From: a virus
Direction: 5' to 3' (one strand)
DNA length: 56,227 nt
Virus record (IMG/VR): IMGVR_UViG_3300031885_000017
Location: 1-56,227 of that record
Position 1 is the first letter of the stretch. Each line of letters starts with the position of its first letter. Below the pieces are notes generated by a model. That model did no database searches, was not told where the DNA came from, and saw only the letters and a program-made list of their open reading frames with translations. Below are positions 1 to 56,227 of the stretch, in pieces. Made by a program: the position numbers and the translations under genes.

Positions 1-2
1 AA

Positions 3-461
3 GACGAACAGAAAGTGCTCAAAGAGAAGTGGGCCTACGATGATCGTAAGGCCGAACTGGACGAGTACGCCAAGACGCTTGAGGGTTACGACCAGGATCT
101 AATGATCGCCTCCCTCGTCTTGAAGTTTGGACAGTACGGCGTTACGGAGGCGGGTCTCGCAGACAAGTCCGTGGCTGAAATGGAGTTGTTCTGTGCGGAG
201 ACGAAAGCCTCTCACTTCGAGAAATTGGCCCAGGGCGGCATCCATGCCGCGGCGCCGCAGAAGCCACCTGCTAATGTAGCGCCACCCGCTCCGGCGCAGC
301 CTGCGCCGGTTGTTCCGGCAGGCCTAACGGCCCCGTCGGATGTGGGCAGTGGAACTCCTGCCCCCAAGGAACACGAGTTCAACCCGAAGCAGGGCAGAGA
401 TGCCATGCTTGAGAACTTACGCAACCTCCCAATGGAGTCGATCCAAGTCCGAAAGGCTTAA
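3..461 (+). CDS. Scaffold-like virion assembly protein, 5' end cut
   Basis: The frame is open to the left edge, so the N-terminus is missing; a GTG at 15 is probably internal. The visible part starts with a charged helical stretch, passes through an Ala/Pro-rich linker and ends in a charged tail. It lies 45 bp upstream of the capsid gene, where scaffold genes usually sit. The composition fits a scaffold, but I recognise no specific family, so the role is inferred from position and composition. Confidence 0.6.
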   Translation, partial: DEQKVLKEKWAYDDRKAELDEYAKTLEGYDQDLMIASLVLKFGQYGVTEAGLADKSVAEMELFCAETKASHFEKLAQGGIHAAAPQKPPANVAPPAPAQPAPVVPAGLTAPSDVGSGTPAPKEHEFNPKQGRDAMLENLRNLPMESIQVRKA

Positions 462-506
462 TCGTCGCCTCCGTTGGGGCCATAACCTCGCGGAGGAATA
501 GTTAAC

Positions 507-1709
507 ATGGCTGGAACAATTCTACTCGAACGCATCGCCGGTATGGAAACCCCTGGGGTTCCTACCGAGTTCGATACCGTTCTGACCAGCAAGGTGCGTT
601 TCGTCGCGCCTCTGCTGATCAATATGTCGGAGCGGAGCGCCGACCTCCTGAAGTACATCGGGGGCCCGGAGGGCTTCGACTTCCGTACCACTAAGGTCGA
701 GTGGCAGGAAGATGACGTTTGGAACCGTCGTCTGGATGGGGCTACCCTAGCCCACAGCGCCGGTGCGACGGACACCCTGACCTTCACGGGCGGGGTTCAC
801 CGCTACCCCATCGGCACCATCCTTTACCACCCGTCAGACGGGGAGTACGTGCGGGTTGAGGCGCACTTGACCGCCGACACCATGACCGTGCGCCGTGACA
901 TCTACACCGGCGGTACGCACGTTATCTGGAATACCGGAACGGACGAGATCATCGTCGCTGGCTTCTCGATGGACGAGAACGACGACTACGTGTTCCGACC
1001 GACCGCTCTCTTCAACTTCCCGTACAACTACCCGCAGGTTCACCAGTCTGGTGTGCAGGCCAGCTTCCGGCGCCAGGAGACCGCGCTCTGGAACATGCGC
1101 GGCACCGACCTGGACTACCGGGCGTTGGATCTGGTCGCCGAGCAGTTCGTGGCGATGGAGCAGAGCGCGGTCGTGGGAGTGCGGTACTACGGCGATGCCA
1201 ATGTGCCCGCGTCCCTCGGCGGCTTGAAGTTCTTTGTCACGTCGGTCAACGGCGCCCAGGTTACTGCCCTGGGGGGCGCCGCCCTGACCCGCAAGGACAT
1301 CGACGACAAACTCCAGGCCCTCTTCTACAAGGTCGGCGCCGACAAGATGGCGAAGACCCTTCTTGTTAGTGCCTGGGCGAAGAGAAAGGTCAGTTCGTTC
1401 TGGTCCTCGGCCGAGAGGCTGGGCCCCGGCACGACCGATGCCGGTGTGGTCGTTGACCGCATCAACACCGACTTCGGCGTGGTCGAGATCCTGCTCCACA
1501 CGACCCTGGCCAAGGACGACCTGTACTTCATCAACCGCGACCAGATCAAGATGGGCTACCACGGGCAGCGCGGACGCCCCCACCTGGAGGAGTTGCCGCC
1601 TTCCACCGTCGGCCCTCGCTCGCAGAAGGTGTTCTACGGGGACGTGAGTCTCATCGTTTCTGGTGTGCAGTCGATGGGTCGCTTGTCCGGCTTCAGCGTC
1701 GCGGCCTAG
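507..1709 (+). CDS. Major capsid protein, SU10/DUF5309-like HK97 fold
   Basis: 400 residues, preceded by a GGAGGA ribosome-binding site. The N-terminal third carries a block resembling SU10-type capsid proteins: a WNRRLDG-like segment near residue 75, then a beta-rich run with PIGTILY and EYVRV motifs and a TMTVRRDIYTGGT element. The C-terminal half is mixed alpha/beta, ending with the QKVFYGDVSLIV segment that such proteins carry. The length is normal. It assembles the icosahedral shell. The upstream gene looks like its scaffold and small decoration-like genes follow. Family assignment is by recognition of these motifs, not a search. Confidence 0.82.
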   Translation: MAGTILLERIAGMETPGVPTEFDTVLTSKVRFVAPLLINMSERSADLLKYIGGPEGFDFRTTKVEWQEDDVWNRRLDGATLAHSAGATDTLTFTGGVHRYPIGTILYHPSDGEYVRVEAHLTADTMTVRRDIYTGGTHVIWNTGTDEIIVAGFSMDENDDYVFRPTALFNFPYNYPQVHQSGVQASFRRQETALWNMRGTDLDYRALDLVAEQFVAMEQSAVVGVRYYGDANVPASLGGLKFFVTSVNGAQVTALGGAALTRKDIDDKLQALFYKVGADKMAKTLLVSAWAKRKVSSFWSSAERLGPGTTDAGVVVDRINTDFGVVEILLHTTLAKDDLYFINRDQIKMGYHGQRGRPHLEELPPSTVGPRSQKVFYGDVSLIVSGVQSMGRLSGFSVAA

Positions 1710-1725
1710 TCCTAAGAGATAGACG

Positions 1726-1750
1726 GGGGCGGGGATAACCTCCCCGCCCC
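1726..1750 (+). terminator. GC-rich hairpin after the capsid gene
   Basis: GGGGCGGGG (1726-1734) and CCCCGCCCC (1742-1750) form a perfect 9-bp stem with a 7-nt loop. There is no T-tract, and the ribosome-binding site of the next gene follows at once. It is more likely a partial terminator or an mRNA 3'-end stabiliser that keeps capsid message abundant than a strong intrinsic terminator. Confidence 0.5.
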
Positions 1751-1763
1751 TGGAGGCAAACCA

Positions 1764-2030
1764 ATGCCGCAGAATCCAACTACGGGGGTTGAAGAGTCCG
1801 GGGGAGCGCAGCCCAGTGCCCCGCCCGGTGATGCCCCCAATCGCCCATCCACAATAGGTTACGCCGCCAATGGAGAACCCGTGGTGCTGGCAATCGGTAA
1901 CGCTACCGATGATGCCGGTATCGTCGCTGAGATTGGGCCCGACGCCAAGTTTGCCGACGGCTCCCTCTACCTGAGCACAGGTACGGGTCTTCTGTTCCAG
2001 AAGCGTAGCGACTTGTGGACCAGTATCTAA
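1764..2030 (+). CDS. Small virion protein, head-fibre/decoration-like
   Basis: 88 residues. A Gly/Pro/Ser-rich N-terminus of about 30 residues is followed by a compact beta segment containing FADGSLYLSTGTG and ending QKRSDLWTSI. This 'GSLY...TGTG...W' pattern is common in phage fibre and head-fibre trimerisation modules. It starts 13 nt after the capsid hairpin and is followed 12 nt later by the long repeat protein. Function is inferred from the pattern and position. Confidence 0.6.
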   Translation: MPQNPTTGVEESGGAQPSAPPGDAPNRPSTIGYAANGEPVVLAIGNATDDAGIVAEIGPDAKFADGSLYLSTGTGLLFQKRSDLWTSI

Positions 2031-2042
2031 GAGGAAACAGAC

Positions 2043-4802
2043 ATGGCCCGAAACTACGTTACTGGGAGATGGGAGCTTCCCGACGGTCCCGTTCCCGGCG
2101 TCGGTGGGGTGGAACAGCTCGATATAGCTGACACCCAAAGTTTGAGGTTCGGGGACAACGAGGTTCTGTACTTCGGGGATGCCTTCGATGTCAGCATAAA
2201 GTGGGATGGGTCCAACCTGAAGATCCTCCCCGTGGCAGACGACACTGGTGCCATTCTCATCGGCAACGGCACCCTAGACATCGACCTCAAGGTGTTTTTG
2301 GGCACGGCTGGCTGCTACTTCCTCTGCGATGTAGGGAAGTCTGAGGCCAGTGTGGTCGTAGCCGGAACCGTACCAATCAATGAGGCTTCAGTTGGCGTCA
2401 CCAACGCCATCCGCGCACTCTACATCGGGTACAGCCCGACGTTCGACAGCGACCTTGAGTACGCCGCTGCTTCTGCATTGGTTGTCGAGATGTCGCCCAC
2501 GGCAGATGGGGCTACCGGGGGCAACAGGGCGAACGCCATCTACGCTCGAATTACCCACCCGACCACGAGTAAGGCCGTACAGGGCTGCTCCGCGGCTGGG
2601 GAGTTCGAGCAGGTCCACGCGGCTAGTGTCATAGTCCAGGCGAGTTATGGTGTCATCCGGCTTGTTGACCGCAACGACGGTGTTACGTGCTCGGCCAACA
2701 GGTCGTTCATCATGGTGCGGGATTACAGCATAACCGCGTACCAGAATCCCAACTTCATCAACTTCTGGAACTACCCGGCACTTACCCTCTCTGCTGGCAA
2801 GTTAATGACCCTGGCGGACGCCAACGGCGCCGGTGGGGAGGGATCCCCCTACAATGCAGCGATTCGTTGCATCTACGGTTCTGGCAGCACACCCATCTGG
2901 TTGATGGCGAGCACCATAGACCCAACAGGGAGACTCGACCTCAAGTTCTTTGGGTCTGCGTCTGGCAACTACCTCTGGTGGGACGCCGATGAGGACATTC
3001 TCAGTCTATACATAGGCGGCAGGACCGTTACCGGCGAAGAGCACGCCTTGGACATCCTGTTCGCGGGTACGGTCGCTGCGACCGCCGACCAGATGGTTGG
3101 CCTCAACGTGAGGGTGTTGCCCGCAGGGGCGCACAGCGATTGGGTCTCGGCCATCTATGCCAAGGTCACGATGCCTGCGACAACCAGGCCAGTCGATGGG
3201 TACGTGAGCGCGGCGGAACTCGAAGTGATACATACCGCCGGCGTTGCGGTTCAGTGTGCTTACTACATCCTGAACCTGAACGAGAACAACGGTGGTGTAA
3301 CAGTCTCCGCGGTCCGCGCCTACATTGGCCTGAACGACTACAGTGTGGCGGCCTACCGGCAACCTAACCTGTTCCACTTCAAGAGTGCTGCGGGGAGGGT
3401 GTCACCGGCTGACGACGACGTGATTCTGACCGAACCAGGAGTGGTCCGGGGTGGTACGTTCAACGTCGCGGTCAGGAACATGTTTGGCACAACGCCATTC
3501 TGGATACTGGGCACCACCACCGTCCCGGAGGCCTTCGCAGACCTCAAGGTGATGGGTAGTGTAGACACCAACTATCTGGAATGGGATGCCAGCGCGGACA
3601 AGTTTAGTCTGGTGACAACGAAGGCTACCGTCACTGGGACGGAGTATTGCGCTGTCATCAATAGCATCACGACACTGGATGCTGGCACCGAAGGGATAGT
3701 CGGTCTTCGGATAGATATGGCACCCACAGGCCCTCTAGCGATATTCGGGGGCGCCCTTCGCGCTGTCGGTCTCTGGTCTGTCGTGACCCTCGTTCAAGGC
3801 GGGGGTATCGGGGGCTACTCCTGCGCCGGAGAGTTTGATGTGATAAGTACGGGCGATTGTACCATCCTTGGTCTCGCCACGTACTACGTCATCAAGTTGG
3901 CCAGCCGGTGTACCCTCACTGGTGGTGCCGCGGTCATCTCCCCCAGAAGGGCGTTCATTGACCTGCGGGATACTGGCGTCGGCGAACTTGGAATGGAAAA
4001 CCTCTTCCTCTTCGAGAATGAAGCGGTTGCCTGTGCATACGGCGACGACCGTATGCTGGTCGCAAGCGGCGACACGCAGGCTGTGACCAACTCGGTCAAC
4101 GTTATGGTTCGCTGTATGGTCGGCGACCTGTCAACGCCTATCTGGTTGATGGCGACCACCATAGCACCGACCGCGATGCCCGACTGGAAGTTCGTTGGCA
4201 CCACAGCCAACAACTACATGTTGTGGGATGCCAGCGAGGACAAGCTCAATGTAGTCGTAACGAAGGCTGCCATCACTGCTGGGGTAGAGACGCCTGCCTC
4301 CATTGCCTTCACCGCGACGATGGATGCCTACACCGAGGGAATGGTGGGTCTCCTGGTCAATGTGACCCCCCTTGGTACTGGGGGCGTCTACGGTACGGGG
4401 GCTTTGCGGGCGGTTGGTATCTGGGGCTTGGTCACAGTGGCGAGCACCTCGATAAAGGGCTACGTCTGCGCTGCGGAGTTCGATGTCATCCAGACGGGAG
4501 CACCGGACGCCGGAGGGGATGCTCGGCCCGAATATCACATCCTGAAGTTGAGCAACAGGTACACCAGTACGTGTACTGTTTCCGGCAGTCGGTCGTTTAT
4601 CGGACTGCGCGATGCGAGTTCGTCCGGTTACGAGATGCCCAACCTGTTCAACTTCATGCAGGAGAGTGTGGCCTCTGCCTGGAACAGCGGACGGATGGTG
4701 CGGTTGAGTGGCACGCCGAAGGCGGCAACGCACGTTGTCCAGTGTCGGGTCGGTGGGACGGATTTCTACCTGATAGCAACCACGACGGCGCCGACCGACT
4801 AG
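2043..4802 (+). CDS. Large four-repeat beta-rich virion protein (fibre/appendage)
   Basis: 919 residues built from four related units of roughly 200-300 residues. Each unit has a 'LKFFGSASGNYLWWDA'-type element (near residues 312, 515 and 728, with a diverged IKWDGSNLK copy near 60). This is followed by a 'TEGMVGL' strand, an 'ALRAVGIW' strand, a YHILKL-type strand and an 'FIGLRD' strand. The WDA/WDE element recurs in phage fibre proteins. No catalytic motif is seen. Its place right after capsid genes suggests a head- or neck-attached fibre; a tail appendage is equally possible. Confidence 0.65.
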   Translation: MARNYVTGRWELPDGPVPGVGGVEQLDIADTQSLRFGDNEVLYFGDAFDVSIKWDGSNLKILPVADDTGAILIGNGTLDIDLKVFLGTAGCYFLCDVGKSEASVVVAGTVPINEASVGVTNAIRALYIGYSPTFDSDLEYAAASALVVEMSPTADGATGGNRANAIYARITHPTTSKAVQGCSAAGEFEQVHAASVIVQASYGVIRLVDRNDGVTCSANRSFIMVRDYSITAYQNPNFINFWNYPALTLSAGKLMTLADANGAGGEGSPYNAAIRCIYGSGSTPIWLMASTIDPTGRLDLKFFGSASGNYLWWDADEDILSLYIGGRTVTGEEHALDILFAGTVAATADQMVGLNVRVLPAGAHSDWVSAIYAKVTMPATTRPVDGYVSAAELEVIHTAGVAVQCAYYILNLNENNGGVTVSAVRAYIGLNDYSVAAYRQPNLFHFKSAAGRVSPADDDVILTEPGVVRGGTFNVAVRNMFGTTPFWILGTTTVPEAFADLKVMGSVDTNYLEWDASADKFSLVTTKATVTGTEYCAVINSITTLDAGTEGIVGLRIDMAPTGPLAIFGGALRAVGLWSVVTLVQGGGIGGYSCAGEFDVISTGDCTILGLATYYVIKLASRCTLTGGAAVISPRRAFIDLRDTGVGELGMENLFLFENEAVACAYGDDRMLVASGDTQAVTNSVNVMVRCMVGDLSTPIWLMATTIAPTAMPDWKFVGTTANNYMLWDASEDKLNVVVTKAAITAGVETPASIAFTATMDAYTEGMVGLLVNVTPLGTGGVYGTGALRAVGIWGLVTVASTSIKGYVCAAEFDVIQTGAPDAGGDARPEYHILKLSNRYTSTCTVSGSRSFIGLRDASSSGYEMPNLFNFMQESVASAWNSGRMVRLSGTPKAATHVVQCRVGGTDFYLIATTTAPTD
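2970..4802 (+). repeat. Tandem coding repeats within the large virion protein
   Basis: Three consecutive units, starting near 2970, 3570 and 4215, encode the same order of strands at about 30-50% visible identity. They share nearly identical nucleotide stretches such as the codons for WDAS-DK and for PIWLMATT. An older, more diverged unit precedes them. Homologous recombination could change the copy number. Confidence 0.6.
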
Positions 4803-4817
4803 CGAATAGTACGCCTA

Positions 4818-4848
4818 TGGGGGCCGGGCGCTGACAATACGGCCCCCA
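4818..4848 (+). terminator. GC-rich hairpin after the repeat protein gene
   Basis: TGGGGGCCG (4818-4826) pairs with CGGCCCCCA (4840-4848) around a 13-nt loop. No T-tract follows. It resembles the hairpins at 1726 and 7427 and may modulate message ends in the virion operon. Confidence 0.45.
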
Positions 4849-4870
4849 CCGAATAGGAGGGAGAGACGAG

Positions 4871-5215
4871 ATGGAACTGAGAGTAGCTGAGAGGCTCATG
4901 CTGTTGAACCTCCTGGCTCCGATAGAGGGCGACATTACGGCACTGCGCCTTGTCCGTTCTCTACAGGGGCACTTGGGGTTCAACGACGAGGAGACCGCGG
5001 CCCTCGCCTTCAACCAGGAGCAGCAGGGGCGAATCGCATGGAAGCAGGAAGCCGATGTCCCGGTAGAGATCGAGATCGGCTCGGCTGCCAAGGCGATCAT
5101 CGCCACCCAGCTCAAGAAGGCGAGCGCGGCTAAGAGCCTGACACTACAACAGCTAGACCTTTACGAGAAGTTCGTGGGGGATGGGGTAGAGGAGGAGGGA
5201 ACCCCCAGCGAATAG
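4871..5215 (+). CDS. Conserved phage protein of unknown function
   Basis: 114 residues behind a strong AGGAGGGAGAG site. Helical and acidic overall: ERLMLLNLLAP at the start, then QGHLGFNDEE, and an EKFVGDG segment near the C-terminus. I recall similar 'LLNLLP...EIEIG...LYEKFVG' proteins in several phage structural clusters but know no assigned function. It may be a small assembly factor. Confidence 0.6.
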   Translation: MELRVAERLMLLNLLAPIEGDITALRLVRSLQGHLGFNDEETAALAFNQEQQGRIAWKQEADVPVEIEIGSAAKAIIATQLKKASAAKSLTLQQLDLYEKFVGDGVEEEGTPSE

Positions 5216-5229
5216 TGGAGGAGTAACCA

Positions 5230-5247
5230 GACGGCGAGGTAGTTTAA
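5230..5247 (+). repeat. 18-bp direct repeat, copy 1
   Basis: GACGGCGAGGTAGTTTAA occurs here and identically at 5784-5801, each time just downstream of a structural gene and upstream of the next gene's leader. The flanks are partly similar as well. It could be a post-transcriptional signal or the remnant of a gene duplication. Confidence 0.6.
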
Positions 5248-5274
5248 ACATAACGCATCGGAGGAGGCACCGTA

Positions 5275-5334
5275 ATGCGAGAAGGTGAAAACCCCAATGT
5301 TGGCCTCATCTGGGATGAGGACCAATGCCTGTAA
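5275..5334 (+). CDS. 19-residue leader ORF coupled to the next gene
   Basis: ATG at 5275 follows GGAGGAGG with ideal spacing. The frame reads MREGENPNVGLIWDEDQCL and stops with a TAA that overlaps the start region of the 5325 gene by 10 nt. The leader runs through a hairpin that contains the downstream ribosome-binding site, so translating it should open that site. This is the arrangement expected of a translational-coupling leader; the peptide itself has no recognisable function. Confidence 0.55.
   Translation: MREGENPNVGLIWDEDQCL
5304..5320 (+). promoter_or_regulatory. Hairpin sequestering a ribosome-binding site
   Basis: CCTCATC (5304-5310), TGG loop, GATGAGG (5314-5320): a perfect 7-bp stem. 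GATGAGG is the only Shine-Dalgarno-like sequence for the ATG at 5325, four bases away. The leader ORF at 5275-5334 is translated through this stem. Confidence 0.6.
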
Positions 5335-5768
5335 ACCCGATCACGGGACGAGAGGAACTTCCGGAAACTGTAGAGGATGGCATCGGTGTCAAGTCGGTGC
5401 CGATTGTCCGTGTGGCGAAGGCAACCTACGACTTTGCCGTAAAGGGCGGAGTCGTAGGGGACATCCCCCTGGATGACGTGGTTCCACTGGGCGCCGTCAT
5501 CGTGGGTGGATACCTGCGGGTGCTCACGGCCGTAACGGGTGGCGCTAATGCTACCGCTGCGGTCAAGGTGGAAGGTGCTGCGGACATCGTGGCTGCGGCC
5601 GTGGTTACTGGCGCTCCCTGGAGCACTACAGGCTTCAAGAGTGTCATCCCCGTTGCGACGGGCGCCACAATGCTCATCACTACGGCGAAGAGGAGAATCA
5701 CGGTAACTGTTGCGGTTGCCGATCTGACGGCAGGCAAGTTCGACGTGATGCTCTTCTACCACAAGTAA
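5325..5768 (+). CDS. Small virion protein, decoration-like beta fold
   Basis: 147 residues. After a polar 30-residue N-terminus come regular beta strands: ATYDFAV, VGDIPLDD, VIVGGYLRVLTAV, AAVKVEGAADIV, and a final KFDVMLFYHK. I recall proteins of this pattern next to capsid genes in other phages, where they are annotated only as hypothetical. A head-decoration or stabilisation role is inferred. Its translation probably depends on the upstream leader ORF and hairpin. Confidence 0.62.
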   Translation: MPVNPITGREELPETVEDGIGVKSVPIVRVAKATYDFAVKGGVVGDIPLDDVVPLGAVIVGGYLRVLTAVTGGANATAAVKVEGAADIVAAAVVTGAPWSTTGFKSVIPVATGATMLITTAKRRITVTVAVADLTAGKFDVMLFYHK

Positions 5769-5783
5769 CCCTTGGAGGAACTG

Positions 5784-5801
5784 GACGGCGAGGTAGTTTA
5801 A
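5784..5801 (+). repeat. 18-bp direct repeat, copy 2
   Basis: Perfect copy of the element at 5230-5247. Here its GGCGAGG core also forms the 5' arm of a stem with CCTCGCC at 5835-5841. Confidence 0.6.
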
Positions 5802-5841
5802 GTACAGCGAATCGGGGGCCGAGGGGCTTGACCTCCTCGCC
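5787..5841 (+). other. Long-range stem in the leader before the 5894 gene
   Basis: GGCGAGG (5787-5793) is perfectly complementary to CCTCGCC (5835-5841), enclosing 41 nt that can fold further. The outline recalls a tRNA acceptor stem, but no D-, anticodon or T-arm can be built. I treat it as a structured leader lying between two virion genes. Confidence 0.35.
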
Positions 5842-5893
5842 TTCTCCTCCGGTCCCTTGGCCCCCTTCGCACGATGAGGAGGAGCAAATCCTA

Positions 5894-6550
5894 ATGGTGC
5901 AAGACGAGAGCGCTGCCCCCGTTGTGAGTATGACAGCAGAGCAGCGCAGAGAAGCCGCGGCTCAGGTAGAGGCCAGGAATGCGGCAACGGCAGCGGCAGC
6001 CGCGGGGATAGAGCAGGCAAAGAAGGCCGGTAAGGGGCCTCCACCGCTCCGTGGCGTCCGTGTCTTCATCTGCCCCCAACAGCCCAACAGCCTGTTCCTG
6101 GTCAAGGCAGGCACGGTGATCTCTTTCCGCGATCCCAATTCCCCAACCGGGAAGCGGGATGCCTCGCGGGAGGGAGACATCTGGGCCGAGTTCATCGAAG
6201 GTGTGCTCTCCAGCGATGACCCAGAGGTTATCGCCTGGTGTGAGGCGCACAGCGTCGATGAGGCACTCCATCAGGTTTATCACCGCGAGCGCGGCCAGAA
6301 GTCCTGCCCGATCAAGACAGGCCTGTGCTGCGATGCGGCCCACCCGATGGCTGAGATCTGGGCGGATATGAAGTCGGCCCAGATGCCGCTGGCCAACCGA
6401 GAGGCAACCATGCCGCCCGGAACCGAGGTGGACAAGCTACTGACAGGCGGCGTGCCTGCACACCAAGCCGGTGGCCCCGGCGACAAGCTGGTTACGGCTG
6501 CAAGGGCCAGGGCTAAGGCCGCCAAGGGTGTAGAGGGCGAGGAAGAGTAG
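5894..6550 (+). CDS. Phage structural-cluster protein of unknown function
   Basis: 218 residues. I chose ATG 5894 because GAGGAGGAG lies 9-10 nt upstream; a longer frame from 5828 has no ribosome-binding site and an implausible Pro/Ser-rich extension. The first 55 residues are an Ala/Glu/Gln helix. Then comes a GVRVFICP strand, an LFLVKAGTVISFRD segment, DPEVIAWCEAH, a CCDAAHP cluster and LANREATMPPG. Similar proteins occur between capsid and connector genes in other phages without a known role. Confidence 0.6.
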   Translation: MVQDESAAPVVSMTAEQRREAAAQVEARNAATAAAAAGIEQAKKAGKGPPPLRGVRVFICPQQPNSLFLVKAGTVISFRDPNSPTGKRDASREGDIWAEFIEGVLSSDDPEVIAWCEAHSVDEALHQVYHRERGQKSCPIKTGLCCDAAHPMAEIWADMKSAQMPLANREATMPPGTEVDKLLTGGVPAHQAGGPGDKLVTAARARAKAAKGVEGEEE

Positions 6551-6559
6551 GAGGGGCGG

Positions 6560-6988
6560 ATGCCCTTTCCAGAGCTGAAATACTTTCGGGACACGACGTT
6601 CGACGACACGTCGAAGCTCATCTTTACCGTCCCGGACGGTGAGGTGTACGAGCTGCTCTGGGTCTTCGTCATATACGAGGCTTCCGTCGCCGTTGAAAAC
6701 AGGCAGCCTTGCATCATGGTGTGCGATACAGACACCTACCCCACCCTCATAGTTGGGATGGGAGACGTTGCTACGGCCGGTGAGAAGTGGTACGTCACCT
6801 TTGCCCCCGGCGCCGCTCTTGCCCAGAACGAAGCCACCACTGAGAGACAGGCTTTCGTACCCATCCCCCCGAAGTTGGTGCTGCCGTCTGGGTTCGCGCT
6901 CTACGCAGTCGTCGGCCTCTATTCGGGTGCCGGTGACGACATGACCGTTCACGCACTGGTGCAGCGCCACCAGCCAGGTGCGCCATAG
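6560..6988 (+). CDS. Small beta-rich virion protein
   Basis: 142 residues, start ATG after GGAGGGGCGG. Beta-rich with KLIFTVPDGEVYELLWVFV near residue 20, VTFAPGAALAQNE in the middle and LPSGFALYAVVGLYSG near the end. The fold suggests a decoration, stopper or tail-adaptor component. It is followed 9 nt later by a similar-sized beta protein, so the two may act together. No family recognised. Confidence 0.55.
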   Translation: MPFPELKYFRDTTFDDTSKLIFTVPDGEVYELLWVFVIYEASVAVENRQPCIMVCDTDTYPTLIVGMGDVATAGEKWYVTFAPGAALAQNEATTERQAFVPIPPKLVLPSGFALYAVVGLYSGAGDDMTVHALVQRHQPGAP

Positions 6989-6997
6989 GAGCCTACT

Positions 6998-7402
6998 ATG
7001 ACTGTTGCCTACAAGAAAGAAACCGTCGGCTACGGCGACAACCGCTACGTCGTTGAACGGTGGAGCCAGGCCAGCGGCGACAATGCCGCACAGACCTGTA
7101 CCACCGCCCCGGCTGCGGACGCACGGGCCCCTGTACAGCCGCGCCGCCTAATTGCGGTGCTGGTGAAGTACACGAACACAGTCACGAAGACCTGTACCGT
7201 GACGTTGAACAGCGGGATCGGCCCGACCTACGACGGCTTGCTGGGCTCCATTGCCCTTAACGTCGCGGCATCTGGTTCGTTCCTCCCGGCTGTGCCTATC
7301 GACCTGTTCTCGGATGACGTTATTGATGTGTACTGCCCGGCAGCGGGTGTGGGTGGCGAACTGTCACAGGTAGTCATCATAACGCAGGTCACGGAACTGT
7401 AG
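6998..7402 (+). CDS. Small beta-rich virion protein
   Basis: 134 residues beginning MTVAYKKETVGYGDNRYV. Strands LIAVLVKYTN and TKTCTVTLNSG and the final SQVVIITQVTEL suggest an all-beta fold like its upstream neighbour. A virion role is inferred from location between capsid and adaptor genes. A strong hairpin follows. Confidence 0.55.
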   Translation: MTVAYKKETVGYGDNRYVVERWSQASGDNAAQTCTTAPAADARAPVQPRRLIAVLVKYTNTVTKTCTVTLNSGIGPTYDGLLGSIALNVAASGSFLPAVPIDLFSDDVIDVYCPAAGVGGELSQVVIITQVTEL

Positions 7403-7426
7403 TCGGGCGGCGACCCGTTGAACCTC

Positions 7427-7465
7427 CGGGGCGGCCGGGCCATCGGCCCGTAAAGGGCCGCCCCG
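7427..7465 (+). terminator. Two-part GC-rich hairpin
   Basis: GGGGCGGCC (7428-7436) pairs with GGCCGCCCC (7456-7464), and inside it GGGCC-ATC-GGCCC makes a second stem. No T-tract; the ribosome-binding site of the next gene follows about 10 nt later. Confidence 0.5.
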
Positions 7466-7486
7466 AATTGTTAGAAGGGAGAGAGG

Positions 7487-8101
7487 ATGGCGACGTTTGC
7501 TGATCTAACGGCGGGGGTGGCTCTCCGTTGCCATGACTCCGGCAAGCTGGAGTTGACAGACACGCAGTATGGCTTGCTTGTGAATCAAGCAATCGACGAT
7601 CTTGCAGCCGAGCAAATCGTCACACCCCTGGCCGAGGATGAGTCTCTAACCCTCGCCGCCAATGTCTGGGATTACACGGTTCCGGCTGACTTCGCCTACA
7701 TAAAGGAACTGCGCCTGGAGTCGGCGGCTGCCTCCAGCAAGTACCCCAACGTCATCCACCCATCCCTCTGGCGTCTAACCATCGAGACCACCACTACCGC
7801 CATCATCAAGTTCGACGAGAACGAGTTTACGCCTACCGCCGGTCTGCACCTCAAGGTCATCGGCCAGAAGCGCGTGGCTCAGTTGAGTGGGGTTCTCGTT
7901 GCGGAACCCGGCCTGGAGTCCTTCATCCGCGAGCGGGCCATTGGCTACGCGGCGGACATCCTGGCTGGCGGCGTATCGGAACTGTCGGCCTGGCGGCGGG
8001 CCCTGGTCCAGGAGGCTTGGACGAGATCCAACCTCATACTTCAGAGGATTCCGCGGGAGTGGCGGCCCTTGCCTGATTCCAAGCGTGTTCCCGGTCGCTA
8101 A
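7487..8101 (+). CDS. Head-tail adaptor-like protein, paralog 1
   Basis: 204 residues. An N-terminal helix pair (FADLTAGVALRC, YGLLVNQAIDDLAAE) is followed by EDESLTLAANVWDYTVPADFAY-type strands and a helical C-terminus. Start, order of elements and several motifs match the gene at 8819: DESLTLAA/DESITMAA, YTVPADFAYI/YAVPANFAYI, LKVIGQKR/IKIVGQQR and ESFIRERA/VSFIRMRT. Proteins of this type act as adaptor or completion proteins between portal and tail in short-tailed phages. The role is inferred from pattern and position. Confidence 0.68.
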   Translation: MATFADLTAGVALRCHDSGKLELTDTQYGLLVNQAIDDLAAEQIVTPLAEDESLTLAANVWDYTVPADFAYIKELRLESAAASSKYPNVIHPSLWRLTIETTTTAIIKFDENEFTPTAGLHLKVIGQKRVAQLSGVLVAEPGLESFIRERAIGYAADILAGGVSELSAWRRALVQEAWTRSNLILQRIPREWRPLPDSKRVPGR

Positions 8102-8113
8102 TGGGGGAGAGAG

Positions 8114-8818
8114 ATGCCTGAGACTGAGGAAGAACTGAAGGCGGCGCGTGGTCGCGCCATGATCAACAAGCTGGAGGCGGATGCGGAGAAGGCCCGCGCC
8201 GAAGCCAGCACTGCCCGCGCCCAGACCCGTTGCGCGGAGACCGCGGCCGAGATCGGCATGATTAGCCTGGAGCGTGAGCGCCGCAAGGAGAAAGAGGAGC
8301 TGGCCACCAACAAATACCACCACGTCTACCACTTCACCTCCTCGGTGGATGGCCGCTCGGTGGAGGTTTGTATGGATCGCTTGGCTTATTGGTCTAGGAC
8401 AGAGCCGGGGTGCGCCATCGAGATCGTCTTCACCTCGCCCGGTGGCGCCGTCATCGATGGACTGGCGCTCTTCGACTTCATCCAGGAGCTACGGCGGAAG
8501 GGCCACTGTGTCACCACCAAGGCTTTGGGGATGGCCGCGTCGATGGCTGGGATCCTACTCCAGGCGGGCACCAGGCGCGTGATGGCGACGGAGAGCTACG
8601 TCTTAATCCATGAGATCAGTGCCGGGGCCGTGGGCAAGATCGGCGAGATCGAGGATGAGGTGAAGTTCATCAAGAAGATACAGGGTCGGATCCTCGACAT
8701 CTTCGCCTCTCGCTCGAAGGTTCCCCGTGCCTACTATGCCAAGCGGTGGAACCGGACGGACTGGTGGTTGGATAGTTCCGAGTGTCTGAAGATCGGCTTT
8801 GTGGACGAGGTGGAATAG
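8114..8818 (+). CDS. ClpP-like serine protease
   Basis: 234 residues. Residues 1-80 are a charged helix or coiled coil. The rest is a ClpP/crotonase-type protease fold: FTSPGGAVIDGLALFDFI near 107-124, the nucleophile in GMAASMAG (Ser143), the histidine in LIHEISAG (His166) and a candidate Asp near 216-220 in WWLD. Phage ClpP-like enzymes usually mature the prohead and lie upstream of the capsid gene. This one lies downstream, between two adaptor paralogs, with a long N-terminal helix, so a separate maturation role is possible. The family call is firm, the substrate is not. Confidence 0.82.
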   Translation: MPETEEELKAARGRAMINKLEADAEKARAEASTARAQTRCAETAAEIGMISLERERRKEKEELATNKYHHVYHFTSSVDGRSVEVCMDRLAYWSRTEPGCAIEIVFTSPGGAVIDGLALFDFIQELRRKGHCVTTKALGMAASMAGILLQAGTRRVMATESYVLIHEISAGAVGKIGEIEDEVKFIKKIQGRILDIFASRSKVPRAYYAKRWNRTDWWLDSSECLKIGFVDEVE

Positions 8819-9472
8819 ATGGCCACGACTTTGGGTAGCCTGAAGCGTCACATCGCTGCGAAGATACACGATCCACAGTTCATCTCTGTGGGCGAGGGGT
8901 TGATCGAGGGCTTCATCCAGGATGCCTACGACGACCTGAAACTGACCGGCTGGCTCTTGCCCGTAGAAGAGGATGAATCCATCACGATGGCGGCGGACAC
9001 CTACTCCTATGCGGTGCCTGCCAACTTTGCCTACATCTACATGCTCCTCGAAGAGGACTTCGCCACGCCCGGCCAGTACGACTACTTCATCCCGGATAAC
9101 TCTTGGCGTCTGGGCTACGATGCGGGTGTGCCTGTCTTCCTGTTCAACTCCTTGGCCTGGGGGCCGACCGCGGGTAAGAAGATCAAGATCGTCGGCCAGC
9201 AGCGCCCGACGGTGCCACTCGTAGACGCCACAGCCATCGAGGACGGCTTCGTGTCCTTCATCCGGATGAGGACTGAGGCCTACGCCATGCTCTACCTGGC
9301 GGCCGTCCCTGTGGAGGAATCCACCCCGGAGTTGCTGGAGAAGCGAATCGCAATCGCCAACGTGCGTATCGGCACGGCCAACGCTCTCATGGCGGCTTCC
9401 GAGCGGGCCCTGGCCCACCACCCGGCCGAGTATCGCGTAAGGCCCAGCTCAAGACACGTACCCACACGGTAG
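8819..9472 (+). CDS. Head-tail adaptor-like protein, paralog 2
   Basis: 217 residues; its ATG directly follows the TAG of the protease gene. It shares its whole layout with the 7487 protein (helix pair, EDESI-AA strand, YAVPANFAYI, IKIVGQQR, FIRMRTEAYA), so the two arose by duplication and probably occupy equivalent or stacked positions in the connector. It ends with a TAG beyond which the same frame runs on into the next protein. Confidence 0.68.
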   Translation: MATTLGSLKRHIAAKIHDPQFISVGEGLIEGFIQDAYDDLKLTGWLLPVEEDESITMAADTYSYAVPANFAYIYMLLEEDFATPGQYDYFIPDNSWRLGYDAGVPVFLFNSLAWGPTAGKKIKIVGQQRPTVPLVDATAIEDGFVSFIRMRTEAYAMLYLAAVPVEESTPELLEKRIAIANVRIGTANALMAASERALAHHPAEYRVRPSSRHVPTR

Positions 9473-9487
9473 GCGGGGAGGTGTGCG

Positions 9488-11419
9488 ATCCCTCACGAAG
9501 CTTTAACCCTCGCAGGACAGTCGTTCTACGTCTCTGGGCCCGTCCGCGTCAACTCAGTGGCCGAGTGGACCCAAGGCCTAAAGGTCGGACGTGCAACATA
9601 TGACGAGAGACTTCACGCCTTCTGGTTGTGCTTGGACGACTTTTCCGCAGGCATCGGCCACCGGCGCCTGGAGATCCGCGAGGAGCTGGGCACCTGCTGG
9701 GACAACAACGGCGGCGTAGACATCCGCCGGGCCCGGCACATCACCCTGCCGCCCACGGTTGACGCCGCGGCCATCACCGCCCCGGCTGCGTTAGACTACA
9801 CCGGCCGGAGCCCCGGTCGCCCTATCATGGGCACCACGACCGGGGGTGTCGCCCTCCTCGCTGGCTTGGGAGGTAGCATCTACCGCTCGACCGACAACGC
9901 CACCGGCTTCACCAAGGTCAAAGACATCGCCAGCGCCACCATGATCTCCACCATCCTGGAGTATTCTCCGCCCACACCCGCGGCAGCCACGGCGCTCTAT
10001 GCCTTTCCGGAAGGCGGCGGCGGAACCGCCCGCTACCAGCGTTCGACGGATGCCATCACCTGGGCCGACGGAGGAACCGGCACCCAGAAGGTCATCGAGG
10101 ATGGGATTGTCTGGAGGGAGATGCTCATTGGCACGCGGCCTATCGCCGAGATCATCTTCTCTGTGGACGGGCAGACCTGGAACATCGATGTTGCGTCCGA
10201 CGCCCAGCCTATCTGGAGGGCAGGTTATGGGCGTGTCATCTTCGTTGGCGCTTTTATGGCCCCCTGGGGCGAGGGTACAGTTCACTTCCTGGCCACCAAC
10301 CAAGAAGGTATCATCTCGCTCTTTGCTCTTGACTTTGACCCCCGCCAAGCCTACGAAATCCCTCTCGGTATCGGTTCCTCCATCCTACATGCCATCATCT
10401 ACCAAAACTACATCGCCCTCACCGATGGCTTTCAGGTCTATCTGTGGGATGGTCAGACCGTCCGCAACATCTCCTGGGGGCGCAAGGGGGCGGTGCCGCC
10501 CTGCCTTCAGTATGGGTGTGTGGCCAAACTTGCTGCCATCGGGGACTACCTATATGCGTTGTACGAGACCGCCGATGGTGCCCAGCAACTCATGTGCTAC
10601 AACGGCGCGGGATGGACAACGCTGGGGCCGAAGGTAGCGGCCATCAAAGCGCCCGCATTTGGGTCGGCGGCCCGCTGGAATCCACTTCAGTACACCACGG
10701 GCCGGAGACTGGTGGCCCTGGGCACCACGAGTTACAGCGGCGTCACCAGCCCGAAGCGCGTTCTCTGGACACTACCGGCACTCGCCGAGACCCCCAGTGT
10801 TGGCGTGGATAACTTCCAGGATGGCCCCCTCTACTTCACCACGGGTTGGATCGATGGTGGCTTCCGCGAATTGTCTGGTGCCCTCTACCGCCTCTACTGC
10901 GATGGCTACAACATTACAGCTAATGAGACGGTGAAGGTGGAGTACCAACTCGACAACAATGAGGCCGGGGCCTGGACCCTCGTGGGTACGGGCACCTTCA
11001 CGGCGGCCGGGACATACCTCAGCTTCGCAGGCAGTACCGGCCTACAGTTCCGCACCGTCCGATTTAGGATCACCCTGGACCGCGGCGGCACGGCAAACCT
11101 CAGTCCTGAGTTGATGTCCCTGGTGCTACTCTACGATAAGAAACCTACCTTCCGCTCGACCTGGATCTTCCAGATAGACGTAAGCCAGATGATTGCTGAG
11201 GGGGTTCATGTTGGCGGAGTAGACGCCACACTGAAGAACGTCTGGGAGGCGCTGGTCGCCATCTGGAACACGAAGACGCTGGTTCTGCTCGTGGTCCCGA
11301 ACGTGACCACTGGTACTTATGTGAAGATTGCTGATTGCCCTGCAACTTTTGACGACTTCAGGGACGCGGTTGCTGGACGTGGAACCGTGGACATCACCCT
11401 TATAGAGCCCATCACGTGA
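9488..11419 (+). CDS. Beta-propeller-like tail/nozzle protein
   Basis: About 643 residues. The first ordinary start in frame is GTG 9557, but protein-like sequence continues upstream (ALTLAGQSFYVSGPVRV) to just after the previous TAG. The only candidate with a good ribosome-binding site is ATC at 9488, 6 nt after GGGGAGG (9475-9481). Strand repeats with SIYRSTDNAT, YQRSTDAITW, IIFSVDGQTW and QVYLWDGQT suggest propeller blades over residues 100-400, followed by beta domains. It resembles tail-tubular or nozzle proteins of short-tailed phages; this is inference. Confidence 0.62.
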   Translation: MPHEALTLAGQSFYVSGPVRVNSVAEWTQGLKVGRATYDERLHAFWLCLDDFSAGIGHRRLEIREELGTCWDNNGGVDIRRARHITLPPTVDAAAITAPAALDYTGRSPGRPIMGTTTGGVALLAGLGGSIYRSTDNATGFTKVKDIASATMISTILEYSPPTPAAATALYAFPEGGGGTARYQRSTDAITWADGGTGTQKVIEDGIVWREMLIGTRPIAEIIFSVDGQTWNIDVASDAQPIWRAGYGRVIFVGAFMAPWGEGTVHFLATNQEGIISLFALDFDPRQAYEIPLGIGSSILHAIIYQNYIALTDGFQVYLWDGQTVRNISWGRKGAVPPCLQYGCVAKLAAIGDYLYALYETADGAQQLMCYNGAGWTTLGPKVAAIKAPAFGSAARWNPLQYTTGRRLVALGTTSYSGVTSPKRVLWTLPALAETPSVGVDNFQDGPLYFTTGWIDGGFRELSGALYRLYCDGYNITANETVKVEYQLDNNEAGAWTLVGTGTFTAAGTYLSFAGSTGLQFRTVRFRITLDRGGTANLSPELMSLVLLYDKKPTFRSTWIFQIDVSQMIAEGVHVGGVDATLKNVWEALVAIWNTKTLVLLVVPNVTTGTYVKIADCPATFDDFRDAVAGRGTVDITLIEPIT

Positions 11420-11428
11420 GGATAATTC

Positions 11429-11974
11429 GTGGCACGTAGGATTTCCTTTGACCGCCCGGCTCCCTTCCGCGCCCCGCGCATCCCACAGGCGGGGCGCCTA
11501 CGCCGTGTCGCCGCGCGGAAGGGCCTGGAACTGCGCCCTCTCGCCGGTCCCGAAATCCCCATGCCTCCAGAACAAGACCAAGCCCTGGCAGACCGGGCCG
11601 CTGCATGGATGGCTGCGTACCACGGTTCTCTTCCGGAGTTCATCGTCTGGGACTGGTTGGTTGGCACCAAGAAGCAGCGGCCCGGCGTCGATTTCATCTA
11701 CCAGGATCCGTTCATGGGCGGTCGAACCTCCTTCGGAGGATTTGTGGTCGATTTCGCTTTCCCCGCCCAACAGATGGGGTGGAACGTCCAGGGACTCCGC
11801 TGGCACTGGACTAATCCCAATGACCGCGCCCGCGACATGATAGCCAAGCAGTTGCTCGCAAGCCAGGGCATCACCCTGCTTTTCCTTTGGGAGGATTCAC
11901 TCTTAACGCGCCCTGATCTCGTGTTGGAGAAAGCGTGGCGCGGGGAGCAGCTCAACACAGGCAGGGAGCACTAG
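11429..11974 (+). CDS. PD-(D/E)XK / Vsr-like nuclease-fold protein
   Basis: 181 residues. The basic, Pro-rich N-terminus is followed by SLPEFIVWDWL, then FIYQDPFMGGR and GGFVVDFAFP (Asp108), a strand with WNVQGLRWHW, a helix NDRARDMIAKQLL and the strand ITLLFLWEDSL. This order matches DUF559/Vsr-type restriction-endonuclease folds, where Asp, a Glu/Gln-x-Lys-like position and WH form the core. The usual acidic-x-lysine pair is not obvious, so activity is uncertain. It is unusual to find it inside a virion operon between tail proteins. Confidence 0.6.
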   Translation: MARRISFDRPAPFRAPRIPQAGRLRRVAARKGLELRPLAGPEIPMPPEQDQALADRAAAWMAAYHGSLPEFIVWDWLVGTKKQRPGVDFIYQDPFMGGRTSFGGFVVDFAFPAQQMGWNVQGLRWHWTNPNDRARDMIAKQLLASQGITLLFLWEDSLLTRPDLVLEKAWRGEQLNTGREH

Positions 11975-11976
11975 AC

Positions 11977-14900
11977 ATGGCCTGGGCAAGGATCGCTACT
12001 GTCAACGAGAACTTCCAGCCTCTTGCTGGCGTTGAGGTGGAGTGTTTTGATGTCGATACCCTGGAGGTCATCTCCGTTGTAGAAAGTGACCTTGGCGGGA
12101 TCGCTCTCTTCACAGGCCTACCGGAGAATCAACGCTACTTCTTTAAAGTCCGAGCTCGGCGCACAAGCACCCGCGTAGAGAGTACACTCGATCCCAGCCG
12201 CGGTCGTACCTACACGGGCCAGGTTCGCCTGCAAATCCTCTCCGCCAGTAGTTTCTGTTTTGATGCTGTGGTTGACCCTGCTGGGCAGTGGGGAAGTTCC
12301 AAAACAATTCAGGGGGCGATAAACGCTTTCGCCACCCGCATACTGGTTTTCCCCGGCACCTACAACGAAGCCCTCAGTGTCACCGATGGTCGCACACTCT
12401 ACATAGAGGGTTGTTCGCGTGTGTTGGTCAAGCCCTACAGGTTGGGAGCGGCCGATTCTCAATCTGTGGTCGTCACTGCCCGCTACGTGGCAGGGACTCC
12501 CCCGGCGCTGACAGTGAATTACGGGAGCGCCAATGTCACTGTCCGGGGGGTCACATTCAAGGCTGCCGCAGGCCAGAAGTGTATTTCCCTAATAAACAAG
12601 TCTCTAACACTACTCGACTGCACCGTGTACCCCGTAGATGCGGCCAATACGGTCGGCATTTACGTGGAAGGCTCGGCGTCCACAGAAGCACAAGTAGAAC
12701 TAGACCGGGTGGTAGTTTGTGTCCCCAGCGGTATAGCTTTCCAGGCCGGTGCCCCCAATACGAGCGTGGAGTACATTCGGATAAATCGAAGTTGCTTAAC
12801 CGGCCGCGTTCTAATAGGGGGCGCTTCGATCCACTCTCTGCGGATTATCGATACGGAACTACAGTCACCCACTTTGGGTGGGGTGAGTCTCCAGGTGGGA
12901 ACGGCCGGTACGGGAACCGTCATAGACTCGCTGCGGTTTATGGGAAACTCGTTCTTCTATGGTGGAGGCCAGGCCAACACCATCATGTCCCTGGCAATCG
13001 CGCCAGCCACCCCCCCATATGGGGTCACGATCATAGGCAACCACTTTACAGACTCTTCCACTACGAACGTCGATACCGGTCTACGAATCGAGGCAGTATG
13101 TGGGGCGGTATCGATTATCGTCGTTGGCAACCACTTTACTCGACTGTCCACACCCATCGATATAAATGTGGCTGCGACGGGTGTGATTGTCTGGGCCAAC
13201 GACTATATTGGTAGCGGAGCCATTACTGGCACCCCCACCCCAATCGGCGGCGGCGAACTTGCGGCCATTGCCCACAACCTCCTCAGCGCCACACACCCCG
13301 ACACCCTGGCAGGGGCGGTGCTCGACGGCGATCTCGTCATCGGGAACGTCACTCCCAAGTGGAGCAGACTAGCAATCAGCATCCCGGCGGCCAACGTCCG
13401 GAACGTCCTGGGCATCGACAATGGTGAGCTTCGTCCTTCCTGGAAGACGGCCCTGGACGGTACGACACCGGCCGACATTGCGGCGGCCGGGTCTGCGGGT
13501 ACTAGCCTCATCTTCTCCCACCGCGACCATGTTCACAAGCATCCGGTCTTCGCCAGCGGCGACCTTCATACAGAGTACGAGCTTGTCGGGACGGCAGCCG
13601 CACTCATCCTTATCCATGCGGGGCTCCCGGACATCCACCATGCCGGATTCATCGGCCTGACTATCGCCGGACCTGCCAACATCGACCCCAATGCCGGAGA
13701 CCGAATCACCATCGAGGACACGGCCTCCGTCACCTGGGCCTCCTCCGGTGCGGGGAAGATTGCAGCCACGGCCGTTGCTGGAGGAGTTGACCACGGCGGG
13801 CTGGCTGGTCTGGGTGATGACGACCATACGCAGTACCTCCTCCTGGCCGGACGTGCTGCGGCCCAGCAGGACATCGCCAAGAGCATCTCAGTTGCAACCT
13901 ACGCCCGCATCGGCTCGGCCGCGGCACCCACGAACGTGACGGCCGGAGACCTCACGGTGGGACGCCTGAACATCGGCAACGAGGCGTTCGCCCAGTACGA
14001 AGTGGTACGGGTTCTGGACAGCCAGACGGTTAATGCGGTGATGACCGGCGTTTACATCCGCGCCTCGAACTCCCCTACCGCGTCTGGGGGGTGGGAGTTT
14101 GGGGCCCTCCGCGTGAGGGGAGAGTACGGCGGGAGCTTCAACAACTCCACTGTGGTCACGGCAGCTACGTTCGAGTTTTTCGTCACTGGGACGGGAAAGC
14201 CCGACTACATTAGCGGCATCGATGTGTATGGACTGCGCCTCGCAACTGGCGCAGGGGCACCCATGTCCGTCGGTCAGTCCAGGGTGATTGCTGGCCTTAT
14301 GTTCACGGGTGCGGGTAGGGCCCCGGCGGAGACCGTCACCATCGACGGCCTGAGCGGACTCTGGGTCGAGTCTGGGTACGCTAACCTCATCGCCGGTGAT
14401 GCCGTCACGACGGCCAAGGGCATCTACATTGAGAACATGGGCAATGCCGCGGTTACGAACGCCTACGGCATCAGTATCAATGGTGTCACTGGGGCCGTTA
14501 CCACGAACATTGGCATCGACATCGGCGCCTGTGACGGACTTGACATCCGCTCTGCCGGTCACTCGGCCTTTGGCGGCCGGGTGGTGATAGGCAGTACGTC
14601 CCCTCCTTCCAGCACCATTGGTCTTAGCACACACCACACTTCGACTAGCACCGCCGGTTCCTTCTATGAGCTTCAAAGCCTCATGGACGCCAACCCCAGC
14701 GGGGCGTCGTCGGCAACTTACGTGGGCCAACGGGTGTTTGCCCAGTCCTTGGCGGGCAACGCCCAGAACTTTACAGGCTACCTCATAGGCCTCGACGCAA
14801 TTACACAACACGCCGGTTCAGGTACGATGGCGGCCCTATGGGGGGTGCATATCGCACCCTATGTCCAGTTGGGCGCGGGAAACTTGACGACGGTTTACGG

Positions 14901-15429
14901 TGCCTACATTCAGCCAATCGTCTTCCTTGCTAGCTCTGTGGCACGGGTGACGGGCGAAGTACGTGGCTTACAGATCGATGGCCCAGCTCTGGGGGCTGGC
15001 CCTGGCGTAGTTGCCAACTACTATGGCATCTACCTTAACAACTGCATTGTCGCCACGACGTTGAATGTTGGTATCCGAGTCGAGGGCATGAACACTGCCT
15101 GCCTTTGGCTGTCCTCTGACACAGCGAGCCGGAACGTCATCGCCTGGGGCTCCGCCCGCGACGTGAATCTCTACCGCTCGGCGGCGAACGAATTGGCGAC
15201 CGATGATAGTTTGGTCGTCACCCTTGACCTTGATGTGGTGCGGCGGGCTCTCTTCGGTGCCGCGGCTGCGACAGTGGCCGGACGGGTGGTGGAGATTCGA
15301 CAGTCCACCCCGGCCGCCAACGAAACGGAGTTATGGCTGGGTGAAGGAACCCCCGAAACCGTCCGACAAGTGCAGTGGAAGGATGCCTTGAACCTCGTGG
15401 CGGGGGATAAGGTGTTGGTGTTGGTCTAA
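11977..15429 (+). CDS. Tailspike: Ig-like N-terminus, beta-helix, fibre modules
   Basis: 1150 residues. ATG 11977 is preferred over upstream codons because it follows GGGAG and begins MAWARIATV. Residues 1-85 look like a carboxypeptidase-regulatory/Ig-type sandwich (FQPLAGVEVECFDVDT). Residues about 90-450 form a right-handed beta-helix of pectin-lyase type (SSKTIQGAINAF, ILVFPGTYNEA, VTVRGVTF). Then follow fibre modules with HGGLAGLGDDDHTQYL near 610 and NLYRSAANELATDD near 1070. Probably a receptor-binding or polysaccharide-degrading spike. No catalytic pair is assigned. Confidence 0.72.
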   Translation: MAWARIATVNENFQPLAGVEVECFDVDTLEVISVVESDLGGIALFTGLPENQRYFFKVRARRTSTRVESTLDPSRGRTYTGQVRLQILSASSFCFDAVVDPAGQWGSSKTIQGAINAFATRILVFPGTYNEALSVTDGRTLYIEGCSRVLVKPYRLGAADSQSVVVTARYVAGTPPALTVNYGSANVTVRGVTFKAAAGQKCISLINKSLTLLDCTVYPVDAANTVGIYVEGSASTEAQVELDRVVVCVPSGIAFQAGAPNTSVEYIRINRSCLTGRVLIGGASIHSLRIIDTELQSPTLGGVSLQVGTAGTGTVIDSLRFMGNSFFYGGGQANTIMSLAIAPATPPYGVTIIGNHFTDSSTTNVDTGLRIEAVCGAVSIIVVGNHFTRLSTPIDINVAATGVIVWANDYIGSGAITGTPTPIGGGELAAIAHNLLSATHPDTLAGAVLDGDLVIGNVTPKWSRLAISIPAANVRNVLGIDNGELRPSWKTALDGTTPADIAAAGSAGTSLIFSHRDHVHKHPVFASGDLHTEYELVGTAAALILIHAGLPDIHHAGFIGLTIAGPANIDPNAGDRITIEDTASVTWASSGAGKIAATAVAGGVDHGGLAGLGDDDHTQYLLLAGRAAAQQDIAKSISVATYARIGSAAAPTNVTAGDLTVGRLNIGNEAFAQYEVVRVLDSQTVNAVMTGVYIRASNSPTASGGWEFGALRVRGEYGGSFNNSTVVTAATFEFFVTGTGKPDYISGIDVYGLRLATGAGAPMSVGQSRVIAGLMFTGAGRAPAETVTIDGLSGLWVESGYANLIAGDAVTTAKGIYIENMGNAAVTNAYGISINGVTGAVTTNIGIDIGACDGLDIRSAGHSAFGGRVVIGSTSPPSSTIGLSTHHTSTSTAGSFYELQSLMDANPSGASSATYVGQRVFAQSLAGNAQNFTGYLIGLDAITQHAGSGTMAALWGVHIAPYVQLGAGNLTTVYGAYIQPIVFLASSVARVTGEVRGLQIDGPALGAGPGVVANYYGIYLNNCIVATTLNVGIRVEGMNTACLWLSSDTASRNVIAWGSARDVNLYRSAANELATDDSLVVTLDLDVVRRALFGAAAATVAGRVVEIRQSTPAANETELWLGEGTPETVRQVQWKDALNLVAGDKVLVLV

Positions 15430-17096
15430 TGGCTCTAACAGAAAGACTGGGCGCCCAGTACACCGGCCTGCTCTCGGAACGTCCTCTAACAGCCCTTCTG
15501 GGGGACACGTTCTTCGCAACGGATACCCTCACTGCGTATGTATGGAGCGATAACACATGGGCCGTGCTTGGTGGTGGTAGTGGTGGCGGAGCCCCCCTTG
15601 GTGCCTCCTATGTCGTCATCAGTCCAAATGCTATCCTGACCGACGAGCGGCAACTGGCCGTGGTTGCCCCCATCACCCTCGCCGACAACGGGGCAGGTGA
15701 GACCGTTGAAATCGGGCTGAACATCTCTGGTATCGACCACGGCGGCCTGGCCGGTCTGGGTGATGACGACCACACCCAGTACCTCCGCCTGGCTGGGCGT
15801 GCGGGCGGACAGACGGCCTATGGCGGTACGGGTGCCGCAGAGACCCTAACTCTCGTCTCCACCGCTCACGCCACTAAGGGCAACATCATCCTCGGTGCGG
15901 CGGGGCTGTTTGACCTCACGCCAGCGGGCCAGTTGCAGTTGCCCGTTCAGGGAAGTGCGGGCGGGTTGCTCATCGGCACGGATGTCAACCTCTATCGTTC
16001 GGCGGCCAACGTGCTCAAGACAAACGACTCCTTCTTGGCACTGGGGCACATAGGCGTTGGCTCCGGGAGCATTATTGCGGCCCGCACTATTCTGTCGGCG
16101 GATGAGGAGATTACCCTTACGACCGGCCAGACGGCGACTGGCATTGGTGGTATGGTGACTGCGCGGGCGGCCAATACCGTCAGTGGCGCCAAGCTCTACG
16201 GCCTCTACTACATGGCGCAGAGTGCCGGTTCCGCGGGGACGTGGGGGAACTTCGCGGACGTTGCGTCCATATACGGCATAACTACACTGAGCAAGAACAC
16301 ACATGATGTTGCCCGTAGCCTCAAACTAGAACTCGGTAGCGCCGTGGCGGAGCCGCCCACCATCACCCTCTTTGAGGGAATCGGCTTCGTCAACACCCTG
16401 GAGGAGGGCGCGTTCACCACCTTCAAGGGCATCAACATCCCCGATATGTGCGCCGGGGCGGGCAGTGTTGGGACGTTCTACGGGTTGGACATAGCAGCCC
16501 AGACGGTGGTGACAGCGAGCATAGGCATCCGGCTCGGTGCCTTCGCCACCTCAGCCCTTTGGTTAAACACTAACACTCCCGCTAGCGGAGTTATTCACTG
16601 GGGCACGGCAAAGGACACCAACCTCTACCGAAGTGCGGCGAACGTACTCAAGACCGATGATGCCTTCCACGCAGGCGGGGGGTTGGCCGCTGACACCGTT
16701 GTTGAGATAACCGGCGCCGCCGGAGTGACCGTTGACGGCTGTCTCATCAAGGACGGCCGTGCAGCCCTGGCGCTGGGCCTTCGAGAGACAAGTGGGCCAA
16801 CCGACCTTGTGGTGGGGGCCGTGGCCGACGGTGAGTACCTGAAGCGCGTCGGGGCAACGATTGTAAGCGGCGTACCTGCTGGTGGCGGCGCTATGGCTAC
16901 CGACCCCCTCTGGGATGCCGCTGGCGACCTTGCAGTAGGTACGGGTGCGGACACGGGCGCGAGATTGGCAAAAGGCAACGACGATGAGGTACTCACGATG
17001 GTCGCAGGGGCAGTGGCGTGGGCTGCTGCGCCCGCCGGTGGCGGCGGTGGCGCCGGACTAGCAATTACATTCGCACTCGTTCTTGGAGGTGACTAA
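15429..17096 (+). CDS. Tail fibre protein
   Basis: 555 residues; its ATG overlaps the preceding TAA by 1 nt. The N-terminus (LLSERPLTALLGDTFFATD, YVWSDNTWAVLGGGSGGG) is typical of fibre attachment segments with a Gly-rich hinge. It carries HGGLAGLGDDDHTQYLRLAGR near residue 100 and two NLYRSAANVLKT modules, all shared with the upstream spike. The two proteins evidently exchange modules and probably sit in one appendage. Confidence 0.72.
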   Translation: MALTERLGAQYTGLLSERPLTALLGDTFFATDTLTAYVWSDNTWAVLGGGSGGGAPLGASYVVISPNAILTDERQLAVVAPITLADNGAGETVEIGLNISGIDHGGLAGLGDDDHTQYLRLAGRAGGQTAYGGTGAAETLTLVSTAHATKGNIILGAAGLFDLTPAGQLQLPVQGSAGGLLIGTDVNLYRSAANVLKTNDSFLALGHIGVGSGSIIAARTILSADEEITLTTGQTATGIGGMVTARAANTVSGAKLYGLYYMAQSAGSAGTWGNFADVASIYGITTLSKNTHDVARSLKLELGSAVAEPPTITLFEGIGFVNTLEEGAFTTFKGINIPDMCAGAGSVGTFYGLDIAAQTVVTASIGIRLGAFATSALWLNTNTPASGVIHWGTAKDTNLYRSAANVLKTDDAFHAGGGLAADTVVEITGAAGVTVDGCLIKDGRAALALGLRETSGPTDLVVGAVADGEYLKRVGATIVSGVPAGGGAMATDPLWDAAGDLAVGTGADTGARLAKGNDDEVLTMVAGAVAWAAAPAGGGGGAGLAITFALVLGGD

Positions 17097-17452
17097 TGGC
17101 CGCACCCACACAGTTTACACCTATGCCCCTCTTGGACGGTACGGCGGTTCCCGCTGCTGCTGCCGAGGCTTACGCCGCCCCCGCTGGCGGGGTCAACCAG
17201 GGCGTCATCATTGCCGGTCTGCGAGTAGTCAACATCGTGTTGGTAGCGACTCTTTTGACCCTTTGGGTTGTGCCCAGCGGGGGGGCAAGGACCGACGCCA
17301 ACAAGATAGTGGTGGCCTCGATTCCCGCTAATGGCCTTGACTACGTGTTCCTCAAGGCCGTCATGCTCGAACCAGGAGATGCTGTACACTGGCTGGCTGG
17401 AGCCGCGACCTCGCTTTCAGGCCGCATAGACGGCGTGAAGATGGAGACCTAG
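17096..17452 (+). CDS. Small virion protein near the fibres
   Basis: 118 residues, start overlapping the fibre stop by 1 nt (TAATG). An Ala-rich N-terminus precedes strands GVIIAGLRVVNIVLVATLLTL and VFLKAVMLEPGDAVHWLAG. The hydrophobic run at residues 40-58 reads as buried beta strands more than a membrane helix. Such proteins recur beside phage fibre genes without known function. Confidence 0.58.
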   Translation: MAAPTQFTPMPLLDGTAVPAAAAEAYAAPAGGVNQGVIIAGLRVVNIVLVATLLTLWVVPSGGARTDANKIVVASIPANGLDYVFLKAVMLEPGDAVHWLAGAATSLSGRIDGVKMET

Positions 17453-17453
17453 A

Positions 17454-18833
17454 ATGGCGCGACTTGACGCTGACGGTTGGGTGAAGCGCGATGGGCTAGA
17501 GGGCATCTACCCGCGTAATGTCGAGGCGCCGTCCTTTGTGTCAGCCACCGAGCCGGTGCTGACAACCTACGCCTCGGCCAACGTGGACACGGACAAGCTC
17601 GTGGGCAACGTGGCGGCAAATACCCGCCGCGCTCAGGGGTTCAAGATTGCCGGAGACGCCAGCGTTGCCCAACTCCGCATCTGGGCCAAGAAGGTAGGGC
17701 TTCCTGGTGATAACCTGACCGTGCGGATATACACGGATGACGGCACAGGCAAGCCTAGCGGAACGGCGGTCGGCACCGCATTGACTTTCAATGGGTCACT
17801 CCTAACGACGAGCTATGCGTGGCGGGCCTTCGGGTACACCACTCTGCCCAGTTTGACGGCGGGCGTGCAATACCACCTGGTCGCCTATCGGTCGGGTGCC
17901 GTGGACGCCGCTAACTACTACGTGTGGGGCGTTGACGCTTCCGCGCCGTCCTATGCTGACGGCCAAGGCGCGGTATATGATGGTGCGACCTGGACTTCGG
18001 AGGCGACCGACCATGCCTTCGAGATCTACGGCACTAGCGCCTGGGCCTGGCCAGCCAGCTACACGCAACTTGTGGCGGCGACGGTAACGCCTTTCGTGCC
18101 GGTCTCGGCGCACGTCGCCATGCGGTTCGACTGCTACGTGACTGGCGTTATCCCCACCATGATAGAACTGGAAATAGCAACTGGGGCGGCTGGCAGCGAG
18201 GTGCTACTGGGTCGATTCTCGGAGGCGCTACTGGCCTACCAGTCGGTTGCTGGCGGTAGCACCGGCATCAAGATAAACAAAACCTATCCGCTGAGTCCGG
18301 CCCTGATAGCATCCGGGGCCCGCATCGCAGCCCGCATTAGGGTGTCCGTCAGCGACTCGAACGCCCGCGTCCGGGCAGCCTGCTACCTGAGCGGCTATGA
18401 CGGCGGCAACGTGCCCATCATGTACCCTCTCTACCCCTTCCGGCAGCACCTGTCCGGCATTGAGGCCGGTATCTCCAAGACTGCGCCGATGGGAGCACCC
18501 GTCACCGTGACCCCAGCCGCCTTCCCCAATTACGGGTCATACGTCCAGATTTGGGCAGCAGCGGACTATGACTGCATCGTGCATGGGGCCACGAGGTCAA
18601 CCCCATCCTCTATCTCCGACTACGGACTCTACCTAGGGTTCGCCACGGGCGCGGCGGGAGTGGAGGTGCCCAGGGCCATCCTGCCATTCCCAGCCGTGGG
18701 CACTACGATGCTTAGTGAGGTAGGTACACAACTGCTGCGGATACCCTTCATCGTCAAGAAGGGTGAGCGGCTGGCTATTGCGGCGACAGGGGGTGCCCCC
18801 ACCACGTTTGAAGTGCTGTCTGAGGAATTGTGA
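17454..18833 (+). CDS. Beta-sandwich virion protein near fibre genes
   Basis: 459 residues. Residues about 55-190 form a carbohydrate-binding or jelly-roll type domain (VAQLRIWAKKVGLPGDNLTVRIYTDD, WRAFGYTTLPSLTAGVQYHLVAY). The C-terminal half has repeated strands ending each with AAGVEV/AAGSEV sequences (ATGAAGSEVLLGRFSE and FATGAAGVEVPRAILPF), a likely internal duplication. Last large virion gene; a surface-binding role is inferred. Confidence 0.6.
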   Translation: MARLDADGWVKRDGLEGIYPRNVEAPSFVSATEPVLTTYASANVDTDKLVGNVAANTRRAQGFKIAGDASVAQLRIWAKKVGLPGDNLTVRIYTDDGTGKPSGTAVGTALTFNGSLLTTSYAWRAFGYTTLPSLTAGVQYHLVAYRSGAVDAANYYVWGVDASAPSYADGQGAVYDGATWTSEATDHAFEIYGTSAWAWPASYTQLVAATVTPFVPVSAHVAMRFDCYVTGVIPTMIELEIATGAAGSEVLLGRFSEALLAYQSVAGGSTGIKINKTYPLSPALIASGARIAARIRVSVSDSNARVRAACYLSGYDGGNVPIMYPLYPFRQHLSGIEAGISKTAPMGAPVTVTPAAFPNYGSYVQIWAAADYDCIVHGATRSTPSSISDYGLYLGFATGAAGVEVPRAILPFPAVGTTMLSEVGTQLLRIPFIVKKGERLAIAATGGAPTTFEVLSEEL

Positions 18834-18928
18834 GCAAGTCTAAGAAACGACAACAGGCCGAACGCAAGCAACGGCGCCAGCCTGCTGTTCCCACCAAGGG
18901 CAAGAAGCAGAAGAAGCCTGGGCGTTAG
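18830..18928 (+). CDS. 32-residue Lys/Arg-rich protein
   Basis: GTG at 18830 overlaps the preceding TGA in GTGA, with GAGG 4 nt upstream. The product begins MSKSKKRQQAERKQRRQP and is almost half Lys/Arg/Gln. Its TAG at 18926-18928 overlaps the stop codon (TTA) of the opposing - strand gene. It is the last gene of the virion operon. It may bind nucleic acid or be packaged, but no family is recognisable at this length. Confidence 0.5.
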   Translation: MSKSKKRQQAERKQRRQPAVPTKGKKQKKPGR

Positions 18929-19323
18929 TCCGCGGACGGCTTCGCCTCAGCCTGCGCCTTCGGCAACCCCGCCCTCTGGATCTCCTCTAGTGCGCCCTGC
19001 ACACGCTCCACCTCATCGGCCAGGTGTGCTACCAGAAGCTCCTGGAGCCGTAGGCCTTCCCGCGCCTGCTCGACGATGGATCGCTGTGTTGGGGTATCCG
19101 CGGTCTTGAGGGCTTCTTCGTGCCGCGCCACCAGGCGCCGCTGGTTCTCCATCCCAAAGAAGGAGTCCACGAGCCTCTGCTCCAGCTCCTTCTGCTGCGC
19201 CAGGAGCCGTTCCTGGCGTACCGTCGGGTTGATCTTCTCCAGGATCGCCCGGATTCTCTCGTCTGCGGTTGGCATGTTCTTCACCTTCCTAAACTTGATA
19301 GCTCTGCGCTGGGCCCTATTCAC
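18925..19323 (-). CDS. Coiled-coil protein with MNRAQRR N-terminus
   Basis: 132 residues. Of two GTG codons I prefer 19323, because it overlaps the upstream stop in GTGA and gives the MNRAQRRA start seen in many short phage proteins. Residues 40-120 are heptad-rich (RLLAQQKELEQRL, LRLQELLVAHLADEVERVQ). Last gene of the leftward transcript, converging with the virion operon with 4 bp overlap and no terminator between. Function unknown; a structural or assembly accessory is possible. Confidence 0.65.
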   Translation of the reverse strand: MNRAQRRAIKFRKVKNMPTADERIRAILEKINPTVRQERLLAQQKELEQRLVDSFFGMENQRRLVARHEEALKTADTPTQRSIVEQAREGLRLQELLVAHLADEVERVQGALEEIQRAGLPKAQAEAKPSAD

Positions 19324-19520
19324 GGCCACTCATTCTTAGCTGCTTCAGAGGCCATGTAACCGAGGCCGACGGCCATGAAGAATGGCCCCAGGATGTTCCT
19401 GTAGTCCCGCTGGCCCCACTCGCGCCGGAAGTGGAGAAACTCCATCACCGAGGCGAACGCAAGGATGATCGTCCAGGTGACGCCCCACCACTGCGGCCAG
19501 TGGTCTCCGTTCTTAGGCAT
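19320..19520 (-). CDS. Small membrane protein, two helices; holin candidate
   Basis: 66 residues. Hydrophobic stretches at about 13-31 (GVTWTIILAFASVMEFLHF) and 44-58 (ILGPFFMAVGLGYMA) are joined by a charged loop RREWGQRDYRN. Size and topology would fit a class II holin, and the TIM-barrel lysin candidate lies 5 kb upstream, but nothing specific proves it. The ribosome-binding site is formed by a pentanucleotide repeat. Confidence 0.6.
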   Translation of the reverse strand: MPKNGDHWPQWWGVTWTIILAFASVMEFLHFRREWGQRDYRNILGPFFMAVGLGYMASEAAKNEWP

Positions 19521-19521
19521 G

Positions 19522-19544
19522 CCTCACCTCACCTCACCTCACCT
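19522..19544 (-). repeat. Pentanucleotide tandem repeat at a ribosome-binding site
   Basis: Four full copies and a partial fifth of CCTCA (TGAGG on the - strand) lie immediately upstream of the ATG at 19520 and include the upstream gene's TGA. Each unit contains a GAGG core, so slippage would change the number and spacing of ribosome-binding sites. Confidence 0.7.
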
Positions 19545-20009
19545 GACACTCTTCCTGGCTGGTTGTTTGGCCGTACCTTTTGTGTTCGGGACGCCGCTGG
19601 AGTGGTAGCCATACTTGGGGCGGCGCCGCTCTAGGTAATGGGATACAAGATCTACGATTCGTTCCTGCTGCTCGTTGTAGGTTTCCAGCTCCTTCTTCGT
19701 GCGGCACTTCCGAAGGAACGCATCAAGAGGAGCAAACAGGAGGACATGCAGCGCCTCATGGACAGCAAGTTGCTCTAGGGTTTCGGCATCTGCTTGGTCT
19801 ACGACATCCCTACGACAGGTAAGGTTCGCCCAGGCATAAGGGTAGCCATGAGTTACACGGCAGTCTGGTTGGTCGGAGTCCGTACTTGGGTCGTCGAACT
19901 GATCCACGAATGAGACACGGAGGGCATATTGCTGGAGGAAGCCCAGCCAGCGCAGGACACCCTCGGTGGCCTCCTCAACCTTCTTGGCCCGGCTCTTGTC
20001 GCTTGGCAA
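19539..20009 (-). CDS. HExxH zinc metallopeptidase-like protein
   Basis: 156 residues from TTG 20009 with GGGGAGATA upstream. VHEALHVLLFAP at 83-94 gives the HExxH zinc motif (H84, E85, H88) inside a predicted helix. An acidic, Cys-containing region precedes it (DQPDCRVTHGYPYAWANLTC). The C-terminus is basic. Several phages carry such short HExxH proteins beside late genes, with no defined substrate. The motif is certain, the activity inferred. Confidence 0.68.
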   Translation of the reverse strand: MPSDKSRAKKVEEATEGVLRWLGFLQQYALRVSFVDQFDDPSTDSDQPDCRVTHGYPYAWANLTCRRDVVDQADAETLEQLAVHEALHVLLFAPLDAFLRKCRTKKELETYNEQQERIVDLVSHYLERRRPKYGYHSSGVPNTKGTAKQPARKSVR

Positions 20010-20011
20010 GG

Positions 20012-20410
20012 CTATCTCCCCAGTAGTATCAAGCCACCGGGCGTCCGCTTCTCAGCGTCCGGTCCCACCGCCAGTGTGTTGTAGAGCCGAACCAGATCCA
20101 CCATGAGGTACTCGTCTCGGCGCTGGACCATCACGCCGAGTCCCTGGATGATCCCGGCGGCAAAGGCCACCCGTGCCTCATCCGGGAAGCGGTTGAGGAA
20201 GTCGATGAGAAGTCCCACCAGCATCTCGCCATCAGTCCAGCCGAGACCCTGCATGATGGCCCCCACCGCGGCTGAGAACAGCCCGGTGCGACTATCCGCC
20301 GTGGCATCAACCATCTTGAACGTCGTCTTGTCCGGTCGCCAGATGTCGGCGGGCAGTGAGAGACTTCCGGCAAACTTGAACTTGGCCGGGGCCTTGTTTT
20401 TCTGGCTCAT
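20012..20410 (-). CDS. Hypothetical protein
   Basis: 132 residues. ATG 20410 overlaps the upstream TGA in ATGA and gives MSQKNKAPAKFKFAG; longer versions only shadow the upstream gene. The middle is helical and hydrophobic (GLFSAAVGAIMQGLGW, MLVGLLIDFLNRFP, RVAFAAGIIQGLGVMV) but with charged residues between, so soluble helices are more likely than membrane segments. No family recognised. Confidence 0.58.
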   Translation of the reverse strand: MSQKNKAPAKFKFAGSLSLPADIWRPDKTTFKMVDATADSRTGLFSAAVGAIMQGLGWTDGEMLVGLLIDFLNRFPDEARVAFAAGIIQGLGVMVQRRDEYLMVDLVRLYNTLAVGPDAEKRTPGGLILLGR

Positions 20411-20610
20411 GTCTCTGTGGTGTCCACGTGGCAGGAGCAGGCGCACCCCAGACGGCCAATGATCTGTTTGGCCCTGTACCCATCCTTGCACCCGCACCGT
20501 GGGCAGGCGGGGGTATGCGCCCCTATCCTTGTGGGCTTCTCGTGCTCGTGTACGCCCCGTTCGTGGAGCCGCCGGTCTCGATATGGGTCTGCGTAGTCTA
20601 TCTGGCTCAT
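20407..20610 (-). CDS. Small zinc-ribbon protein
   Basis: 67 residues from ATG 20610 (GGGAAGGTGAAGAA upstream). N-terminus MSQIDYADPYRDRRLHERG is charged. Residues 36-59 contain CPRCGCKD and CACSC, a likely Cys4-type zinc site, then an HVDTTET tail. Overlaps the next gene by 4 nt. One of many small Cys-rich proteins in this genome. Confidence 0.6.
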   Translation of the reverse strand: MSQIDYADPYRDRRLHERGVHEHEKPTRIGAHTPACPRCGCKDGYRAKQIIGRLGCACSCHVDTTET

Positions 20611-20614
20611 TTCT

Positions 20615-21049
20615 TCACCTTCCCAGTGTTCTTGGACGCCGGTTCCGGTTCTGCTCACTCCGAGTCGCCCAACGGCAGTTCCCAGGTTCGTAGTTGCCGT
20701 CGTTGTCAATTCGGTCTATGGTGAGCCCCTCCGGTTTCACACCCATGTCCTCTAAGAAGGCCGCAAAGGAACGCCACCGCTCACAGACGGTGATGCCCCT
20801 GCCACCGTAGTAGATATAGGCTTTGTTGTTGGGGTTGAGGCAACATTGGATTATGCCCTTCCAACAATAGTAGGTTAGCGAGGGTCCACTATGCCTGCCG
20901 TGACCATGACGTATGTGGCGGAGACTCATCCTGGCGCGGGTTTCAGTAGAGTGTTTGTTGCCTCGCGCATTCTGGTTGCCCATCGCACCCGCACTTATTT
21001 TGGCACGGGAGAGGACACTATGTTTGAAACCTAGCCAGGGCATCGTCAT
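20615..21049 (-). CDS. HNH homing endonuclease with NUMOD3-like segment
   Basis: 144 residues (the ATG at 21043 has better ribosome-binding-site spacing). An N-terminal [14 protein letters not shown] segment resembles a NUMOD3 DNA-binding repeat. The C-terminal half has [27 protein letters not shown], and [20 protein letters not shown], which is the usual HNH-like 'D-R-DN-G-Y-P-NCRW' signature of free-standing phage endonucleases. It sits alone between two tightly packed genes and is likely a mobile insert. Confidence 0.8.
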
Positions 21050-21052
21050 ATC

Positions 21053-21274
21053 CTACCCGACAGACTCCCCGATCACAGACTGGATGATGAAGCGGATCGT
21101 CTCAGCACGGTTCTTGAAGCCCATCTTCTGGGTTAGGGTGTCAAGGGCCTCCGACTCTTCGGGCGTCAGGCGGGTGGCCACAGCAATCCCTAAACCAGCG
21201 CCGTTTCCCGGTGGACGCCCGCGCCGCCGTCCAGAGACGGGCGCAGTTGGCGTAACATTAACTTGTGGGCACAC
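21053..21274 (-). CDS. Ribbon-helix-helix DNA-binding protein with AT-hook-like arm
   Basis: 73 residues from GTG 21274. The N-terminal arm has RRRGRPPG, an AT-hook-like minor-groove motif. Then a strand (LGIAVATRLT) and two helices (PEESEALDTLTQKMGF, NRAETIRFIIQSVI) form a typical Arc/CopG ribbon-helix-helix. Probably a dimeric regulator. It is a candidate reader of the repeated operator-like sites at 39,971-40,246 and 52,210-52,384, but nothing in the sequence links them directly. Confidence 0.72.
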   Translation of the reverse strand: MCPQVNVTPTAPVSGRRRGRPPGNGAGLGIAVATRLTPEESEALDTLTQKMGFKNRAETIRFIIQSVIGESVG

Positions 21275-21277
21275 GGG

Positions 21278-21757
21278 TCACACCCTGCCTAGCGTCCGGC
21301 GTCTGAGATCCCGCAGGAACCGTCCGGGAATCTGGATCCGCCTGTCACACTGCGGACAGCAGACCAGGAAAATGTCGTCTGTGTTGACCTTTGCTCTGTC
21401 CACCTTCTCCCCCAATCGGATCACGTCCGAGGTCTCAATGATCTCGGTTGGCTTCTTCTTGGCGACGATTCGCATAATGGCCCCACAGCGGTCACAGGGG
21501 AAGGCTTCGGGGCCACCGACGACTTCCTTGATCTGGTTCGGCGGCGTTTCGGTGTACGGATCCCAGTTGATGAAGCGCCAGGGGCTTTCCGGGGTGGCGT
21601 CGGGGTCGTTGGGGTCGTGGCCAAATCTCCACTTGAAATGGAAGTCAACGCCTCTTTTGCCTGGCCCGCGGGGGGTGCCTCGACTACGGTTACTTTCAGT
21701 GGCTCCAGCCCCAGGGGGTTGGCTAGGGTCGCCAGGTCGGTCAGTGCTTCTATCCAC
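21278..21757 (-). CDS. Zinc-ribbon protein, probable -1 frameshift extension of the polymerase-like gene
   Basis: 159 residues if read alone from GTG 21757. Residues 1-34 look like an out-of-frame shadow of the overlapping gene; from KRGVDFHFKWRFG on the sequence is protein-like. It includes FPCDRCGAIM and LVCCPQCDRRI, a two-knuckle zinc ribbon. The overlapping polymerase-like frame becomes low-complexity at the same point. A CAAAAG run (21659 to 21654 on the - strand) would allow a -1 shift joining both. Independent start from GTG 21757 (GAGGAG 8 nt upstream) is the alternative. Confidence 0.6.
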   Translation of the reverse strand: MDRSTDRPGDPSQPPGAGATESNRSRGTPRGPGKRGVDFHFKWRFGHDPNDPDATPESPWRFINWDPYTETPPNQIKEVVGGPEAFPCDRCGAIMRIVAKKKPTEIIETSDVIRLGEKVDRAKVNTDDIFLVCCPQCDRRIQIPGRFLRDLRRRTLGRV

Positions 21758-22854
21758 CGGGTACTCTCCTCGGTATTCTTGGGCCCTGTGCCATAAACAC
21801 GGAGCAGATCCGACAGGGGATCGGTCTCAATGTCTCGTATCATCACCGTCGGGCCCGGTCTGTTATTCCAGAAGGTACAGGCGGCCACCTCCATAATGTC
21901 CTGGACGGTGCCCAGGATGGTGTGGGCGCTGGCCACGCCGGGGTGGAGACCGCCATGCAGTTTGCGGCCGTAGAGTGTCCTCGCCAGGCGGTCGCGCTGG
22001 TAGGACTGCATGAGAGTGATGATGCCGAGCCACAGGCTGGGGAGACGTTTGTTCCACTGGTCTCCGACCGCCGGGAGGTTGTCCGGCAGCCGATCAACCA
22101 AGGACGCATCCACTCCGGCCATCACGTCCACCGACCGGCCGCAGATGTGCCACAGTAGGACTGCCTTCGTCACGTCGGGCGGCCACTCGAAGAGTCCAGC
22201 CAGTCCGGTCAGTGGATCGTGGCCGCCGGTGAAGAGCCACTCTAGGGTTGGGTCGCCGGTGTAACGCCGAAGGACATGGAGCCAGAGATCGGAGTAGGAC
22301 ACCCACCAGTCCGGCGGTGCATCCAGTCCGAACAGACGCCACTCCGCCCGGAGCCGAGCCAGCGGTAGCGAGACGGCGAAATAATACGAAGGTGCCTCCC
22401 ACTGTAGTTGGGGCTCTAGGAGCCGGGCGGTGAACGCCTGATCCTGGAGGGAGATGCCGGTCGGTGCCGGTGCCCCGCCGGTGTTGTAGGCGCAGGCCCG
22501 AAGGTCGCCCAACATGCACATCGACAGCCGGAGGAAGAACTCCCCGGCTGGATATGGTGCAGAGAGGGCGTGCATCAATCCCACCAGTGTCTCCGCCGCA
22601 TCGAGTGCTACCAGGCGGGGCGGGGAGGCGCCCATGATCGCGGCAGCCAGCGCAAATCGGGCATAGTCCCCGCCCCCGTCGCGTGGGAGAATGAAGACAT
22701 CCTTCTCCTGGGCCAGGATGATCTGTTCGTCGTCTACCGCCACGCCGACAGGATCCGCATCGTGGAATCCCATCGCCTTCAGCCTCTCCATGAAGTCTGT
22801 GGTTCCGGCCGGGTCGATGAGGCGGTGAATGCCGTAGGGACGGTTGTCGCTCAC
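21421..22854 (-). CDS. Degenerate family A DNA polymerase-like protein
   Basis: GTG 22854 overlaps the upstream TGA in GTGA. The first 400 residues align by eye with PolA palm and fingers. 'SYSDLWLHVLRRYTGDPTL' near 184 matches motif A (DYSQIELRVLAHLSGD) with the metal-binding Asp replaced by Ser. TKAVLLWHICGRS near 230 matches the O-helix KAINFG-YG. ARTLYGRKL then GTVQDIMEVA near 300-320 match the TLFGRRR and GTAADIMK segments. MIRDIETD near 338 stands where HDE is expected. It looks like an inactive or repurposed polymerase. Beyond residue about 400 this frame is low-complexity and the real C-terminus is probably the frameshifted zinc ribbon. Confidence 0.62.
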   Translation of the reverse strand: MSDNRPYGIHRLIDPAGTTDFMERLKAMGFHDADPVGVAVDDEQIILAQEKDVFILPRDGGGDYARFALAAAIMGASPPRLVALDAAETLVGLMHALSAPYPAGEFFLRLSMCMLGDLRACAYNTGGAPAPTGISLQDQAFTARLLEPQLQWEAPSYYFAVSLPLARLRAEWRLFGLDAPPDWWVSYSDLWLHVLRRYTGDPTLEWLFTGGHDPLTGLAGLFEWPPDVTKAVLLWHICGRSVDVMAGVDASLVDRLPDNLPAVGDQWNKRLPSLWLGIITLMQSYQRDRLARTLYGRKLHGGLHPGVASAHTILGTVQDIMEVAACTFWNNRPGPTVMIRDIETDPLSDLLRVYGTGPKNTEESTRWIEALTDLATLANPLGLEPLKVTVVEAPPAGQAKEALTSISSGDLATTPTTPTPPRKAPGASSTGIRTPKRRRTRSRKSSVAPKPSPVTAVGPLCESSPRRSQPRSLRPRT

Positions 22855-22937
22855 GACCTGATCACCCTCCACCACCAGCGTAACGCCCAGAGCGTGAGTG
22901 TCAGATAAGCCACCAGCGCAATGTCGTACCCACTCAT
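22851..22937 (-). CDS. 28-residue single-helix membrane protein
   Basis: Reads MSGYDIALVAYLTLTLWALR followed by WWWRVIRS. ATG 22937 overlaps the upstream TGA in ATGA, and its own TGA overlaps the GTG of the polymerase-like gene in GTGA. Both 4-nt overlaps argue that this tiny frame is translated. One hydrophobic helix followed by a Trp/Arg cluster suggests an inner-membrane peptide. Confidence 0.5.
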   Translation of the reverse strand: MSGYDIALVAYLTLTLWALRWWWRVIRS

Positions 22938-23179
22938 AGTGCCCCCACTAGGAGTTTGACTATGCCGCGTCCGCTCGGACTGAGTATGGGGCGGCCAAAC
23001 CGCTTCAACAGCACCTCATCCACGGCTAGAAGCCGGTTGGCTAGGCGGCGCCCGTGCTCCTCTAACTTCTCCTCCGTCCAGTCGGCATACCATCGGTCTA
23101 TGAGTTCCTGCCGACTGCCGGTACGAGTGCGCCGTCTTCGTCCGCCGCGGACTCGGTAGGTGATCTTCTCCTCACTCAC
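22934..23179 (-). CDS. Hypothetical basic protein
   Basis: 81 residues from GTG 23179. The N-terminus is strongly basic (RVRGGRRRRTRTGSR), then a helix ELIDRWYADWTEEKLEEHGRRLANRLL and a hydrophobic tail. It may bind DNA or RNA. It lies between the terminase-small-like gene and the tiny membrane protein. Confidence 0.55.
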   Translation of the reverse strand: MSEEKITYRVRGGRRRRTRTGSRQELIDRWYADWTEEKLEEHGRRLANRLLAVDEVLLKRFGRPILSPSGRGIVKLLVGAL

Positions 23180-23797
23180 CTAAACCTCGATCCCCTTGGC
23201 CCGCAACTTGGCCCGCGCCGCCTCCGGCACCGGCTTCCCGGCTCTGATGGCAAGCAACGCTATCGCCTCATCGCCGGTCAGGTGAATGTCGAAGATGGTG
23301 CCCTTGATCTCCTTGGTCTCCTGGAGAATCTTGGATGCCCGCAGGATCGTGTCACCCGCCCGGAGACGTATCCGCCAGTCCGGTACTGTGTAACCGACCT
23401 CGAACTCCTTGCCGCAGTCAGGGCACGCGGCCTTGATCTTGCGGCCGCGCTCGGCATCCAGCGCCTCGTCATACATACCCGCCGCCCGTCCCGACATTAC
23501 TTCCATCTCACGCTTGGTGAACTTGGTATCGTCCGGGCTGATGAGGTTGTCGTAGGCTGCGTTGAAGGCGGTGTCCCGATCCAGCCAGCCGCGTACCCTG
23601 CGCTCCTTGATTTGCAGGACGGTGCAGGCCTTCCGCCAGCTCCCGTGAACCAGAAGTTCCTGGAGCCACTGGCGCTGGACGAGCATGAGGCCATCCGGCC
23701 CGCGGCGCTGGAGCCCACGCTCATCGCCGAGGTAGTCCTCGACCGTCGAGACGACCTCTCCCTCTAGTGGCACTAGGGCCTTGTTATCGTCGATCAC
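23180..23797 (-). CDS. Terminase small subunit-like DNA-binding protein
   Basis: 205 residues. GTG 23797 overlaps the upstream TGA in GTGA; longer versions have no support. Residues 45-85 (LVHGSWRKACTVLQIKERRVRGWLDRDTAFNAAYDNL) fit the helix-turn-helix of phage terminase small subunits and related HTH proteins, where the second helix is followed by W-L-x-D-x-x-F. A CPDCGKEFE knuckle follows near 120 and helices near the C-terminus could drive oligomerisation. If correct, it lies far from the large subunit, which is not in the window. Confidence 0.55.
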   Translation of the reverse strand: MIDDNKALVPLEGEVVSTVEDYLGDERGLQRRGPDGLMLVQRQWLQELLVHGSWRKACTVLQIKERRVRGWLDRDTAFNAAYDNLISPDDTKFTKREMEVMSGRAAGMYDEALDAERGRKIKAACPDCGKEFEVGYTVPDWRIRLRAGDTILRASKILQETKEIKGTIFDIHLTGDEAIALLAIRAGKPVPEAARAKLRAKGIEV

Positions 23798-24174
23798 AGG
23801 ATGGGTAGACCTTTCGCCTTCCGGTCGTTGAACCAGGCGATGAAGGCATCGATCCCGAAGAACACCCGCTTGGCGCAGCCCAATAGGAATGCGTCCGGGA
23901 CCGGATCTTCGGTGATCAGTAGAATCCGTTTCCCCAGGGCTGCCGCGAAGCCGATTTCGGCAGATGTTCCCAAACAACGGGTCGGCGGCGCTGGAATGAG
24001 GGCTATCACGCCAATGCAATCAGGAGACCTAATGGTATGGAAGTCACCTGTGACGAATGCGAACACGGCATCCTGGTTGTTTCCTTGCGGGTCGTAGACA
24101 CGTATCCCACACTCGTCTGCAATCCTCTTCCGCCAGTTGGTGTAGAAGCCACCGGCGCCATAGTAGTAGCTCAT
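23794..24174 (-). CDS. Nucleoside 2-deoxyribosyltransferase-like protein
   Basis: 126 residues; ATG overlaps the upstream stop by 4 nt. YYYGAGGFYTNWRKRIADE at the start, SPDCIGVIALIPAP in the middle and the key GTSAEIGFAAALGKRILLITED near 70-90 match the Rossmann-like 2-deoxyribosyltransferase fold (Asp and the Glu of SAEIG form the active site). Probably recycles or modifies nucleosides. A second related-fold gene lies at 25,049. Confidence 0.68.
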   Translation of the reverse strand: MSYYYGAGGFYTNWRKRIADECGIRVYDPQGNNQDAVFAFVTGDFHTIRSPDCIGVIALIPAPPTRCLGTSAEIGFAAALGKRILLITEDPVPDAFLLGCAKRVFFGIDAFIAWFNDRKAKGLPIL

Positions 24175-25049
24175 ACCGTCGGCCTCGTATCAAAGACGCG
24201 AGCCGCCGCGTTCACCACCCGCTGTAGCGAGTCGGGCTGGAAGGCCAGAAGTTCAGATGCCAGCCCCATGTAGGCTTTTCGCAGGGCGGCCTCATCCACC
24301 AGGGGCGGGTGGCTGCTGGCGTGAACCAACTTGCAGACCTCATCCCACTCGGCGTCCGTGGCGTGGTGGATGGTGTAGAAGCTGATACCCTCCGGGAAGT
24401 AGATACCTGCGCCCGTCGCTTGGAGGCGGATACCCTCCGGTCCCATCGTGCGGATCTGGCCAGAGTTTTTCGGCCACTCCCAGGGGTAAGACTGGAGCGT
24501 AGGAAAGACCGGCAGGCCGCCGAAGCTCTTGCCCTGGAGACAGTCCACGATAGCCAGTGTGATGTACCCATCTGGCTGCGACGGGCGGAAGGCTCCGGGG
24601 TAGATCATGGGCATTACGCCATCGCACCGATGCAACATGACCTGCTGGTAGGGATGACTCAAGCGGTCGCTCCGTGTGTCGATGGAGGCGTAGAGCAGAA
24701 CCCTGGGATGGCGGGTGCGGAAAGTATTGATGAGAGTCGTCATCGCTGGGCCAGTGTCCGCAAGTGGACCCCAACCTCCGCCTTCTTCAGCGTTGATGAC
24801 GGCAAAGGCGGCCCCCGCATCTACAGCGTCAGCCAGTTTGTTGCCTTCACTAATAGGATTGTTGGCGGAGGCAAACCGCTCCGTCGCCCACCGGATGCCG
24901 CCCGCAGTGTAGGCTTTCTCCGTCGCGGGCATCCCGTACTTGACGATGACGCCCTCGATCTTGGCCCGCTGCGCCCGCTCGACGCACTTCGCCAGGGGCA
25001 GGGTGCTGTAGTTGTTGTGCCACGCCCAGATGCCTGCGGCTGTTGTCAT
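24171..25049 (-). CDS. TIM-barrel glycoside hydrolase-like protein, lysin candidate
   Basis: 292 residues. Alternating strands and helices: GIWAWHNNY, KIEGVIVKYGMP, AFAVINAEEGGG, RVLLYASIDTRSD, CDGVMPMIYPGAF, GYITLAIVD and GIYFPEGISFYTIHH. This matches a glycosyl-hydrolase TIM barrel of the kind found in phage lysins; Glu residues in NAEEGGG at strand 4 or so are candidate catalysts. No signal peptide. It may hydrolyse cell wall, but a virion or unrelated hydrolase is not excluded. Confidence 0.55.
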   Translation of the reverse strand: MTTAAGIWAWHNNYSTLPLAKCVERAQRAKIEGVIVKYGMPATEKAYTAGGIRWATERFASANNPISEGNKLADAVDAGAAFAVINAEEGGGWGPLADTGPAMTTLINTFRTRHPRVLLYASIDTRSDRLSHPYQQVMLHRCDGVMPMIYPGAFRPSQPDGYITLAIVDCLQGKSFGGLPVFPTLQSYPWEWPKNSGQIRTMGPEGIRLQATGAGIYFPEGISFYTIHHATDAEWDEVCKLVHASSHPPLVDEAALRKAYMGLASELLAFQPDSLQRVVNAAARVFDTRPTV

Positions 25050-25429
25050 CAGATGACCTCCCGTAGTAAGGACGTTCCTTCTGGTAGTTCATCGGCGCGG
25101 CTGACGCGGATGAGTCCGAACTCCCCGGCCCACCGCCACTCCCGGTCGGCGCCGAAAGAACGGTCATAGCGGAGGATGGCATCGCAGCGTCGCAGAATCT
25201 CTTTGTCCCATTGGTAGTAGAGATTGGAGGCCTGCGGCAGCGATGTCCGCATCCCAAATCCATACGTGTGGGTATGTGGGATCATAGGGATGTGCCCACG
25301 TAGGATTATCTCTTCGGCGACCTCGACTGCCCGGCGGAGGTTGTGTTCCACCTCCCGCATCTGGGCGTCAATGTCCCCGCCACCTCTCGGTGTGTATGGT
25401 CCCGCGACGTAAACGAGTAGTCGCTTCAT
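25049..25429 (-). CDS. DUF4406 / deoxyribosyltransferase-fold protein
   Basis: 126 residues. VYVAGPYTPRG at the start, NLRRAVEVAEEIILRGHIPMIPHTH in the middle, then WDKEILRRCDAILRYD. This 'AGPYT...A..L...G..P..PH' pattern is that of DUF4406, a relative of nucleoside 2-deoxyribosyltransferases. It shares 1 nt with the lysin-like gene. Likely in nucleotide salvage; substrate unknown. Confidence 0.72.
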   Translation of the reverse strand: MKRLLVYVAGPYTPRGGGDIDAQMREVEHNLRRAVEVAEEIILRGHIPMIPHTHTYGFGMRTSLPQASNLYYQWDKEILRRCDAILRYDRSFGADREWRWAGEFGLIRVSRADELPEGTSLLREVI

Positions 25430-25442
25430 GGTTGGTGTTCCT

Positions 25443-25808
25443 TTAGGGTCTCCAACGTGCCACCTGTTCGGGTGACAAAGAGCCTATGTGCACCAACTCT
25501 TTGGGCAGTCGGTCATCATAGCCAATGCCAAGGCGCTCGAACTCCATGAGGGTGAAACAGCACCAGATGACCGAGGCCAGGGGGTGTTGGCCATCTTCGG
25601 GATCGACGGTACGTCCCTGCCGCCAGGCCTCAAGGTGGCGGAAGAGGGCGGCAATGATACGCCCCCAGGCCATTCCCTTGCGCCAGTTGTGATCCCCGTA
25701 CTTGTTGGCACCCAGGGTATAAACCTCGGCCAACTTCTCTAGGGGATATGGCGGGAGGAGATCGTAGCGGAGTTTCCCCCGGTCGCTCTTGTTGGCTTCG
25801 TCAGACAT
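25443..25808 (-). CDS. dATP/dGTP diphosphohydrolase-like protein (DUF5664)
   Basis: 121 residues. SDRGKLRYDLLPPYPLEKLAEVY, then ANKYGDHNWRKGM, RIIAALFRHLEAWRQG, DPEDGQHPLASVIWCCFTLMEFE. This is the all-alpha MazG-related dATP/dGTP pyrophosphohydrolase family common in phages; the E/D residues around RHLEAW and PEDGQHPL bind metal. It would trim purine dNTPs. The same family serves phages with 2-aminoadenine DNA, but no PurZ or DatZ partner is seen here. Confidence 0.78.
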   Translation of the reverse strand: MSDEANKSDRGKLRYDLLPPYPLEKLAEVYTLGANKYGDHNWRKGMAWGRIIAALFRHLEAWRQGRTVDPEDGQHPLASVIWCCFTLMEFERLGIGYDDRLPKELVHIGSLSPEQVARWRP

Positions 25809-25812
25809 CGGC

Positions 25813-25998
25813 CTACGGTATGGGGGACTCCCCGACCTTCCGGCCCAGGAAACTGACCGTCCAGCCCCAGCCCTTGGCGGTCCAGATGTTCAGGGGACCG
25901 AGCTGAAGCTCGAAACCAGCGTCGTCCTGCGTCCAGTCGAGAGTGAGCCCCAGGCCGAGGACGTTGTAGCCCAGGGTAAAGAACAGTGAGAACCTCAT
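25813..25998 (-). CDS. Small phage protein of unknown function
   Basis: 61 residues. ATG 25998 overlaps the upstream TGA in ATGA and begins MRFSLFFTLGYNVLG. Alternating hydrophobic and polar residues with LNIWTAKGWGWTVSFLG suggest a small beta barrel or meander. Such proteins recur in phage replication regions with no known role. Confidence 0.55.
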   Translation of the reverse strand: MRFSLFFTLGYNVLGLGLTLDWTQDDAGFELQLGPLNIWTAKGWGWTVSFLGRKVGESPIP

Positions 25999-27170
25999 TC
26001 CTTCTCCTCCCCAATCCACCGCACCTGCCGGACTTCCTCAGCCGTGGCGAGATGGATGGTGTGCTGATGCGTCTTGCCGTACCGCGGATGGAACAGCATG
26101 AACTCCTGGCTTGGCAGGGTTGCCGCCGCCCGCGATCTTTCCAGGGTTAGCAGTGACGGGCCCACGAAAGAGCCATTCTGGATCACCTCGCCGCCGATCT
26201 CTGACTCGGCGGACTGGCGCTCGTGCAGGTGGCCCTTGAAGTAGTAGTGGATGATTTCGCCCAGGACAGAGTTGAGGCGCAACTTATTGTCGAGTGCCCC
26301 AACATACGTTGAATCAAGGCCCCTGATGCCATGCCCGTGCCGCCCGACGCAGCGCCAACCAAGGATGTCCACCTTGGCCAAGAAACTGCGGTGGAGGTGG
26401 AAGTCGATGGAGCCGCCGGTCAGGGCGTGTACCCCATCCGCCGTCTCCTGCCAAGTGCCGCCACAGGCACCGCGGATACGCTCGGCGATGATCTCCCAGG
26501 CAAACAGCTCGGCGTTGTCAGGGCCGTAGGAATCCCGCGCCCGCTCTGCCGTCCGCCCGTGGTTGCCCACGACCTTGTAGATGACGACCTTCCTGTAGCG
26601 GCGCAGGAAGGAAAGTAGCACGTCGGTCATGTCCTCAACGAACCCCATGACCTGGAAGAGCAGGGACTCGGACATCTGGAGTGCCTGCGTTGGGAACATA
26701 CGGCCGTGACCCTCCAATTCGTCCCCCAAGGCGAATATGTGGAGGGTATCCAGGGGCACCCAGAGCTGATTCATCTGGGTGAACCGGAGGAGACCGTCCC
26801 GCCAGCGGGCCATACGGTCTCTGGCGATGTCGATGTTGTATTCGCAGATGCCGGTCACACGGCGATCTATTTGGCTGTAGTAATGGAGGTCCGAGAAGAG
26901 GGCCACGCCTTCCTGGGGGGTATCGAAGCCCATCTCCTCGATACGGGTGGCAAAGATCTTGGGGGGAATGGGCAGTAGCGGCGCCCTCTCCCGGAGAAAT
27001 CCAGATAGGCGGTCCAGTTGTTCCGCAGATAGATCGGTTTGCGGTTCGGCAGGCTTGTCGGCTATGCGGCCGCCTGGGTGCTTGGGACAATACTTGCTGT
27101 TGGAGTTGGGGTTTGGCGGGGCGAAGATCTCGCCGCAGCCAGGGAACTGGCAGGGTCGTTCCCCACGCAC
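25995..27170 (-). CDS. Calcineurin-like metallophosphoesterase with N-terminal zinc finger
   Basis: 391 residues. N-terminal CQFPGCGEIFAPP with YCPKH makes a small zinc site. The catalytic domain shows ALFSDLHYYS (D-x-H), IFALGDELEGHG (GD), VVGNHGRTAE (GNH), GRHGHGIRG and KGHLHERQ, all dimetal ligands in the right order. Relatives act as DNA nucleases or nucleotide phosphatases. It sits just downstream of the polymerase, so a DNA-processing role is likely. Confidence 0.78.
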   Translation of the reverse strand: MRGERPCQFPGCGEIFAPPNPNSNSKYCPKHPGGRIADKPAEPQTDLSAEQLDRLSGFLRERAPLLPIPPKIFATRIEEMGFDTPQEGVALFSDLHYYSQIDRRVTGICEYNIDIARDRMARWRDGLLRFTQMNQLWVPLDTLHIFALGDELEGHGRMFPTQALQMSESLLFQVMGFVEDMTDVLLSFLRRYRKVVIYKVVGNHGRTAERARDSYGPDNAELFAWEIIAERIRGACGGTWQETADGVHALTGGSIDFHLHRSFLAKVDILGWRCVGRHGHGIRGLDSTYVGALDNKLRLNSVLGEIIHYYFKGHLHERQSAESEIGGEVIQNGSFVGPSLLTLERSRAAATLPSQEFMLFHPRYGKTHQHTIHLATAEEVRQVRWIGEEKE

Positions 27171-27259
27171 GGGCTCTCTCCCTTCGGGGTAACAGGCCTA
27201 CGGCGGCTCGCCGCCCACCGTGGGCCCTTCTCACACTTTCAGGGTAACATATTTCGCTG
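27171..27259 (-). other. Intergenic region with two overlapping palindromes
   Basis: GGCGGCTCGCCGCC (27202-27215) and GCCCACCGTGGGC (27213-27225) overlap between the polymerase stop and the phosphoesterase start. No T-tract. They may act as an attenuating hairpin or a protein-binding site. Confidence 0.4.
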
Positions 27260-30040
27260 CTATTGGTCTTCTTTCCGCAGGTCGAGGATGTCTCCCCGCG
27301 CCGTCAACTTGTACTCCGGATCGCCCCACGTCTTTCCCCAGTCCAATTCGACCGGGATGGACCAGCCCAACCTAGATCCATTAGGCAAGATTAGGCTTTG
27401 TGCTGTCTGTTCCCATAGACTCTTGACAACGCGGGCGGTCTCCTCCGCGTAGGCGTGGTCCGGCCAGTAGAACTCGAACGTGATGGAGTCGTGGACTGAG
27501 ATCACGGGGTAACACTGGCGCTTCTTCAGGGCGGGCGCCGTCTCAGTGAGATAGTGTGCCGCGCTGTGCAGCGTCGAGCAACCTGACTGGATGGGATAGT
27601 TGATTGCCTCTCTTATAAGTCCCTCCAAATCGTTGAACCGCCGCATGGCCTTGAGTAGGGACGCCGCCGGGAAGTGGCGCCGCTGGCCGAAGATGTTGTC
27701 GCGGTGGCCTAATTCGATCACGTCCCTCCGCGCCTGGGCGAAGTAGGTAGGCAGGCTGGACACGACCTGCATGTACCGGATCCGGATCTCCTGCGCCTCT
27801 TCCAGACTGCAACCGAGCCGGTCGGCGATTCCTTCGTCGGTGAGGCCGTACCCGATGCCGAATACTAGCGTCTTCGCATGGCGCCGGAGTTCGGGGTGCG
27901 CTTCCTTCCACTCGAAGTCCGTCATCTCCGGGTCCACCGGCCAGATGGCACGACCGATGTAGCAGTGGACATCCTGGCCGCTGGCGAGCACCTTCAACAG
28001 GCCGTCGTCCCCGGCCATGTACGCCAGCCCCCAGACCTCCGCTTGGCCCCAGTCGGCGGTCATAAGGCCAAAGCCCTCCGGTGCCGTGAATGTCCTATGG
28101 AAGGCGTCCTTGGTCCCCAACTCTGGGATCTCCACATTGGCCGGGACGTTCTGCATGTTTGGCTCGGCTGAGGATAGGCGGGTGGTCTCGGCACCGCCCG
28201 GCCGGTAGGTACTGCGGATACGGTTGTCTGACTCGATGTAGCGGGCAACGCCCCCCGCGCCGTTGCTGCCATCAAGATAGGTGCCCTTCGCCTTCCGCAA
28301 CTCCTTGAGTTCCATCAGGATGGGTAGGATTGGATGGTCAGCCTGGGCACGGACGGCGGCTAGGGCGTCTGCCCCGGTCTGCTCATGCTCGAAGCAGAGG
28401 CCCACGTCACAGGCCTCACACCCGCGGCCACCGTCGGTCTTGAAGCCGCTCCTTGGCAACCCCAGTTCCTCGAAGAGGATGCGCTGGAGGTTCTTGTGGT
28501 ACATGTAATTCCAGGGCGGCTTGGTCTCCGGCAGGGGAATGGCCCAAAGCCGTGCCTCCGCGTCCGCGATGCGCTGCGCGTAGTGGGCACAGAGCTTCTC
28601 AAAGTAGTCCACGTCCACCAGGACGCCGCGTTTCTCCATCTCCCAGCAGCAGCGGATGAGTGGCTGGATGATCGCCTCTGATGCCCAACGTGTACCTTCG
28701 GCATCGGCCTTTGCCCGAAGGACGGGAACCACACGCTCCACGGCGTCAGCATCGGCGGCACTGTATTTCCAGAGTACGTCGTCCGGGGCCGCCGACATCT
28801 TCCGCTTGTTGCTGCTGACGGCGTTGACCTCTGCCTCGTAGTAGGGCATATCGGTGTAGAGAGCCGTCAGGATGGTGAGGCTACTGCGCTTGGTCTTCCG
28901 TGCCTCCGGCGGCATGGCGGTCTCTGCGACCGCGTGGTGCAGGAGCATGGTGTCTTCAATCTGGCCCTTGATCTCGATGCCGAAAGCGGTGGCGGCCGTC
29001 ACGAATGGCCACTCCGGTCGCCTCTCAAGGAATCTGAGGTCAAAAATCGCGTTCTGACCCACCTTCTTCTTGTCACTGCCAAAGATCTCCTTCAGGATGG
29101 CGATGACCTGGGGCCATTCGTCGTCCGCCCAGTGGGAGTCAACCTCGGACTTCGGTACTTCCACAAGGTAGGGAGGATCGGATGGCAGTGCGGACATGAA
29201 GATGATCTCCGCCGGTGTCTTCGGTGGGCGCCTGTTCTCCAGTAGGTTCTTGGCCACCCGCGGGCTGATCTCCACGATGTCTGCTGCCACCCGCTGGTGC
29301 GATAGGAGCGGGACCACAAATCCCTCTCCCGGCTCGGTTGAGAAACTGATGCAGAGTACCTCATCGTGCCGCCAATCGAGTCCCGTGGTCTCGGTATCAA
29401 AGGCGATCTCCTTGGTGGACGGATGGAGTAGGTAGTCTCTAAGGTCGGTGAGCTGGGCCAGCGTGGTGATGGCGGAGTAATCACCAAGGCGGGGCTGACC
29501 CAGCTCTCCCGACGCTATGCGGAGGGCCTTCTCGAAGTGGGCCTGCACGGTGTCGGCCACGTGCCATTGGCCGCGCAACAAAAAGGCCGGATGGTAGCTG
29601 GGAATGAATGGGGTGCCTGTTTCTGGCTGAGTGAGCGTCTGGCCAAGAACCGAACTCAAAGTCACGGTCTGGCCATAGATGCTTTGGAGCGCAACGTCTC
29701 CGAGTGTGACGATGATCGCCGGTTTGACTGATTGCAACTCTTCCAGCAAGTACGGTCGGCAGGCCCGGATCTCGGCCACGGTCGGGCGCCGGTTGCCGGG
29801 CGGGTGACAACGGACGGCGTTGGTCAAGTAGACGGTCTGTGGAGAGATGCTGGCCATCTCGCAGAGTAGACGGAGGAGATGCCCACTGGGGCCCACAAAC
29901 GCCTTGCCTTGGAGATCCTCCTCCTCACCCGGACTCTGCCCGACGAACATGATGTAGCCAGGCGTTCCGCGGCCACCGACGACGTTACGTCGGCACTTAA
30001 CTAGGGCGGGGCACCGTTGGCAGTCCGGCGGGGGAGGCAT
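27260..30040 (-). CDS. polA: Family 4 UDG-like domain fused to family A DNA polymerase
   Basis: 926 residues. Residues 1-170 are a family 4 uracil-DNA glycosylase-like domain: Cys7, Cys10, Cys78 and Cys94 in the iron-sulfur spacing, GQSPGEEED at 34-42 and SYHPAFLLR near 148-156. This domain fusion is known from SPO1-type polymerases. Then a 3'-5' exonuclease (FDTETTGLD near 214, KVGQNAIFDLRF, YSAADADAV). The palm has motif A TADWGQAEVWG (Asp near 661), O-helix RRHAKTLVFGIGYG (Phe at the position of E. coli F762) and motif C SVHDSITFEF near 847. No 5'-3' exonuclease. Replicative polymerase of the phage. Confidence 0.9.
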   Translation of the reverse strand: MPPPPDCQRCPALVKCRRNVVGGRGTPGYIMFVGQSPGEEEDLQGKAFVGPSGHLLRLLCEMASISPQTVYLTNAVRCHPPGNRRPTVAEIRACRPYLLEELQSVKPAIIVTLGDVALQSIYGQTVTLSSVLGQTLTQPETGTPFIPSYHPAFLLRGQWHVADTVQAHFEKALRIASGELGQPRLGDYSAITTLAQLTDLRDYLLHPSTKEIAFDTETTGLDWRHDEVLCISFSTEPGEGFVVPLLSHQRVAADIVEISPRVAKNLLENRRPPKTPAEIIFMSALPSDPPYLVEVPKSEVDSHWADDEWPQVIAILKEIFGSDKKKVGQNAIFDLRFLERRPEWPFVTAATAFGIEIKGQIEDTMLLHHAVAETAMPPEARKTKRSSLTILTALYTDMPYYEAEVNAVSSNKRKMSAAPDDVLWKYSAADADAVERVVPVLRAKADAEGTRWASEAIIQPLIRCCWEMEKRGVLVDVDYFEKLCAHYAQRIADAEARLWAIPLPETKPPWNYMYHKNLQRILFEELGLPRSGFKTDGGRGCEACDVGLCFEHEQTGADALAAVRAQADHPILPILMELKELRKAKGTYLDGSNGAGGVARYIESDNRIRSTYRPGGAETTRLSSAEPNMQNVPANVEIPELGTKDAFHRTFTAPEGFGLMTADWGQAEVWGLAYMAGDDGLLKVLASGQDVHCYIGRAIWPVDPEMTDFEWKEAHPELRRHAKTLVFGIGYGLTDEGIADRLGCSLEEAQEIRIRYMQVVSSLPTYFAQARRDVIELGHRDNIFGQRRHFPAASLLKAMRRFNDLEGLIREAINYPIQSGCSTLHSAAHYLTETAPALKKRQCYPVISVHDSITFEFYWPDHAYAEETARVVKSLWEQTAQSLILPNGSRLGWSIPVELDWGKTWGDPEYKLTARGDILDLRKEDQ

Positions 30041-30043
30041 CGG

Positions 30044-30274
30044 CTATTCCTCCGCCTCCACCATAACCTTGGCCTTGTGCATCGGGTCGATCACCATGCC
30101 GTCCACCCATGACTCCAGCACCAGTGGACACAGGTTGTCCCGCTTTGCGTCACAGTGGAGGCAGGTCTGGTGCGTCAACTCCATGTACTTCCCATCCTGC
30201 CAGACGTACTCCGGATCGCTCAGGAGCCAGTGGTGCGGGAGTCCATTAGGACAGTGGCCGTTATTGGTGTCCAC
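30044..30274 (-). CDS. Small zinc-binding protein
   Basis: 76 residues from GTG 30274. HCPNGLPHHWLLSDP near the start and TCLHCDAKRDNLCP near 37-50 form a Cys/His zinc site. The pattern (C-x-N-G...HHW...C-x-x-C) recurs in phage replication clusters without known function. Its TAG lies inside the ribosome-binding region of the polymerase gene. Confidence 0.58.
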   Translation of the reverse strand: MDTNNGHCPNGLPHHWLLSDPEYVWQDGKYMELTHQTCLHCDAKRDNLCPLVLESWVDGMVIDPMHKAKVMVEAEE

Positions 30275-30746
30275 CTGTCAACCTCGTTAGGCCAAAGGCG
30301 GCTATTACGGATGCGTCGTACACGTCTTGAACCAGATTGTCGGGAAGACCGAACCGGGCCATCGCCCAGGCCTTGATGTCTTCCTTACTCACCCGGTTGG
30401 TGCCGAGCATGGCACTCTTCCAGGTTGAGGGGTCTACTAGTGTGTGTGGAACTCCCAACCGATCTATCGCGTAGCGTAGGGCCCCCACCACCATCCCCAG
30501 ATCGATGGCGGCCTTCCGGTTGGGGCCGACGAACGGACGCTCGACCCAGATGAAGTTGCACCCCTGGAGAAGACTGTTGGGCAGAAGTTCTTGCATCTGG
30601 TGAACGAGCCCCAGGAAACGATCCTCTGCCCGCTGTCCCTTCGCCTCCAGGCGCAGACGGTCTACCAGCGTGTCGTCGTGGCCATTGTTGTCAACGACGA
30701 AGATGGTTACGGCATGGGAGTCAGGATCGATTCCCGCCACTCTCAA
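30261..30746 (-). CDS. RuvC-like Holliday junction resolvase
   Basis: 161 residues. TTG 30746 overlaps the upstream TGA in TTGA. AGIDPDSHAVTIFVVD gives the first catalytic Asp (D7), FIWVERPFVGPN the Glu (E69), and LVQDVYDASVIAAFGL the C-terminal acidic pair. GMVVGALRYAIDRLG is the usual helix between them. RNase H-fold resolvase that clears branched DNA before packaging, next to the polymerase as expected. Confidence 0.85.
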   Translation of the reverse strand: MRVAGIDPDSHAVTIFVVDNNGHDDTLVDRLRLEAKGQRAEDRFLGLVHQMQELLPNSLLQGCNFIWVERPFVGPNRKAAIDLGMVVGALRYAIDRLGVPHTLVDPSTWKSAMLGTNRVSKEDIKAWAMARFGLPDNLVQDVYDASVIAAFGLTRLTGGHQ

Positions 30747-30967
30747 GACACGATCTCCGCAATGGGCTCGACCGTCAGCACCTCGATCTCGCCGCCGGTG
30801 ATCGGGCGCCGGGCGTTCTTGATCTGCACCCGGCGGCTCTTGTTGATGGCTTCCCTAGCCGCGAAATCAATGCGGTGGTTCTCATCGTATCCGTAGACGG
30901 CAACATCTACCTCTCCGATGATGGTGGCGCGTACACGGACACGATACTTGCGGGTATTACTGGACAT
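30743..30967 (-). CDS. Hypothetical protein
   Basis: 74 residues. A strand-rich N-terminus (YRVRVRATIIGEVDVAVYGYDE), a helix IDFAAREAINKS and a closing strand EIEVLTVEPIAEIV give an alternating layout resembling DUF6xx-type small phage proteins. Overlaps the resolvase start by 4 nt. No function known. Confidence 0.55.
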   Translation of the reverse strand: MSSNTRKYRVRVRATIIGEVDVAVYGYDENHRIDFAAREAINKSRRVQIKNARRPITGGEIEVLTVEPIAEIVS

Positions 30968-30972
30968 CGTTC

Positions 30973-31695
30973 TTAGCTCCTCGGCCGGGGCGGGGCGAGG
31001 TCTCTTGACCCACCGGCGGCCACTACCTGCTCCGGTACAGCCCGTACACCCGGATAATCGAGGGCGCTCTTCAGGGCGCGGGCCTGGGCGTTCAGGACTA
31101 TCATGTTGGGTAGGAGTACGGCCTCTGGCACATGACCTTCGGCCACGGCCCGGATGAGGGCCGTCCAGTCAACGATCTCGGCGTGCCAGGTCTGCCGTGT
31201 CGATAGTCCGGAGATCCGGGGCGTGTCAGACACGACGATAGGGGCTGTGATCATGGCCGCCTGGTTCTCCAGGGTTTCGGCCATCTCCTCCTTACCTGCG
31301 GAAGCGGCCCGCTGTGACCGCGCCAACAGGCGTTCTTGCTCCTTGCGGGCCAGTTCACGCAACCGTGCCTCTTCCTCGGCCCGGAGACGTTCTTGTTCTC
31401 TCTGGTAGCCAAGGATGCCGTGCTTGATGGCCGCCTCAGCATTGACCAGCAGGGACATAGGTCGCTCAAAGAGGGCCATAATCCTTCTCTTGGTCTCATC
31501 GATGGGGCGTGTCAAGGAGCGGCGTAGCTCGTCCAGCTCCTTACTCCGACCCTTGATGCGCTGAAGGATGGCCGCTGCGTCCTCGTAGTCATCGGCCGTT
31601 ACGATATGAACCTCGGTAGGGATGGCCGTAAGCATCTTCTCGGTGTCGGCCGTGAAGGTCTGAACCTTCATGTTGTCGTTGGGATCAAGTGTCAT
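30973..31695 (-). CDS. Phage coiled-coil protein of recombination clusters
   Basis: 240 residues. ATG 31695 overlaps the upstream TGA in ATGA and follows GGAGGAG. Central coiled coil: SKELDELRRSLTRPIDETKRR, then REQERLRAEEEARLRELARK. The C-terminal domain carries GLSTRQTWHAEIVDW, AEGHVPEAVLLPN and LDYPGVRAVPE. Such proteins commonly pair with PD-(D/E)XK exonucleases and RecA- or annealase-type genes, as here. A role in recombination is inferred from context. Confidence 0.68.
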   Translation of the reverse strand: MTLDPNDNMKVQTFTADTEKMLTAIPTEVHIVTADDYEDAAAILQRIKGRSKELDELRRSLTRPIDETKRRIMALFERPMSLLVNAEAAIKHGILGYQREQERLRAEEEARLRELARKEQERLLARSQRAASAGKEEMAETLENQAAMITAPIVVSDTPRISGLSTRQTWHAEIVDWTALIRAVAEGHVPEAVLLPNMIVLNAQARALKSALDYPGVRAVPEQVVAAGGSRDLAPPRPRS

Positions 31696-32297
31696 TTTGT
31701 GTTTCTCCTCCGCCAGTTGTATAGGGTTAGCGCCGACAGGAACGCGGACCAATCACCGGCGTCATCCTTGTATTGGTAAAGGCGGTACTTGCCATCGGCG
31801 CCGAGCTGGACGGCCCACCGCTCCTTGACTTTTGCCTTGGGATAGAGTTCGTTGTAGGCGACCTGATAAGCCGCCAGTTGGAGTGCCGTTACCGGGTTGA
31901 GTGCGGCGCCCGTCTTGATGTCCAGGACCACGGGCACCCCGCGGAGTTTGCCGATGCGGTCAATGGTTCCGGCGTAGCGATGCCGGGTCGAGTAGACCTG
32001 AACCTCGATACCTTCCGGGATGAACAGGACATCATCCCGGAACTTTACCCAGGCGCGGACGTAGGGTTCGAGGAGCGGATCGGCTTGCATCTCTTCCAGC
32101 GTCAGGGCGTCCCGGTCATAGAGTGCGGTAGCTGTGTGAACCAGGGTGCCCCGCTCTTGGGCCGCGTCCATGATGTCCTTGTCGATCCCCAGGAAGTCAT
32201 TGATGCCGACCATAACCTGGGTGACGCCGGGGATGCGGAGTCCCTTCAGGTAGTAGGAGTGGGTTTGGCTGTCGTAGCGGAAGTCGTCTCTAGGCAT
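31692..32297 (-). CDS. PD-(D/E)XK (RecB/Cas4-like) exonuclease
   Basis: 201 residues from ATG 32297 (MPRDDFRYDSQTHSYY). ERGTLVHTATALYD gives the G-x-x-x-H motif, YAGTIDRIGKLRGVPVVLDIKTG contains the catalytic D...D-x-K core, and LQLAAYQVAYNELYP the Q-x-x-x-Y motif. This is the standard phage single-strand or 5' exonuclease used for recombination. An HNH gene overlaps its start. Confidence 0.85.
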   Translation of the reverse strand: MPRDDFRYDSQTHSYYLKGLRIPGVTQVMVGINDFLGIDKDIMDAAQERGTLVHTATALYDRDALTLEEMQADPLLEPYVRAWVKFRDDVLFIPEGIEVQVYSTRHRYAGTIDRIGKLRGVPVVLDIKTGAALNPVTALQLAAYQVAYNELYPKAKVKERWAVQLGADGKYRLYQYKDDAGDWSAFLSALTLYNWRRRNTK

Positions 32298-32784
32298 CTG
32301 TACCCATCTCCGGCAGCCATAACGGAAGATGACGTTGGCCATTCCTTCTGCCCTTGCGAGAATTGCAGGAGTTACAAAGCGTCTCTAAGTTTTCTAGTAC
32401 CGTGGGGCCACCGTTGGATTCGGAAATGATATGGTCCGCCCTCAGTTGATTTTGCGAACCGCAGTGGCAGCAACGAAAACCGTCTCGTTGGAATACTGCT
32501 CGACGTAGCCCTGGGGAAATTGGGCGCTTTTTGTAGGCCCCACTAGCGGTAGACTTAGAAGGCCAATTGTCATCTTCGATCGTCCGTATGATGAATCGAA
32601 CCCTTTGGGCCTTCTCCAAGACTTCCATTAACGTTCTGCACTCGACCTCATCGAGCCGAACAGTTTTCCCCAGCCACTCCAGAAATTGTTGCAAAGTCCA
32701 GTTGTAGATCTCATGACTCCACTCATACGCGTGGTCGTCTAGGTACTGACGATCTACCTCATCAAGCAGCCCACCACTAACCAT
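32290..32784 (-). CDS. HNH endonuclease, free-standing
   Basis: 164 residues. The C-terminal half is a clear HNH domain: AVFQRDGFRCCHCGS, LRADHIISESNGG, LENLETLCNSCNSRKG. Two Cys pairs (CCHC, CNSC) bind structural zinc. The N-terminal half is helical and Trp-rich. Lower GC and dinucleotide feel than its neighbours, and overlap with both, suggest a recent mobile insertion. Confidence 0.85.
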   Translation of the reverse strand: MVSGGLLDEVDRQYLDDHAYEWSHEIYNWTLQQFLEWLGKTVRLDEVECRTLMEVLEKAQRVRFIIRTIEDDNWPSKSTASGAYKKRPISPGLRRAVFQRDGFRCCHCGSQNQLRADHIISESNGGPTVLENLETLCNSCNSRKGRRNGQRHLPLWLPEMGTDA

Positions 32785-33007
32785 CAGCCATTTCCTTCAG
32801 TACCGCACGGGCGGCCTCTACGCCCTGTTCCGCTGTCCCCTGGCGAAGATCACGGGCAGTAATGTAGTGGACGGCCAGCCTGCCCCCGAATCTAATGTGG
32901 ATTACCGCCCCTGGGTGGTCACGCTGGAAGTGCATAGTAATATCCTCTGCACCTGCTTGAGTCAGAGTCGTGTGATAGGACGCCAGGAAACCTTTAGGCT
33001 CAGACAT
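32777..33007 (-). CDS. Hypothetical protein
   Basis: 76 residues. ATG 33007 lies inside the end of the recA gene (8-nt overlap) and gives MSEPKGFLASYHTTL. Then DITMHFQRDHPGAVIHIRFGGRL and GTAEQGVEAARAVLKEM. Small alpha/beta protein of unknown role downstream of recA. Confidence 0.5.
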   Translation of the reverse strand: MSEPKGFLASYHTTLTQAGAEDITMHFQRDHPGAVIHIRFGGRLAVHYITARDLRQGTAEQGVEAARAVLKEMADG

Positions 33008-34070
33008 CCGCGGTCTCCTCCGCCTTCTCATTCGGGTCCGGCCGCCACAACAAAGGCGCTTCTTGTATCTTCTGGAGCAATTCCGGCCGTTCCGCCAAGA
33101 CAGTAGGAAATTGTTTTCGCTGAAACTTGACGCCATCGAGCGAGTACCAAGATCCGGCCTGTGTGACGAGCCCCAGTCGCTCCAGTAGGTCTAGTTGACT
33201 GCTCACGTTGTCCACGCCGTCGATGGCGTAGATGTCAAACAGCCCTTGCTTTCCCTCTGGGGCGATGCTGCTCTTGCGGATCTCGGCCCGCACCGAAATG
33301 CCGACCGGATCATCCCCCTCTTTGATGACGCCGGTGCTCGTGAAGTACACAAGCAGCGAGCCCCAGAAGACCAGGGCACCTTCTCCAGCCATCGTGTTAC
33401 GTTTCATGGCCTTCCGACGCTCCCGGCTCCGCGGATCACCCATGATGTCTAGGTGCTGGCGGAGTTGGTTCACGATGACCAGCGCGATTCTGTACTGGGC
33501 CAGCATCGGCCCCAACCGCTGCATCTCTCGGCTTATCGTTCGGGCCGAGAGTCCCGGTTGAGGTTGGTCTTCAATGGTGGCTTCCAGTTGCTTCTGTGCG
33601 GGCAGCGCCGAGAGCGAATCAATGACGATGGACACCAGACGGGCGGGGTCTTCCTCGCGGACCCACTTTATGATCTCCTCGATGTCCTTAAAGCAGGCCT
33701 CTAAGGTTGTGGGCGTCGGCATGACCAGCCGGGCGGGGATGAGGCCGAGGCGTACACCCCGGTCTCGGCTGTACCGATGCTCGGCGTCGATGAGGATCGC
33801 CAACCCGTCTCGGCGCTGCGTTTCCGCCAAGATGTGATATGCGACGGAGCTTTTCCCGGCCCCCTCCTTGCCGTAGAACACGGTGACACGGCCGACGGGG
33901 ATACCCGGTTGCCCGATGATGTAGTCCAGCATCGCGCATTGGGTACTGATGTAGTCAGCTATGTCCGAGGTGAGGGGTTGAGAAGCGAGCTTTAGCTGAA
34001 ACTTGGCAGCGAGACGCTCCTCAAATGTGCCTGGTGCGTCCTCTGGCGGGGACGCCTTCCTCCGCGCCAT
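33000..34070 (-). CDS. RecA/UvsX-like recombinase
   Basis: 356 residues. Walker A GKEGAGKS at 67-74, catalytic Glu region DAEHRYS, Walker B LVSIVIDSLS near 145, L2-like region NTMAGEGALVFWGS and MDGDPRSRE-type loop before it. Strand exchange on single-stranded DNA, working with the gp32-like SSB (34,195), exonuclease (31,692) and resolvase (30,261). The C-terminus (residues 270-356) replaces the bacterial RecA tail with a short helical segment. Confidence 0.85.
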   Translation of the reverse strand: MARRKASPPEDAPGTFEERLAAKFQLKLASQPLTSDIADYISTQCAMLDYIIGQPGIPVGRVTVFYGKEGAGKSSVAYHILAETQRRDGLAILIDAEHRYSRDRGVRLGLIPARLVMPTPTTLEACFKDIEEIIKWVREEDPARLVSIVIDSLSALPAQKQLEATIEDQPQPGLSARTISREMQRLGPMLAQYRIALVIVNQLRQHLDIMGDPRSRERRKAMKRNTMAGEGALVFWGSLLVYFTSTGVIKEGDDPVGISVRAEIRKSSIAPEGKQGLFDIYAIDGVDNVSSQLDLLERLGLVTQAGSWYSLDGVKFQRKQFPTVLAERPELLQKIQEAPLLWRPDPNEKAEETADV

Positions 34071-34194
34071 CTCTCTCCCTCCGAAGGTCGGGGTTCGCCG
34101 CCCCTATGTTATGGTCTGCGGCAGGTAGGCCTACGCGCACGTGCAGCCTGGGCCAACCCACCCTACCGTCCTCGGTCCACCTGCCGCGAGAACC
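34071..34194 (-). other. Intergenic region with a long inverted repeat
   Basis: GCGGCAGGT (34118-34126) and ACCTGCCGC (34179-34187) pair across 52 nt that include a GCACGTGC palindrome (34137-34144). The recA ribosome-binding site follows. It could be a structured leader that moderates recA expression relative to the SSB gene upstream. Confidence 0.4.
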
Positions 34195-35097
34195 CTATTC
34201 GGTCGCTGCCGTATCCTTCTGCGCTCTCCGCAGTTTCTCTCGGAGCGAGGTTCTGCTCGCTTCCTCTTCTGCGGTCGGGGTCTTCACCACCGGCGCCTTC
34301 GGTGCGCGAGGGGCCGGTGCGCTTTCCTCTTGCTCCGGTGCCAATTCGCGGACCTCACCCTCCACCACATCGTCGGGCGGAGGAGGCAGGCCGGTGCCCA
34401 ACCGAGGCCGGGCCGCCGGTCCAGCGGCCACTGCAAAGGGATCGGCCGGGCCCGCTAGGAGTTCGATCATCCGCTCTGCGGTCAGCACTTCGTAGTTAGC
34501 CACGAGGTCGTTCATGTTCTCCAGGAGATCCGGTGCCTCAAGAGGCATCGCGTTCGGGGCCAGGAGTACCTGATAGCGGGTGTCCTGTACCCCTGTGCCC
34601 TTGCGCCGAATGAGCACCGGCCGCCCCGTGTCCGGGTCGGTGATGTCCCGTTCGTCTTCGGGCAGTTCCTCGATGGCCTGCACCAGATCATCCAGTGTCG
34701 TTCGCGGACACGGCCAGATGCGGACAAGGTTCTCCTTGGGGGTGCCGTCATCCTTCAACTCAACGACGTTCATGGCCGCGTACCACCGCGGCCCCTTGCC
34801 GTCACCTTGTTCCCTCGCCTGGGCGCAGGCAGGGCAGGGTTCGTCATACATCTTCCGAAGGCAGACGAACGGCGCCCTGTTCGCCCCGTAGAAGTGGACG
34901 GCCACCGGGTAGTAGAACAGGGTCTTGCCGGTGTCGGGATCGGGGCCCATGTCCTCCCTGGGCGGGAGGATCCTGATCCAGTTGTCTGCCCACTTGCCGC
35001 CGGGACCAGACTGCGGTTTGAACAATGGGGTGCCCTCCGCCAGGGCCTTGGCCCTCTCGGTCGAGGCGGCAATATCAGGGCGTTTCCAAGTAGCCAT
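34195..35097 (-). CDS. gp32-like single-stranded DNA-binding protein
   Basis: 300 residues. WIRILPPREDMG, a beta core with FYYPVAVHFYG, then FVCLRKMYDEPCPACAQAREQ, the Cys-containing zinc-type segment of gp32-like SSBs. WYAAMNVVEL, LVRIWPCPRTTLDDL and a C-terminal linker rich in Pro/Ala/Glu complete the pattern; the tail is acidic before a final basic helix. It coats ssDNA and loads helicase and recombinase. Immediately upstream of recA. Confidence 0.72.
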   Translation of the reverse strand: MATWKRPDIAASTERAKALAEGTPLFKPQSGPGGKWADNWIRILPPREDMGPDPDTGKTLFYYPVAVHFYGANRAPFVCLRKMYDEPCPACAQAREQGDGKGPRWYAAMNVVELKDDGTPKENLVRIWPCPRTTLDDLVQAIEELPEDERDITDPDTGRPVLIRRKGTGVQDTRYQVLLAPNAMPLEAPDLLENMNDLVANYEVLTAERMIELLAGPADPFAVAAGPAARPRLGTGLPPPPDDVVEGEVRELAPEQEESAPAPRAPKAPVVKTPTAEEEASRTSLREKLRRAQKDTAATE

Positions 35098-35493
35098 CTA
35101 GTTCTCCTCCGTTGTGGGCGGGGCTGCCGTGGTGTCGGCACGGAACACCTCACGGAACGCCTCATAGATGGAATCCACGTCAGCCTCCGATGGGACAAAG
35201 GATCCATGTGGAATCGTTGTGGGCTCTCCGTCCTCGCTGGTCGTACCCTCTGCCGCCTCCGCCGCCGGAGGCATCTCCTCCTGCGCCGCTTCGTTGGTGT
35301 AGCCGGGAACCGGCGCCAGCTCTGCGATCTTCTCCCTCAGATCGTCGATGACGTTGGCAGTGAAGCGGTACTGGTTGACCAGGGTGATGTTGCCCGCGGC
35401 CTTCCGTTCCTCGATGGCCGCCGCCGCCCGCAGCCCCTCAGCCCTGTCGGTGAGGAGCGTCTCTACGGGCTCCAGGTAGACGCACTTCGACAT
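35098..35493 (-). CDS. Hypothetical acidic protein
   Basis: 131 residues. MSKCVYLEPVETLLTD, a helix TDRAEGLRAAAAIEERKAAG, then ITLVNQYRFTANVIDDLREKI and an acidic, Pro/Thr-rich C-terminus with SEADVDSIYEAFREVF. It sits between the SSB and small membrane proteins. No family recognised. Confidence 0.55.
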   Translation of the reverse strand: MSKCVYLEPVETLLTDRAEGLRAAAAIEERKAAGNITLVNQYRFTANVIDDLREKIAELAPVPGYTNEAAQEEMPPAAEAAEGTTSEDGEPTTIPHGSFVPSEADVDSIYEAFREVFRADTTAAPPTTEEN

Positions 35494-35494
35494 T

Positions 35495-35668
35495 CTAGCC
35501 CTCCACCTTCGCCAGGTAGTCCTTTACCAGTTGACCGGCGCCGATGATGACGACAACCAGGAACGCGGTGGTGCTGGCGCTGAAGCCCAGCAGCCCCACG
35601 ACTGTCGCCGCCTTCGCCAGCCCACCGGCTAGGGCCGCCAGCCCTACGATGATCGCGTACTTCTTCAC
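35495..35668 (-). CDS. 57-residue membrane protein, two helices
   Basis: GTG 35668 follows GAAGGGAGAGAG. MKKYAIIVGLAALAGGLAKA and a second hydrophobic stretch TTAFLVVVIIGAGQL around 33-47 predict a hairpin of two membrane helices with a charged C-terminus (KDYLAKVEG). It is too short and too Gly/Ala-rich for a named family; holin-like or a prophage-encoded membrane effector are both possible. Confidence 0.5.
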   Translation of the reverse strand: MKKYAIIVGLAALAGGLAKAATVVGLLGFSASTTAFLVVVIIGAGQLVKDYLAKVEG

Positions 35669-35687
35669 GCTCTCTCCCTTCCTTTAG

Positions 35688-35963
35688 CTACTGCCAAGCG
35701 ATAATCGCCGCAATGGTGGTGCCGGTACATACGGCACCCACCAGATTGACCACTTCCAGGACGCGGGAATGGGCCTTTAGGCTAGTGCCTATGAGCCCCA
35801 TGCATCCTATGAACAAGGCAATGAAGGCGGGTAAACTGAGACCTGTTACCTCGCGCTTGGCGAAGATAGAGATACTCTGGGTCGTGTAGAAGACCAAGAG
35901 TCCGCCGACACCAGCGAGGTTGATTAGTGCCCCAGTCAAGGGGGGAAGTCGCCGCCTTCTCAT
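35688..35963 (-). CDS. Three-helix membrane protein, SemiSWEET/PQ-loop-like
   Basis: 91 residues; ATG 35963 (MRRRRLPPL) has better spacing than the ATG at 35969. Three hydrophobic helices: ALINLAGVGGLLVFY, PAFIALFIGCMGLIGT and VVNLVGAVCTGTTIAAIIAW. The segment QSISIFAKREVTGLSLPAFIA resembles the PQ-loop 'PQI..I.R.KS..GLSL..F' of SemiSWEET proteins, and N in the third helix also fits. Homology is tentative; a holin is the alternative. Confidence 0.5.
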   Translation of the reverse strand: MRRRRLPPLTGALINLAGVGGLLVFYTTQSISIFAKREVTGLSLPAFIALFIGCMGLIGTSLKAHSRVLEVVNLVGAVCTGTTIAAIIAWQ

Positions 35964-35984
35964 CTCCATCCTCAGTATGGCAGA

Positions 35985-36935
35985 TCACCCCGCGAAATTG
36001 TCAAGTGCGTCTCGGATTGCCTTTTCGAGCGCATCGCTGGGTGCATCGCTTGGGTCTGTTCCCTCCGGCAGCCGGGCTTCGACATGCGGCAGGCCGTGTG
36101 ACCACAGGGCCCGGTGTATCTGGAGGCTGGCGTTCCGCCCGGCCTTATCGCCGTCCATTAGGATGATGAACGGGCGCCACCCCACTGGTAGGCGGCCGAG
36201 TAGTGTTATCTGCTGGGCCGACATCTGGCTGCCCAGGATGGCTACTGCTTGGTTGGGCAGGCGTAAGGCATCGAAGACGCCCTCTGTGATGATGAGCGGG
36301 CGCGGGTGTTGCAGTCGCTCCAGCCTGTCCAGGTTGAACACCACATCGCTCCGGCGGCTCCCGGCCGGGTAGAGCACCTTGGGTTCAGCAGCCGGGTCGA
36401 GGGAGCGGGCAACAAACGTGTAGAGCTGATGGCGGTACTCGACTGGGATGATGAGGCGCCCGGCGTAGTGGCCTTCTGGACAGTATTGCATCCCATACGC
36501 CACCGCCCGGTCGAGTGAAATCCCTCGCTGTTTGAGGTACGCAATAGGGCCTTGTACCCGTGCCCGATGGCCGTCAATCGGGGAGTATGCCTCGGATAAG
36601 AGGATACCCTCCTCCGGCAATGTCACCCCAGGCACCGGCGCCGGGACGCCCCCTCCGAACCGGAACTTGGGCTCTGCCCGGAACCGTAACTTGCGCCGGA
36701 CCTCGAATGCCTCTGCGGGTTCCATGCCCAGGGCCCGGTGGAACAGGTCGAACAGGTCTCCCCGCTCCTGGCACCTGAAGCAGATCCACACCCCGGTCTC
36801 CGCCTCAATGTAGAGACGGCTACGGTCGTCGCCACACAGAGGGCAAGGAATCCGGATCTCGGTGCCGTCCTCTACCAGCTCGGCCTCGATGCCGCCGTCG
36901 ATGAAGAACTCTATAAGGGCGTCAGGATCGATCAC
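35985..36935 (-). CDS. DnaG-type DNA primase
   Basis: 316 residues. N-terminal zinc ribbon with C31, C34, C52 and C55 (IPCPLCGDD, WICFRCQERG), then a linker, a catalytic core (IAYLKQRGISLDRAVAYGM, AGRLIIPVEY) and a TOPRIM fold with LIITEGVFDAL near 215 and IILMDGDKAGR near 260. There is no C-terminal helicase-binding domain; the helicase is a separate gene at 37,416. Synthesises RNA primers for the replisome. Confidence 0.87.
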   Translation of the reverse strand: MIDPDALIEFFIDGGIEAELVEDGTEIRIPCPLCGDDRSRLYIEAETGVWICFRCQERGDLFDLFHRALGMEPAEAFEVRRKLRFRAEPKFRFGGGVPAPVPGVTLPEEGILLSEAYSPIDGHRARVQGPIAYLKQRGISLDRAVAYGMQYCPEGHYAGRLIIPVEYRHQLYTFVARSLDPAAEPKVLYPAGSRRSDVVFNLDRLERLQHPRPLIITEGVFDALRLPNQAVAILGSQMSAQQITLLGRLPVGWRPFIILMDGDKAGRNASLQIHRALWSHGLPHVEARLPEGTDPSDAPSDALEKAIRDALDNFAG

Positions 36936-37228
36936 TGGCCACCTCCTACTATGTCATCTTCTTTCCAGGCGACGAATCGCGGGAACTGTTGCATCCCCAT
37001 TGATAGTGTGATGTTCCGCAGTAGGCGGCGCGTTTGGTGCGCCACCCGTGGGTCAACCAGGAAACGGTAGGGTCCGGCGGCCTGATAGTGGCGGCGCATC
37101 TTCATGGCCGCCCGCATGACGCGCCGGTGCCTCCAACCCAGTGGCATCTGGTGGAAGACCCAACTCTTGATGGTTGCCATCTTCTCCGTCAACCAGCAGC
37201 GATAGCAGGTGTGTTCGCAGTCGCTCAT
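36932..37228 (-). CDS. Hypothetical protein
   Basis: 98 residues. ATG 37228 overlaps the upstream TGA in ATGA. CEHTCYRCW near the start is a short Cys cluster; the rest is basic (GWRHRRVMRAAMKMRRHYQ, RRLLRNITLS). Possibly nucleic-acid binding. Between primase and helicase genes, with 4-nt overlaps on both sides. Confidence 0.5.
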   Translation of the reverse strand: MSDCEHTCYRCWLTEKMATIKSWVFHQMPLGWRHRRVMRAAMKMRRHYQAAGPYRFLVDPRVAHQTRRLLRNITLSMGMQQFPRFVAWKEDDIVGGGQ

Positions 37229-37419
37229 CGTTTCCTCCACGCCTTCGCTATCTTCCGGGCTTTCACCTCCTGAGATGAGGCACAGTAGCGCTTGTGTTCT
37301 ACCAGGCAGAAGTGGCCGCATACCTTCTGCCCGCAGGGACGGCAAGTAAGGGTTGGTGGATCACCCGGAACGCCAAGGATGAACCCACACTCGGCGCAGT
37401 ATTCTGGTTCGTTCGTCAT
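37225..37419 (-). CDS. Small double zinc-finger protein
   Basis: 64 residues. YCAECGFILG, TCRPCGQKVCGHFC and EHKRYC give two interleaved zinc sites, resembling HIT/MYND-type fingers. The tail VKARKIAKAWRKR is basic. 4-nt overlaps with both neighbours in the helicase-primase operon. Confidence 0.58.
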   Translation of the reverse strand: MTNEPEYCAECGFILGVPGDPPTLTCRPCGQKVCGHFCLVEHKRYCASSQEVKARKIAKAWRKR

Positions 37420-38771
37420 GGTTCCTCTCCTACCAGCACAGGGAGGCCCTTCGTGCTGTGTACCTCTAATCCAGGGAAGCCGTTATCCCCCCGGCCGAAT
37501 GTTGCTGTACAGCGCAACCAACCGCCGGTGGTGCCGTGGTGTGTGTCCTTCAACACAAACACGTTCATCCACGGCCCCTCCACGTCGTCCCGTTCCTGGT
37601 CGGTCTGAGCCAGTCCCAAGACAAAGTGCGCCTTCTGCGCCTTGGCAAAGGAGGCCCCCACGTGCTTGAGGCTTATCCGTGCCTTGTCCACCGCCTCCCT
37701 TGTGGCTTGGCCTGTGGTCCAGATGGGTACTTCCCGCCCCTGGGCCACCTCGCCGCGGAGAGTGGTGAAGATCTCCTTCAATTCTTCCCAGCCCTGCCGC
37801 TTCTGGCGCTCTGGGACAAGTTCATCCGCTGAGTCGAGCACCACCAGTCCGGGAGGTTGTCCCGTTTCGGCAATGTACTGATCGATGTCGTGGATGAGGT
37901 CGCGGATGGTCATCAGTCCCGTCCGCACGTCGATGTCGGCGGTCGGCGGCTCCTTCATGTGTCGCCCCTTGCTGGCCCGGAGCAACTCCGCCTGCCATAA
38001 GGTGGTGTTCAGCGCCTCGTTCCTACCCCACTTCAAGGAGCGGGCGCCTTTCTGGAGGATGCCCGTTACGGCACGGCGCAATATCTGATTGGGCGTCAAC
38101 TCGAAGGTGTAGTAGAGGACGTTCCTGTTCTTCCAGTACGCCTCCACTGCCAGAGCGACGGCCATCATGCTCTTGCCTGTGCCGGTCGGCCCCAGTATGA
38201 TCCCCAACTCTCCGGGGTGGATTCCGCCTTCCCAGAGTTTGTCCAGGTCATAGAGGCCTGTGGGGATAGCGCCACCGGAGAAGCCACGGGGAGGCTGCCC
38301 GATGAATGCGGACAACTGCACGTTGTCTTCGGCATCCGCACCACTGGAAGTCAGGGCCGTGCTCAGTTTCTCTCTGGCCTTCTCCACGTCGCCTCTATCC
38401 AGGGCGGCGCCCGCCTGCTCGACATAGGCACCGAGGGCATACTGAGCCAGCCATGCCGCGCAGACCTCACGGGCGCAGGGCAGTGTGGGGGCATCCGGAG
38501 CGTAGGTGTCCAGCTCGAAGTAGAGGCGGATGACCGCTTCCTCCGTCGCCCGTGCCTTCCGGAGCTGGGTGTACTCCACTTCGAGGGCCTGGCTCAGAAC
38601 CGAGGCCGTGACTGTGTTTCGGTAACGCGCCCACTGCCGGAGGGCGAGGTCGGCGAGGTAGCGCATGGGTCCAGGAGGAAACACGTTTGGGTCCAGGCTC
38701 TTGTGTGCCCGCAGGAAATCCTCGTCATGGAGAAGAAGATAAACCGCGCGGTAGGCCACGTCATCAGTCAT
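37416..38771 (-). CDS. DnaB-like replicative helicase
   Basis: 451 residues. The N-terminal domain (VAYRAVYLLLHDEDFLRAHK, YLADLALRQWARYRN) resembles DnaB-N. The RecA-like core has Walker A GPTGTGKS at 194-201, FELTPNQILRR, Walker B GLVVLDSADEL near 300 and a motif with WTTGQATREA then HFVLGLAQT. 5'-3' hexameric helicase partnering the primase. Start fixed by ATGA overlap upstream. Confidence 0.85.
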   Translation of the reverse strand: MTDDVAYRAVYLLLHDEDFLRAHKSLDPNVFPPGPMRYLADLALRQWARYRNTVTASVLSQALEVEYTQLRKARATEEAVIRLYFELDTYAPDAPTLPCAREVCAAWLAQYALGAYVEQAGAALDRGDVEKAREKLSTALTSSGADAEDNVQLSAFIGQPPRGFSGGAIPTGLYDLDKLWEGGIHPGELGIILGPTGTGKSMMAVALAVEAYWKNRNVLYYTFELTPNQILRRAVTGILQKGARSLKWGRNEALNTTLWQAELLRASKGRHMKEPPTADIDVRTGLMTIRDLIHDIDQYIAETGQPPGLVVLDSADELVPERQKRQGWEELKEIFTTLRGEVAQGREVPIWTTGQATREAVDKARISLKHVGASFAKAQKAHFVLGLAQTDQERDDVEGPWMNVFVLKDTHHGTTGGWLRCTATFGRGDNGFPGLEVHSTKGLPVLVGEEP

Positions 38772-39115
38772 TGCAGTGCTGTCTCCAACTCCGGTATCTT
38801 ATGGGCGAAGATCCTCATGGTGTGGGTGTAGGTTCCATCCTTCAGCGGGTCGGAGTGCCACAGCCAGAAGAACTCGGCCAGCTCCTTCAGCCGCGCCTCG
38901 CCGTGCTTGAGGAGCAGGCGCTTCGCTATCCCGGCGTCCTCGGCATCAAATGGAGGGCAGGAGGAACGGCACTCTATCCCGCGCTGGCGGAACCAGTGCA
39001 GGAACTCGCCGACTGTGTTGGCTGGCACCGCCTCACTCCCAGGGGTCGGGCTCCACTCGGATCTCCGGACGTACACGGAATACCTTTGGTTCCCGTCCGT
39101 CAGTGTCGTCCGCAT
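38768..39115 (-). CDS. Possible helicase-loader-like protein
   Basis: 115 residues. The C-terminal half has AKRLLLKHGEARLKELAEFFWLWHSDPL and THTMRIFAHKIPELE. Similar 'LL...G...L..L..FFW...DP.....H.L..F...I' segments occur upstream of phage helicase genes, where some encode loaders. Its stop overlaps the helicase start by 4 nt. Role inferred from position and pattern. Confidence 0.5.
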   Translation of the reverse strand: MRTTLTDGNQRYSVYVRRSEWSPTPGSEAVPANTVGEFLHWFRQRGIECRSSCPPFDAEDAGIAKRLLLKHGEARLKELAEFFWLWHSDPLKDGTYTHTMRIFAHKIPELETALQ

Positions 39116-39542
39116 CTCTCTCCCTTCGCCTTGCGTTGTGTTCCTGTAGGTGTTTGGCGCGTGTCCTCCACGCCAAGTTGGTGTCGCAGTTGTGGGCGGG
39201 GTTCAGATCATTGTGGTGGATGATCTGCCGCGGGTCTTTCCACCGAGCATCCGGCGTCGGCTGCTTCGACCACGCCGCCATCACCAGCCGTTGCACGGCA
39301 ATAAACAAGGCTTTGGGCCGCACCTTGTCGGTGTTCCGCAACCTGTCGCCGTTACCCGGCGGCATATAGACGTAGAGGTGGCCGTCCGGCCTCAGTACAG
39401 GTTTGATGATCCGGCCCGCGTAGGTGCCCTTGCCCGCCGTGTCCCGCCGCACCCTGCCCAGGTTGGAGGCAACGTAATCCGGGACGCCCGGTATCCGTTT
39501 GAACTCCTCCGGCCGTTGGCAGCAGGGGCCGAAAATAGCCAC
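39033..39542 (-). CDS. NUMOD4/HNH homing endonuclease
   Basis: 169 residues. EFKRIPGVPDYVASNLGRVRR is a NUMOD4 motif; IIHHNDLNPAHNCDTNLAWRTRAKHLQEHN is an HNH-type core followed by a DNA-binding tail. Its C-terminus overlaps the next gene by 83 nt in another frame, as if the insertion extended over the neighbouring start region. Third free-standing HNH gene of the window. Confidence 0.82.
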   Translation of the reverse strand: MAIFGPCCQRPEEFKRIPGVPDYVASNLGRVRRDTAGKGTYAGRIIKPVLRPDGHLYVYMPPGNGDRLRNTDKVRPKALFIAVQRLVMAAWSKQPTPDARWKDPRQIIHHNDLNPAHNCDTNLAWRTRAKHLQEHNARRRERDADDTDGREPKVFRVRPEIRVEPDPWE

Positions 39543-39970
39543 TACCTATTTCCTTGCTGTAGTGTCTTCTCCACCGCCTCTGCGATAGTCTGTGCCCGCT
39601 GGTCGGCAGCAATCTTAATGGCGTGCCCCTCATCCTTGGCCAGGACGCAGATCCCGAATCGCCCGTCAGGACAGAACGGATATTGGTCCGGGCTGCTAAG
39701 GTCGGTGGCCTCTCCGAACTCTATTTGTTCGGCCGATCCGAGGTCGCCATTGGGGGCGAACCACACACTATACCGCCGGTAGCCGCGGGCAAGGGGGGCA
39801 GCTAGAACATCCAGCGGCCACTCTTCTACTTCAGGAGGATCGCCCCGTATATTGGGTGGGGCGGCGGCACAGTGGGCATCCGCCCGCTTGCGGGTACTGT
39901 AGGCTGCCTCAATGTGGTAGGACGAGTAACTCCCGGAGGTGACGATGTAGACGATTCTCTGTGCAGCCAT
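39542..39970 (-). CDS. Conserved phage protein of unknown function
   Basis: 142 residues. It opens with IVYIVTSGSYSSYHIEAAYSTRKRADAH, a pattern I recall from other phages ('VY.VTSG.YSDY.I..VFST...A'). Later strands YRRYSVWFAPNG and FGICVLAKDEGHAIKIAADQ. First gene of the operon driven from the repeat-rich region 39,971-40,246. Confidence 0.58.
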   Translation of the reverse strand: MAAQRIVYIVTSGSYSSYHIEAAYSTRKRADAHCAAAPPNIRGDPPEVEEWPLDVLAAPLARGYRRYSVWFAPNGDLGSAEQIEFGEATDLSSPDQYPFCPDGRFGICVLAKDEGHAIKIAADQRAQTIAEAVEKTLQQGNR

Positions 39971-40246
39971 CTTCCCCCTTTATTTAGGTGTGATGTACTT
40001 TACTCAAGAGACCTATGCCCAAACCACTAGCATTAGTAGGGAGGCGCCCCCTACGCGTGCCATTCTAAGCCTAGCGTTATTAGGGGCTGAAGCTGGACTC
40101 TAAGGGATGACCCCTTCTCCTCGGTTCTAGTCTACCTCTATTAGGATGACCTGTCAATCCCTAATAAAGCAAAAGTGCGGCTTCGGAAAGGCTAACCATT
40201 GTGATCATTATTAGGGATGCCCCCCGCCGTCAGCGGCAGGGATGGC
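39971..40246 (-). promoter_or_regulatory. Intergenic region with six operator-like repeats and a promoter
   Basis: 276 bp without a gene. Copies of a 16-bp motif (consensus CTAGCNCTATTAGGGA) start at 40027, 40071, 40132 and 40202 on the + strand and 40158 on the - strand; a weaker one lies near 40093. The same family occurs at 52,210-52,384. A sigma70-like promoter for the replication operon is embedded here. The region is less GC-rich than the rest and may also serve as a replication origin. Confidence 0.62.
40129..40157 (-). promoter_or_regulatory. Promoter for the replication operon
   Basis: On the - strand, TTGACA (40157-40152), a 17-bp spacer and TAGACT (40134-40129): consensus -35 and 4 of 6 in the -10. 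One operator-like repeat (40132-40147) covers the spacer and -10, and another abuts the -35 (40158-40173), as expected for repressor control. Confidence 0.6.
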
Positions 40247-40462
40247 CTAGCGGGCCTCCTCGCCTACTTCGGTCTCTGGTCCCACTGACGGCTCAAAGAA
40301 GTCGATTAGTGCCATGCCAACACCCGGCCAGTCAGCGAAGACCAGTACGCGGCGCGGTCTGAGTAACCCGCCCCCAGCATCGTCTAGTTCCTCAACCGAG
40401 TAGCCATTAGCGACCTGAACGACTACCGCCACCCGACTTACAGGCAATAACATCTTTCTCAC
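40247..40462 (-). CDS. Hypothetical protein
   Basis: 71 residues from GTG 40462, overlapping the upstream stop in GTGA. SRVAVVVQVANGYSVEELDDAGG and RPRRVLVFADWPGVGMALIDFF suggest alternating strands and helices. Last gene before the regulatory region. No family recognised. Confidence 0.52.
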   Translation of the reverse strand: MRKMLLPVSRVAVVVQVANGYSVEELDDAGGGLLRPRRVLVFADWPGVGMALIDFFEPSVGPETEVGEEAR

Positions 40463-40731
40463 TCCTTCTCCCCTTCAGCGGGGGACAGCAGGGCCGCGAG
40501 GCGGGCAGCCACTTCTTCCCAGTGGGCTTCGGTTCCGCCCTGCCCGTGCGCCAAGCCGTAGGCGTCGTCGAGCACCGCATGGCCGAAGGCGAGGGCGGCG
40601 GCCACATCGTCATGGCAGGTATGTGGTGTTCCGGCACGAGCAGCCATTTGTGTTATCAGGCCATCCCCACAGCGGGGGCAATGACTCTGAGCAACGCGCT
40701 TGACGTTGGCTACTGTGTCCTCAATCGTCAT
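40459..40731 (-). CDS. Small Cys/His protein
   Basis: 90 residues. SHCPRCGDGL at 16-25 with TCHD near 38 could bind zinc; the rest is helical and Ala-rich (DVAAALAFGHAVLDDAYGLA, WEEVAARLAALL). 4-nt overlap with both neighbours. Confidence 0.53.
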   Translation of the reverse strand: MTIEDTVANVKRVAQSHCPRCGDGLITQMAARAGTPHTCHDDVAAALAFGHAVLDDAYGLAHGQGGTEAHWEEVAARLAALLSPAEGEKE

Positions 40732-40832
40732 GGCTGGCCTCCTATAAACTGAGCTACTTTCGCTTTATAGCGGAGAACGGCGACGGCAATCCGCACTTTC
40801 GCTAGTGCTAGTGCGCCTTCATACGGAATCAA
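40728..40832 (-). CDS. 34-residue small protein
   Basis: TTG 40832 overlaps the upstream TGA in TTGA, with GGAGGG 9 nt upstream. It reads MIPYEGALALAKVRIAVAVL and continues RYKAKVAQFIGGQP, an amphipathic helix. Longer readings of the frame run through the upstream gene and have no support. Confidence 0.42.
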   Translation of the reverse strand: MIPYEGALALAKVRIAVAVLRYKAKVAQFIGGQP

Positions 40833-41146
40833 CGGCTTCCACCCTCCGGGGGCTCCGCAGTCTGCGGAGCGAGCAGGGCACGTACCATTGCCTTCCAGTC
40901 CACCCAGCCCAGATGGTTCACGACGATGCCCATCTGTACCGGCCAAGCTATGAGCTTCTCCAACGCCCCCACCCGCTGCTCCGCCGCCGCGAGGTCGGCA
41001 AGGAGGGCAAGGACATGAACCCGTGCCTGAATGAGACGAGCGGGCGTCACAGGTTGGGTGCCGTGTTCCCAGTAGGCCCCAATCGCCTCCCGTTCCTCAG
41101 CCGTCATCCGTACCCGGTCGCCTACCTTCAGGTCAGGAGTAGACAT
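40829..41146 (-). CDS. Hypothetical protein
   Basis: 105 residues. MSTPDLKVGDRVRMTAEEREA resembles the start of small phage proteins with an SH3-like 'VGDRVRMT' strand. A helix ARVHVLALLADLAAAEQRVGALEKL follows, then WVDWKAMVRALLAP. Function unknown. Confidence 0.55.
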   Translation of the reverse strand: MSTPDLKVGDRVRMTAEEREAIGAYWEHGTQPVTPARLIQARVHVLALLADLAAAEQRVGALEKLIAWPVQMGIVVNHLGWVDWKAMVRALLAPQTAEPPEGGSR

Positions 41147-41390
41147 CGCCGTTCTCCTTGATCTTCATGTCCTCATACGGGGCCACCATACGCCTGTAGA
41201 GTTCCTGCTTGATGCACTCCAAGGCTCCGATGGCCTCATTGAAGTCCCGGTAGTGGGGGTGCGGTCCTAGGAAGGATAGGATCATGCTCGTGATGTTGAA
41301 GTTCAGTTGTCCTACCGTAACAGCCGCAACCCCCAGGCGCCGGGCTGGGGTGCCGAATGGCTCTCGCTCTTCGTGTGGAATATAAGGCAT
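41133..41390 (-). CDS. DUF6899-like conserved phage protein
   Basis: 85 residues. MPYIPHEEREPF at the start, VGQLNFNITSMILSF, then AIGALECIKQELYRRMVAPYEDMKIKENGDVY. This 'GELN..IT....Y...GALE....EFYRR...PYED.K..ENGDV' pattern is a widespread phage family of unknown function. Confidence 0.65.
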   Translation of the reverse strand: MPYIPHEEREPFGTPARRLGVAAVTVGQLNFNITSMILSFLGPHPHYRDFNEAIGALECIKQELYRRMVAPYEDMKIKENGDVYS

Positions 41391-41402
41391 GGTCTTCTCC
41401 TC

Positions 41403-41558
41403 CTATCGCTTCCAGAAGCGTACCTTGAAGTACAGAACCCAATGATCGGTTAGGTTGATGCCTAGGTATCGGGAATCGCCGGTCCAGAAAATGTGGCCAC
41501 GGTCCTTCCTTCGTGGGGGCATGTACCTGGCGAGCACAATCCAATTCTGGTGAAGCAT
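41403..41558 (-). CDS. 51-residue hypothetical protein
   Basis: ATG 41558 lies 5 nt after GGAGG. It reads MLHQNWIVLARYMPPRRKDR, continuing through HIFWTGDSRYLGINLTDHW and ending VLYFKVRFWKR. Aromatic-rich with two likely strands. It fills a gap of 180 bp that would otherwise be empty. Confidence 0.5.
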   Translation of the reverse strand: MLHQNWIVLARYMPPRRKDRGHIFWTGDSRYLGINLTDHWVLYFKVRFWKR

Positions 41559-41567
41559 CTCCCCCTC

Positions 41568-41774
41568 CTATCGTATGATGATGTGGGCCGGGCTGGACGG
41601 AACCGGGATGCGCCTGGCCGGGGCCCGGCACGGCGCCACCAGTGGACGTTCGAGATCCGGCGGCCCGGCTACAACCAGCTTGCCGGGGCACGACTGATAT
41701 TCGTCCATCTGAGCGATGGGTACGATCTTGTCGAACTTGTGGCCGCGTGGACACTCGTACTCGAAGATGGGCAT
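41568..41774 (-). CDS. FmdB-like zinc-ribbon protein
   Basis: 68 residues. The start MPIFEYECPRGHKFDKIVPI matches FmdB-type regulators (MP-Y-Y-C--C---F), with CPRGH in place of the first C-x-x-C, and SCPGK later. C-terminus is Pro-rich. Loss of one Cys may weaken zinc binding. Confidence 0.62.
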   Translation of the reverse strand: MPIFEYECPRGHKFDKIVPIAQMDEYQSCPGKLVVAGPPDLERPLVAPCRAPARRIPVPSSPAHIIIR

Positions 41775-41784
41775 GGCTATTCCT

Positions 41785-41934
41785 CTATAGCCTCTTCTTG
41801 GCGGTGCGACACTCGCACCGGGGACACCATTCTGTACCGTCCGCCAAGGTGCCCACCTTAACTGCGAGGGCCCCCGACCAACCGCAGTTCACGCAGTCGT
41901 AGCGGATCTCATAGAAAGAATCGTATGCAGTCAA
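41785..41934 (-). CDS. Small zinc-ribbon protein
   Basis: 49 residues. TTG 41934 overlaps the upstream TGA in TTGA and follows GGGAGAGAAG. YDCVNCGWSGALAVKVG with EWCPRCECRTAKK is a classical two-knuckle zinc ribbon. Longer versions of the frame only shadow the methyltransferase gene. Confidence 0.6.
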   Translation of the reverse strand: MTAYDSFYEIRYDCVNCGWSGALAVKVGTLADGTEWCPRCECRTAKKRL

Positions 41935-42494
41935 CTTGTCTTCTCTCCCTTTGGCCAGACCCGGATGCCGGTGGCCATGTCCGAATAGATCGGGGTGGTG
42001 TACCAGACCATCCAGGCACAGGTCACGGAATCTGTGTGTCCATCGCCGGTGAAGCTCATCCTGGGTAACACGATGATCAGGTCCGGCGGGTGCTCCGCCA
42101 GCCATGCCCCGCGCTCATAGGTGGGCTCCAGGAACGATAGCCTGAGCAGCAGGGCAACGCCCCCATGCGCCAGGGGAAGCATCTGCTTCAGGATCTCGAA
42201 TGCCTTGGAGAATGGCGGGTTAGTTACAACCCAGTCGAAGCCACCCTTCTGAGCATTCAGCCACACCGCCGCCGACTCGCTGGCTATGTCTAGGTGGTAG
42301 TGGGCGTCCACCTCCTGGTCGATGTCGTTGGTGGTGATCAGGTGACGCCCCCAGCCATCCTTCATGGCCTCAATCAGGTTCCCTTTCCCAACGCACGGCT
42401 CGAAGATATGGCCACCGACTGGCACGAGCCCAAAGAGCGCATCGATGGCGGTCTGCGCTTGGAGTGTGTAGTAGGTGTCGTTGTCTCTACGCAT
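41931..42494 (-). CDS. N6-adenine DNA methyltransferase-like protein
   Basis: 187 residues. YYTLQAQTAIDALF at the start, the SAM-binding motif HIFEPCVGKGNLIEAM near 29-44, LITTNDIDQEVDAHY, and the catalytic WVVTNPPFSKAFEIL near 88. The C-terminus WMVWYTTPIY fits short Dam-like phage enzymes. It lacks an obvious target-recognition domain, so its sequence specificity is not predictable. May protect phage DNA from restriction. Confidence 0.78.
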   Translation of the reverse strand: MRRDNDTYYTLQAQTAIDALFGLVPVGGHIFEPCVGKGNLIEAMKDGWGRHLITTNDIDQEVDAHYHLDIASESAAVWLNAQKGGFDWVVTNPPFSKAFEILKQMLPLAHGGVALLLRLSFLEPTYERGAWLAEHPPDLIIVLPRMSFTGDGHTDSVTCAWMVWYTTPIYSDMATGIRVWPKGEKTS

Positions 42495-42642
42495 GGAACG
42501 TCAACGTGCTCCCCATCGCCCGCTTACCGCAGACCGGGCACTCATAGACTGTGGTGCCCGCGATCCGGCGGTAGGGGTGGTTCGGGCCCCACAGGAAATA
42601 GCACCAGAGGCGCCGGAGTACGCGGTGTAAGGCCCCTCTCAT
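42487..42642 (-). CDS. Small zinc-binding protein
   Basis: 51 residues. ATG 42642 overlaps the upstream TGA in ATGA and follows GGAGGGGGTATC. Basic, aromatic N-terminus (HRVLRRLWCYFLWGPNHPYRR) and YECPVCGKRAMG near the end. Longer readings shadow the upstream gene. Confidence 0.53.
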   Translation of the reverse strand: MRGALHRVLRRLWCYFLWGPNHPYRRIAGTTVYECPVCGKRAMGSTLTFHA

Positions 42643-42794
42643 TGATACCCCCTCCGGTTCTGCCGGTCCCGCTTCCGCCACTGGCGCATCTGGCGGCGGG
42701 CTCGGTAGATATGATCCTGCTCCGCCTGCGACAGGTCCGGCCAGCAAATGAGCATCGGCGATGAGAGGATGCTACGAAGGGTATGCAGCTTCAC
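42639..42794 (-). CDS. 51-residue basic protein
   Basis: GTG 42794 to TGA overlapping the next ATG. It reads MKLHTLRSILSSPMLICWPD followed by a helix LSQAEQDHIYRARRQMRQWR and a Lys/Arg/Gln tail. GGAGG lies 11 nt upstream of the GTG. The basic helix suggests nucleic-acid contact. Unrecognised family. Confidence 0.48.
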   Translation of the reverse strand: MKLHTLRSILSSPMLICWPDLSQAEQDHIYRARRQMRQWRKRDRQNRRGYQ

Positions 42795-42796
42795 GT

Positions 42797-43135
42797 TTAA
42801 ACGCCCTCCGGCTCCTCGTCACACTGCTGTATTTCACTGAGCTTTTCCAACAGGGTGTGCGCCAAGAGAACCTGCCACCGGAAGTCACCGGCAAGCGCTA
42901 TGAGGGAGCTGGCCTTTGCTCCGTTTGGCACCGTCACCTGGGCGCCCTCCTCCATCATAATCCCGAACACCACCCCGGCTACCTTCGCAGGGTGCGTCAG
43001 GGCCTCGGTGAGAGCGGCCTGGATGTGCTCCATCGCCCGTTGTTCATCGATACCTTTGTCGTCCAGAGGGATGTGCGTCTTGGCCTCGTGGTACACCATC
43101 CCCTTGTCGCCGCCACCGTTGCCTACGTTAGCCAC
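42797..43135 (-). CDS. Hypothetical protein
   Basis: 112 residues. THIPLDDKGIDEQRAMEHIQAALTEAL, VAGVVFGIMMEEGAQVTVPNG, then WQVLLAHTLLEKLSEIQQ. Alpha/beta with a central strand; no family recognised. Overlaps the helicase stop by 13 nt. Confidence 0.53.
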   Translation of the reverse strand: MANVGNGGGDKGMVYHEAKTHIPLDDKGIDEQRAMEHIQAALTEALTHPAKVAGVVFGIMMEEGAQVTVPNGAKASSLIALAGDFRWQVLLAHTLLEKLSEIQQCDEEPEGV

Positions 43136-44592
43136 TGTTCAATCTCCTCCGGCCGCACTTCGGCCGTCGTGTAGGCCTTCTCCTTTTTATAGGTGCGGAG
43201 GCGCGACCGATATTGCCTCCCCAGGTAGAATCCGGTGTCGGCAAAGTCGAAGACCATCAGTCTGTCCTTTCCCGGCGCCGTCCGCATACCTCTCCCGATC
43301 CGCTGAATCTGACGGTGGGGAGCCCGGCCGCCACCGGCCAGGATCAGGTGTTCGATGTTGTAGATGTCTAGGCCCTCGTCGGCTATTACCGAAGCTACGA
43401 CGCAATCTAGGCGCCCCTGCCTCATGTCCCCCCAAATGTCCACACGTTTGTCGCCGGGCGTGGAGCCGGATGCAAAAGGGACTCCGAGAGTATCGGCCAG
43501 CAGTTGCCCGTGCTCAATCCTCTCCACGAGGATGAGCGTTGGGCCTAACTTACGGAGGGCCTGGGTGATGAGAATGATCGTATCATTGCGGCCCCTATGT
43601 TTCGTGATGCCGGTTTCGTAGGCGGTCTGGTAATCGAAGTCGATGGCCTTCCGTCCGGGCAGGGGGCCAATTAGGAATACATCCGCAGGTACAAGGCGCC
43701 CAGCCTCTATCCCCTTCTCACTGGGCAGGTGTGACACCACCGGCCCGGTCCACCCCACCACGGTCAGGTAGGTGCCTTTGTCCCCGCTCTTCGTGGGCGT
43801 GGCTGAGTAGCCAAAGCGGTAGTACGCATTGGGGAGGTGCTGCATCACGTACCCATAGGTCTCCGCCTCGACATGGTGAACCTCATCCACATGGACAGCT
43901 TGGAATTGTTGGAGCCAAGCCGCCGTTTCTCTCGCCTTCTCCTTCAACTCCGCAATCCTATCCGGTGGTTCTCTGCCAGCAGCGGCAATAATGGCGCCCT
44001 TGAGCCGTGTGTAGATGGTCTGGAACGTGGCGACGGTCAGCCCCTCTCCCTCTTCCCACCGGCCGTCGCCAACGATCCCAGCCTTGATCTTGTAGATGTC
44101 CCGCGCCCGCTCTGCGAGCTGGTAGAGCAAGTCCTTCCTGTGGACCAGCGCAATCGCAGGCACCCCCAGCCTCTTCACTATCTCCAGGAGCACATGGGTC
44201 TTGCCTGACCCAACAGGATGGTGGACAATGCCCCGGCCCGCAGCGCAGGCCGCAGTCACCGCCTGCTCCTGGTAGCCCTTGAGCTTGAGGGTGGGCTCCT
44301 CGGTAAACAGACCCCCATTGCTCGCCGGGCGGATGCGCCGGTCTTCAATACTGGCCTGGATGTCGCTGACCTTTAGGGCCTCTACCACGTGGGCCACCAG
44401 CCCGGCGGGGAACCGGCCATCCTTCTTGACTAGGCAGATGTCTCCTGACCAGTAACCAAGGCGATACGCACTCGTGTAAACGTAGCCCTTTGGCCTATAG
44501 GTGAGGGCATCCCGGACTAGCGCCTGGACTCCCGGCGTGTCGCTTTTGGCGACGGCCCAGAGGTTGTCCTTGATGACGATGGTGCAGTCCAC
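43123..44592 (-). CDS. SF2 DNA helicase, UvsW/RadD-like
   Basis: 489 residues. GTG 44592 overlaps the TAG of the tiny upstream gene by 1 nt; extensions beyond it are out-of-frame shadow. Residues 1-100 form an accessory domain. Motifs: Q-like GYQEQAV, Walker A HPVGSGKTH, TVATFQTIYTR, DEVH box HVDEVHHVE, GYSATPTKSG, ASVIADEGLDI and motif VI QIQRIGRGMR. Likely remodels branched intermediates, like UvsW, together with RecA and RuvC-like proteins. Confidence 0.83.
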   Translation of the reverse strand: MDCTIVIKDNLWAVAKSDTPGVQALVRDALTYRPKGYVYTSAYRLGYWSGDICLVKKDGRFPAGLVAHVVEALKVSDIQASIEDRRIRPASNGGLFTEEPTLKLKGYQEQAVTAACAAGRGIVHHPVGSGKTHVLLEIVKRLGVPAIALVHRKDLLYQLAERARDIYKIKAGIVGDGRWEEGEGLTVATFQTIYTRLKGAIIAAAGREPPDRIAELKEKARETAAWLQQFQAVHVDEVHHVEAETYGYVMQHLPNAYYRFGYSATPTKSGDKGTYLTVVGWTGPVVSHLPSEKGIEAGRLVPADVFLIGPLPGRKAIDFDYQTAYETGITKHRGRNDTIILITQALRKLGPTLILVERIEHGQLLADTLGVPFASGSTPGDKRVDIWGDMRQGRLDCVVASVIADEGLDIYNIEHLILAGGGRAPHRQIQRIGRGMRTAPGKDRLMVFDFADTGFYLGRQYRSRLRTYKKEKAYTTAEVRPEEIEQWLT

Positions 44593-44681
44593 TACCTGCG
44601 CCAAGCCTCGATGCAGGATTCTATGATGAAGCCACTGACGATCAGCAGTCCCATGATTTCCCAGAATAAATGGGCGTCCAT
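44592..44681 (-). CDS. 29-residue single-helix membrane protein
   Basis: ATG 44681 overlaps the upstream TAA and follows GGAGGAGGAGG. It reads MDAHLFWEIMGLLIVSGFII then ESCIEAWRR. One hydrophobic helix with a charged C-terminus. Coupled by overlap to both neighbours, hence probably translated. Confidence 0.48.
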   Translation of the reverse strand: MDAHLFWEIMGLLIVSGFIIESCIEAWRR

Positions 44682-44849
44682 TTAGTCCTCCTCCTCCGCT
44701 ATCACGATGCAGCCCACCTCTTCCAGCGCCGTGAGTGCCCGCCAGATGGCGGTCTTGCTCGCGTGGAGGGTGGCCTTCAACTCGTCCATCGTCCAGTTGC
44801 GGCAGGGTCCGGCCAGCAGCCGGAGTAGCCGCGCTTCTAGGGGCTCCAT
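44682..44849 (-). CDS. Winged-helix DNA-binding protein
   Basis: 55 residues from ATG 44849. MEPLEARLLRLLAGP, then WTMDELKATLHASKTAIWRAL and TALEEVGCIVIAEEED form a minimal winged helix-turn-helix of the MarR/ArsR sort. Possibly a local regulator or antirepressor. The start lies inside the end of the upstream membrane-protein gene. Confidence 0.6.
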   Translation of the reverse strand: MEPLEARLLRLLAGPCRNWTMDELKATLHASKTAIWRALTALEEVGCIVIAEEED

Positions 44850-44959
44850 ACGATCCCACCAAACCAGACCTGGCTCACCAGCATCCAGACCCATGTGCCG
44901 ATGGCAGCTCCGACCACGAGGCAAGCTAGGACTAGGCCGATGATCTCCTCTTGCTTCAC
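44837..44959 (-). CDS. 40-residue single-helix membrane protein
   Basis: GTG 44959 overlaps the upstream TGA in GTGA. MKQEEIIGLVLACLVVGAAI then GTWVWMLVSQVWFGGIVWSP. A cytoplasmic charged N-terminus and one long hydrophobic helix. Next to a lipoprotein gene, so both may act at the envelope. Confidence 0.48.
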   Translation of the reverse strand: MKQEEIIGLVLACLVVGAAIGTWVWMLVSQVWFGGIVWSP

Positions 44960-45387
44960 AGCAGCCACCTTTCGGCCCAACTCAATTCGGCAAGGGTGAG
45001 GTTGCTAGGGTCAAGGTAGTACCACGCGCATACCCAGGCGGCGTCTTCAAGTGGACTCTCCCTGACCGGCTCTCCGAGTTTCAGGTAGTCTTGGCCTTCC
45101 GCCGTCAGATACCAAGTCCGCAATGTGTTGTCCGGTTCCTTGTGAAGACCCTCAAGTACGACCTGGTGCTGGTGGGCATGGCAAAGCTCATGGGCCAGCA
45201 CAGCCACGGGCGCATCCGGGGAGAGTAGGATTGTCCTGGTCTCTGCGTTGTAGCCATTGGTTCCGGCGCCCATGCAGTCGCCGTTCGCTAGGCACCCATT
45301 GGGGTCTACGCGGATAACCAGGCCGGGGAGGAAACAGCCGGTCAGGAGCAGAGGGAGTAGGGCCAGGAGCCCGCGCAGGCATGTCAT
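44956..45387 (-). CDS. Lipoprotein with HExxH metallopeptidase motif
   Basis: 143 residues; ATG 45387 overlaps the upstream TGA in ATGA. Signal peptide with lipobox LLLTGC (Cys18). VAVLAHELCHAHQHQ at 62-76 has the zinc motif H66-E-x-x-H70. Further on, YLKLGEPVRESPLEDAAWVCAW contains acidic candidates for the third ligand. Predicted to be anchored on the outer face of the membrane. Could modify the envelope of the host or block superinfection; substrate unknown. Confidence 0.65.
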   Translation of the reverse strand: MTCLRGLLALLPLLLTGCFLPGLVIRVDPNGCLANGDCMGAGTNGYNAETRTILLSPDAPVAVLAHELCHAHQHQVVLEGLHKEPDNTLRTWYLTAEGQDYLKLGEPVRESPLEDAAWVCAWYYLDPSNLTLAELSWAERWLL

Positions 45388-45629
45388 AGCGTTGCCCCCA
45401 TGAGCGACGGCTCCTTGCACCTGCGCCCTCCGACCGGCCGGGTCGTTATCAGCGGCAGGGTGCTAATCACATCCAACACCCAGCCACAGCACAGGCAGGT
45501 CCACGTCTCGCCCCAGCGGTCACGGTCGTACCAGAAGTTCTCTTCCCCTTCTCGGCCGCAGTGTCCGCACTGGCTGGGCCTGGACTTCATGGCCGCCTTC
45601 GATGGTCTGTAGGCTCCTATGCGGGGCAT
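45384..45629 (-). CDS. Zinc-ribbon protein
   Basis: 81 residues. SQCGHCGREGEENFWYDRDRWGETWTCLCCGWV holds four Cys in two knuckles, like many small phage zinc ribbons. N-terminus basic. It overlaps the neighbouring 45,520-45,801 frame by 110 nt. Confidence 0.58.
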   Translation of the reverse strand: MPRIGAYRPSKAAMKSRPSQCGHCGREGEENFWYDRDRWGETWTCLCCGWVLDVISTLPLITTRPVGGRRCKEPSLMGATL

Positions 45630-45801
45630 GGCGGGGTCTCTCTCCCTTCAGCCGGTAGGCTGTCAGAATCGTCTCGTCTCTAACGACGACGGCCAGCCCA
45701 CCGCGGCAAAGCACTAGCTTCCCGTCCGGCCGCTGGCCGCTCCACTCAGGGTCTTCGACTACGGCATCCGCCTCGCCGGGTAAGATGTCGTGGTCAGCCA
45801 T
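45520..45801 (-). CDS. Hypothetical protein overlapping the zinc-ribbon gene
   Basis: 93 residues from ATG 45801. Residues 1-52 look real (ILPGEADAVVEDPEWSGQRP, DGKLVLCRGGLAVVVRDE, TILTAYRLKGE). The last 40 residues are the shadow frame of the overlapping zinc-ribbon gene, with Arg-rich, unstructured sequence. Either a genuine dual-coding overlap of 110 nt or a lost stop codon near 45,650. Confidence 0.5.
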   Translation of the reverse strand: MADHDILPGEADAVVEDPEWSGQRPDGKLVLCRGGLAVVVRDETILTAYRLKGERPRHAPHRSLQTIEGGHEVQAQPVRTLRPRRGRELLVRP

Positions 45802-45901
45802 TCTCGAAAAAGCGTGGGCGCTAATACGGAGTCCCGTGGCCCTCTCCCTTCAAGTGGCAGTGGAGGCTGCTTGTCACCCGCCTCGCCGGTCGGGTGGGCA
45901 G

Positions 45902-46126
45902 TTAGTCCTCCACTCTAAGGAAATTATACGTCTCAGGGTGGGTTCTGATCAAGCGATGGAAAGCCGATCCTACCGAATCGGCTCCGATCAGCGCCGCGTG
46001 GGTCTCCGGCTCGACGTTCAAGTAGTCGTAAGTTGCCCCGCTCTTGAACGTCACCCGGAGCCTCTTGTCCTCGGCGTCGTAGCCGATGGCTGCGATGTTG
46101 GAGGATTCAACTGCTTTCATGTCCAT
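45902..46126 (-). CDS. KTSC-domain protein
   Basis: 74 residues from ATG 46126 after GGGAGAGAG. SSNIAAIGYDAEDKRLRVTFKSG, TYDYLNVEPETHAALIGADSVGSAFHRLIR: the full KTSC domain pattern, with Ser-x-Gly before the C-terminal helix. The family is common in phages and toxin-associated loci; molecular role unknown. Confidence 0.78.
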   Translation of the reverse strand: MDMKAVESSNIAAIGYDAEDKRLRVTFKSGATYDYLNVEPETHAALIGADSVGSAFHRLIRTHPETYNFLRVED

Positions 46127-46245
46127 CGTTGCTCTCTCCCTTCCTGCTGAATCCCCGCCGGTCACTTGCCGACAGTCCCCGCCGTCGGGCAACGCGGGCG
46201 GGCTTCTCATGCTGCGCTATCGGGTGGCTCATGCGCCCGTATTCC

Positions 46246-46590
46246 TTAGTCCCCGGTTTGGTCTTCAATCTCTGCCTTCTTCTTTGCCAGGTGCCAGCCG
46301 CCACAGGACAGACACTCGACCTGTAACCCATCAGTACCGCACCGGGCGCCAGCTAAGTCTCTCCCGGTTCCGCCACAGTCGGCACAACAGAGCGGCGGGC
46401 GCGGCCCGATGTTGATGGTTGGGTTCGCCGGTTTTGCCTGCCGGGGCACCGGCTTGACCTGCCAGGGCGCGGTGTCGTACTCCACTTCTCGGACGCGACT
46501 GATTCCTGTTCGGTATCGAACTGGGTCGGTGCTCCGTAGGTGGTGGCCACCACCGCCAGTTGACGTTCGGGGAGGGATGCCCCTAAGCAT
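46246..46590 (-). CDS. Protein with C-terminal zinc ribbon
   Basis: 114 residues; ATG 46590 overlaps the preceding TAG. A Pro/Gly-rich N-terminal half is followed by LCCADCGGTGRDLAG and LQVECLSCGGWHLAKKK, a Cys4 ribbon of the DnaJ/rubredoxin-like type. Function unknown. Confidence 0.52.
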   Translation of the reverse strand: MLRGIPPRTSTGGGGHHLRSTDPVRYRTGISRVREVEYDTAPWQVKPVPRQAKPANPTINIGPRPPLCCADCGGTGRDLAGARCGTDGLQVECLSCGGWHLAKKKAEIEDQTGD

Positions 46591-46780
46591 TGGCCCCCTT
46601 CTCCTTTTGGTAGCGTCTCACTTTCAGGATGGCCCGGCGGTGGGGCCAGCATCGGTCGCAGAACAGGAGGCCGCCGGGTTCGTTCGGGTAGCGGTAGACT
46701 AGACGCAGCCCGCCTGGGCACCGGCGGCTCCTGCCCTGGCAGAAGTCTATGATCCCCTCACCCTTGCCGTTCTCGGTCAC
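46583..46780 (-). CDS. Small Cys-containing protein
   Basis: 65 residues. GIIDFCQGRSRRCPGGLRLVYRYPN and LLFCDRCWPHRRAILKVRRY. Two Cys pairs and a basic tail. 4-nt overlap upstream. Confidence 0.52.
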   Translation of the reverse strand: MTENGKGEGIIDFCQGRSRRCPGGLRLVYRYPNEPGGLLFCDRCWPHRRAILKVRRYQKEKGANA

Positions 46781-46962
46781 TCCGGATCCTCAACAAGCTC
46801 GTCTCCAACCAGTTGCAAGGCCGATATGATCTCTTCAGCCTTAATGGTCTCGGAGGCGGTGGTGACGGCCTCTAGGTAGGCTTCGGGGTCGTCTGCCACG
46901 TCGATGGCAAGGCCTTCGACCTCAACCTCTACCTCAGCGTGATAGGTCAATCTGATCTTCAT
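46777..46962 (-). CDS. Hypothetical acidic protein
   Basis: 61 residues. MKIRLTYHAEVEVEVEGLAI opens with one or two strands; the rest is an acidic helix (AEEIISALQLVGDELVED). A related strand start occurs in the 47,137 and 47,340 proteins (KYVVTYVWEE, KYTVVTVWED), so these may be a small paralog family. Confidence 0.52.
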   Translation of the reverse strand: MKIRLTYHAEVEVEVEGLAIDVADDPEAYLEAVTTASETIKAEEIISALQLVGDELVEDPE

Positions 46963-46972
46963 GTCTCTCCTC

Positions 46973-47140
46973 TCACGCCCAGAGCCCGTAGGCTTCGAGC
47001 CAGTCCCAATGCCAGAAGAACGTGAGTCCGCCCCGGTGCTGGTTCAGCATCGCCTCACCACATGGGATGCAGACCCGCGCCCCGTAGTATCGGACCTCGT
47101 TCGGGCCGACGTGCGGTGAGCCGCAGAGGTAGCACTTCAC
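46973..47140 (-). CDS. Small zinc-ribbon protein
   Basis: 55 residues. GTG 47140 overlaps the upstream TGA in GTGA. KCYLCGSPHVGPNEVRYYG and RVCIPCGEAMLNQHR form a two-knuckle ribbon; the tail is Trp-rich (FFWHWDWLEAYGLWA). Longer readings shadow the upstream genes. Confidence 0.58.
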   Translation of the reverse strand: MKCYLCGSPHVGPNEVRYYGARVCIPCGEAMLNQHRGGLTFFWHWDWLEAYGLWA

Positions 47141-47343
47141 CCCTGATCCTCCTCCGTCTTGATGAAGTCCAGGGCCATCCGCTCCCCGGCGGTCGCCTTC
47201 CGCACCCGTGTCTTGTTGGTGCGGAGTTCCAGGTCGGCGGCCACCATCTCTATGTTGTCGGCGATGGCTTCCGCTTGCCCTGGGGTGTCTGCCTCGACGT
47301 AGCAGGTCTCCTCCCACACGTAGGTTACGACGTACTTGGTCAC
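47137..47343 (-). CDS. Hypothetical protein, paralog of the 47,340 gene
   Basis: 68 residues. MTKYVVTYVWEETCYVEADTP, then GQAEAIADNIEMVAADLE. The strand-helix layout and VTYVWEE/VTVWEDK start match the next gene upstream, which suggests a tandem duplication. Function unknown. Confidence 0.52.
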   Translation of the reverse strand: MTKYVVTYVWEETCYVEADTPGQAEAIADNIEMVAADLELRTNKTRVRKATAGERMALDFIKTEEDQG

Positions 47344-47537
47344 GACTTGGCCTCCTCTTTATCCTCCGGCTGCAACACGTCGATGTGGTGGCCCTCGAAG
47401 ATGGCGACGGCCAACCCCTCCTCCCTATCCTGGGCATAGGTGATTGAGGCGGCAATGGCCCCCGCTATACAGGTTGCCTCCACCCAATCGACCGCTGACT
47501 GCTTGTCTTCCCAGACTGTAACGACTGTGTACTTCAT
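47340..47537 (-). CDS. Hypothetical protein, paralog of the 47,137 gene
   Basis: 65 residues. MKYTVVTVWEDKQSAVDWVE then CIAGAIAASITYAQDREEG. Same order of strand and helix as the downstream neighbour. 4-nt overlaps on both sides. Confidence 0.52.
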   Translation of the reverse strand: MKYTVVTVWEDKQSAVDWVEATCIAGAIAASITYAQDREEGLAVAIFEGHHIDVLQPEDKEEAKS

Positions 47538-47746
47538 GTCCCTCGTTCCCTTCTGCCCTTGCGGGCCGCTATATCCCGACAGAATGGGCAGATGTCGGCG
47601 TATGCTTCCGGCGGCCCCATGTGGGCCACCTCGTAGTAGTGGGCTAGGGCCTGTTTCACTTCTTCGACGTTCCGGGCGTTGGCTGGTCGATAGTCGCCGG
47701 TGGAGATTCTGTAGCCGTTGCCCCGGTGGTAGACTTTGAACATCAC
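47534..47746 (-). CDS. Hypothetical protein
   Basis: 70 residues. FKVYHRGNGYRISTGDYRPAN, a helix VEEVKQALAHYYEVAH and YADICPFCRDIAARK, with one Cys pair. Function unknown. 4-nt overlaps on both sides. Confidence 0.52.
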   Translation of the reverse strand: MMFKVYHRGNGYRISTGDYRPANARNVEEVKQALAHYYEVAHMGPPEAYADICPFCRDIAARKGRRERGT

Positions 47747-47952
47747 TTGACCTCCAATCCGGCGGCCTCCATGCCGTCTACGATGTCCTGGACGTAGCGG
47801 CGCTCTGCTACCACGGTCGGGTAGTAGGGCCGATAGCCGTTGTCTTTGCCGATGTGCTGGTCTATCCAGTTGCGCCCGGCCTGGGTTGCGGGTGCCAGCA
47901 GGAAGACGCTCCCGCCGCCCGTAACATTAATGTCTGCCGTTTTTCCGGTCAT
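47743..47952 (-). CDS. Hypothetical protein
   Basis: 69 residues. ADINVTGGGSVFLLAPATQAG, RNWIDQHIGKDNGYRP, then VQDIVDGMEAAGLEVK. Alpha/beta layout; resembles small proteins sometimes seen beside DUF families in phages ('GS.FLL.P.T..A..W...H'). No function. Confidence 0.53.
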   Translation of the reverse strand: MTGKTADINVTGGGSVFLLAPATQAGRNWIDQHIGKDNGYRPYYPTVVAERRYVQDIVDGMEAAGLEVK

Positions 47953-48167
47953 GCTCTGCCCCTTCCTCCCACCGCCCGCCCGCTGTTGAAGGCCTCTGCC
48001 CCGTCGCCGATGTCGGCTTGCAGCCTTCCCTTCAGGTCATTCAGGCGGGCGATTGCCTGCTCTACGTTCCGGTTGTGATTGATCGCTTCGTCTTCACACG
48101 CCCTGTTGAGCTGACTGAGTGCCGAGTCAACAAAGCGCAGAAGCTCACGCGCCCTCGTTAGACCCAC
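47949..48167 (-). CDS. Helical hypothetical protein
   Basis: 72 residues. TRARELLRFVDSALSQLNRAC and NVEQAIARLNDLKGRLQADI predict a helical hairpin. Overlaps the upstream gene by 10 nt. No family recognised. Confidence 0.48.
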   Translation of the reverse strand: MGLTRARELLRFVDSALSQLNRACEDEAINHNRNVEQAIARLNDLKGRLQADIGDGAEAFNSGRAVGGRGRA

Positions 48168-48364
48168 GTCTTGGCCTCCTCTATCGCCGTCTTCGCCAGT
48201 CCTGCCGCCCGCTGTATGGCCTCCTGTACGTCAACAGAGAGGCCCTTCCAGGATCGCAAGTAGGGCAATGCTGCTTCGAGCGCCGCCAGGAGTTTGGTGT
48301 TGCGATCCCGTAGACGATCCCGTTCCTCTTCGATTGTGACTGGCCCCTTGATCAGTCCACCCAT
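48158..48364 (-). CDS. Helical hypothetical protein
   Basis: 68 residues. EEERDRLRDRNTKLLAALEAAL is a short coiled coil, then VQEAIQRAAGLAKTAIEEAK. Possibly a partner of the downstream helical protein. The leader before it contains CAGAAGGGAGG. Confidence 0.5.
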   Translation of the reverse strand: MGGLIKGPVTIEEERDRLRDRNTKLLAALEAALPYLRSWKGLSVDVQEAIQRAAGLAKTAIEEAKTWV

Positions 48365-48434
48365 AACTTACCTCCCTTCTGTTTCAGATTCTGGCGCTGC
48401 CACGTCCTGGGATGTGTTTGGGGCCATCCTGGGT

Positions 48435-48779
48435 CTATTCACACGCTCCTCTCAGTGCATCCAAGAGCCGTAGGGCTTCGTCACGCTCTATGCCTTCAAT
48501 GGCGACATCCTCTGTCCCATTCTCCTTTAGCGTCGCGCACGCCGTCGCCCAGATAGCCGGATCAAGCGCCATTGCTTCGCGGAAAGGTGCCGCCAATTCA
48601 TCGTCAGCAACCGCTTCAGGAATTGCTGTGGCCTCTAGGGTAGGTGTAGGCGTGCTAGCCGCCTGGGTTGCTGTGGCTGCTTCCTGTGTAGGGGCAACCT
48701 CTGGTGTCATTGGTGCTCCCCTTGAGGAGCACGCTGCCAGGATTAAGGGAATGATGGCTGCCAGCCAGAGTCGTTTCAT
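48435..48779 (-). CDS. Small lipoprotein
   Basis: 114 residues. MKRLWLAAIIPLILAACSSRG is a lipoprotein signal with Cys17. A Thr/Pro/Ala-rich linker (EAATATQAASTPTPTLEAT) spans about 30-55, then a helical acidic C-terminal domain (AAPFREAMALDPAIWATACA, ERDEALRLLDAL). Predicted to sit on the outer face of the membrane; candidate superinfection-exclusion or lysogenic-conversion protein. Confidence 0.62.
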   Translation of the reverse strand: MKRLWLAAIIPLILAACSSRGAPMTPEVAPTQEAATATQAASTPTPTLEATAIPEAVADDELAAPFREAMALDPAIWATACATLKENGTEDVAIEGIERDEALRLLDALRGACE

Positions 48780-48794
48780 GCTACCTTCTCCTTC

Positions 48795-49010
48795 CTATCT
48801 CCCTTCTGCTTCAGTGCCGGTTAGGTCCAGGTGCCGAAGGGCAGACCGGCGCCGCCCCTCGTTGTCAACGTCTGCGCCGGGCACCCACCCACAGATGAAA
48901 CACCACCCGGCTTTCGCCCAGGTCGCGTCTTCAGTGGGGATGTCGTTCTCCTTGGCGCACTGCGTACAGACGTGTTGCACTACGTTGCCGTCAACTATTC
49001 TGATTAGCAT
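48795..49010 (-). CDS. Small zinc-binding protein
   Basis: 71 residues. VQHVCTQCAKENDIP and AGWCFICGWVPG form a two-knuckle zinc site, followed by a charged tail with RRRSALRHLDL. Downstream of a CAGAAGGGAGATAGG leader shared with other genes here. Confidence 0.53.
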   Translation of the reverse strand: MLIRIVDGNVVQHVCTQCAKENDIPTEDATWAKAGWCFICGWVPGADVDNEGRRRSALRHLDLTGTEAEGR

Positions 49011-49020
49011 GGTTTCCGCC

Positions 49021-49215
49021 TTACGCTACGGGGATGTTCTCTATCTCCCCCAGGTCGTACCACTCAGCCGTCTCGTCTAAATCCGGCTCGAAGATTGACC
49101 CGCCCTGTGCTATCCGATCCGCCGGGTCTATGTCCGGCGGCTCTCCGTCCGTGGTCCGGGTTGGGAAGAGGTCTACCCCATGCTTGTGCTCGTGTACGAG
49201 AATCCAGAGTTTCAT
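49021..49215 (-). CDS. Hypothetical acidic protein
   Basis: 64 residues from ATG 49215, which overlaps the upstream TGA in ATGA. KLWILVHEHKHGVDLFPTRT, then IFEPDLDETAEWYDLGEI. I recall 'W.LV.EHK.G......RT....' proteins from phages; no function known. Confidence 0.57.
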   Translation of the reverse strand: MKLWILVHEHKHGVDLFPTRTTDGEPPDIDPADRIAQGGSIFEPDLDETAEWYDLGEIENIPVA

Positions 49216-49538
49216 TTCCTTCTCCTTGCAACTTCCTTCTCTAGCTGCTTGCTGCACCACAAGAAGCGGTGCTGGTAGGGAATGATTGAGCCGCAGATGT
49301 GGCACGGTGCGGGTTCCCGCCGTGCGAACCGGGCCGCCAGACCGTCGAAGCCCACGGGCGCGGTGTAGTTGTCCGGCGCTAGGTGGGTGCTCGCCGGGTC
49401 CGGGTAGTCCGGCCCCAGGACAAGTCTTCTCAGCGGCTCAACGATTCTCACTTCTCTTAGGCCTTCGCTCCCGGCCCGGAGGCTCTGTATCCGGGCCGGA
49501 GTGCCAGGGTCGAAGACTGGACCCGGTGAAGCCGACAA
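49212..49538 (-). CDS. Hypothetical protein with Cys pair
   Basis: 108 residues from TTG 49538, without a convincing ribosome-binding site, so the N-terminus may be shorter. PAPCHICGSIIPYQHRFLWCS near the C-terminus is a short zinc finger; the preceding part is Pro/Arg-rich. Confidence 0.42.
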   Translation of the reverse strand: MSASPGPVFDPGTPARIQSLRAGSEGLREVRIVEPLRRLVLGPDYPDPASTHLAPDNYTAPVGFDGLAARFARREPAPCHICGSIIPYQHRFLWCSKQLEKEVARRRK

Positions 49539-49554
49539 TCTTATGCCGCTCGCC

Positions 49555-49839
49555 CTAGCGCACGCCTACCCCCTTTCCTAACTCTGGTAGGAGGCGGGCC
49601 AGCGCTTCGTACTCTAGCTTTGCCTCCCGGTCGCCGCGTTCAGCCTGTTCCTTCGCGTGATCCCTGCGGTGGGCTATCGCCTCAGTTGGACTTTCCCCAA
49701 CATGCTGTCGGGCCACTAACTCGCCAGCCAACCGATTCAGCCGCCAGGCCGCCATGTATGCCTCACTCTTCGCTTGGCCCTCTACTTCCTTCGCGGCCTG
49801 TTCGAGCCGCCACTGCCACAGGGTGCATTCGATTGTCAT
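49555..49839 (-). CDS. Helical hypothetical protein
   Basis: 94 residues. ATG 49839 overlaps the upstream TGA in ATGA. TLWQWRLEQAAKEVEGQAKS, YMAAWRLNRLAGELV, RRDHAKEQAERGDREAKLEY: helical, charged and coiled-coil-like. Function unknown. Confidence 0.55.
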   Translation of the reverse strand: MTIECTLWQWRLEQAAKEVEGQAKSEAYMAAWRLNRLAGELVARQHVGESPTEAIAHRRDHAKEQAERGDREAKLEYEALARLLPELGKGVGVR

Positions 49840-50036
49840 TGGGCAGCCTCCTTGGTGATCGCCACATGGAGGGCGGCACGGCACTCTCGGACGGTATGCC
49901 GGAGCGTACCGATCCGCTTCTCACTGTTAGCCGCCTGATGTAGCTCGTCTGCTACGATCTTCGCCACGTCTAGGAGCGTGGCATTAGGTGGTATGCGCTC
50001 ACAGAGCGGGCCAAACCCGAATCCTAGTGCGTTCAT
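49836..50036 (-). CDS. Hypothetical protein
   Basis: 66 residues. MNALGFGFGPLCERIPPNAT, then LLDVAKIVADELHQAANSEK and TLRHTVRECRAALHVAI. Helical C-terminus. 4-nt overlaps with both neighbours. Confidence 0.52.
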   Translation of the reverse strand: MNALGFGFGPLCERIPPNATLLDVAKIVADELHQAANSEKRIGTLRHTVRECRAALHVAITKEAAQ

Positions 50037-50443
50037 CCCGGCCCCCTCGCCTGAGCTTCCTTGACCGTCTCAACGATCTCCGGGACGCCGCTCTCTATGT
50101 AGCCCAGGCGGGCGTCTAGCTCCGGCCAGCCGGAGGGCTTCAGGGCAACCCAAACGTCCGGCGTGAAGTTGTAGGGCACGAAATGGGAGATGATCTGCCC
50201 GCCCCACCTTACGATGCTGAATGAGAACGCCCCCTGCCCTTTGGCATCGTCGCCATCAAACGCTTCGCCGTCCTCTAGCATTAGAGACAGGTCGATAGCG
50301 TCCTCGCCCTCGCCTACTGCTAGGTGGAAGCCGTAGTCGTCGGCGTTGTCTTCCCAGTCCTCCCCGCCCAGCTCGGCCTTCAGTGCCTTGATTGCCTGCT
50401 GGAGCCGTGGGCGGAAGTGCTTATAGGTGCTCAGGTACGTCAT
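50033..50443 (-). CDS. Hypothetical acidic protein
   Basis: 136 residues from ATG 50443 after GGGGAGAGAAG. LSTYKHFRPRLQQAIKALKAEL, then FHLAVGEGEDAIDLSLMLED and FSFSIVRWGGQIISHFVPYN. Acidic alpha/beta protein with a central sheet. No known family. Confidence 0.58.
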   Translation of the reverse strand: MTYLSTYKHFRPRLQQAIKALKAELGGEDWEDNADDYGFHLAVGEGEDAIDLSLMLEDGEAFDGDDAKGQGAFSFSIVRWGGQIISHFVPYNFTPDVWVALKPSGWPELDARLGYIESGVPEIVETVKEAQARGPG

Positions 50444-50489
50444 TTGCTTCTCTCCCCTCTGTGCGCTCGCCGCGCACGTTGCCGCTGGC

Positions 50490-50618
50490 CTACAGGTGGA
50501 AGCGCCGGGCGCTGTCGCCCGTTCTCCCATGCCGACAGGCCACGGGCTTTGCATTATTAGGATTAGCTACCCTACACCCGCATATCAGACAGGCCACCAT
50601 GCCCATGACCTCGCGCAT
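50490..50618 (-). CDS. Small Cys-rich protein
   Basis: 42 residues from ATG 50618, or 36 from ATG 50600, which has a better site (GAGG 8 nt upstream). ACLICGCRVANPNNAKPVAC followed by RHG gives a plausible zinc knuckle. Weakly supported because the start is unclear. Confidence 0.4.
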   Translation of the reverse strand: MREVMGMVACLICGCRVANPNNAKPVACRHGRTGDSARRFHL

Positions 50619-50668
50619 GATGGGCCGCTGACAGCGGCAGTAGGCGGTAAAGCCCGGACTGCCCGCTC

Positions 50669-51139
50669 TCACTGCGCCACCCCTACCACTAGAGCTGCGA
50701 GCCGGTGTCCGGGTGGGTGTCCCCATACCCGGCGGGTTCCGTGATCGTAGTCCACAACGTAGCCGTGGCCTGTGTCTGCGCCGCTGATTGCGGCGGCCAG
50801 CGGCACAAGGCGGTTGCTATTCCACCGGCGTAAGAAGCCCAAGATTCGCCAGTCTGAGTAGGTGAATCCGCTGGGGCCATCACTCCGATTGCTCACGTCG
50901 CCGTCCGGGGTAAGGCTGTAGACCGTGCCATCCCGTAGGCGCATGGTGATCTGACTTGCCGCCGCTGGCCCCTTGCCATCCGCCCATGAGCCGCTGACAG
51001 CGGCAAGGTAGGCGGCACCGTTCCGGGGCGCTCCCAGACATGCACAAGTAGGGCATTGCGCCACTTGCACGATGCTCTGACAGAGCCCCCGGCAGGTGTA
51101 GAAACACCCGCAGCTTGGGCAATAGTGAACCTTGATCAC
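50669..51139 (-). CDS. Protein with N-terminal zinc ribbon
   Basis: 156 residues from GTG 51139, preceded by GAAGGGAGAGGG. HYCPSCGCFYTCRGLC and QCPTCACLG at 6-37 give a double zinc site. The C-terminal part alternates strands (YLAAVSGSWADGKGP, ITMRLRDGTVYSLTPDGDV, GYVVDYDHGTRRVWG) suggesting a small beta domain. Function unknown. Confidence 0.52.
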   Translation of the reverse strand: MIKVHYCPSCGCFYTCRGLCQSIVQVAQCPTCACLGAPRNGAAYLAAVSGSWADGKGPAAASQITMRLRDGTVYSLTPDGDVSNRSDGPSGFTYSDWRILGFLRRWNSNRLVPLAAAISGADTGHGYVVDYDHGTRRVWGHPPGHRLAALVVGVAQ

Positions 51140-51282
51140 GGTGTCCCTCTCCCTTCAGGTGGCCGGGTTAGCAGATTCGCCGTCTGCTAGTGGCCTCTAT
51201 AGTATCGGCACGTGGGCCGGATTCTTGAATCCTCCCCCAAGACCAACAGGCCACCCTCCCCCGTGCTATACGACCTTTGCTC

Positions 51283-51492
51283 CTAAGCACCCCCGGCGAT
51301 AATTGTTGCCTTGATTGCCTGGGCGTGGGATATGAACTCGTCCAGGATGGCAAGCGTAAAGTCACGGGGCGAGTCTGCTACGTCTTCCTCGCAGCCGTCC
51401 AGAGCATCGACTAGGGTTTCGTAGATGGCCGCGTATTCAGACGCCCCCACCATCTTGGGGTCTGTCAGTCCGAAATCTTCCGGGTGTGCCAC
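51283..51492 (-). CDS. Hypothetical protein
   Basis: 69 residues from GTG 51492 (GAGGGAAGG upstream). MVGASEYAAIYETLVDALDG, CEEDVADSPRDFTLAILDEF and a helix ISHAQAIKATI. Acidic and helical. Followed by 143 bp without a gene, which holds one TAGTATCGGC site at 51,200-51,209 and a small GCAGA/TCTGC hairpin. Confidence 0.53.
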   Translation of the reverse strand: MAHPEDFGLTDPKMVGASEYAAIYETLVDALDGCEEDVADSPRDFTLAILDEFISHAQAIKATIIAGGA

Positions 51493-51530
51493 TGTACCTT
51501 CCCTCTTTTCTGTTTACGTTCTGGCTCGTC

Positions 51531-51575
51531 GTTTGTTGCTCTTGGGGTCAAACCCCACGAGCAAGCAACAAGCAA
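51531..51575 (-). terminator. Long imperfect hairpin between small genes
   Basis: TGGGGT-CAA-ACCCCA (51543-51557) is the core, extended by GCTC/GAGC and by TTGTT/AACAA-type pairing to about 15 bp in all. No T-tract on either strand; perhaps an RNA-processing or attenuation element between the genes at 51,592 and 51,283. Confidence 0.42.
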
Positions 51576-51591
51576 ACCCAAGAGGAACCTT

Positions 51592-51732
51592 CTACCCCTT
51601 CTTAGCTTCCAACCGGGGCTCTAGGTAGTAGGTCACTGCCCGAACGAGCGGCTTCGACAGTCCCCCGGCAGCTCTCGCCTTCAGTGAGTACCTGGACTTG
51701 AGTGCCTTGTTGTCAACTTTGTCTTTTGGCAT
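51592..51732 (-). CDS. 46-residue basic hypothetical protein
   Basis: ATG 51732 with AGGAG 9 nt upstream. Reads MPKDKVDNKALKSRYSLKAR then AAGGLSKPLVRAVTYYLEPR and LEAKKG. Lysine/arginine-rich, one helix. It fills the space between a strong hairpin and the next gene. Confidence 0.47.
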   Translation of the reverse strand: MPKDKVDNKALKSRYSLKARAAGGLSKPLVRAVTYYLEPRLEAKKG

Positions 51733-51744
51733 GGGTCAGGGCTC

Positions 51745-51999
51745 CTATTCAGCCTCATCCGGTTCGTACTCAGACCAATCGAAGAGGCCGATGCATCCGT
51801 ACTCGGCACCGATCTCGTCCGGGCTCTTCCAGGCGTCCGGGAACACTGGCAGGCGGTACTCCTGGTGATCGATGTCGAATACTAGTGTCTCTTGTCGGAT
51901 GCTACTCCCACCGAATCCGATGAAGTGAGCGCCGGGCGGTGCTGTCTTCTGTAACTTGGCGATCCGGCGGGTCCGATAGCCGCCTTTTCCTCTCGGCAT
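51745..51999 (-). CDS. Hypothetical protein
   Basis: 84 residues from ATG 51999 after GGAGGGAGAAG. A basic N-terminus (PRGKGGYRTRRIAKLQK) precedes GAHFIGFGGSSIRQETLVFD and an acidic C-terminus (DEIGAEYGCIGLFDW). First gene downstream of the repeat-rich region at 52,000-52,927. Confidence 0.55.
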   Translation of the reverse strand: MPRGKGGYRTRRIAKLQKTAPPGAHFIGFGGSSIRQETLVFDIDHQEYRLPVFPDAWKSPDEIGAEYGCIGLFDWSEYEPDEAE

Positions 52000-52209
52000 G
52001 TTGGCTTCTCCCTCCTGCTTTGATCCTTGCCTCTGCCGCCCAGAGCCATCATTCTGGGTTTCCGCGCTCCTGGTGTCCTACTCTTGGCGCATACGGCAAT
52101 CGGCAGAGGCAAGGGCCAAAGGCCCGTATTCTGTTGTGAAGGAGGGGGGCATCCCTGCCCCTGTATGCGGCTTTTCCTTGTCGCTCTTAGTATCGGCCCG
52201 GTTGCCCCA

Positions 52210-52384
52210 TTCCTAATAGGGCTAGGGTGACGGTTGAGTGACATCCCTAATAGAGATAGCACATCCGGGGCCGCTTGTCAAGGGGGTAGGCCGGGAAACT
52301 TTCAGGAAGGCATACCACCTTAGGGCTCAGGTTCAGCCCCTAATAGAGCTAGCGCCCATTGCCTTGTGTCCCTAATAGTGCTAG
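52210..52384 (-). repeat. Four operator-like repeats, right cluster
   Basis: Copies at 52210-52225, 52244-52259, 52337-52352 and 52369-52384, all the same way round (+ strand consensus TCCCTAATAGNGCTAG). Start-to-start spacings are 34, 93 and 32 bp. Same family as in 39,971-40,246. Confidence 0.72.
52253..52281 (-). promoter_or_regulatory. Promoter for the small-gene operon
   Basis: On the - strand, TTGACA (52281-52276), a 17-bp spacer and TATCTC (52258-52253). The -10 lies inside an operator-like repeat (52244-52259), consistent with repression by whatever reads that repeat. Confidence 0.5.
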
Positions 52385-52696
52385 GCCCATTGCGCCACCC
52401 TACCCCATGCCCAAAGCACCAGGACAACAGCCAACAGCCAACAGCCACCGAACCAGAGACAAGGGGTATGCCCTATCCTGTGTTGCGTTGCACGCTACGC
52501 AAGGGCCAGGTTCCTCCGGTCCATCCGCCTATGCCCCTTATCCTTTGGCTGCCAGCCCCTTGCCTCTTGCTCTGAGGTTCTTTGGTCTAGTTCTGGTATG
52601 ACATGGCTTTGGTATCTCTACGGTGTCGTTTGGTTTCTGCTTCTGTTTCGCTTCTGTATCTGATGTCTCATGCAAAAAGTTACAATTTTCGGCTTA

Positions 52697-52846
52697 GGGG
52701 CCCCGGAGCCTCCGTACCTTCGCTGTGGGTACAAGAATACTCAGCCAACGAACTTGTACCCTTTGTGTGGGGCCCCGACCAAAGCAAGAGACCATTAGCC
52801 CCTAGGCTAAAATTAGCTTCCAGGCTAAATATCGCCCAGGGGCCCC
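52697..52846. repeat. Three GGGGCCCC palindromes and a tandem 18-bp repeat
   Basis: GGGGCCCC at 52697-52704, 52769-52776 and 52839-52846, spaced 72 and 70 bp. Between the last two, ATTAGCCCCTAGGCTAAA (52794-52811) is followed directly by ATTAGCTTCCAGGCTAAA (52812-52829), each an inverted repeat TTAGCC/GGCTAA or a diverged form of it. Confidence 0.6.
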
Positions 52847-52927
52847 AGCCGGTTAAGGGAGAAATCGCACACTCTCTTACCCTACGCGATTACTCTCGCA
52901 ACCGTGAGCTGCTGCTGGCCTCAGTTC

Positions 52928-53053
52928 CTACAGTAGAAGTCGGTCTTTGATGAGGAAGTAGACCGCGGCACCGTTGAGGAGAAGCCATGTACCGGCGCCG
53001 ATGAGGAGGCAGCGGATGAGGAGGTAGGCGGAGGCGGGTACGCTGTGGGGCAT
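52928..53053 (-). CDS. 41-residue membrane protein
   Basis: ATG 53053 with AGGAGG 5 nt upstream. Reads MPHSVPASAYLLIRCLLIGA then GTWLLLNGAAVYFLIKDRLL. One long or two short hydrophobic helices and a basic C-terminus. Last gene of the early operon. Confidence 0.5.
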   Translation of the reverse strand: MPHSVPASAYLLIRCLLIGAGTWLLLNGAAVYFLIKDRLLL

Positions 53054-53071
53054 GGGATCCTCCTGCCTCTA

Positions 53072-53332
53072 TTATCGGCGGGATTGCTGGTAGATGCAGG
53101 AGGGGCAGGTTCCGAGGTGTTCTCGGTAGTGGATGGGGCAGTAGTAGACGCGCTTGATGTCTGCGGGGATTGGCGGTAGGCCCTCCGCCACCGACTGTCC
53201 ATCCTTCACAGTGAAGAAGACGCCGCACGGGTAGCAGTGCCACTCGCCGGAGCGCGTGAGCGGGGAACTTACGTCCCGCTTGAGGCCGCACTTGGGGCAG
53301 CGGGGATAGGTGGCTAGGTTGCGGCCGCCCAT
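53072..53332 (-). CDS. Double zinc-ribbon protein
   Basis: 86 residues. YPRCPKCGLKRDVSSPLTRSGEWHCYPCGVFF gives one Cys4 ribbon and VYYCPIHYREHLGTCPSC a second Cys/His site. Probably a nucleic-acid or protein adaptor. Downstream member of the early operon. Confidence 0.6.
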   Translation of the reverse strand: MGGRNLATYPRCPKCGLKRDVSSPLTRSGEWHCYPCGVFFTVKDGQSVAEGLPPIPADIKRVYYCPIHYREHLGTCPSCIYQQSRR

Positions 53333-53800
53333 CTAGTCGTCTCCTTGTGTGCAGATGGGTGAAGTTTCTTCGGGCCTCTGCACACCCCACGATTCGGGGA
53401 ACTCCCACAGAGGCCTCTCGGCGCCGTCGGTGAAGATAAGGGGTACATCCGGACGGAGTTTCATCAGTACGTGGCCGAGCAGGACGCGATGGCAATAGAG
53501 TTTGGTATGGGGCTGCTGGCGGGCCGTGGTACACCAGCAGCAAAGGGTAAGGTCAACGGCAGGGTCCAGGGTGTCGGCCCAAGCCGTAAGCCGCGTCCAG
53601 ACCTCTTCGCTGGCCAGGTAGTCGAGGTAGCGGGCCCTGAAGGTATCGGGGTCGAGGTGGCGGAGGGCGTTGCCCTGGGTGTCGCGGGCGCCGAGGAAGG
53701 ATAGGGTGCGCTTGTCGCCGGTGAAGGAGTCGGGCGCCCAGCGTGCGATGGAGTAGCGGGGCCCCTTACCGGGGCCGAAGAAGGAGGAAAGGTAGATCAT
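53333..53800 (-). CDS. DUF488-like protein
   Basis: 155 residues; ATG 53800 overlaps the upstream TGA in ATGA. MIYLSSFFGPG and YSIARWAPDSF at the start, LTLCCWCTTARQQPHTKLYCHRVLLGHVL near 90-118. The 'L.C.C.......CHR..L...L' pattern resembles DUF488-type proteins, in which Cys and His line a pocket. The function of that family is unclear. Confidence 0.6.
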   Translation of the reverse strand: MIYLSSFFGPGKGPRYSIARWAPDSFTGDKRTLSFLGARDTQGNALRHLDPDTFRARYLDYLASEEVWTRLTAWADTLDPAVDLTLCCWCTTARQQPHTKLYCHRVLLGHVLMKLRPDVPLIFTDGAERPLWEFPESWGVQRPEETSPICTQGDD

Positions 53801-54117
53801 TTCTCTGGGATCCTCTGTAGGCCTGCCTCCCGCAGGTCGTTGTCGTTCAGGGCACGGAGCCCTTCGGGGCTGATGGCCCACTCGCGGATGTAGTCATCCC
53901 ACACCGGGCGGATGAGGCCGCGCTTCCAGAGCTTGCCGAGGTATCCTCCCCCTGCCATTGCCATCATCACGCCCTTGGAGGCCCCGTTGGGACCGCACTT
54001 GTGTATCCGGTTGTGTCCGGGGCTATCGGGCCACATGAGGTCGGCGAAGCGACCCGGCGTGATGCGGCCGTGGTCGCGGATGATCTCAAGGGCTCTTCGC
54101 TGAGGTTGCGTTAGCAC
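53797..54117 (-). CDS. Winged-helix phage protein
   Basis: 106 residues from GTG 54117. LTQPQRRALEIIRDHGRITPGRFADLMWPDS, then GGGYLGKLWKRGLIRPV and WAISPEGLRALND: a winged helix with a long loop (HNRIHKCGPNGASKG). I recall the same layout in other phage early regions. Likely an early DNA-binding regulator. Confidence 0.67.
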   Translation of the reverse strand: MLTQPQRRALEIIRDHGRITPGRFADLMWPDSPGHNRIHKCGPNGASKGVMMAMAGGGYLGKLWKRGLIRPVWDDYIREWAISPEGLRALNDNDLREAGLQRIPEK

Positions 54118-54122
54118 TCGTC

Positions 54123-54401
54123 CTACCCTCCAGAATGTGGGCAGCCGCCGGATCGCTGGTTCTCGGCCAGGGTAGTGAGGGTGTCAATTAGACAGAGGTA
54201 GCACTCCCACCACCAAGTTCCTGAACCCACAGGGTTCCCTTGCTCCTGACACCCGCGGCAGTTGGCGATGTGCTCCGCGTCCCGTTCTCCGTAGACCTCG
54301 AAGTAGGGGGCGAAGAGACGGCGCCGGTGGCAACGGTCACAGCGGGCCAGGAGACGGAAGGTAGGGTCTACGACCCAGGAACGGATGGGTGGAAGTGGCA
54401 T
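54123..54401 (-). CDS. Zinc-binding protein
   Basis: 92 residues. RLLARCDRCHRRRLFAPYFE, HIANCRGCQEQGN and WWECYLCLIDTL hold three Cys pairs for one or two zinc ions. Early operon. Function unknown. Confidence 0.58.
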   Translation of the reverse strand: MPLPPIRSWVVDPTFRLLARCDRCHRRRLFAPYFEVYGERDAEHIANCRGCQEQGNPVGSGTWWWECYLCLIDTLTTLAENQRSGGCPHSGG

Positions 54402-54405
54402 GTTC

Positions 54406-54603
54406 CTATCCGCCGGGGGTCAATATGGGGTGGTAGAAGAAGATGGGCTTGTTGTCGGGGCGCCGGATCACGATCTCCGTTCGGGAGGGGTCAATGCTGA
54501 TCTGAAACCGGGCTGCCAACACTGCACTCCGGGCGCTTTTGTGTCCAACACCCCCGGCGTATCCGGTGGGGAACAGCGTGTATTCGTCGTAGGTGTAGGT
54601 CAT
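54406..54603 (-). CDS. First gene of the early operon, unknown function
   Basis: 65 residues from ATG 54603 with GAGGAG upstream; a longer frame from 54855 would start upstream of the promoter. MTYTYDEYTLFPTGYAGGVG, RSAVLAARFQISIDPSRTEI, VIRRPDNKPIFFYHP: a small alpha/beta protein. It has a leader of about 190 nt with a CCAGCC/GGCTGG hairpin. Confidence 0.57.
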   Translation of the reverse strand: MTYTYDEYTLFPTGYAGGVGHKSARSAVLAARFQISIDPSRTEIVIRRPDNKPIFFYHPILTPGG

Positions 54604-54803
54604 TGCCTTCTCCTCGATGGATGGAGGATCCGCCCCGTCAACGGAGCAAACCCTCCACCACCGCACATCTGGAGTCTCACCCCATAACCCCATGTCCCAG
54701 GTGCGTGCCCGAAGGCCGCTTCTCATTTCTCCCCGACTGGCCTGGCCGGGGCTACCAGCCGCTAGCAGGCTGGCCCGATAATTCGCCTGGGCTTTCCACC
54801 TTG

Positions 54804-54833
54804 ATTGTACCAAGGCGACTTCGCCATTTGCAA
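54804..54833 (-). promoter_or_regulatory. Early leftward promoter
   Basis: On the - strand, TTGCAA (54833-54828), an 18-bp spacer and TACAAT (54809-54804, 5 of 6 matches). The spacer holds the palindrome GGCGA-CT-TCGCC (54814-54825), a candidate repressor site between -35 and -10. Confidence 0.6.
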
Positions 54834-54845
54834 CATCGCTTCTTG

Positions 54846-54865
54846 TATCAGCCATTTGGCCGATA
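54846..54865. promoter_or_regulatory. 20-bp operator-like palindrome
   Basis: TATCAGCCATTTGGCCGATA is symmetric at 16 of 20 positions and lies 12 bp upstream of the early -35. One half overlaps GCCGATACTA (54859-54868), a 10-mer also present inverted at 51,200 and 52,188. Confidence 0.5.
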
Positions 54866-54911
54866 CTAGAAGGGGAGATGGCTGTGAACCAGGGAGGGTT
54901 GATGAAATTAC

Positions 54912-54945
54912 CGAAGGCACCGGATTTTGGGGTCCGGTGCCTTCG
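54912..54945. terminator. 13-bp perfect hairpin
   Basis: CGAAGGCACCGGA (54912-54924) pairs fully with TCCGGTGCCTTCG (54933-54945) around TTTTGGGG. Neither side has a clean T-tract, though the - strand continues TAATTTC. It lies where leftward integrase transcripts would run into the early promoter, so a terminator role is likely. Confidence 0.55.
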
Positions 54946-55052
54946 ACTCTCTGAAGACGCAGGGTGTATTGTGGCGGAGAAGGCGGCGACCTTCAGACGC
55001 CACCACCCCGGCCTTTGAAGGGAGAGAGCTACATCACGGCATTTATGTTACC

Positions 55053-55094
55053 AAATGTTCACTGGGGATGCAAGCCCCATTTCTGTAAACATTT
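55053..55094 (-). terminator. Nested hairpin after the integrase stop
   Basis: AAATGTT (55053-55059) and AACATTT (55088-55094) enclose a TGGGG/CCCCA stem (55063-55079). It begins 2 nt after the integrase stop. It could be the integrase terminator or, being AT-rich at its arms, a recombinase-arm site. Confidence 0.45.
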
Positions 55095-55096
55095 TC

Positions 55097-55927
55097 CTAG
55101 AGATTATCGGCGGGGGAGTAGAGATCGTGAGCCCGCTGCGCCAGTTCCTCGGCGTAGGCGGCGGTGTAGCGCCGGAGCATCACCACACTCTTCCATCCGC
55201 AGATTTCCATTATATCTGAGTCCTGAGCGCCGAGGCGTTTCATCTGACAAGCGGCCGCCCGGCGGAAGGCATGGACTCCCTTGTGCTCAACCCCGGCCCG
55301 TCGGCAGAGGCGCCGGACGAGCTGGAGGACGCCCGACTCCGTTAGGGGGCCGCGTTCACCCCGCCAGAGGGTGCCGTTGTTGGTGCCCCAAGAGCGGATA
55401 TACTGGCGGAGGGCCTGGAGGGTGGTGGCGCCCAGCGGTACACTCCGGGTGCCGGTCTTACCCGTAACCTGGACCTTTCTGCACTCCCAGTGTATCTCTC
55501 CCATCGAGATCAACTCCCCCTCGCGGACGCCCGTATCATAGAGCGTGAGGATGAGGGCCCGATCCCGGATGTTGGTGCAGGCGGCGAGGAGTTGCCGGAT
55601 CTCTTTGTCTGTGTAGGTGGGCTGGGGCTCGGTGCGAAAGGCGGCCAGCCGGATGCCGGTCGTGGGATCGGAGGCCAGTTGGCCCTCGGCTACCAACCAG
55701 CGGAAGAAGCGCCGGAGGGCGATCTGGGCCTCCCGTAGGGTCTTGGCCTTGCGGCCGTTCTGGAAGACGATGAGGTACTCGCGCAGCAGGCCGGGTGTGG
55801 TCCCCGACAGCTCCCGGCCCCGCAGGTAGAGGCAGAAACGCCGGGCGTCCCGGACATAGTGGTAGATGGTGGAGGGACGGAGCCCCTCTAGTTGCAGTGT
55901 GCGGCCAAAGTCCTCTGTCAGCTCCAT
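55097..55927 (-). CDS. int: Tyrosine recombinase (phage integrase)
   Basis: 276 residues. The N-terminal SAM-like core-binding domain spans 1-95 (RPSTIYHYVRDARRFCLYL). The catalytic domain has Arg135 in DTGVREGEL, Lys157 in TGKTGT, H219-x-x-R222 in GVHAFRRAA, Trp245 in GWKSVVML and the nucleophile Tyr254 in RRYTAAY. Short, without the arm-binding domain of lambda-type integrases. The start codon is 16 bp from a tRNA-Asn 3' half that should be the crossover core. Confidence 0.9.
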   Translation of the reverse strand: MELTEDFGRTLQLEGLRPSTIYHYVRDARRFCLYLRGRELSGTTPGLLREYLIVFQNGRKAKTLREAQIALRRFFRWLVAEGQLASDPTTGIRLAAFRTEPQPTYTDKEIRQLLAACTNIRDRALILTLYDTGVREGELISMGEIHWECRKVQVTGKTGTRSVPLGATTLQALRQYIRSWGTNNGTLWRGERGPLTESGVLQLVRRLCRRAGVEHKGVHAFRRAAACQMKRLGAQDSDIMEICGWKSVVMLRRYTAAYAEELAQRAHDLYSPADNL

Positions 55928-55942
55928 CTCAGACTCAAAGTC

Positions 55943-55996
55943 AGCGGGCGGCTGTTAACCGCTAGGTTCCAGGTTCGAATCCTGGTCGGGGAGCCA
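55943..55996 (+). other. Attachment core: 3' half of tRNA-Asn(GTT)
   Basis: From AGCGGGCGG onward the sequence matches a tRNA-Asn: anticodon loop CTGTTAA with anticodon GTT at 55954-55956, closed by GCGG/CCGC, T-arm CCAGG-TTCGAAT-CCTGG, acceptor strand TCGGGGA, G and CCA ending at 55996. Upstream of 55943 no D-arm or TCCCCGA acceptor strand is present. This is a classical tRNA-type att core, either attP or a prophage end. Confidence 0.85.
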
Positions 55997-56069
55997 ACGA
56001 AAAGCCCCGTCATGTGGCTGCACGGCGGCAGAACCGGGAAATGCAGCCGGATGGCGGGGAACCAGCCCC

Positions 56070-56098
56070 AGCCTAATCTCCTTCCCCCCACCTGTCAA
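56070..56098 (-). promoter_or_regulatory. Leftward promoter pointing at the integrase
   Basis: On the - strand, TTGACA (56098-56093), a 17-bp spacer and TAGGCT (56075-56070; 3 of 6 in the -10). The integrase gene begins 143 bp downstream, beyond the tRNA half, so a transcript from here crosses the attachment core. Confidence 0.5.
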
Positions 56099-56122
56099 CC
56101 CCCAAACAAATACTCATTGGTA

Positions 56123-56153
56123 TTGACAATTCCTCCGCCCCTTCCTCTACACT
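56123..56153 (+). promoter_or_regulatory. Rightward promoter at the window edge
   Basis: TTGACA (56123-56128), then TACACT at 56148-56153 with a 19-bp spacer, or TCTACA with 17 bp. It points out of the window. If the genome is circular it would lead towards the missing packaging and virion genes. Confidence 0.45.
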
Positions 56154-56227
56154 GAGAGTGTAAGGGATGCCTGCTGTTCGAGGGAGGGCCGCGGCGGTGT
56201 AACCACCGTCAACAGTGGGGGCGGCGA

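Follow-up and report, generated by a model that had tools for sequence, protein, structure and literature searches.

The integrase gene of a temperate phage appears to be arranged so that integration would part it from its own promoter. In the window, by which we mean the whole 56,227-nucleotide stretch analyzed here, the gene lies on one side of a tRNA-Asn attachment core, and the strongest promoter-like site facing it, here called P_left, lies on the other. We consider it fairly likely, from the layout of the window and of two related phages, that P_left drives the integrase across attP and is lost to it on integration. The mechanism class is already known, and the geometry described here is a variant of it.

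The attachment site at the right end of the window

The IMG/VR virus record analyzed here as the window lacks end repeats. The virus infects bacteria, probably with Chloroflexota as the host phylum. Two phage contigs were compared with it: G001 (IMGVR_UViG_3300031885_000019, 52,984 bp), which is collinear with the window at ~68 to 91% nucleotide identity and opened at another point, and L018 (IMGVR_UViG_3300031885_001607, 14,665 bp). The phage comparison thus comprises three sequences, two of them from one metagenome. A Chloroflexi MAG, L006, supplied the host-type tRNA-Asn(GTT) reference for the core. When further attP relatives were sought by integrase alignment, by a conserved block, and by terminase, only G001 and L018 were found; L003 and L005 were set aside as relatives, as they have the tRNA core in common but differ in integrase or flanks. 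The features of the window are as follows.

54804..54833, minus strand: leftward promoter-like site for the genes past the integrase (TTGCAA-18-TACAAT, with TG); identical hexamers and spacing in G001 at 32027
54912..54945, minus strand: 13-bp hairpin between the integrase and the next leftward promoter (z -5.4); G001 has a hairpin of other sequence at the same place
55045..55073, minus strand: leftward promoter-like site adjoining the 3' side of the integrase (TTGCAT-17-TAACAT, with TG); matched in G001 at 32270 in hexamers, spacing, and location
55097..55927, minus strand: tyrosine integrase gene, 276 aa (Pfam, PHROGs)
55928..55942, no strand: spacer between integrase start and core, 15 bp, too short for a promoter (sequence, promoter scan)
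55943..55996, plus strand: attP core, corresponding to tRNA-Asn(GTT) in its 3' part, from ahead of the anticodon stem to CCA; 54 of 54 bases identical to L006
56005..56059, minus strand: hairpin with T-rich tail, weakly terminator-like (fold -28.8 kcal/mol; d score -27.8; z -1.4 with flanks)
56070..56098, minus strand: putative promoter P_left, TTGACA at 56098-56093, 17 bp, TAGGCT at 56075-56070 (score 11.2)
56123..56153, plus strand: P_right, divergent promoter-like site, TTGACA, 19 bp, TACACT (score 12.3); TTGACAATTCC kept in G001 and L018
56155..56227, plus strand: conserved block behind P_right, noncoding and possibly structured, truncated at the end of the window (conserved in G001; folds)

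The integrase gene begins with an ATG at 55927-55925 on the minus strand, a start backed by relatives (MELTEDF, MNLTEDF, MDLTEDF), and no clear Shine-Dalgarno sequence was found ahead of it in the spacer. The product matches PF00589 (Phage_integrase catalytic domain; E 9e-23, 81 bits against a cutoff of 27.1) and the PHROG 1 integrase (E 4e-44). PF02899 (SAM-like N-terminal/core-binding domain) begins at residue 6. With such a domain from the first residues, a protein of this length cannot also accommodate a separate arm-binding domain at its N terminus. The integrase is probably transcribed as a separate unit, since the 13-bp hairpin and the two conserved leftward promoter-like sites lie just downstream of it.

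The tRNA-Asn core that the preliminary description had placed beside the integrase was borne out by its identity to the MAG gene, although the spacing given there, 16 bp, is in fact 15 bases. G001 matches the window core at 53 of 54 positions. The core, CCA included, would restore a tRNA-Asn upon integration. The window itself holds no intact tRNA, and an Rfam search of it returned subthreshold tRNA matches at the core, one chance match, and nothing else.

The DNA to the right of the core had been described as either phage or host DNA, the latter implying that the integrase of the prophage is driven from the host. In G001, the integrase and core at ~32.3 to 33.2 kb are followed by a stretch (33247-33376) that aligns to window 56093-56225 at 79% identity. 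From there, the G001 flank runs 13 kb through the terminase region to the homolog of the left end of the window, the major capsid gene lying at 507 in the window and at 47.5 kb in G001. L018 agrees, running from the integrase through the attachment site and the terminase to the same end point as the G001 flank. The map thereby closes to a circle in which the core is flanked by phage DNA on either side, so the window almost certainly ends on the right in the attP of a temperate phage. This synteny refutes the host DNA reading, for which no support was found: two other phage contigs share the right flank and continue from it into phage genes, and the flank differs from the sequence downstream of the tRNA-Asn gene of the MAG, the comparison that had been proposed as a check. 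Host DNA driving the prophage integrase is thus extremely improbable, surviving only if both relatives were misassembled alike.

L018 ends within the gene where the window begins (window 1; L018 14665), with two codons missing between them, and the last 105 bases of the window (56123-56227) are 100% identical to L018 805-909, yet the integrases differ by ~21%. Judging from these sequences, the two contigs perhaps derive from a single phage population in which two integrase/attP alleles occur; alternatively, the rightward -35 element perhaps marks the border of a recombination event.

The promoter-like site facing the integrase

Promoter scores were obtained with a sigma-70 weight matrix of approximate E. 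coli frequencies, and the E. coli-like nature of the matrix is a caveat on them. Some credit is due to the matrix, as other promoters that it detects have identical hexamers in the window and G001, at equivalent places. P_left was the top integrase-facing site in 55928-56227 and ranked 11th in the whole window on both strands. Sites with such a score have a density of about 1 per 10 kb of strand in the window, and 300 bp would be expected to contain ~0.03 of them. The next distinct site scored 5.0. That was also the best score (rank 819) in the spacer and core, where there was no credible promoter. The claim that the only good promoter facing the integrase lies right of the core therefore holds for location (11.2 versus 5.0). 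It does not hold for the -10 element: TAGGCT is poor, with three of six consensus positions, and a simple promoter scanner did not list P_left, so the site is good in its -35 element and spacing only.

Counterparts of P_left were present in both relatives. In G001, TTGACA at 33252 is followed after 17 bp by TATTAG with a TG extension (score 13.4); in L018, TTGACA at 701 is followed after 18 bp by TAGAGT (score 13.1). In each of the three phages, the top integrase-facing site was thus a TTGACA to the right of the core. This element lies 96 bp from the core in the window, 42 bp from it in G001, and 49 bp from the tRNA gene in L018, and the sequence between core and TTGACA has diverged among the three while TTGACA itself has been retained. 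P_left is probably the integrase promoter.

In the free phage, P_left (56098-56070) would transcribe leftward across the core, antisense to the tRNA part, and into the integrase gene, whose product would recombine the core with the host tRNA-Asn gene. Strand exchange at any position in the core would place the integrase at attR, where it would read into the prophage from host DNA formerly lying downstream of the tRNA. P_left would remain at attL behind the restored tRNA, pointing back toward it. All right-hand promoters would be cut off, so the separation would hold whichever of them serves the integrase. The proposal that integration cuts the gene from a right-side promoter is in this respect structurally well supported, by the attP layout and by synteny with G001 and L018. 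A prophage with no phage promoter for its integrase would make less of the enzyme, favoring the integrated state, and the tRNA promoter could not take over after integration because the integrase lies on the attR side. A low integrase level in the prophage is reasonably likely. More tentative, and on balance doubtful, is the further step that the integrase of the integrated phage has no promoter whatever. Such a one-way switch would work by promoter loss alone, with no repressor fusion, gene splitting, or takeover by the tRNA promoter, and excision would have to rely on leakage, on host transcription arising by chance, or on a different integrase.

The preliminary description did not mention the 55-nt hairpin at 56059-56005, followed by CTTTTCGTT on the integrase-coding strand, that lies between P_left and the core. 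This hairpin could lower read-through into the integrase. Taken further, with its T-rich tail in that position, it might end P_left transcripts as a short RNA and shield the prophage tRNA from antisense transcription, leaving P_left of little use to the integrase, which would be read through from leftward promoters farther right; more leftward promoter-like sites do occur there (G001 34102, L018 2592). We consider this unlikely. The hairpin is a weak terminator by the d'Aubenton-Carafa formula, with its d score of -27.8 standing against -4.4 for the host tRNA terminator and +13.9 for a phage terminator lying behind the right-hand block in G001, and it is missing (an alignment gap) in G001, where P_left is strongest. 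Moreover, the integrase leader of ICEKp1 also has terminator-like stem-loops, and its 3'-end promoter still works. Read-through from the far right would likewise be severed by integration, so the main conclusion would hold even then.

P_left and P_right together form an inverted TGTCAA/TTGACA pair, facing each other, in all three phages. Rather than being promoter parts, such pairs in the right arm of attP could be bound by a regulator or directionality factor of the phage, with the integrase expressed from a weak or unusual promoter over the core and spacer; promoters that overlap att sites are common for tRNA-linked integrases (PMC2951348). We regard this as quite improbable. The spacing of the pair, ~24 bp in the window and G001 but ~100 bp in L018, is unlike that of an operator, both TTGACA elements have -10-like partners at 17 to 19 bp, and the spacer and core never exceeded the low score given above. 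An integrase that lacks an arm-binding domain also has no evident need for arm sites.

In window 56123-56227, L004 242-440, and L018 805-935, the rightward promoter-like site is followed by the conserved noncoding block, the ends of which pair. G001 has a strong terminator ~200 nt beyond its rightward promoter-like site. A small phage RNA encoded beside attP by P_right and this block is possible on these features; an Rfam search returned no match for the block.

Comparison with known integration-linked systems

Promoter switches across attP have been demonstrated experimentally in ICEs. When ICEclc circularizes, Pcirc (PMC2892462), a strong promoter that points outward from the opposite end of the element, is brought in front of intB13 (PMC2704930). 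ICEKp1 uses a 3'-end promoter (P3'end) in its excised form and the tRNA-Asn promoter in its integrated form, and ICEclc and ICEEc1 behave as it does (PMC13023037). As in these three elements, a far-end promoter in the window is predicted to face the integrase across attP in the circular form only, and with ICEKp1 the window shares a tRNA-Asn attachment site, stem-loops between promoter and gene, and, as predicted for the window, a bias toward integration. The ICEKp1-type integrase lies on the tRNA side, where the tRNA promoter takes over once the element is integrated, whereas the window integrase lies on the attR side and faces away from the tRNA, with no phage or tRNA substitute for P_left. 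A separate promoter for the integrated state, as in ICEclc and ICEKp1, was found neither in the spacer and core nor, with one exception, on the host side: among 25 tRNA-Asn loci from genomes of the class to which the MAG belongs, 1 had a facing site scoring at least 11 on the weight matrix within 250 bp. Little integrase would therefore be expected in the prophage. The single such locus, L095, was rejected as a prophage end, having an ordinary flank with a tRNA terminator. Unlike the ICEs, the window is a phage, known here from its sequence. If the account given above is true, the switch would extend to a Chloroflexota phage group, with the tRNA promoter excluded, and would provide a simple account of how a short integrase that has no arm-binding domain could be biased toward integration.

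In BPs-type mycobacteriophages, the repressor gene contains attP, which thus separates the integrase from the promoter Prep (PMC4557955, PMC9262239). The window has the same free-phage order of promoter, attP, and integrase, together with a tRNA attB and no requirement for arm sites. Unlike in that type, no credible (repressor) gene spans the core, P_left is ~95 bp from it, and the integrase, in the window as in G001, ends in SPADNL with no ssrA-like degradation tag. On these sequence features, the window phage is outside the BPs-type systems. The archaeal suicidal integrases of the SSV type carry attP inside the integrase gene, and the gene itself is lost (PMC8371274). In both cases integration itself would end integrase function, but the window gene would stay whole and lose its promoter, whereas the SSV-type gene is split.

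A common alternative is represented by intS of KplE1, which has an autoregulated promoter overlapping attL; in the same survey, divergent tRNA-integrase pairs were rare (PMC2951348). The window resembles KplE1 in having a tRNA attachment site by the 5' end of the integrase, but the KplE1 prophage keeps a dedicated, autoregulated promoter in the interval from tRNA to integrase, where the window has 15 bp only.

The L018 design and chromosomal relatives

The attachment region of L018 (477-701) is built differently. It consists of an 18- to 19-bp half-core (AGCGGGCGGCTGTTAACC) and then a complete tRNA-Asn at 571-646, which has an extended -10 element (TGTTATACT) and precedes the right arm. A leftward transcript would need to cross this entire tRNA gene to reach the integrase. 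In the tRNA-dependent lysogeny of actinobacteriophages, a long-core and a short-core phage use one attB, and the long-core sister needs no tRNA (PMC10865867). L018 resembles those short-core phages in having a short core in the anticodon region that would leave the host tRNA unrebuilt, along with its own complete tRNA of that isotype. It differs from them in that its tRNA gene lies inside attP, between the core and the right arm, and in belonging to a Chloroflexota-type phage group. This layout makes L018 a candidate, beyond the actinobacteriophages, for tRNA-dependent lysogeny, and by analogy L018 may share one attB with the window phage as a short-core/long-core pair. The designs offer a natural series for testing: a long core, a long core with a hairpin, and a short core with its own tRNA.

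No prophage of this phage group was found in 400 Chloroflexota genomes; the best integrase, 52% identical, adjoins a tRNA-Met. A chromosomal survey covered 55 loci, of which 20 had no blast integrase match and were excluded from the counts. Among the 28 chromosomal integrase relatives with a nearby tRNA, the tRNA lies 121 to 318 bp from the conserved protein start, and in several of them this gap contains a TTGAC-type promoter; the 15-bp gap of the window group is an exception to this pattern. Six Chloroflexota loci (L022, L024, L031, L034, L047, and L073) carry distant integrase relatives oriented divergently to a complete tRNA, with a TTGAC-type promoter in the interval, a layout described elsewhere as rare. 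Direct repeats are visible in this interval in L022, L024, and L031, suggesting autoregulated integrase promoters.

Altered tRNA-Asn copies were also seen. L110 1501-1569 is a degenerate copy with a changed anticodon loop, in which ARAGORN called no tRNA, beside a TTGACC-17-GATAAT promoter-like site. L116 1501-1546 and L117 1501-1546 are partial copies from the anticodon stem onward, one of them 2 kb downstream of a full tRNA-Asn gene in its genome, and they are likely attachment scars of other elements that used the same attB.
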